From Promethearchaeota archaeon (lineage in GTDB: Archaea; Asgardarchaeota; Lokiarchaeia; Sigynarchaeales; SOKP01), in contig WJKD01000045.1 in NCBI GenBank assembly GCA_014729315.1, positions 1 through 28,525 on the forward strand: a DNA stretch of 28,525 nt. Direction: 5' to 3'. The translations under genes were made by a program, and so were the position numbers. The notes below the pieces were generated by a model. It did not search any database. It was not told the DNA's origin and saw nothing but the letters and a program-made list of their open reading frames with translations. This document shows, in pieces, positions 1-28,525 of the stretch; positions within the stretch are counted from its first letter, which is position 1; each line of letters opens with the position of its first letter.

Positions 1-40
1 ATTTGTTAGCTTATCTAATTAAAAATTCGAAAATATACAT

Positions 41-3000
41 ATGACACGAATAGGTAATTCCTTTAGAAATTTTCGTGATCGCATACGAGCTGCTGTAAGT
101 TTAAAACCACGAAATATTGTTTTCTTTGTTGCGCTCTTCTTAATTCTATTATTAGCACTTTTAGTTAGACTTAGTCCTATTCTTAGAGGTCCCACGTTAA
201 TTAAAGCATTCGATCCGTGGATTCAGTATTATAATGCGAAATACTTATCTGAACATACCGTTTACGAATATTTTCATTGGAGAGATACAAAAAGTTGGTA
301 TCCAGAAGGCACAGCAAGATATCATTTAAGACCAGGATTAACCTTTACCGTTGTTATTATTTATCTCGTGCTTAAAACTTTAGGATTTCCTATAACCATT
401 TACGAAGTATGTTATTATTTTCCTGCATTCATGGGTGCTATAACTGTTTACTCCATTTATTTATTGGGGAAAGAAATTCATAGTCGTGGGTGTGGGCTGT
501 TTGCAGCGTTCTTTCTAGCTCTAAATACTGGTCACATGCAGCGTACTATGGCAGGATTCTTTGATAACGAAACTATTGGAGTTTTTGCTACACTTATGTG
601 TTTCCTTTTCTTCCTTAAAGCCATCCGTACTGGAAAATTTACGCACTCTATTCTTGGAGGTGTGTTTTTAGGTTATCTTTCACTAAGCTGGGGTGGCTTT
701 CAATTTGTATTTTACATACTTCCCTTAATATGTGTGTTTATTATCTTATTAAATCAGTATAACGAAAATGTTCTCATTGCTTACATCGGAACGCAGGGTA
801 CTGGCATGCTCCTTTACTCGTTATATATAAATTTTACAGGTCAAGAATTATTTGAAAATTTGAGTTTTGGAGGACCCTTTTTGTTCTCATTTATATTACT
901 AGCTTTTCATTTTCTTTATAATAGTAGGATAAATCATCCCAGAACTTATACCATTACTATGAATACTATTAAATGGGGCTTAATTCCCGTAGTTTTAGTA
1001 ATCGCAATAATTATATGGGTAAATCCCCAATTAATACCTTTAGGTGTGGGTTCTAGAATAAATAGCGTTCTAAGTCCTTTAGTTAGAGATCAAATGCATA
1101 TTGTCGCATCTGTTGCAGAACACATGCCTAGTGCGTGGTCGATATTCTATTATAATACGCTTATTCCGCTATTACTTATACCTCTTGGTATTTTTTTCTG
1201 TTTTAAGCGGCTAAATTATGCTGATATTTTTCTCATGACATTTACGCTTATTCTATTCTATTTTACCGGAAGCATGATCAGAATTATATTGTTATTCGCA
1301 CCAGCAGCATCTTTAATGGGTGCCTACGGACTTATAAATGTATTAAAAATTTATGGTACGTTTGTAGGAGAACGAAAATTAAGTATGAGTAGAAAAAGGA
1401 AAAGACAACTTAAGAGGATAGTAGGAAATTCCGAAGTATTTTCTGTATATTTTCTCGTTGGAGTTTTATGTATGGCACAAATTTTTCACGCTTCAGACAT
1501 TTCAATTAATCAATTATCCTATAGTCAGATGGTTACCGGTGGACAATTTCACGATTGGGAGGAAAGCTTAGTATGGATGAAGAATAACCTACAAGGAACT
1601 GATGTCGTAGTCAGTTGGTGGGATTATGGATATTGGCTAACTCCTATAGGTAATGTTACTACCGTGAACGATAACGCCACGGTTGATTCTAAAAAGATAG
1701 GTCTCACAGGAATGGCGCTCATGCAAACGAATGAAATATATAGTGCAAAGGTATTTCGGGAACTCGAAGCAGATTATGTCTTAGTTTATTTTGGTTTTCT
1801 GCTCTCCGGTTTTGGTGGAGACGAGGGAAAGTGGCCGTGGATGTTGAGAATATGCAACGATCATTACGAAGCATACAAAGATATGGATTTAGAAGAAGAT
1901 AACTGGGCAGATAATGCTGTGTTCGACGAAAGCGAATACATTAACGAGACGAGCGGATTATACGAAGAAAAGTGGTTTCAATCACAATTAGTAAGATTAA
2001 TGTTCTACGGAGAACCTACCAGTCCTGGAGGTGTCAATCCAAACACCGATTATCTTGGCTGGTATTACGCCTCTCAAGTTTCAGGAAACCCTTCTCAAGG
2101 TATAAATGCCCGCGAAGATGACGAAGGAAATGATTGGAGTGACCATATTCCAGAAGATGGACAATATGATTTTAAGGTCTTTAAACCAGCGTATTTCTCA
2201 GAAAATGGCTTAGTTAAATTATACAAAATTGACTATACTGCATTAGATTCCAGCTTTGAAATTAAGGAGCCCAAAGTTTATGACGATCAATATGCTACAT
2301 TTAAGCTGGAGAATACGGGTATTAAAGATTTAGAAATTAAGACAGTTAGTATTAATAATGTCGAATATAATTATACAATGGGAGAATCCATAAGAAACAA
2401 CATTCTCTCCGAAAATGAACAAGATGTGGTATGGATTAATATGAATAATACCAATTTTGAATTATACGATAGCGTTGATATCTCTGTAACTGCTGAAGCT
2501 GATGCTTTAGAAGGAAGTAAATATACTTTTGAGGAAAGTACTGGAACTTTCTTTGTTTCTAAAGCTCCGACCGGGGAGATAGCTATTAATAGAGAAGGTA
2601 GCGTAGTCATGTCAGATGGAGAATCAACAAAAATACAATTAGAAATTGAGAATACGGGACAAAGTACAGTAAAAATTGATAAGTTTTATGTGAATGACGA
2701 AGACAATATACTCGAGGTTGATAGATACATAAGCGGGTCCTCAGTAATTGAGTCCGGTAATAAAATCAGCGTATTATTAGACGGTAATTTCTCAGAAGAT
2801 GACTCCATTGAATTTAAACCTTTGTCAGGTGTAAAGGGAAATATGATTGGTGTTGAAGCCGTTTTAGGAGAAAAAGACGAAACGATATTTTCTTTTAATA
2901 ATGAGGATTACAAGCTTTCTATATTAAGTCAAGAGAGAACATTTTCACCGGAATTAGATGCATTAGAAATTAATAACAATACTTATAAATACCATATTCC

Positions 3001-4009
3001 GTATAATTATGATAATATACAGACTTATGCATACGATAATGGTACAGTTAAGTTAAGAGTAAAAAATACTGGAGACACCGTTTTGGGCTTAGAATCTGTT
3101 TATATCGCAAAAGCAAGTTCGGTCAGATACGGAAATGTATTCAATTTAACCTCTTCAAACCTTTTAGATTCACAGAAATGGTCGACTGCAAATCAAAAGT
3201 ATACGCTTGACACAAACGAAGAGAATGTAATTAATATCGATGCGTCTCATCTGAGCTTGAAACCAAACGATGATGTTGTCTTAGCATTAACTGGAGGAGG
3301 ACTCGTCGAATCTGTTTGTGCTGATATCGGTATACTGAAAATTATTGATGATGAGACACAAATACGCCTAATAGAAAAAGTAGATAATCTTATAGCGTCG
3401 TATGTCCTAGCAGATGATACTGGTGAAATATTAGTTAAAAATATCGGAAATCAACCAATAACACTAACTGGAATTAAACTAAACGAAACAACACAAATTT
3501 CGATTCCGGGAGATACTGAGTTCGAAGTAGGCGATTCCACTTTAGATGTGCAAGAATGTGCGATAATATCATTTGAGGTTCCTTCGGGATTAGATTTAAA
3601 TGTATCTAATAGCCTTATAGTCAATGTAACGACAAATAATCCCACAGTCTATACGTACGATACAATCATCGTTATAGAAAACGCTCCCGATAGTCCTAAT
3701 TATTATAATATTGAAATTGACGAGACCAATACGGAAGCCGATGCCACCAATTTAAAAATCACAGTGGACAACCCGGGTGAAACCTCTGTTCAAGTGAATT
3801 CGGTTTATGTAAATAATACTTTCATTTCACTTGACAATTTTATCAATTCAGAATTCGATATTGACAGAGAAGAAAGCTTAGAATTGGAGATTGAATTATC
3901 TGTGCTTAATGGATTATTAGGTTTTTCCGTATCTCAAGGAGATTCCTTAAAAATATTAGTTCGTACCAAGAAAGGTGCAGAGGATATAGTTGATAATCAT
4001 ATAGTATAA
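41..4009 (+). CDS. aglB: Oligosaccharyltransferase AglB (STT3 family) with long C-terminal beta-repeat region
   Basis: Membrane enzyme that transfers a lipid-linked glycan to Asn in N-X-S/T sequons of exported proteins. About 13 hydrophobic segments fill residues 25-490. The first external loop has the metal/acceptor Asp (FDPW, D58), a second loop has the DNE motif (175-177), and the soluble part opens with the hallmark WWDYG (526-530), followed by a DxxK-like stretch (VDSKK, 549-552). Residues about 740-1322 are not needed for the STT3 fold. They hold at least five Ig/CARDB-like units, each with an N-T/P/I-G turn (757-760, 870-873, 1008-1011, 1133-1136, 1243-1246). The protein is 1322 aa, longer than most AglB (roughly 800-1000). 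It carries many sequons of its own (such as NET, NVT, NLT), so it may be self-glycosylated. The ATG at 41 precedes a basic N-terminus and the first TM helix; no Shine-Dalgarno is visible. Family call is firm; the repeat function is unknown. Confidence 0.93.
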   Translation: MTRIGNSFRNFRDRIRAAVSLKPRNIVFFVALFLILLLALLVRLSPILRGPTLIKAFDPWIQYYNAKYLSEHTVYEYFHWRDTKSWYPEGTARYHLRPGLTFTVVIIYLVLKTLGFPITIYEVCYYFPAFMGAITVYSIYLLGKEIHSRGCGLFAAFFLALNTGHMQRTMAGFFDNETIGVFATLMCFLFFLKAIRTGKFTHSILGGVFLGYLSLSWGGFQFVFYILPLICVFIILLNQYNENVLIAYIGTQGTGMLLYSLYINFTGQELFENLSFGGPFLFSFILLAFHFLYNSRINHPRTYTITMNTIKWGLIPVVLVIAIIIWVNPQLIPLGVGSRINSVLSPLVRDQMHIVASVAEHMPSAWSIFYYNTLIPLLLIPLGIFFCFKRLNYADIFLMTFTLILFYFTGSMIRIILLFAPAASLMGAYGLINVLKIYGTFVGERKLSMSRKRKRQLKRIVGNSEVFSVYFLVGVLCMAQIFHASDISINQLSYSQMVTGGQFHDWEESLVWMKNNLQGTDVVVSWWDYGYWLTPIGNVTTVNDNATVDSKKIGLTGMALMQTNEIYSAKVFRELEADYVLVYFGFLLSGFGGDEGKWPWMLRICNDHYEAYKDMDLEEDNWADNAVFDESEYINETSGLYEEKWFQSQLVRLMFYGEPTSPGGVNPNTDYLGWYYASQVSGNPSQGINAREDDEGNDWSDHIPEDGQYDFKVFKPAYFSENGLVKLYKIDYTALDSSFEIKEPKVYDDQYATFKLENTGIKDLEIKTVSINNVEYNYTMGESIRNNILSENEQDVVWINMNNTNFELYDSVDISVTAEADALEGSKYTFEESTGTFFVSKAPTGEIAINREGSVVMSDGESTKIQLEIENTGQSTVKIDKFYVNDEDNILEVDRYISGSSVIESGNKISVLLDGNFSEDDSIEFKPLSGVKGNMIGVEAVLGEKDETIFSFNNEDYKLSILSQERTFSPELDALEINNNTYKYHIPYNYDNIQTYAYDNGTVKLRVKNTGDTVLGLESVYIAKASSVRYGNVFNLTSSNLLDSQKWSTANQKYTLDTNEENVINIDASHLSLKPNDDVVLALTGGGLVESVCADIGILKIIDDETQIRLIEKVDNLIASYVLADDTGEILVKNIGNQPITLTGIKLNETTQISIPGDTEFEVGDSTLDVQECAIISFEVPSGLDLNVSNSLIVNVTTNNPTVYTYDTIIVIENAPDSPNYYNIEIDETNTEADATNLKITVDNPGETSVQVNSVYVNNTFISLDNFINSEFDIDREESLELEIELSVLNGLLGFSVSQGDSLKILVRTKKGAEDIVDNHIV

Positions 4010-4194
4010 TCATTTCTTTAGAAAGCCTAATTTAAATTTTTCTTATTACTTCTTTTGATATCAATTTTTTCCTACTTTAAAAACTTAAAATCTAATTTAG
4101 AGCTTGCTATAACCTCCGACAATATTTTTTTTTAAAATATAAATCGTAAAAAACTTAAGAATTAAATAATTGTAAATTAATGCTGTCCTTTAGC

Positions 4195-4202
4195 TATAAA
4201 AA
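4195..4202 (+). promoter_or_regulatory. Candidate TATA box of the uvrBA unit
   Basis: The octamer TATAAAAA lies about 52 bp before the uvrB ATG. That would place the start site about 26 bp further on and leave a short leader. It fits an archaeal TBP site, but the whole gap (4010-4253) is AT-rich, so chance matches are likely. Confidence 0.35.
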
Positions 4203-4253
4203 AGTGAATTATTTCGTATAATTATCAAAATTCTAACAATTTTTAGGAAATCT

Positions 4254-6260
4254 ATGAGCTCTAAATTTAAAATAGTATCTGAATTTGAACCTAAAGGGGA
4301 CCAACCTACTGCTATTGAGACCCTAGCGAAGAACATTAAAAATGGAAAAAAATTTCTTACTCTTCTTGGTGCTACTGGAACTGGTAAGACCTTTTCAATT
4401 GCTAATATAATCGAAGCTATCAATAAACCCACCTTAGTAATGGCTCCAAATAAGACCCTGGCTGCTCAGCTCTATAACGAATTAAAAGAACTATTTCCAA
4501 ATAACGCAGTTCATTATTTTGTGTCATATTACGATTATTATCAACCAGAAGCGTATATGCCCACATCAGGTATGTATATTGAGAAAGATTTTAGTGTTAA
4601 CGAAGAAATTGAGAAATTGCGTTTGGCTTCGGCGCATGCAGTTAGAACTAGAAAGGATGTAATTATTGTTGCTACAGTTTCATGCATTTACGGTATCGGA
4701 AATCCCGAGGAATGGTCAGCAGTATCATTGAATCTCGAAGTTGGTCAAACTATTGATCGATCAGATATTATTAAAGGATTAATAAAGATGAATTATGAGA
4801 GAAAAAGTGTCGAATTTAAACAAGGCATTGTGAGAGTCAAAGGAGATATTGTAGATATTTTTCCTGCGTATCTTGATACTGCTATACGAATCTCTCTTTT
4901 TGGCGATGAAATAGAATCTATACATGAAATTCATCCTATATCAAATAAAGTCTTAAAAAAATTACCGAATTGTCGAATATTTCCTGCTACCCACTTCATC
5001 ATCCCTGAAGCAAATAAAATCAGAGCTCTCGAATCAATCGCGGCCGAGCTTAATAAACAAATTCAACATTTTAAACAAGAAGGTAAATACGCAGAGGCTC
5101 AACGCATAGAAAGGAGAGTTAAATTTGACCTCGAGATGATGAGAGAAATGGGTTATTGTAAAGGAATAGAGAATTATTCAAGGCATTTAGATGGGAGACA
5201 ACCAGGAACACCACCTATGACCTTAATTGATTATTTTCCAGATGATTTTCTAATTGTGGTTGACGAATCTCACATAACTATTCCACAAATACATGGAATG
5301 ATAGGCGGCGATCGTTCTCGTAAGAAGAACCTGGTACAATTTGGATGGCGCTTGCCCAGTGCTTTTGATAATCGACCTTTAACTTTTGATGAATGGGAAA
5401 ATAAAATAAAAAACATAATATTTATGAGTGCGACTCCTGGTGATTACGAATTAAAGAAAAGCGGAGGAGTTTCAGCAGAACAAATTATTAGACCAACTGG
5501 TTTGGTTGATCCTACGATCGAGATAAGGCCTGCCAAAAATCAGATTGACGATTTGCTTGAAGAAATTCGAAAAGTTGTTGAGAGAAAAAATAGGGTTTTA
5601 ATAACCACTTTAACAAAACGGATGGCTGAAGATATTGCGGAATATTACGCTGATTTAGGTGTAAAAATTGCATACTTACATAGTGAAGTAGATACTGTGG
5701 AACGTTTTGAAATTTTACGACAACTAAGAGAAGGAACATACGATGTACTGGTAGGGATAAATTTACTTAGAGAAGGATTGGATTTACCTGAAGTGGAATT
5801 AGTAGCCATATTAGACGCAGATAAACTTGGATTTCTTCGAGATACGCGATCACTTATACAGACTATAGGTAGAGCTTCCAGAAATGTTATGGGAAGGGCG
5901 ATTCTCTATGGAGATAGAATATCACCTGCCATGAGAGCTGCAATAAGAGAAACAAATAGGAGAAGAGATAAACAAATTGCTTTTAACGAAGAAAATCACA
6001 TCACCCCTCAAACAATAAAGAAGAATATTTTAAAATCTTTATCGGAAGAACAAGAATTAAAAGAGAAAGAAGTTAGAAGGCTTAAGAAATCCGTCAAAAG
6101 AAAAATAATAGAATTAGAGGAGAAAGGAGATGTTGACATTATGGTACAATACTTAGAGAATAAAATGTATCTTGCAGCAAAAGAATTAAGATTTGAAGAT
6201 GCTGCTTATTTAAGGGATAAAATCCAAGATATCAAGCAAACTTATGAAATTAAAGCGTAG
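4254..6260 (+). CDS. uvrB: UvrABC excinuclease subunit B
   Basis: Damage-verifying helicase-like ATPase of nucleotide excision repair; it is loaded by UvrA and then recruits UvrC for incision. Walker A is GATGTGKT (39-46). The Tyr-rich beta-hairpin that clamps DNA is present (YYDYYQPEAY, 92-101). DESH (337-340) is the Walker B/motif II, SATPG (392-396) is motif III, and GRASRN is motif VI. The C-terminal UVR coiled-coil that contacts UvrA/UvrC is intact (about 628-664). The length of 668 aa is normal. UvrB is a bacterial family found patchily in archaea, so an old transfer from bacteria is likely. It sits 41 bp upstream of uvrA in the same direction, so co-transcription is expected. No uvrC is in the window. 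The start at ATG 4254 gives the usual family N-terminus (F-x-P-x-G-D-Q-P-x-A-I). Confidence 0.97.
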   Translation: MSSKFKIVSEFEPKGDQPTAIETLAKNIKNGKKFLTLLGATGTGKTFSIANIIEAINKPTLVMAPNKTLAAQLYNELKELFPNNAVHYFVSYYDYYQPEAYMPTSGMYIEKDFSVNEEIEKLRLASAHAVRTRKDVIIVATVSCIYGIGNPEEWSAVSLNLEVGQTIDRSDIIKGLIKMNYERKSVEFKQGIVRVKGDIVDIFPAYLDTAIRISLFGDEIESIHEIHPISNKVLKKLPNCRIFPATHFIIPEANKIRALESIAAELNKQIQHFKQEGKYAEAQRIERRVKFDLEMMREMGYCKGIENYSRHLDGRQPGTPPMTLIDYFPDDFLIVVDESHITIPQIHGMIGGDRSRKKNLVQFGWRLPSAFDNRPLTFDEWENKIKNIIFMSATPGDYELKKSGGVSAEQIIRPTGLVDPTIEIRPAKNQIDDLLEEIRKVVERKNRVLITTLTKRMAEDIAEYYADLGVKIAYLHSEVDTVERFEILRQLREGTYDVLVGINLLREGLDLPEVELVAILDADKLGFLRDTRSLIQTIGRASRNVMGRAILYGDRISPAMRAAIRETNRRRDKQIAFNEENHITPQTIKKNILKSLSEEQELKEKEVRRLKKSVKRKIIELEEKGDVDIMVQYLENKMYLAAKELRFEDAAYLRDKIQDIKQTYEIKA

Positions 6261-6301
6261 AATTAAATTTATTTCATTTACTGGAAAAAAATAAGCTAAT
6301 T

Positions 6302-9178
6302 ATGACTGAAAATTTAATTATTAAAGGAGCAAGACAAAATAATCTAAAAAATATTGATGTTATCATCCCCCGAAATAAGCTAGTTATTGTTACTGGCGTA
6401 AGCGGAAGCGGGAAATCAAGTTTGGCTATGGATACTCTATTCGCAGAAGGACAAAGAAGGTTCTTGGAATCCTTATCAAGCTATGCTAGACAATTTCTGG
6501 GAGAGATGGATAAACCCGATGTAGATTCTATAGAAGGTTTGTCGCCTGCCATTGCCATAGAACAAAAGGCTCTTTCAAAAAATCCAAGAAGTACAGTTGG
6601 AACCGTAACTGAAATCTATGATTATTATCGACTTTTATATGCGAACATAGGAGTTCCACATTGTCCTAAATGTGGGAAAGAAATAAAACCTCAAACTCCT
6701 CAGCAAATTATTGATCAAGTTTTAGATTCTCTTGACGAAGGACAAAAATTTATGGTCAAAGCTCCAGTAATAAGAGATCGAAAAGGCGAATACAAGGATT
6801 TACTTCAAGATCTCAAAAAGAAAGGATATCTTAGAGTTGAAGTAGACGGAATTCAATATACTCTCGACGAAGAAATTGAAATGGAAAAACATGTAAAGCA
6901 TAACATTAATGTTGTAGTCGATAGGCTCGTAATGAAAAAAAATATAAGAACAAGATTAGCCGATTCGGTTGAGACCTCACTTAATCTGTCTGATGGAATA
7001 TTAATTATTGAAATTATCGATAATGGGTTATTGACTTTTTCCGAACATTTTGCGTGTATCGATTGTGGAATTTCAATCCCCCCTTTGGATCACAAGATGT
7101 TTTCCTTCAACATTCCACACGGTAGTTGTAAATACTGCAACGGATTGGGAAGCGTATTAGAATTTGATCAATCCTTGATTTTCGGAGATGACTTGGAAGT
7201 TCCTATAGAAGAGAGTCAAATAAGAGATATACCTGGTTTTGGTACTTTAAACGGATATTCTTGGCAAATTCTGAAGCAAGTCTCTCAAAAATATGGATTC
7301 GACACTAAAAAGACACCTATAAAGTATATAGATCCAGATAAACTTGAAATTTTACTTTATGGCTCTGGAGATGAGGAAATAGAATTTCATTTACAGAGTG
7401 ATAAGTACGAAACCAAATATAAGAAATATAACAATAAATCTTCTTATAAATTTAGTAAGCCCTTTGAGGGAATTATCCCAATGCTTCATAGGAGATATAT
7501 GGAAACCAGCTCAGAACGAGGTCGAGAAATTTACGAAAGTTTTATGAATAAAATACATTGTCCTCAATGTAAAGGCCAGAGATTAAAACCCGAAAGTAGA
7601 GCAGTATCTATTAATGGGTTAAATATAGCTGAATTATCTAATCTTTCTGTTGCTGAGTCAATCAGATTTTTCGAAGGTTTAGCATTAGAAGATACGCAAC
7701 AAAAAATTGTTAAAGAAGTACTAAAAGAAATAAGAGAGAGGTTGTCTTTCTTAAATAATGTTGGATTGGATTATATACAATTGATAAGAAATTCAGACAC
7801 TTTATCAGTTGGCGAAGCAGAAAGAATTCGATTAGCTACTCAATTAGGTTCGAGTCTAGTTGGTGTTTTATATGTATTAGACGAACCCTCGGTGGGACTT
7901 CACGCTCGCGATATAGACCGCCTCATTAAAATGTTAAAAAAACTACGAGATTTAGGAAATACCGTCGTAGTTGTTGAGCATGACGATAAGATTATTAAAA
8001 ATGCTGATTATATAATTGACTTGGGTCCTTTAGCAGGTGAGCATGGAGGGGAAGTCGTAGCGCATGGTAATTTAGATGTAATCAAAAAATCTGATTCCAT
8101 TACTGCTAAATATTTGACGGGCAAGAAGAAAATTAAGATTCCTAAGGAAAGAAGAAATCATAAAAATTATTTCATTGAAATTGAAGGAGCGAGAGAAAAT
8201 AATTTAAAAAATATTAAAGTTGAAATTCCTTTAGGTGTATTTACATGCGTTACGGGAGTATCTGGTGCGGGTAAAACAAGTCTAATTATTGATTGCCTTT
8301 ATAAAGGCTTACATAATGTTGTAAATACAAGGAGTTCAAAAGTCGTTACTGGTGATTTCGACAAAATCCTGGGTTCCGAGCATATAGATAAGATTATTAA
8401 TATTGACCAATCTCCTATTGGTAGGACTCCTAGATCTGTACCCGCGACCTATACAAAGGCTTTCGATTATATAAGAGAGATCTTTGAGGCCTTACCAGAT
8501 GCAAGAGAACGAGGTTATAAAAAGGGAAGGTTTAGTTTTAATACTAAAGCGGGTAGATGTAAAAAATGTAAAGGAAGAGGTTATATTCTAAAAGAGATGT
8601 ATTTTCTTCCTGATGTTTATATCAGATGTGATTTATGTAACGGAAATCGTTATAACGATGAAACTTTGGATATTACATATCGTGGAAAAAATATTGCTGA
8701 AGTTTTAAACATGACTTTTGAGGGTGCGCTTAGTTTTTTTGATAGTTTTCCAAAACTTAAAAAGACTCTCAAAACTGTTGTAGATGTTGGACTGGGATAT
8801 CTGGAACTTGGTCAATCATCAACTACTTTAAGTGGAGGAGAATCTCAAAGATTAAAAATCGCTCGCGAATTAAGAAAAAAAAGTACCGGTAATACTCTTT
8901 ATATTTTAGACGAACCTACCACAGGATTAAGTGCTTACGATATCGAAATCTTATTAAAAGTATTACAAAGACTTGTTGATAAAGGGAACACAGTTATTAT
9001 TATAGAGCATAATATGGAAATAATAAAATCTGCCGATTATATTATTGATTTAGGTCCCGAGGGAGGCGAAAAAGGGGGAGATGTTGTTATTGTAGGTAAA
9101 CCCGAAGAAATTATTAAATATAAGGATTCTTACACCGGACAATTCCTAAAGGACTATTTAAATAGTGTGGAAAAATGA
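6302..9178 (+). CDS. uvrA: UvrABC excinuclease subunit A
   Basis: Twin-ABC ATPase that finds bulky DNA lesions and loads UvrB. First Walker A is at 32-39 (GVSGSGKS), second at 652-659 (GVSGAGKT). Zinc-binding Cys pairs are visible at C121/C124, C252/C255, C276/C279 and C420/C423. The second-half zinc module is C753/C756/C776/C779. The C-terminal ABC signature is a normal LSGGE (843-847) followed by LDEP (869-872). The N-terminal signature reads LSVGE (501-505) instead of LSGGE, followed by a normal VLDEP (525-529). The length of 958 aa is typical. It is probably translated from the uvrB transcript. An intact reading frame with every other motif suggests a working protein; the G503V change may slow ATP turnover at one composite site. 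Bacterial-type family, probably acquired together with uvrB. Confidence 0.96.
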   Translation: MTENLIIKGARQNNLKNIDVIIPRNKLVIVTGVSGSGKSSLAMDTLFAEGQRRFLESLSSYARQFLGEMDKPDVDSIEGLSPAIAIEQKALSKNPRSTVGTVTEIYDYYRLLYANIGVPHCPKCGKEIKPQTPQQIIDQVLDSLDEGQKFMVKAPVIRDRKGEYKDLLQDLKKKGYLRVEVDGIQYTLDEEIEMEKHVKHNINVVVDRLVMKKNIRTRLADSVETSLNLSDGILIIEIIDNGLLTFSEHFACIDCGISIPPLDHKMFSFNIPHGSCKYCNGLGSVLEFDQSLIFGDDLEVPIEESQIRDIPGFGTLNGYSWQILKQVSQKYGFDTKKTPIKYIDPDKLEILLYGSGDEEIEFHLQSDKYETKYKKYNNKSSYKFSKPFEGIIPMLHRRYMETSSERGREIYESFMNKIHCPQCKGQRLKPESRAVSINGLNIAELSNLSVAESIRFFEGLALEDTQQKIVKEVLKEIRERLSFLNNVGLDYIQLIRNSDTLSVGEAERIRLATQLGSSLVGVLYVLDEPSVGLHARDIDRLIKMLKKLRDLGNTVVVVEHDDKIIKNADYIIDLGPLAGEHGGEVVAHGNLDVIKKSDSITAKYLTGKKKIKIPKERRNHKNYFIEIEGARENNLKNIKVEIPLGVFTCVTGVSGAGKTSLIIDCLYKGLHNVVNTRSSKVVTGDFDKILGSEHIDKIINIDQSPIGRTPRSVPATYTKAFDYIREIFEALPDARERGYKKGRFSFNTKAGRCKKCKGRGYILKEMYFLPDVYIRCDLCNGNRYNDETLDITYRGKNIAEVLNMTFEGALSFFDSFPKLKKTLKTVVDVGLGYLELGQSSTTLSGGESQRLKIARELRKKSTGNTLYILDEPTTGLSAYDIEILLKVLQRLVDKGNTVIIIEHNMEIIKSADYIIDLGPEGGEKGGDVVIVGKPEEIIKYKDSYTGQFLKDYLNSVEK

Positions 9179-9201
9179 ATTTTTCTTAAATGATTCAATT
9201 T

Positions 9202-9915
9202 CTATATAAATAAATTTTTTAGCCAAGAAGGTAATATAAAGCCTCCATAACAAGCAAGTGAGCTAAAAATTAAGATTAAACGTGCAAAAATTAAAATTAA
9301 AATAGACAGATGGCTGAAAATTTCCAAGATCGCTCCCAATACTAAGGCGTAGAAGGCAATTAATAACAATTTTCCTTTTAAATTTATTTCCAAATTATCT
9401 GATTTGATGGATTCCCTGGAGAATAATGTTCCCGTAATTATTATGAGAATAAGCATAGAAAATTGATAAAAGGTTACAAACCATCCGTAAGTGGCGTCGA
9501 CGGGACCTGTGACTTCACCGAGAAAACTCATGTCAACAACAAGAAAATAAAGGAAAAAGATCTCAAATAAAGCGTTATAAATCCCGAACAATACAAGAAT
9601 TACCAATTGTTTATCTTTATACATCAGATCAGTGAAAGCTATCATCCAAATAAAAGAAGTTATGGGGAGTAAACCATTTCCGATGAGCATATATAAATGA
9701 TCGTTAATTCCATAACCCGTCAGTAATATTAAGATAACCGATAAAGAACTTGCGTACCAGATTGATACTAAACCAATCCAGGTCAGACCAACTAATAGAA
9801 AAGTCCTTTGTTTATGCTCGAAGTATCTTATCAATATTCTAATTCCCACCATTATGGAAATAGCCACAAATATGATGCTTAGAATGCCGTTTAATAATTC
9901 AATTGGTTCTAACAT
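9202..9915 (-). CDS. Seven-helix integral membrane protein, function unknown
   Basis: I do not recognise a named family. The 237-aa protein is almost entirely hydrophobic. About seven membrane helices can be drawn (roughly residues 8-30, 38-62, 73-97, 104-128, 143-163, 183-205 and 207-230), joined by short loops. The longest cytoplasm-like loop is basic and charged (about 165-183). The first helices are followed by a charged FEHKQR stretch, and the C-terminus ends in a P-S-W-L-K-N motif just after the last helix. No signal peptide, catalytic motif or cofactor site is visible. It faces uvrA end to end, with 23 bp between them, so it is a separate transcription unit. An AT-rich TATA-like tract (about 10000-10013) lies upstream on its strand. 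A sensor or transporter role would be guesswork. Confidence 0.75.
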   Translation of the reverse strand: MLEPIELLNGILSIIFVAISIMVGIRILIRYFEHKQRTFLLVGLTWIGLVSIWYASSLSVILILLTGYGINDHLYMLIGNGLLPITSFIWMIAFTDLMYKDKQLVILVLFGIYNALFEIFFLYFLVVDMSFLGEVTGPVDATYGWFVTFYQFSMLILIIITGTLFSRESIKSDNLEINLKGKLLLIAFYALVLGAILEIFSHLSILILIFARLILIFSSLACYGGFILPSWLKNLFI

Positions 9916-10126
9916 AATTAGATTCTCAAAATACTTTCTCTTAGTTATTATAAATAATTGTGATATTTCTATATCAAATTAGAGATCAATTAATTAATTT
10001 AATTTATATATATGACTACATCAAAATTTTTTATACTCTTTAATCATAATAAATTTCAAATTTGCAATGTAATGAAAGTAGAAAAAACGGAAATAGATTA
10101 AAAAGAGAATATATTAAAGGATTAAT

Positions 10127-10246
10127 TTAAAAATTCTTTTTCTTTAGGGTGGGGCTTTCTCCAAGTTCTTTTTTTTTTTTAAGTCCTTTTTTCTCTGTAT
10201 CCCCAACGAAAGTTTTTCCGTATAAAGAACACTCAACTTCTAACAT
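10127..10246 (-). CDS. Small basic protein (39 aa) with strong Shine-Dalgarno
   Basis: A 39-codon ORF running ATG to TAA on the minus strand. It begins M-L-E-V-E-C-S-L-Y-G-K-T-F and then turns very Lys-rich. The opening resembles the first half of a small zinc knuckle (C-x-x-C-G-K-x-F), but the second Cys is Tyr and no His/Cys partners follow, so zinc binding is unlikely. The main evidence that it is translated is the ribosome site: GAGGTGA lies 5 nt before the ATG, whereas most genes in this window have weak or no Shine-Dalgarno. An oligo-A run of 12 encodes four Lys codons and could promote slippage. Function unknown; it could be a small peptide, a leader or a decaying gene. Confidence 0.4.
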   Translation of the reverse strand: MLEVECSLYGKTFVGDTEKKGLKKKKELGESPTLKKKNF

Positions 10247-10251
10247 TTGCT

Positions 10252-10258
10252 TCACCTC
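10252..10258 (-). promoter_or_regulatory. Shine-Dalgarno GAGGTGA before the 39-codon ORF
   Basis: On the minus strand GAGGTGA is complementary to the 3' end of archaeal 16S rRNA (the CACCTC anti-Shine-Dalgarno) and sits 5 nt from the ATG at 10246. It is the best such match I found in the window. Confidence 0.5.
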
Positions 10259-10485
10259 ACTTATCAGAAGATAATTACTGATTATATTAATAGATTTTAA
10301 AAATTATTGATTTTTAAGAAAAAAACATTCAACTTTTAGCTTGATTTTAAGATATAGTAATAAGTTATGAATAACAAAGAGTAAGGTCCTTTTTAGAAAC
10401 ATTTAAGTAAAATTCTAAATCTATGGTATATTTATCTTACTTGAAAGTTTTAAAAATAAATTAACTTATTTTTTGTGAATTTATT

Positions 10486-12288
10486 ATGACTGAAGATAAT
10501 AAAATCATCAGAGCACCGATTACGTGTATATTAGGTCACATTGACCATGGGAAAACATCGCTTTTGGATTATATAAGAGGAACTGTGGTTCAACAAAGAG
10601 AAGCTGCTGGTATCACTCAACATATAGGAGCTTCCTATTTTCCCACAGATGATATTAAAGATTTTTTAAGAAAGTCTAAAAAGGAATTCGCTGACAAAAA
10701 AATCAATTTGCCTGGAATATTAATTGTCGATACTCCCGGCCATGCTGCTTTCATGAATCTACGTAGGAGAGGAGGAGCCGTTGCAGATATTGCTATCTTA
10801 GTAATTGATGTTACGGCGGGAACCATGCCTATCACGTGGGAATCTGTGCGCATTTTAAGAGAAAGAAAAACTCCTTTTGTAATAGCAGCTAATAAGATTG
10901 ACAGAATTTCGGGATGGAAATCAAATAAGGATGCAGATTTTTTAGATACCTACAATAAACAGAACTCATTCGTCCAAGATTATTTAAATGAGTCGATTTT
11001 CAGGATGATTGGGGACTTTTTAGAAGAAGGATTTAAGGGTATTGATAGATACGATAAAATTAACGATTTTACTAAAAAAGTAGCTATTGTTCCTACGAGT
11101 GCTAAGACAGGCGAGGGAATCTCTACCTTATTAATGGTTCTGATGGGTCTAGTTCAACAATATTTAACCAAGAATTTGAAATTCTCGGAGGGACCGGCAA
11201 GAGGAGTCGTCTTAGAAGTCAAAAAAGAAAAGGGATATGGTAAAACCATTGATGTGCTAATTTACGACGGAATCATTAAAAAGGGAGACGATTTTATCGT
11301 TGGAGGGCTTCAAATGCCCATAAAGTCTAAAGTCAGAGCTTTATTAACGCCAAAACCTTTAGATGAGATACGCGATCCTAGACAAAAATTTGACTCTAAG
11401 GATTTAATTAGCGCAGCTGCAGGTTTAAAAATTCTAGCTCCTAATATTGAGGATGTGGTTGCGGGATCACCGATAAGGGTTATTGGAAACGATGATAATG
11501 AAGAAGAAGTCTATCAGGAAATCGAAGCAGAAGTGGAAGGTATTAAAATAAAGACTGATAAAGCAGGCGTTGTGTTAAAAGCAGACACTTTAGGATCCTT
11601 AGAAGCTCTTGAAAATCACTTTACAAAAAATGGTGTAAAAATTTCTATTGCTGATGTGGGACCTATAAAAAAGGAGGATATTATGAATGCAAATCTAATT
11701 AAAGATTTTGATCCATATTCTGCTGTTGTATTAGGTTTTAATGTTCCTATATTACCTGAAGCTCGGGAAGAAGCAAACGCAGACAATATTCGAATCTTTA
11801 CAAATAATGTAATATATAGACTCCTTGAGGATTATTTAGAATACGCAGAAACCAGAAAAGCTGAAGATACGGCGAAAGAATTAGGTGAAGTGATTTTACC
11901 CGCTAAATTAAAGATGTTCCCTGAATTTGTTTTCAGAAATTCTAATCCTGCAGTTTTCGGAGTAAGCGTGGAAGCAGGTACATTAAGACCAAAGGTTTTG
12001 CTTATTACAGACGAGGGAAAAAAGGTAGGGCGGGTACATCAAGTGCAAGATAAAGGACAAAATTTAGATAAGGCTGATAAAGGTTCTGAAGTTGCGATAT
12101 CAATTAGAGGAATAGAAATAGGAAGAGAAATAGATAATGACGAAGTGCTATATGTTAATGTTCCTGAATCTCATGTAAGACAATTAATGACTAAATTTTT
12201 GAATGAGCTCACATCTGACCAAAAAGAAGCATTAAGAGAATTTATCATATTGAAGAGAAAAACAGAACATCCCTGGTGGGGGATGTAG
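10486..12288 (+). CDS. infB: Archaeal translation initiation factor aIF5B
   Basis: GTPase that helps ribosomal subunits join and positions initiator tRNA; orthologue of eukaryotic eIF5B and bacterial IF2. G1 is GHIDHGKT (17-24), G3 is DTPGH (82-86) and G4 is NKID (136-139). Domains II, III and IV follow in the usual order. The protein ends in the conserved L-K-R-K-x-x-H-P-W-W-G-M type C-terminus. At 600 aa it is the short archaeal form without the long N-terminal extension of eukaryotic eIF5B. It begins with ATG at 10486 with no Shine-Dalgarno, and the TATA-like TTTTAAAAATAAA about 30 bp upstream fits a leaderless or short-leader transcript. The call is secure. Confidence 0.97.
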   Translation: MTEDNKIIRAPITCILGHIDHGKTSLLDYIRGTVVQQREAAGITQHIGASYFPTDDIKDFLRKSKKEFADKKINLPGILIVDTPGHAAFMNLRRRGGAVADIAILVIDVTAGTMPITWESVRILRERKTPFVIAANKIDRISGWKSNKDADFLDTYNKQNSFVQDYLNESIFRMIGDFLEEGFKGIDRYDKINDFTKKVAIVPTSAKTGEGISTLLMVLMGLVQQYLTKNLKFSEGPARGVVLEVKKEKGYGKTIDVLIYDGIIKKGDDFIVGGLQMPIKSKVRALLTPKPLDEIRDPRQKFDSKDLISAAAGLKILAPNIEDVVAGSPIRVIGNDDNEEEVYQEIEAEVEGIKIKTDKAGVVLKADTLGSLEALENHFTKNGVKISIADVGPIKKEDIMNANLIKDFDPYSAVVLGFNVPILPEAREEANADNIRIFTNNVIYRLLEDYLEYAETRKAEDTAKELGEVILPAKLKMFPEFVFRNSNPAVFGVSVEAGTLRPKVLLITDEGKKVGRVHQVQDKGQNLDKADKGSEVAISIRGIEIGREIDNDEVLYVNVPESHVRQLMTKFLNELTSDQKEALREFIILKRKTEHPWWGM

Positions 12289-12301
12289 AAATCTCCTTTT
12301 T
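12279..12301 (+). terminator. Hairpin plus T-run at the end of aIF5B
   Basis: GGGGAT (12279-12284) can pair with ATCTCC (12291-12296) across a 6-nt loop, with one G-U pair, and five Ts follow. The stem overlaps the aIF5B stop codon. It separates aIF5B from the convergent gene that ends at 12368. Archaeal termination mainly needs the T-run, so the hairpin may be incidental. Confidence 0.4.
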
Positions 12302-12367
12302 CTCAAAAAATCAGCATAAATCCTCATAAGGCTCAATAATGATAAAGATCTTCATTTAAATAAAAAA

Positions 12368-13537
12368 CTATAAGTTAATTGGGTATTTTCCATACTTTTG
12401 AACAGCATTAATCATTATTTTTTCCTTTTCTATATCGATTTCTGGATGAGAATGCGTAGGAGCTAATATAAATCTTCCACCAGGAGCAATGTGTTTAATT
12501 AATTTTTTGGTCTCCTCAATCACTTCTTCGGGTTTTGATCTTTCTGTAAGCGTATAATCAACATCAAGGTTTCCAATAATAGTGAGGTTATTGCCATGTT
12601 TTTCTTTTTCTTTAAATATATCTACGTTTGATGTAGGTTCGAAAGCGTGCGCACCATCAAATCCCCATTTAATAAAAAGATCGAACAATTTTGTGTTATC
12701 GCCGCAAGAATGAAGAATTGCTAAACCCCCTCTTTCGTGAATAGCTTCGCATAATTTGGTATAAGACGGTCCCCAGAACTTATCTAAAAGTTTAGGATTT
12801 ATTTGTGGACCTGATTTAAACGACATATCGTCACCCTTCATTATTACCTTAACTCCTGCGTCCATCATAGCCATAATTGTTTCGATACTAAATGATTCTA
12901 ATCTTTTAACGAAGTCCTTTATAAAGTCTGGCTTTTTTCTCATATAATAAGCGATTTTCTCTAGCCCCATGCTTGTAAACATAGTTTGAAATAATCCACC
13001 GTAAACATCACCAAATATACATATATTCTTACCAAAGTCGGATACTAATTTTTTATAGAATTTATAAGCTTGCTTTGCGGATTTTTCCTCATCAGGAAAA
13101 AATTCCCAATTTTCGTAATCTTCTGGCGATTTAATCATCGGTTTACGCCAATAATAAGTGGCATTTCCGTGAGAATCAAAAATAATATCATTATAGGAAC
13201 CCCAATCGTCCATAATCGTATCTTCATCAGGGAAATGGGAAAAAGCAAGGCCTAAAATAGACCATGCTGCGTCAAATCCGAGCTCAACAGCAGCTTCTAC
13301 GCCTAAACGAGCAGTATTTTTAACGCTTTTCTTAGCAATTAAGTTTCCTATTTTGCTCATTCCAAATTTTTTTAAAAAAAATTGTCCGTATCTACTATTT
13401 ATCAAATCAGCATCGGTTTTTTTTGGATATCCAATTACTTGATAAATAGGATGCAGATCGTATAAAATTGACATAGTAGGAACTTCATCTGGTTCGCTTC
13501 CAGATATAGTTGTAAAAATTCGTTCCATTGAGTTCAT
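12368..13537 (-). CDS. UroD-family cobalamin-dependent methyltransferase (MtaA/MtbA-like), zinc ligands partly retained
   Basis: TIM-barrel protein of the uroporphyrinogen decarboxylase superfamily, in the branch that moves methyl groups between corrinoid proteins and thiols or other acceptors. It starts M-N-S-M-E-R-I-F and contains the family landmark K-P-x-F (203-205) before the barrel end. LHSCGD places H276 and C278 where MtaA/MtbA enzymes bind zinc. The third ligand, usually Cys near the C-terminus, is not obvious; a His pair (H362, H364) lies there instead. The C-terminus KYGKYPINL matches the paralogue ending at 19061. True heme-pathway UroD is unlikely, given the corrinoid proteins nearby and the H-x-C motif. 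It is divergent from cca and opposite in strand to the other cluster members. The substrate cannot be told. Confidence 0.75.
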   Translation of the reverse strand: MNSMERIFTTISGSEPDEVPTMSILYDLHPIYQVIGYPKKTDADLINSRYGQFFLKKFGMSKIGNLIAKKSVKNTARLGVEAAVELGFDAAWSILGLAFSHFPDEDTIMDDWGSYNDIIFDSHGNATYYWRKPMIKSPEDYENWEFFPDEEKSAKQAYKFYKKLVSDFGKNICIFGDVYGGLFQTMFTSMGLEKIAYYMRKKPDFIKDFVKRLESFSIETIMAMMDAGVKVIMKGDDMSFKSGPQINPKLLDKFWGPSYTKLCEAIHERGGLAILHSCGDNTKLFDLFIKWGFDGAHAFEPTSNVDIFKEKEKHGNNLTIIGNLDVDYTLTERSKPEEVIEETKKLIKHIAPGGRFILAPTHSHPEIDIEKEKIMINAVQKYGKYPINL

Positions 13538-13770
13538 TTTTAATCGCTTACTAACTTGAATTTAATAATTACATATTTGATCTTATAATATTTTAATATT
13601 AATTGACAGAATTGATTTAATTTGAATTGACCGATCTCTTTCTTGAATGAAAAAAATGACTATTAATACGTGAAAAAATTAAGAATAGATAACTACTTAT
13701 TATGAAATAGATTATCTATTAAATCAAGTATTTTAATTCTTAGTAATATTATTCTAAATTTTATAACAAA

Positions 13771-15225
13771 ATGAATTCAATAGAAGAGATTCTTTCTAAA
13801 ACTTTAACGGAGATAATTCCTACAGAAGACGAATTAAAATTGATAGACAATATTACTAATACACTCAGAGAATTGTTAAAAGAAAGAGCTATAGACATAA
13901 ACATAAATTATACGACGATTGAACCTCAAGGATCTACAGGTATAAAGCAAACCCAACTTAGAGGCGATTTTGACATTGATTTATTTATTGGATTAGATTA
14001 CAACGAATTTGAAGAGAAATATAAAGGTCTCAGTAAATCCAAGTTAAAGCGAGAGTCTAAAAAAGATTTTTTAAGATTATGTAATGATTGGATTATTAAA
14101 TCTTTGCAAAATGCGCAATTTGAAAAACCTCGGTTATTGTACGCCGAACATCCTTATGTCACTGTGGATTATCTTGCTAATCATAATAGAACTAAAGTTG
14201 ATATTGTGCTCTACTTTGATTTGAATTTAGATTTTATAAAAAAAAATGGCCCTATCACAGCGGTTGATAGAACACCTTATCATGGTAGATTCGTAAGAGA
14301 CAATCTTACTTTAGATCAGAAGAATGATGTAAGACTTTTGAAACAATTTTTTAAGAGTCAACATTCTTACGGAGATAAAAGTGCGGTTGGAAGAATTGGA
14401 TTTATAGGATATAGTGCAGAGCTATTAATTTATCATTATCAGAATCTCTTGAATCTTTTTAGTAAATTTCATGAATTAAAAAACACTCCGCTTGATCATT
14501 TTAATCGATCCAAGAAGCAATTAAATAAAATATCTCATTTTCAAAACGACTACTTAATTATAATAGACCCTATTGATAAAAACCGAAATGTCGGTTCAGC
14601 AATTTCTAGAAGAGCTTATGCTTTTTGCAATCACCAAATTCAAACTTTCCTTAAAGAACCAATTAAAAAATATTTTGAAATTGAAGAAATTCCTTTGATA
14701 AATATTAATTCTAATACGGAACATGAGTTATCACATTATTTTATTATAGAACTTGTTAACAAGGACAGCTCAGTTCATTATACTATAAATAGAGATAAAT
14801 TATACTCCTTAGGAGATAGTATCGCTTCTAACGCTGAAAAAGAGTTCACCCGCGACGAAAGGTTTGGAAGAATTGAATACGAACTCTATTTTGAAAATGA
14901 CAAGAATGAATATAATTTAGCGTTATATTGCGAAAAACCTCTTATATCACCAAGCTTCACGAGAAGAGGTCCGCCTATTGACCAAACTCGCCACGTAGAA
15001 AAGTTTAAACATAAGAATTCAAATTATTTTGAAAAGGACGGCTACTTATGGACTGAAACTAAACGAGATTTCACTTCTTTTTTAAATTTTTTACAATTCT
15101 TCCTTAAAGATGGACTTCCAAGTAATTTTCAAATTATAAATGTCAACAATGCACTTTCTACTCAAACATATTCTGGAAAAAAAGCTATTTACATCTTAAA
15201 AAATTACATAATGCCCTTCCTTTAA
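13771..15225 (+). CDS. cca: CCA tRNA nucleotidyltransferase (archaeal class I)
   Basis: Adds or repairs the 3' CCA of tRNA without a nucleic-acid template. The nucleotidyltransferase signature is G-S-T-G (54-57) followed by GDFDIDLF, giving the metal-binding D68 and D70. The third carboxylate is D144 in KVDIVLYF. VDRTPYH (165-171) is the conserved archaeal CCA-enzyme motif before the central domain. The G-F-x-G-Y-x-x-E-L-L helix of that domain is present near residues 210-220. At 484 aa it is slightly longer than the usual 430-460. It starts at ATG 13771 and shares a 233-bp divergent gap with the minus-strand methyltransferase. It lies in the corrinoid island but belongs functionally to tRNA maturation. 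Confidence is good; no competing family has this combination of motifs. Confidence 0.86.
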   Translation: MNSIEEILSKTLTEIIPTEDELKLIDNITNTLRELLKERAIDININYTTIEPQGSTGIKQTQLRGDFDIDLFIGLDYNEFEEKYKGLSKSKLKRESKKDFLRLCNDWIIKSLQNAQFEKPRLLYAEHPYVTVDYLANHNRTKVDIVLYFDLNLDFIKKNGPITAVDRTPYHGRFVRDNLTLDQKNDVRLLKQFFKSQHSYGDKSAVGRIGFIGYSAELLIYHYQNLLNLFSKFHELKNTPLDHFNRSKKQLNKISHFQNDYLIIIDPIDKNRNVGSAISRRAYAFCNHQIQTFLKEPIKKYFEIEEIPLININSNTEHELSHYFIIELVNKDSSVHYTINRDKLYSLGDSIASNAEKEFTRDERFGRIEYELYFENDKNEYNLALYCEKPLISPSFTRRGPPIDQTRHVEKFKHKNSNYFEKDGYLWTETKRDFTSFLNFLQFFLKDGLPSNFQIINVNNALSTQTYSGKKAIYILKNYIMPFL

Positions 15226-15320
15226 TATTGATCAAGATCTACGGAAACTTATCCTATTTTATCATTTACTAAGCTTTTTATGATTTAAGAGCTAATTTTA
15301 ATTAAGATAATCTTTAATTT

Positions 15321-16460
15321 GTGGAAAAATATTTAGTCATGAACGATATGAAAAAAAAAGGAAGATCAAAAACTCTGGCACCGGCACAAAGAATGCTTAA
15401 AGCAATGGCTTTCCTCAAACCAGACCATGTACCCGTATTATTTTTTCCAGAATTTGATTTTATGGCTGATTTTGCAGGAGTAAAAGTAAAGGAATACTTG
15501 AATGATGTAGACTTACAAATTGAAAACGGAGAAAAATTTAAGAAGAGATTTCCAGATGCTTATGCGGCGGTATCGATCTACCAACCATATGCTACTGCTC
15601 AAGCTTTAGGATGCCCTATATCAGATCCCGAAGACGAAATACCTGCAGTCGCTGATCATGTTATTAAGAGCCCTAGTGAGATTGAGAAATTCAACATTCC
15701 CAATTCTGCGTGGGACCTTCCCGGAACTGGTGATTGGTTAAAAAAAATAGAATATTCGTTAGAGAGAGGAATTAAACCTGCGGGAATCGGAGAATTTGGT
15801 CCTCTCGAAGTTGCGGGACAAGTTTATGGCTACGATAAGTTTTTACTCCATCTGAGAAAAAAACCCGAATTAATGCATAAATTATTAGAAAAATGCACAG
15901 AATTTGTCATAAAGTTTCAAAAAGAATGGGCAGAATTAATTGGTGGTTTTGCAACGCTTATTCTTATTGCGGATCATGTAAGCGGATTTCTTAACAGAAA
16001 ACTTGTTGAAGAATTTTTTGAGCCTTATCATAAGCAACTTACATCCTCACTTAGAGAATTTACGGGTGGTATGTTTTATCATTCGGAAAATAGAAGTTAT
16101 CACTTCATCGAAAAAATAGGTGATTGGGGTTATTCCATGTTTCATGGACAAGAATGGGCTCCTGGTGGAGATTTAGTAAAGACTAAAGAAATTGTTTCAG
16201 ATTTAGAAAATAAATATACTTTAGTTGGACAAGTTCCCGGTCGAGATGTTATGCTTAGAGAGCCAGACGACAAGGTGGTTGAAAAAAAAATAATTGAAAA
16301 TATAAAAATATATGGACCAGGTAGTGGTTACGTGCTCTCAACGGGTGGAGGTGTCAATAGGGGAACTCCTTTAAGAAGACTTGATATGATGATAGAGCTT
16401 GCTAAAAAATATGGTAGTTACAAAACAAAAAAGAGATTAATAGATCCAGAAAAAGAATAA
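15321..16460 (+). CDS. UroD-family corrinoid-linked methyltransferase, divergent active site
   Basis: TIM-barrel member of the UroD/MtaA superfamily. The core starts with P-A-Q-R-M-L-K-A (21-28), equivalent to the opening of the other two paralogues, and K-P-E-L (181-184) is the usual mid-barrel landmark. Where MtaA-type enzymes have H-x-C, this one reads FYHSENRS: H254 is kept, but the Cys is Glu. The C-terminal ligand region is G-x-V-L-S-T-G-G-G-V-N-R-G-T-P, with no Cys. This argues against a thiol-activating zinc enzyme of the MtbA kind and leaves room for a substrate:corrinoid methyltransferase or O-demethylase role, as reported for some UroD-fold enzymes. It lies 24 bp before a corrinoid protein gene, so the two are probably partners. 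The GTG at 15321 is the longest start; ATG 15339 or 15348 is also plausible. Confidence 0.7.
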   Translation: MEKYLVMNDMKKKGRSKTLAPAQRMLKAMAFLKPDHVPVLFFPEFDFMADFAGVKVKEYLNDVDLQIENGEKFKKRFPDAYAAVSIYQPYATAQALGCPISDPEDEIPAVADHVIKSPSEIEKFNIPNSAWDLPGTGDWLKKIEYSLERGIKPAGIGEFGPLEVAGQVYGYDKFLLHLRKKPELMHKLLEKCTEFVIKFQKEWAELIGGFATLILIADHVSGFLNRKLVEEFFEPYHKQLTSSLREFTGGMFYHSENRSYHFIEKIGDWGYSMFHGQEWAPGGDLVKTKEIVSDLENKYTLVGQVPGRDVMLREPDDKVVEKKIIENIKIYGPGSGYVLSTGGGVNRGTPLRRLDMMIELAKKYGSYKTKKRLIDPEKE

Positions 16461-16484
16461 TTGAAAAATTGATGTGATGATAAA

Positions 16485-17099
16485 ATGAGTAAAGAACTGA
16501 TCGACGCTATGATTGATTTAGATGACGAAAAAGTTGTAGAAATTGTTTCCAATCAATTGAACAAAAGAAAACCATTGGAAATAATAGAGGATTTAAAGTC
16601 AGCTTTAACAAAAATAGGCGAATTATTCGACGATGAAGAATATTTTCTCTCTGATTTAATCATTGCCGCTGAAGCTTTTAAAGAAGCAAGTAAACTCATC
16701 GAGCCTCATTTTAAAAAGAAAACAAACCACAAAAGAGGTAAGATCGTAATCGGTACTGTTGAAGGAGATATGCACGACATTGGAAAAAATATCATTATTA
16801 CATTATTAAAGTCGGAGGGATTTAAGGTAATTGATCTTGGTATCGACGTGAGTCCGGAGAAATTTTTAGAAAGCGTAAAAGAGATTCAACCTGATATCGT
16901 TGGATTGTCTGGTCTACTTACGTCCTCTAAAGAACCGATGAAGAAAACAATTGAATTATTAAGAGAAAATTACGATGGAAAATTAATATTTGTTGTAGGA
17001 GGCGTAGCAATTAACGATGCTTGGATTTCTGATGTCGGAGCAGATTATGGTACTACTAATGCCGTAACGGGATTAAAGATTATTAACGAATTAGTCTAA
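16485..17099 (+). CDS. Corrinoid-binding methyl carrier protein (MtaC/MttC-like), copy 1
   Basis: Small cobalamin protein that carries a methyl group between methyltransferases. The N-terminal cap (about 1-80) is the four-helix B12-binding domain seen in MtaC, MttC and MetH. The Rossmann-like domain has D-x-H-x-x-G at 95-100; H97 is the lower axial cobalt ligand. It also has S-x-L (S142) and the G-G (172-173) that hold the nucleotide tail. At 204 aa it is the standard length for a single-domain corrinoid protein. It lies 24 bp downstream of a UroD-family methyltransferase. A second corrinoid gene follows after 82 bp. Whether it serves a methanol-, methylamine- or methoxy-type substrate cannot be told from sequence. 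Confidence 0.92.
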   Translation: MSKELIDAMIDLDDEKVVEIVSNQLNKRKPLEIIEDLKSALTKIGELFDDEEYFLSDLIIAAEAFKEASKLIEPHFKKKTNHKRGKIVIGTVEGDMHDIGKNIIITLLKSEGFKVIDLGIDVSPEKFLESVKEIQPDIVGLSGLLTSSKEPMKKTIELLRENYDGKLIFVVGGVAINDAWISDVGADYGTTNAVTGLKIINELV

Positions 17100-17113
17100 A
17101 AATAATTAGATTC

Positions 17114-17165
17114 AAAATATGTGAGTAAAATTTTAAATATTACAAAAAAATATATGAGTAAAATT
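17114..17165 (+). repeat. 19-bp direct repeat upstream of the second corrinoid gene
   Basis: A 19-bp unit (aaaatat, then G or A, then tgagtaaaatt) occurs at 17114-17132 and 17147-17165, with one mismatch, and the copies are offset by 33 bp. It fills most of the 82-bp gap between the two corrinoid genes. It could be a regulator site or a by-product of local duplication. Confidence 0.5.
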
Positions 17166-17181
17166 CAAAGGTATAAAAAAA

Positions 17182-17817
17182 ATGGATTTCGAAACATTAA
17201 CCGAACTTATAATTGAGTTGGAAGTTGACGATATTGCTGATGCCGTCAAAGAAGCATTAGATGAGGATAAGGACCCATTCGATGTGCTTAATGCCTTAAC
17301 AAAAGGAATGGACGAGGTCGGCCGAAGATATGAAGAGAAAGAATACTATTTAACTGAACTAGTATTAGCGGGAGAAACAATGAAGGAAGCGTTTAAAATA
17401 TTACAGCCCGCTTTAGCTGCTGCTGATAGGTCTCAAAGTAAAACAAAGGTGATTATCGCTACAGTAAAAGGAGATAATCATGATATCGGTAAGAATATTC
17501 TCAGTTCATTACTTCTGAGCTCTGGTTTTGAAGTTATTGATTTAGGAATGGATGTTGACGATCAAAGAATTGTTGAAAAAGTGAAAGAAACCAACGCAAG
17601 TATCGTTGCTTTAAGCTCGCTTCTCACAATGACGGTTGAAGAGATTAAAAATGTTCATGAGGCTTTAAATAAAGAGGGTCTCAGAGACAAAGTTAAGCTT
17701 ATTGTCGGGGGTGCTCCCTTAAATATGGAACTCGCTAAAAAGCTAGGTGCTGACGATTTTGCTGACGATGCAGTTGACGGTGTGAAACATATAAAAGCAT
17801 TAGCTGGAACAGAATAA
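17182..17817 (+). CDS. Corrinoid-binding methyl carrier protein, copy 2
   Basis: Paralogue of the upstream corrinoid protein with the same architecture: a helical cap (about 1-82) and a B12-binding Rossmann domain. D-x-H-x-x-G is at 98-103, with H100 as the expected cobalt ligand. S-S-L-L gives the S-x-L element (about 135-138), and V-G-G lies near 175-177. It is 211 aa and intact. The cap and the linker differ clearly from copy 1, so this is not a recent duplication; the two carriers may serve different methyltransferases. The T-rich tract after its stop (17824-17854) may end the transcript before the next methyltransferase gene. Confidence 0.92.
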   Translation: MDFETLTELIIELEVDDIADAVKEALDEDKDPFDVLNALTKGMDEVGRRYEEKEYYLTELVLAGETMKEAFKILQPALAAADRSQSKTKVIIATVKGDNHDIGKNILSSLLLSSGFEVIDLGMDVDDQRIVEKVKETNASIVALSSLLTMTVEEIKNVHEALNKEGLRDKVKLIVGGAPLNMELAKKLGADDFADDAVDGVKHIKALAGTE

Positions 17818-17885
17818 TACTATTTTTTCATTTTTATTTTTACATTTTTTTGTGAGTATTTTTTAACTTTAGGTGGTAAATCCTA

Positions 17886-19061
17886 ATGAATTGTAGAGAA
17901 AGAATATTTACTGCTTTAAATCTTGAAGAACCAGATAGAGTTCCCACACATTTAATATTGATAGATGCAAATAATGTTGATAAAATTCTCGGTAAACCCG
18001 TTGTGTCCGATTTTGATACAGTTGAACAAATTCAAGAAAATAATCCAGAAGGCTGGGTTGAAGAGCTTAGCAATTTAGTGGAAAGTGTTGAAACATCAGT
18101 TTTTTCTAGATGCGTGGAGGCAGCAATAGAAATTGGATTAGATTGTATGCAAGTTGGGATAATTCCGCTCCATTTCATTGATGATCCTCAAGATCAGCGT
18201 CTCTTGATGAAGGATATATTTGGAAGAATATGGGAGGCAAGAAATAATGAAGGAAATTTTAATCCTTATTATTTATACGGCACGATGAATACATTTGAAA
18301 AATGGCAGGATACAAAGCAAGCGATTGAAGATTCATATACTAATAAATATAAAAAATTTGTAAAGAAATTTTTTCGTCGAATTAATAAAAAGCACAAAGA
18401 TAAGATTTTTGTGGCTGTAACTAATGATTTAGCTGGAGTATTTGAAAGCGCCTCACAAGGCATGGGAATGACATACTACGCGAAAATGGTTCGAAAAAAG
18501 CCCAAATTTATCAAAGAAGTGCATGAGGTATACGCGCAATTTACCGCTGAGATATATAAAAGTTATATAGAAGCTGGTGCAGAATTATTTGTCGAATCTG
18601 GTGATTTAGCATATCATACAGGTCCAATGATGAGTCCTAAAAAATTCGAAGAATTATTATTACCTGCCTATCGAATTATCACCAATGCAGTTCACGAGAA
18701 TGGAGGAAAGATTATACTTCATACAGACGGACAAGTTACGCCACTTCTAGATTTTGTTGTCAGCTGTGGATTTGATGGTTTACAAAGTATGGAACCAACA
18801 GCGGGAGTAGATTTAGAACTCGTTAAAAAGAAAGTAGGAGATAAATTGTGTTTATGGGGAAATACTGACGTATCTCATGTTTTAGTTAATGGAACTAAAG
18901 AAGAAGTATACAATGCGGTCAAGTACGCAATTAAAACAGCGGGATCAGGAGGAGGATTTGTGGTTTCTGCCGCAAACATGCACCCTGGTGTGAATGTTCC
19001 CAATCTAAAATGGATGGTCGAAGCAACGCACAAGTATGGAAAGTATCCTATAAATCTCTAA
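17886..19061 (+). CDS. UroD-family methyltransferase (MtaA-like), zinc Cys replaced
   Basis: Paralogue of the minus-strand gene at 12368-13537. Both start M-N-x-x-E-R-I-F and finish with the same nonapeptide KYGKYPINL, and K-P-K-F (205-208) matches K-P-D-F there. At the zinc site this one reads LHTDGQ: H279 is kept, but Asp 281 replaces the Cys. The C-terminal segment is S-A-A-N-M-H-P-G-V with H366 and no Cys. It sits 68 bp after corrinoid gene 2. AGGTGG, 9 nt before the ATG, is a fair Shine-Dalgarno. A methyl-transfer role is inferred from the family and from adjacency to two corrinoid carriers. The Cys loss suggests a reaction different from zinc-thiol methylation. Heme-type UroD is again unlikely. 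Confidence 0.76.
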   Translation: MNCRERIFTALNLEEPDRVPTHLILIDANNVDKILGKPVVSDFDTVEQIQENNPEGWVEELSNLVESVETSVFSRCVEAAIEIGLDCMQVGIIPLHFIDDPQDQRLLMKDIFGRIWEARNNEGNFNPYYLYGTMNTFEKWQDTKQAIEDSYTNKYKKFVKKFFRRINKKHKDKIFVAVTNDLAGVFESASQGMGMTYYAKMVRKKPKFIKEVHEVYAQFTAEIYKSYIEAGAELFVESGDLAYHTGPMMSPKKFEELLLPAYRIITNAVHENGGKIILHTDGQVTPLLDFVVSCGFDGLQSMEPTAGVDLELVKKKVGDKLCLWGNTDVSHVLVNGTKEEVYNAVKYAIKTAGSGGGFVVSAANMHPGVNVPNLKWMVEATHKYGKYPINL

Positions 19062-19442
19062 TTTATTATTTTTAATTTACTTAAATTAAGAATTTTCTTT
19101 TAGCTTATTATTTCTGATAAATTCTTCTTGAAAATCGTCTTATTTTACTCTAAAGTAAACAATTTTAATAGAAAGAAGAAACCAAGGATCAAATTTTAAT
19201 TTAATCATATTTCTAGAGAAAAGAACTTTTCATAAATCGAAGAAAAATTTATAAAGATGCTTCAAATTTGACAGATTATCATCATCTTGATTAGAAATTG
19301 ATGAATCTCGTCTTAAACACGTTTTTCCTCCTTCAATCTTTAACAAAATAGGCGTTTTATACGCTAAATTCATAAAATTTTTATGGTTTCATGTGTTTTA
19401 ATACCTAATAATTAATGTAGAATTATGCAAAAGTGAACACAA
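19062..19442. other. 381-bp AT-rich intergenic region before EF-2
   Basis: No gene of useful length, tRNA or array is visible. A good TATA-like AAATTTATAAAG lies at about 19246-19257, some 190 bp before EF-2. On the minus strand a GGAGG (19327-19331) precedes only a 9-codon GTG ORF, which I do not accept as a gene. Confidence 0.55.
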
Positions 19443-21695
19443 ATGGTTAAAGTAAAGAATCCTGATGAGATCGCTAAGTTAATAACTTCAGGACCCTATG
19501 AAAAGAAACGAATATTCTCAATCGTTGCTCACATTGACCACGGTAAAACTACTGCATCAGATTACCTTTTAAGAAGAGCAGGATTGATGCGGGAAGAAGA
19601 TGCCGGTCAACTCCAGATGACTGATTCAGACGACGAAGAACAAGCAAGAGGAATAACAATTTTTACTAGTGTTGTATTGTTATCATTTAACGACCCTCGT
19701 GATTCTGAAGACGATGAGCCCTATATATTTCAAATTAATGATACGCCGGGACACATTTCGTTTACAGGCGAGGTTTCACGAGCTCTTCGTGGAAGCGATG
19801 GTGCTATTATTCTTGTTGATGCACTTGAAGGAGTAATGACTCAAACCGAAACCAATATACGACTTGCAGTCGGTAATGAGTTATGTAAGCCTGTTCTATT
19901 CATAAATAAGGTCGATAGATTAATCTCAGAACTTAAACTTAGTCCTCAAGAAACTTATGATAAAATTGATAAAATAACTAAACAAGTAAATAATCTAATT
20001 AAAAAAGTCAGACCCGAAGGATTTGATTGGGGAGTAGATTTTGCTGATAACAGCGTAGCGGTTGGATCCGCAAAGCATGGCTGGGGATTTACTTATGAAA
20101 TTCTCAAAAAGAATGATTACACTCCAATAACTGTATTTGAAAAGTACAATGAAGGAGACATCCAATGGTTAAGAAAAAATCTTCCGCTTGACGAAGCTAT
20201 GCTTAGAATGGTCGTGGATCACTTACCTAATCCAGTTACCGCAGCAGAATATAGAATTCCTCACATATGGTCTGGTGATGTAGATTCAGAAATGGGTCAA
20301 GCTCTATTAAAGAGCGATCCTAAAGGACCTCTGACAGGAATGATTACAAAAATCTTTCTCGATCCAAAAAAGAATTATGCTGCAACTTTAATCGGTAGAG
20401 TTTTTTCAGGAACACTAGATCAGTCAGATAACTTATTCTTAGTTAATAGTAAAACCACCAGTCGGATAAAAAGATTAGGTGTGATGGAAATAACGGATCT
20501 TTTAGATATCCCTGAAATACCTGCAGGTAATCTATTCGCCATGTACGGATTCATATGTCCTTCTGGTGAAAGTTTTATCTCAGCTGATAATTTACCGAAG
20601 GACAAGGAAGATCAAGATAAGATTCCTTCGTTTGAAAGTATTAGTTACGCATGTGAAGCGGTAGTATCTCGTTCCATTAAGCCAAAGGATCCACATGATT
20701 TAGCAAAACTTGGAGAGGTCGTAGGAAAGTGGCTCCAAGCTGATCCAACAGCGGAATTCCGATTGGATAAAGAATCTAAGGAATATATTCTATCGGGTAT
20801 TGATCCTCTACAAATTGATATATTAACGAAGAGAATTAACAATCAAGTCGAAATTGAGATTGGAGAACCCATTATCGTTTATAGAGAAAAGATTAATCAA
20901 AAAAGCAGAGATTTTCATACGAAATCTTCGAATGCACACAATAGAATTCAATTATATCTCGAACCTCTTGACGAAAGAACTGAAAAACTAATAGAAAGAG
21001 GAAAAATCACTGACTTAATGAACAACAAAGAGAGAGCAGCGATTTTACGCGAACAAGCAGAGTGGGACGCGAAAGAAGCAAAGAGAGTTTTAGATGTCTA
21101 TAAGGGAAACCTGTTAGTCAACGGAACTTCTGGCTTGCAAAGATTAGATCGAGTAAAATCATATTTATCAGCAGCTTTTAGAGATTGGGTGGATTCATGC
21201 ATTCTTGCGAAGGAACCCGCTATGGGAATAAAAGTTGTATTCACAGATATGACAATACACGAAGATCCTGCTCACACGGGTTATAATCAGATAGCAAGTA
21301 TGACCTTTGCTGGATTATCTTTAGCAATGATGGACGCTAAACCTCATATTTATGAGCCGATCCAAAAAATTGACATTAAAACGCCTCAAGGCACAGAAAG
21401 TGGTGTTCTCGCCGTTATTAACAAACATCGTGGACGAGTAAATAACGTATTACCAGAAGGGGAATATGTAAGAATAACTGGAGAATTACCTGCATCCGAA
21501 ACCATAGGAATCGCTGATGAAATTCGAGGAACGACCCAAGGAAGAGCTTTTTTTGGATATGAATTTTCAGGTTTCGAAAAAGTGCCCGCTCAAATTGAAA
21601 ACGATCTCATTCTTGAAATACGCAAAAGAAAAGGAATGAAAGTAGAACTTCCAAATGTAAGTTCGTGGGAAAGATTTTTATACAAAAGAAGCTAG
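19443..21695 (+). CDS. fusA: Elongation factor 2 (aEF-2) with altered domain IV tip
   Basis: GTPase that drives tRNA-mRNA translocation on the ribosome. G1 is AHIDHGKTT (29-37), the effector stretch is Q-A-R-G-I-T-I (67-73), G3 is DTPGH (100-104) and G4 is NKVD (155-158). Domains II-V follow, ending with the EF-2-type R-K-R-K-G-M. At 750 aa it is slightly longer than most archaeal EF-2. The diphthamide loop is unusual. The target His is kept (H611, in HEDPAHTGYNQ). The residues normally following it, R-G-x-x-Q-x-x-P-x-x-R, read T-G-Y-N-Q-I-A-S-M-T-F, so the conserved Arg, Pro and second Arg are gone. Loss of dph genes and a second, altered EF-2 have been reported in several Asgard lineages; this gene may be that paralogue or the only EF-2. 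The window cannot tell which. Confidence 0.95.
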   Translation: MVKVKNPDEIAKLITSGPYEKKRIFSIVAHIDHGKTTASDYLLRRAGLMREEDAGQLQMTDSDDEEQARGITIFTSVVLLSFNDPRDSEDDEPYIFQINDTPGHISFTGEVSRALRGSDGAIILVDALEGVMTQTETNIRLAVGNELCKPVLFINKVDRLISELKLSPQETYDKIDKITKQVNNLIKKVRPEGFDWGVDFADNSVAVGSAKHGWGFTYEILKKNDYTPITVFEKYNEGDIQWLRKNLPLDEAMLRMVVDHLPNPVTAAEYRIPHIWSGDVDSEMGQALLKSDPKGPLTGMITKIFLDPKKNYAATLIGRVFSGTLDQSDNLFLVNSKTTSRIKRLGVMEITDLLDIPEIPAGNLFAMYGFICPSGESFISADNLPKDKEDQDKIPSFESISYACEAVVSRSIKPKDPHDLAKLGEVVGKWLQADPTAEFRLDKESKEYILSGIDPLQIDILTKRINNQVEIEIGEPIIVYREKINQKSRDFHTKSSNAHNRIQLYLEPLDERTEKLIERGKITDLMNNKERAAILREQAEWDAKEAKRVLDVYKGNLLVNGTSGLQRLDRVKSYLSAAFRDWVDSCILAKEPAMGIKVVFTDMTIHEDPAHTGYNQIASMTFAGLSLAMMDAKPHIYEPIQKIDIKTPQGTESGVLAVINKHRGRVNNVLPEGEYVRITGELPASETIGIADEIRGTTQGRAFFGYEFSGFEKVPAQIENDLILEIRKRKGMKVELPNVSSWERFLYKRS

Positions 21696-21997
21696 ATTAT
21701 CTTTTTTTTTACATTTTCATTAAATCGATTGAATGATTTATTACCGGTTAAATCAATTTTTTTTATTTTTCATACCACCGTATCATCGGGAAAGATGGGA
21801 ATTTGATGAAAATGCATTTCAATAATCATTTTTGAATCTCAGATATTTCTATTTTAGATATCTATTAATAAAAAATAAATTGTATATAAATTGTTTATAA
21901 AAAGATTTAAGATTTTATCAATAATTTACCTCATAACGAATTTGATCTTAACCTTTCAAAATAAATATTTAAGCAAAAATTTTTTTATAAAGTAAAA
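21696..21997. other. 302-bp AT-rich intergenic region after EF-2
   Basis: Begins with the oligo-T terminator. Near its right end, AAATATTTAA (about 21963-21972) lies about 26-35 bp before the next ATG, which would suit a leaderless transcript. I see no gene, RNA or repeat in it. Confidence 0.5.
21702..21710 (+). terminator. Oligo-T terminator after EF-2
   Basis: Nine consecutive Ts begin 7 bp after the EF-2 stop codon, which is a typical archaeal termination signal. No strong hairpin precedes it. Confidence 0.45.
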
Positions 21998-22903
21998 ATG
22001 ACTGAAAAAAGAAACAAGACTGATGATAACGAGGATCTACGAAATTACCTCAAAGAGATTGAGGAATTAAAAACAGATTTTTCTGATCTTGACGACTTAG
22101 ATATTGAAGAAATCAAGGAAATGCAAGAGGCTATAGAAAGCGTAAAAAAAGGAGAATCTTTTACTGAAGAGTCAAATATCCATGAAGGAGTTACTGAACC
22201 AGAATTCGCTAGAGAAATAGATGAAATCGAAGAGGCCCCAGAAATAGAGAAAGTTAAAGATGAGGATAGAAGTGATGAATTTGAACAAAAAGAAGAATTA
22301 ATGTCAGATTTTTCTGAATATGCTAAAATTGATTTGGACGAATTAATTGAAATGAAACAAGCGATTGAAGAAGTAAAACAAGAGGAATATGCAGAAACTC
22401 AATCTGTTGGAGGAACTTCCACTACGGAGTCTGAAACATCAAAGCTAGAAGAAAAAGTAATGTTGGAACTTAAGAAAAAAAAAGAGGAAGAAAAAGAAGA
22501 GATCATAACCAAGGAAAAGCTCGTTAAATATTTTAAAGAAAAAAGAGACAAAATTTGGTATCACGCTTTAAATTACCTCGCTTATGAAGTGGAAGATCAC
22601 ACTGCTAGTAAGGAAATACTGTACGATATGCTGAAGGAGGTGACTAGTAAAAGCGCAATAGACCCTATACCTGAAAATCAATTTTATTTTGGTTTAGGAT
22701 ATTTGTTAAGGCTAACGCTTCAGGAAAAAAAAATAATTAGGTATCTCTCTGGGAGTAAGTTTAAGATAAATGTTAATATAGAAAATCTCAAAAAAATTAT
22801 TGAAGAAGCGGGTCCGCCCATAAGTACGAGACCAGTCATAGAAGATGATAAGAAAAAAAAGATGTTTAAAGACTTCTTAAATGAAGATTTTTCTGATATC
22901 TAA
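21998..22903 (+). CDS. Acidic repeat protein with C-terminal winged-helix-like domain, unknown function
   Basis: I do not recognise a named family. The first half is strongly acidic and low in complexity. It contains two related helical units, about 18-50 and 95-129, each of the form E-E-L-x-x-D-F-S-[DE]-x-x-x-[IL]-D-[IL]-[DE]-E-[IL]-x-E-M-[KQ]-x-A-I-E-x-V-K. A charged coiled coil (about 149-172) links to a folded domain (about 173-275) with alternating hydrophobics. It ends in a R-Y-L-S-G-S-K-F-K-I-N hairpin that looks like a winged helix. The tail repeats the D-F-S-D-I motif. No membrane helix or catalytic motif is present. The paired D-F-S motifs suggest short linear docking sites on a partner, with the C-terminal domain binding DNA, RNA or protein. 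That is inference only. Confidence 0.65.
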   Translation: MTEKRNKTDDNEDLRNYLKEIEELKTDFSDLDDLDIEEIKEMQEAIESVKKGESFTEESNIHEGVTEPEFAREIDEIEEAPEIEKVKDEDRSDEFEQKEELMSDFSEYAKIDLDELIEMKQAIEEVKQEEYAETQSVGGTSTTESETSKLEEKVMLELKKKKEEEKEEIITKEKLVKYFKEKRDKIWYHALNYLAYEVEDHTASKEILYDMLKEVTSKSAIDPIPENQFYFGLGYLLRLTLQEKKIIRYLSGSKFKINVNIENLKKIIEEAGPPISTRPVIEDDKKKKMFKDFLNEDFSDI

Positions 22904-23020
22904 ATTGTTCTATATTTATTTCTTTCTCGATTCTTGGCTTCAGATTTATTCGCATAGGTTTCAAGTATTATTTTATCATAAAACTCAAATCATTTGAATA
23001 ACTAAACCAATTATAGTAAA

Positions 23021-23653
23021 ATGAAAAAGAAACCATCTCTATTGATTATAGGCAACTCAAATGTTGGTAAGTCTACAATCGCAAAATTATTATTACCTAA
23101 TCCCAAAGAATATAAAGGAAAAACTGGTAAAAAACCCGGAAGTACATTGCTAATTAAGTCGATTTCTCAGCCTAGTCTGTCCTATAATATCGTGGACCTA
23201 CCGGGTTTTGGTTACATGAAGAAATCAAGTCGAAGAAGAGAGGAACACATTAAAACCCAAATTGTCGTTCATATAGAGAAGAATTACGAAGAATTTTTCC
23301 TTGGTCTAGTCATTTTGAATATTTTAAGAATTGAGGACGAGCTGGATAAATATTTTGTTCAAAATAAAAATACAATTCCTCTAAGCTTTGAAATGATCAC
23401 TTTTTTAAAAGAATTTAAAATCCCAATTCTCATTCTATTAAATAAAATTGACAAACTATCGAATTACGATAAAAATCGCATTATAGATTTTTTTGTAGAA
23501 TCTGCCTTTCGATTTGGATTAGAATTAGCTCCATTCAAAGATTTTAAATTTATTGATAAAAATATAGTACCTTATCTGGAATTCTCAGCATTAAAAAAAA
23601 TCAACTTAAGCCCGCTTAATAAATTTATTAATTATTATCTAAATAAAGCATAA
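23021..23653 (+). CDS. engB: EngB/YihA-like ribosome-assembly GTPase
   Basis: TRAFAC-class small GTPase. G1 is GNSNVGKST (11-19), very close to the EngB form GRSNVGKSS. The G2 Thr is in K-P-G-S-T (T42). G3 is D-L-P-G-F-G-Y (59-65), the EngB hallmark. G4 is NKID (141-144) and G5 is the S-A-L-K stretch (189-192). EngB proteins bind the large ribosomal subunit late in assembly in bacteria; archaeal members are less studied. At 210 aa the length is normal. The segment between G3 and G4 (about 82-118) departs from the family: the usual V-V-D-x-R-x-G is replaced by L-N-I-L-R-I-E-D-E. It lies 57 bp before apgM and may share its transcript. Family confidence is good; the exact role is inferred. Confidence 0.82.
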   Translation: MKKKPSLLIIGNSNVGKSTIAKLLLPNPKEYKGKTGKKPGSTLLIKSISQPSLSYNIVDLPGFGYMKKSSRRREEHIKTQIVVHIEKNYEEFFLGLVILNILRIEDELDKYFVQNKNTIPLSFEMITFLKEFKIPILILLNKIDKLSNYDKNRIIDFFVESAFRFGLELAPFKDFKFIDKNIVPYLEFSALKKINLSPLNKFINYYLNKA

Positions 23654-23709
23654 AACATATAATTAAATTAATGAAAATTTAAAGTTCTTAAGTTTCAAAA
23701 ATCTAATAA

Positions 23710-24939
23710 ATGAAGTATATCATTCTCATTTGCGACGGTGCCGCAGATTGGCCTATTGAAGAATTAAGAAATAAAACGATTTTTGAAGTTTCTAATACTC
23801 CCAACATGGATTTTATTGCCAGAAAGGGTAAAATGGGATTATTGAGGACGGTTCCTAAGGGGATGGCTCCAGGAAGCGAATGCGCAAATATGACAATTAT
23901 GGGTTATAGACCGGAAAGGGTTTTGAACGGAAGGGGTCCCTTGGAAGCGCTTAGCGCGAAGGTTCCTTTAGCTGAGAATGATTTAGCTTTTAGATGTAAT
24001 TTAATTACCATAAAAGAGGGAATAATTAAAGATTATTCTGCGGGTCATATCACCACCAAGGAATCTCGAAAATTAATAAATTCCCTTCAGAAAATGTTTG
24101 GTGGGAATGGTGTAGATTTTTTTTCCGGTGTCCAATATCGTCACATTTTGCGCTTAGATGGAAATCAATTCTCAGAGAAAATTATCACAACTCCTCCTCA
24201 CGATAAATTAGACGAGCCTTATGAATCACACCTAATAAAACCAATTAATTCAGATAACGAACAAGCACAACGTAGTTCGACTTTTCTAAATAATTTAATA
24301 AATAAGAGCAACGACCTCTTAATTAATCATAAAATCAATAAAAAGCGCCTTAAAGCTGGAAAAAGACCGGCAACTCATATTTGGCCTTGGAGTGGTGGAA
24401 GAAAACCCAATATAAGATCTTTTAAAGAAAAATACGGACTTAAAGGTTCTGTTATATCGGCTGTTGATTTATTATTCGGGCTTGGAATTGCTGCCGGACT
24501 TGATCCCATTCACGTAAAAGGAGCAACGGGTTTACCCGATACGAACTACGAAGGAAAGGTAAACGCCGCTTTAAAAGAATTAAAAACTAAATCTTTCGTC
24601 TATCTCCATGTGGAAGCAATTGACGAGATGGGACATACGGGCGACCCTTACAAAAAAATTAAAGCGCTTGAAGATTTTGACCGGAGAATTGTCGGTCCTA
24701 TATTAAACTCAGAGAAGGATTTTAAAAACAGATTAGTTATAGCACTTTTACCTGATCATCCCACCCCGATTGAAATTCGAACACATTCAAGCGAACCCGT
24801 GCCATTTGCGATTTATAATCCTAAAACATCAAATCAAGAGGATAAAAGTCGTATATTTTCTGAAAAATGGGGAAAAAGTGGGGAATATGGGTTAATAGAA
24901 AATGGAGAAGATTTTATGGAAATCTTTTTAAAATCTTAG
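23710..24939 (+). CDS. apgM: 2,3-bisphosphoglycerate-independent phosphoglycerate mutase, archaeal type
   Basis: Interconverts 3- and 2-phosphoglycerate in glycolysis and gluconeogenesis using two metal ions. It belongs to the alkaline-phosphatase superfamily. The first metal Asp is D9 (I-C-D-G-A-A-D). The phospho-acceptor Ser is S56 in A-P-G-S-E-C-A-N, followed by the diagnostic M-G-Y-R-P. The other metal ligands are in E-A-I-D-E-M-G-H (D305, H309) and L-P-D-H-P-T-P (D349, H350), with H359 in R-T-H-S. The 409-aa length matches archaeal ApgM. It begins at ATG 23710 and stops at 24939, only 3 bp from the stop of the convergent taw1 gene. A T7 run just past the stop (24950-24956) inside the taw1 3' end may terminate its transcript. 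Confidence 0.95.
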   Translation: MKYIILICDGAADWPIEELRNKTIFEVSNTPNMDFIARKGKMGLLRTVPKGMAPGSECANMTIMGYRPERVLNGRGPLEALSAKVPLAENDLAFRCNLITIKEGIIKDYSAGHITTKESRKLINSLQKMFGGNGVDFFSGVQYRHILRLDGNQFSEKIITTPPHDKLDEPYESHLIKPINSDNEQAQRSSTFLNNLINKSNDLLINHKINKKRLKAGKRPATHIWPWSGGRKPNIRSFKEKYGLKGSVISAVDLLFGLGIAAGLDPIHVKGATGLPDTNYEGKVNAALKELKTKSFVYLHVEAIDEMGHTGDPYKKIKALEDFDRRIVGPILNSEKDFKNRLVIALLPDHPTPIEIRTHSSEPVPFAIYNPKTSNQEDKSRIFSEKWGKSGEYGLIENGEDFMEIFLKS

Positions 24940-24942
24940 ACG

Positions 24943-26232
24943 TTACGGTTTTTTTATTATTGGATCTTCATTTTCATTCCAATTTACAGCAAAAAGAAAG
25001 TCTCTACTTGCTTCGTTTGTATATATTATTGGAAAGTTTCCTTTCTCTTCTATTTTTTTCGCAAAATTATCTAAGTACTCAAATTCAGGATAATAATAAT
25101 TTACTGGTCGATCGCTTTTCAAGCGCTTATTAATGTCCAGAGCTTTTGCTTGAAGCGTAAAACCTTTAATTTCGAAAAAATTTGGATTTGCTTTTTCAAT
25201 AATTTCTACATAATTTTCAATATATTTGTCTTGAATGTTCAAATCTTTAATAGCAGTTAAGCGTAAAAGAGTTCGACAATCTAATGAACTTAATAATTCA
25301 GTTGATTTCATAATCTTTTGCCAACCATTTTTAATCATTGGTCGGCAAATTTTTTTATAATTAAATTCATCTGGAGCTGGTAAGGTAAGATATAATTGAG
25401 ATGGCAAAGAATTTAAGGATTCGATTTTATTGGGCAATGTTCCATTTGTAACGATAAATGTGGTCATCCCTCTTTTTCTAAATTCCTCGACAAAATCAGA
25501 GATCTTTGGATAAAGCATAGGTTCTCCGTCAAGGGATATTGCTGCGTGATTCGGAGATGTCGCTTCAAAATGAGATTGCATAATCTCATCTGGAGTTGTT
25601 AATTCTCTGTTAATTAACAATTCAATTTCTTCTTTTGAACTAATACAACCTCTTATATCATCGTCCAACTTATAATGGGTATAATGATCGTTAATAGGGT
25701 AAATAAAATTCTGATTTTTTAACAAAGTGAGCGCTCTATCAATTTTATTTTTACTTGTACGAATTGATTTCGATAAGGTAGCAATAGAGTGAGCACCCTC
25801 GTTTAAAAGCATCGTATAAAGGATATCGTTCATAATTTCATAATTATCTAAATATCTTTTTAACGATAAATGATTTTTAATAATATTATTCTGATGGCGG
25901 AGCATTTCCTCTACCAATAACTCGGGATCGTCTGGTTCCACGCAGAATTCACTATTTACATTTCCTGATTCATTGTCTCTCCAACAAAAAACACATTGGT
26001 GGTTACAGAAAGGCAAGGCTGGTGTGTTTTGTAGACATCTGTGACTTTCGACTCCAAAAACTCCCTTGTAACAATTTCGATTTTCCCGTCCCGTCATTAA
26101 TCGTTGCTCTAACCAGTGACAAGGTTTAATGGCAGAATGTAAGTTGTTCCCTATTACTCTATAATTGGTTTTTATATAATTTTCTACGAATTCGTTTGTT
26201 ATTTTGTTGTCCGAAATATATTTACCAGCCAT
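24943..26232 (-). CDS. taw1: tRNA 4-demethylwyosine synthase Taw1 (TYW1-like radical SAM) with internal HTH-like insertion
   Basis: Radical SAM enzyme that forms the tricyclic imidazopurine base at G37 of tRNA-Phe from N1-methylguanosine and pyruvate. The radical SAM cluster motif is C-N-H-Q-C-V-F-C (C76, C80, C83) followed by W-R. Three upstream Cys (C38, C54, C66) match those that bind the second Fe-S cluster in archaeal TYW1. SLDGEP (233-238), the SAM-binding region, and V-T-N-G-T (261-265) follow. At 429 aa it is about 80-120 longer than usual. The excess lies at about 120-200, between D-D-P-E-L-L-V and the helix before S-L-D-G-E-P, and resembles a winged helix. Start ATG 26232; no strong Shine-Dalgarno. 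Enzyme call is secure. Confidence 0.93.
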   Translation of the reverse strand: MAGKYISDNKITNEFVENYIKTNYRVIGNNLHSAIKPCHWLEQRLMTGRENRNCYKGVFGVESHRCLQNTPALPFCNHQCVFCWRDNESGNVNSEFCVEPDDPELLVEEMLRHQNNIIKNHLSLKRYLDNYEIMNDILYTMLLNEGAHSIATLSKSIRTSKNKIDRALTLLKNQNFIYPINDHYTHYKLDDDIRGCISSKEEIELLINRELTTPDEIMQSHFEATSPNHAAISLDGEPMLYPKISDFVEEFRKRGMTTFIVTNGTLPNKIESLNSLPSQLYLTLPAPDEFNYKKICRPMIKNGWQKIMKSTELLSSLDCRTLLRLTAIKDLNIQDKYIENYVEIIEKANPNFFEIKGFTLQAKALDINKRLKSDRPVNYYYPEFEYLDNFAKKIEEKGNFPIIYTNEASRDFLFAVNWNENEDPIIKKP

Positions 26233-26262
26233 TCGAATTAACCACTTAACAGATTAAAATTT

Positions 26263-26274
26263 TCTATATATATT
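26263..26274 (-). promoter_or_regulatory. Candidate TATA box of taw1
   Basis: AATATATATAGA on the minus strand lies about 30-42 bp before the taw1 ATG, a spacing expected for an archaeal promoter with a very short leader. The flanks are AT-rich too, so this is only a candidate. Confidence 0.4.
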
Positions 26275-26363
26275 TTGTATAATTCTAGTTATTTTATTAA
26301 AGTAAATAAGAAAAAACTGTTAATAAGCTATTTCATTAAAATAAATAAGATAAAAAATAAACA

Positions 26364-26391
26364 ATCTTATAAAATAATAAAAAAATAAGAT
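26364..26391. repeat. 7-bp inverted repeat beside the transposon end
   Basis: ATCTTAT (26364-26370) and ATAAGAT (26385-26391) are perfect inverted copies around an all-A/T 14-bp loop. Read from the tnpB side, a T-rich tract follows, so it could stop a transcript leaving the element. In such AT-rich DNA it could also be chance. Confidence 0.35.
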
Positions 26392-26400
26392 ATACCATTA

Positions 26401-26419
26401 TGCGTTTTGAGCTGACGCA
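26401..26419. repeat. Right-end hairpin of the TnpB element
   Basis: TGCGT (26401-26405) and ACGCA (26415-26419) form a 5-bp stem with a 9-nt loop, exactly at the switch to AT-rich host DNA. In IS200/IS605 elements such a subterminal hairpin marks the right end, and the omegaRNA scaffold ends next to it. Confidence 0.45.
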
Positions 26420-26430
26420 CGAACAGTAGC

Positions 26431-26470
26431 ACCGTCAAGCTATCGGGTTTCCCGTCAAGCTATCGGGTTT
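26431..26470. repeat. 20-bp tandem repeat overlapping the tnpB stop codon
   Basis: Two adjacent 20-bp units (26431-26450 and 26451-26470) differ only in the first base; the shared core is ccgtcaagctatcgggttt. Because 20 is not a multiple of 3, the same DNA is read in two frames: it encodes K-P-D-S-L-T-G once and then N-P-I-A and stop. Confidence 0.85.
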
Positions 26471-28525
26471 TCGGGTGTTTTTTCTCATTTTTAGGTTGGG
26501 AGTGGATAGATCGACGGTTTGCGGGGCAAGAAGAATCTTGTTTTTGCGCGCACCGTTTTTCTCCTGAAAATAGCTGAAAAAGTCAGTGGGGTTCGCGTCA
26601 GGATAGCGGCGCTTATTCCCTTCGGCGTCGGCTCTGCGGTTTGCATTGAACCATTTTCTGGTGGTTTTATCGAATGTACGCATGATGTTAAAGGCTCCGT
26701 TTGCGTCGGAATGGATGTAAAGCGCTTGGTCGTTCGGGAGGGGGACTTTAAACAGTCCTCGGGCGTTGTAAGGATCTCCCGTTGCGGGAAACATCGTTGG
26801 ACCGCGAATTCCTAACGGTTCGTCGACTTTTCCAAGTCGCTCTTCGTGGTAGGCGGAGCGAACCGAAGTATAGGGTTCCAGCATGGTGTAAACCTTGATT
26901 TCGACGAGGTTGGCGTTGTATTTAATCCGCTCGATAAGCAACGCGACGGGCGTTAAGTGCCAATATTGGTTGAACTTGCGGGCGAGGTTCGAGTTTTTCC
27001 AGCCTTTCTTGTAGCCGAGCACGATAGTGCCGATGCGGTTGTCGAGGCAATAATCGACGAGGTGGCGGGCGATCTTTCGCAGTTGGTCTTTTACCCTGTG
27101 ATTTCTTTTAGCGTAAATGCGATTTGCTTTTTCGCGGGCTTCTTTGTTTATCGACAAGACCTTTTGGTATTGCTCTCGCTTCGATATCCCCGAAAGCTCG
27201 GAAATCAACAGGTTTAGATACCTAATCTTGCGCTCGGTTTTCTCGATGTTGTATTTTAAACAAGATACGTAATACTTTTTGTCGTGTTCAGCGTCGAGGG
27301 CTCTTTTCAAGTCTCTTGCGTGTGCTAAACGCTTGGCGAGTTCGCTACACTTTTTTACTTGTTCCTTGAGCTTCTTGAAGTGCTTATGCTGGGGTTTCCA
27401 TCGGTCGGTACGACATATCTCTTCCCACAAAAATCCTTCGGGGAGCTTGCTATAATAGCGGTAATCTACGTCGTCTATAAACTTTTGTTTTTGCGCTTTT
27501 GCGGCGTCAAGGACGGGCTTTTCTCTATGCTCGTAGTGGTAGATGAGGTGGTTGGTGATGTCGAGCTTGCGTTGAGTTTTCTGCCCGTGAGTTATAAACA
27601 AATGGTTGGCTCGCTTAATCCGTCCTCCCCGATACAAAAGCGGGGTGTCTCCCGCGTTGCTTACGGCTGTCGAGAGGATGGAAAGTCCTAAGTCGATTGC
27701 CACGCATTTGGATGGGTCTAACTCGTAATTAAGGTCTTTTTTGCGAACATAGGTGATGTTCAAGTTGTACTCGTTGCTATTTCCGATAGGGTTGATTTCG
27801 GCGGTGCGGAAACTACTTAAAAACTGCTCGATTGCCCATTCTTTAAATCGTTCCCGCCCCATTTCAAGTAGCTTCTCGAATAAGAAGGGGTCTCGCTTGT
27901 CGTATTGCGGGAGAAGGCGGAATCTAATGGGCGGTAAATTGTCGTGGTGCCCGTTCGGAAATCGAAACTCTGAAGTGGCGGAAAGAAACGATTTTTTCCG
28001 GTTGTAATGGAGTCGGAACATGTCCTTAAGATGTTGTTCGAAGTATTTGGTTCTTAAGAGGGTACCGCTGTCGTATTGGACGAGCCACACGCCGTCGGAA
28101 GGCTTATACGCTGGAAGCATGGGGCGATCCGGTTCCTTTCCCTTTTCTCGTTCTCTAAAATATCGATCCATGCTTTTCACGTAGCCGTCCCACACGTCGC
28201 AAAATTTCTTAGTGACGTTCTGGGCGACTTTTGCGAGTCCGATGTTTCTGTAGGAGTCGAGATGTTTAGCTAAAGTGAGCAAATTGTATTTGAAGTCGAG
28301 CGATTTTAACCCTATTCTGGATTCGAGGAACTGCGTGAATTCTTTTAGAATCTCGTTCAAACTGACTTTGCGTGCGATTTCGGTATCTCGAAACACCTGA
28401 AGGAAAAGAAGGATAATGCGCAACCATATTTCCGAATATACGCTCTCGTAGAACGAGCGATAAGTGTATTCTTTTTTGTAATAAGAAAATGTTTTCTCTA
28501 AAAATTTAGCCCATCGTTTATTAAA
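26435..28525 (-). CDS. tnpB: Large TnpB (IS605 OrfB-type RNA-guided nuclease), 5' end beyond window
   Basis: RuvC-fold nuclease of the TnpB superfamily, ancestors of Cas12. Numbering is from the TTG at 28423. RuvC-I is V-A-I-D-L-G with D244. The RuvC-II strand reads I-V-L-G-Y-K-K-G-W-K (467-476), with Gly 470 where most TnpB have Glu. The likely replacement is E516 in M-L-E-P-Y-T-S, and RuvC-III is H-S-D-A-N-G-A (D573). No CxxC zinc finger lies between them; the segment resembles TnpB subfamilies with an E-x-Y-T-S motif. A long Lys/Arg-rich helical insert (about 280-440) separates RuvC-I and II. The frame stays open for 34 codons upstream to the window edge, so the protein is at least 696 aa, against about 370-450 for typical TnpB. 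The stop TGA lies inside a 20-bp tandem repeat. Base composition unlike its neighbours points to recent arrival. It should use an omegaRNA from its 3' end. Confidence 0.85.
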   Translation of the reverse strand, partial: FNKRWAKFLEKTFSYYKKEYTYRSFYESVYSEIWLRIILLFLQVFRDTEIARKVSLNEILKEFTQFLESRIGLKSLDFKYNLLTLAKHLDSYRNIGLAKVAQNVTKKFCDVWDGYVKSMDRYFREREKGKEPDRPMLPAYKPSDGVWLVQYDSGTLLRTKYFEQHLKDMFRLHYNRKKSFLSATSEFRFPNGHHDNLPPIRFRLLPQYDKRDPFLFEKLLEMGRERFKEWAIEQFLSSFRTAEINPIGNSNEYNLNITYVRKKDLNYELDPSKCVAIDLGLSILSTAVSNAGDTPLLYRGGRIKRANHLFITHGQKTQRKLDITNHLIYHYEHREKPVLDAAKAQKQKFIDDVDYRYYSKLPEGFLWEEICRTDRWKPQHKHFKKLKEQVKKCSELAKRLAHARDLKRALDAEHDKKYYVSCLKYNIEKTERKIRYLNLLISELSGISKREQYQKVLSINKEAREKANRIYAKRNHRVKDQLRKIARHLVDYCLDNRIGTIVLGYKKGWKNSNLARKFNQYWHLTPVALLIERIKYNANLVEIKVYTMLEPYTSVRSAYHEERLGKVDEPLGIRGPTMFPATGDPYNARGLFKVPLPNDQALYIHSDANGAFNIMRTFDKTTRKWFNANRRADAEGNKRRYPDANPTDFFSYFQEKNGARKNKILLAPQTVDLSTPNLKMRKNTRKPDSLTGNPIA

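Follow-up and report, generated by a model that had tools for sequence, protein, structure and literature searches.

The TnpB of ISDra2 carries the canonical RuvC-II glutamate and a zinc finger. It has 408 residues and a REC domain of four helices, and its guide RNA overlaps the 3′ end of tnpB (PMC10097598). In a second form of the active site, described by Yoon et al. 2023 (PMC10711439), the RuvC-II glutamate is shifted to a position called E-alt, six residues before the zinc finger, and models place it consistently within the pocket. The same paper characterizes Fanzor and pro-Fanzor proteins by this E-alt together with a DPG motif at RuvC-I. Fanzors are eukaryotic or viral, and one of them, PpFz1, has an insertion of about 100 residues in RuvC (PMC11423790). 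Cas12 is proposed to have gained PAM-distal recognition by REC2 insertions or by dimerizing, in the service of CRISPR immunity (PMC10097598), and proteins whose size falls between those of TnpB and Cas12 have been described (PMC8730458).

The protein considered here is encoded at one end of a contig of 28,525 bases, all of which was analysed and is called the window. Its open frame (26435..28525, reverse strand) comprises 696 residues, in agreement with the minimum length given in an earlier note on this DNA, and runs to the contig end; since the window is the entire contig, the N terminus is missing and the true protein is longer than 696 residues. The frame corresponds to about residues 350–1065 of P0002, a relative of 1,065 residues. 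The WED/REC/RuvC/TNB order and fold predicted for it resemble those of ISDra2 TnpB (PDB 8exa, 8h1j), which lacks a comparable insertion. With E-alt TnpBs (PMC10711439) it has in common a glutamate just before the (former) zinc-finger position, loss of the canonical glutamate, and an otherwise intact D-E-D triad. It differs in lacking the zinc finger of the published definition and in its REC, WED, and RuvC expansions, which are absent from ordinary members of about 400 residues. Helical additions on a TnpB-like core and sheer size recall Cas12 proteins with REC2 (PMC10097598), but the window encodes a TnpB with E-alt, no CRISPR array is seen on these short contigs, and a sister family resides on an insertion sequence. 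The window protein is probably an E-alt TnpB of Cas12 size, a putative RNA-guided nuclease carried most likely by a tnpB-only element of the IS200/IS605 type in a Lokiarchaeon.

Family membership and the RuvC active site

The window protein is a TnpB. Pfam OrfB_IS605 (PF01385; E 4.1e-13, 50 bits against a cut-off of 30.5) and TIGR01766 (40.8 bits against 32) both score above their cut-offs, and these matches and the predicted fold bear out the family membership first proposed. NCBIfam guided_TnpB (NF040570) stays below its cut-off (57.9 bits against 100), and the PADLOC profiles for Cas12f match only weakly (E 2.1e-5).

Residues are numbered here in the 696-residue frame, with the numbering of a 662-residue frame that starts at an internal TTG in brackets. 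They were compared in an alignment of 93 rows, which combines the full set of 73 proteins found with 18 ordinary TnpBs taken from loci in the phylum and with the open frames of two genomes, G149 and G156. The rows were gathered by similarity and hence form no unbiased sample, and P0003, P0023, P0027, P0032, and P0033 are incomplete. The catalytic aspartates of RuvC-I, D278 (D244; 27692..27694, reverse strand), and RuvC-III, D607 (D573; 26705..26707, reverse strand), are Asp in 93 of 93 rows and in 88 of the 88 rows that cover the site, respectively. At the canonical RuvC-II position lies a glycine, G504 (G470; 27014..27016, reverse strand), as it does in 87 of 88 covering rows. The alternative glutamate, E550 (E516; 26876..26878, reverse strand), stands in an E-P-Y-T-S motif; all 89 rows that have a residue at this position have Glu, including P0023, a fragment whose end is poorly aligned. 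The spacing from glycine to glutamate is 46–53 residues in a 63-row subset, P0003 excepted. By this alignment, the window protein possesses a D-E-D triad with its glutamate at the E-alt position.

The retention of both aspartates and the glycine at the canonical site, as first described from the window alone, therefore stand, and E516 is likely to be the substitute for the lost glutamate, since it is kept in every row that reaches the site and coincides with the published E-alt (PMC10711439). It had also been proposed that close homologues with a normal glutamate would mark this copy as simply inactive. This refutation did not materialize: the sole exception among the covering rows, P0011 (685 residues), has the canonical glutamate and keeps the alternative one too. 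P0011 may thus contain a four-carboxylate site, with both glutamates present together.

Novelty of the relocated glutamate was considered and rejected, because E-alt is the rule in this branch of TnpB, in the 93-row alignment and on viral contigs alike. From 80 viral-contig loci, some of which look like near-duplicates, a motif script with the alternative glutamate as a selection criterion took 57 frames (285–473 residues); all 57 have Gly at the canonical site and none has a CxxC pair. CxxC pairs are absent from the window protein, as the earlier note observed, and from 15 of the 18 ordinary TnpBs of the phylum; the other three (L023, L026, L037) have two each. A zinc finger is thus not required in this branch, and its loss is not distinctive. 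E-alt and the missing zinc finger, being common to ordinary TnpBs of about 400 residues, are not the special feature of the window protein.

These comparisons bear on the possibility that the protein descends from a TnpB that lost its nuclease and became an RNA-guided DNA binder or regulator, parallel to TldR and Cas12m. The canonical glutamate is indeed gone, large additions could serve binding, and Cas12m2 protects without cutting double-stranded DNA (PMC10442227). Such a loss of activity is nevertheless unlikely: the D, E-alt, and D are kept in every row reaching those sites, and loss of the canonical glutamate is common to ordinary TnpBs with E-alt.

Enlargement of REC, WED, and RuvC

What is unusual is the enlargement of REC, WED, and RuvC rather than the active site. 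When 5.8 billion proteins were searched with the 696-residue frame and about 8,000 candidates were scored, six matches were obtained, the window itself included. The closest full-length relative among the candidates scored is P0002 (Candidatus Lokiarchaeota), with 79% identity; 569 of the 696 aligned window residues are identical in it. P0003 (Candidatus Lokiarchaeota; 1,087 residues, marked partial and without the C-terminal part) shares 86% identity with P0002 where the two overlap, and the remaining three are ordinary TnpBs of 405–447 residues. A second search with residues 200–1065 of P0002, again with about 8,000 candidates scored, added one weak match. The proposal that the window protein is larger than standard TnpBs thus holds, but not that it is intermediate between TnpB and Cas12, since its close relatives, at 1,065 and 1,087 residues, are of Cas12 size.

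The enlargement can be measured between conserved residues. From the RuvC-I aspartate to the RuvC-II glycine there are 226 residues in the window protein, 233 in P0002, 206–218 in the sister family, and 243 in G156, against 90–92 in all 18 ordinary TnpBs of the phylum. The basic, helical segment between RuvC-I and RuvC-II that had been put at roughly 100 extra residues is therefore about 134 residues longer; it spans residues 310–470 or so (27116..27598, reverse strand), is basic (net +15), and is mostly helical in the P0002 model. From the asparagine at the start of REC to a conserved glutamine the distance is 251 residues in P0002, 90 in the sister family (21 rows), and 41–45 in the ordinary TnpBs (18 of 18), and from the WED proline to the RuvC-I aspartate it is 156 in P0002, 143 in the window, 107–110 in the sister family, and 82–85 in ordinary TnpBs (the 12 such rows of the 63-row subset). 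Relative to ordinary TnpBs of the phylum, P0002 is thus longer by about 210 residues in REC, 70 in WED, and 140 between RuvC-I and RuvC-II, and also bears an N-terminal extension.

The predicted structure shows a WED-REC-WED-RuvC-TNB fold, with the N terminus and the REC insertion of the 1,065-residue P0002 model poorly predicted (block means about 35–58). Among the structural matches are many Cas12 chains, several equal to or above TnpB, and Fanzor2. Whole-model Foldseek TM-scores, normalized by query length, are 0.12–0.29 among the matches listed, low values that we attribute to the insertions and the poorly predicted parts. A single-sequence search of solved structures with the window protein gave no match.

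P0002 matched 75 of 227 genomes of the phylum of a named Lokiarchaeota genome at 1e-8, with mostly three candidates scored per genome; the matching frames are mainly of ordinary size, with larger ones in G149 and G156. A first scan of genome contigs with P0002 had found no relative. No match to the window family at 1e-30 was listed for the 227 genomes, with at most three candidates scored per genome in the rows listed, and none was found on viral contigs with the window protein as query. The 839-residue G149 protein, used as query over lengths of about 461–1,468 residues, gave 66 matches, 31 of them of at least 643 residues. Members of the sister family range from 668 to 944 residues. With a profile built from 21 of them, 4 of the 227 genomes (G131, G148, G149, G150) gave matches of 1.2e-70 or better and 10 gave matches at 1e-40, with at most four candidates scored per genome among the matches listed. 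In 398 genomes of the Clostridium phylum, drawn from a larger group and with at most two candidates scored, five gave matches (1e-34 to 8e-32), in frames of 315–452 residues.

A tree built from 394 trimmed columns of 63 rows contains a moderately supported branch (SH-aLRT 89.4, bootstrap 86) that sets the sister family and G156 together with the window trio on one side. Comparison of the RuvC insertions of the window and sister families by hhalign (probability 6.6%, E 0.0056) did not establish a common origin for them. P0038, with a RuvC gap of 189 residues, falls outside this group, which counts against a single origin of the insertion. Gaps of 130–142 occur in P0042, P0044, P0051, P0053–P0057, and P0069, and of 162 in P0049; with such intermediate values elsewhere, some in proteins shorter than 510 residues, enlargement seems to have occurred more than once.

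The N termini are another matter. P0002 and P0003 diverge upstream of about residue 128, and in the structure model the TnpB core of P0002 begins near residue 167; the extreme N terminus may therefore not belong to one conserved protein. Close large TnpBs carry differing N-terminal extensions: residues 1–128 of P0002, residues 1–425 of P0003, and those of P0009 and P0016. These extensions may represent modules that are swapped between proteins, or else fusions to genes upstream; no match to a host gene behind the unique P0003 N terminus was found in the 227 genomes. Two other large copies seem damaged: one in G148 (L045, G148:C48) is disrupted and apparently without a large part of REC, and in that of G156 (L044, G156:C378) a stop codon precedes the long frame.

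Such features might suggest that the gene is decaying or fused, with part of its length arising by chance, through read-through or insertion into another gene, rather than belonging to a functional protein. The differing extensions (P0002 against P0003, P0009 against P0016), the decayed G148 copies, and the upstream stop in G156 are what this account would predict. It is decidedly unlikely for the protein as a whole, because the REC and RuvC expansions are colinear across contigs, as the identities of P0003 and the window to P0002 attest, and because the G149 copy is intact, its whole 839-residue frame lying inside the element. It may hold for roughly the first 130–430 residues.

A probable mobile element and a putative guide RNA

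Five copies of the sister family have about 50–60 nucleotides of common non-coding sequence after the stop codon, ending in ...AATGCAT, beyond which the flanks differ. The G149 element occupies L046:3582-6324, or 2,743 nucleotides with one base uncertain, and TnpB is its only long open frame. In G148, G150, and G131 the site of this element is empty, with flanks that match at 93–96% and no duplication. A shared right end and an empty site without duplication are the pattern of IS200/IS605-type elements. Right end and empty site are thereby established for the sister family, whose flanking motif was compared at two sites only. In one locus (L130, G131:C57), a second, diverged right end of the sister family lies just downstream of the first, after the TnpB stop, as would result from the tandem insertion of two elements.

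By analogy, the right end of the window element is placed at ...CAAAACGCAT (26400..26434, reverse strand), because an AT-rich flank begins there: at about 26400, past the TnpB stop, the GC content drops from 49% to 13%. The left end lies off the contig, and the ends of the window element are thus putative. Two identical 19-nucleotide direct repeats occupy the 3′ end of the frame (26432..26470, reverse strand), and P0002 ends in the same 14 residues as the window protein. The TnpB gene differs from its host in composition, with a GC3 of 57% against 24–30% in eight other genes of the contig; the flanking radical SAM gene (24943..26232, reverse strand) has a GC3 of 0.26 against 0.57. The aIF5B gene of the contig is 79–84% identical to those of five named Lokiarchaeota MAGs (5 of 7 loci found), so that a Lokiarchaeon is the most likely host. 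Elsewhere in the window, two URO-D family genes enclose two genes for B12-binding proteins (15321-19061), with a third URO-D gene at 12368-13537, in an arrangement that resembles a corrinoid methyltransferase cluster of a Lokiarchaeon, and adjacent UvrB and UvrA homologues are found at 4254-9178 of this archaeal contig.

No Rfam family reached its gathering threshold at the 3′ ends of the window gene and a sister copy, and the folding of these ends is not clearly better than that of shuffled sequences (z −0.5 to −1.0). Synonymous conservation, considered as a sign of an overlapping RNA, does not rise clearly at the 3′ end.

The same loci speak to the suggestion that the protein is a Cas12 effector of a CRISPR system with its array beyond the contig. 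Its relatives are of Cas12-like size, Cas12 chains are numerous among the structural matches, Cas12f profiles are matched, if weakly, and size intermediates are known (PMC8730458). The suggestion is very improbable, since no CRISPR-like repeats occur in the window or in four sister loci, short though these contigs are, and since the sister copies belong to a mobile element whose right end is defined. That the protein is a prokaryotic Fanzor or a pro-Fanzor is scarcely credible, for it has D-L-G rather than DPG at RuvC-I and no CxxC pair, and so fails the motif test (PMC10711439), although it shares with Fanzor1 and Fanzor2 (PMC11423790; PDB 9b0l) the E-alt site, an enlarged size, a resemblance to the Fanzor2 structure, and a RuvC insertion like that of PpFz1.

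Implications for putative guided nucleases of Asgard archaea

If the window protein is an E-alt TnpB on an IS200/IS605-type element, it would most likely bind a guide RNA that originates where its gene and the element end on the 3′ side. The guide would most likely be taken from DNA just past the right end of the element, and TnpB would then cut the matching element-free site, where repair could restore the element and so ensure its retention. The enlarged REC domain and the helices between RuvC-I and RuvC-II would most likely add contacts to the guide RNA, to DNA, or to a partner. By analogy with the role proposed for REC2 of Cas12, the extra helices could extend reading along the guide-target duplex (PMC10097598); alternatively they could serve to bind a partner, in the way that PpFz1 uses its RuvC insertion to bind cyclophilin (PMC11423790).

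In the literature searched, outside which most subscription papers lie, no description of large Asgard TnpBs was found. It is possible, though we hold the idea tentatively, that these proteins represent an Asgard lineage of Cas12-sized transposon nucleases with REC2-like domains gained independently of CRISPR. A TnpB lineage with comparable helical additions that is apparently still on an insertion sequence would indicate that the gain in size is separable from CRISPR, and would make the idea of REC2 gain testable. Asgard archaea would moreover join the sources of large guided nucleases. If the idea is true, the expansion from TnpB to Cas12 has been repeated in nature without adaptive immunity, with longer target reading or partner binding as its role.
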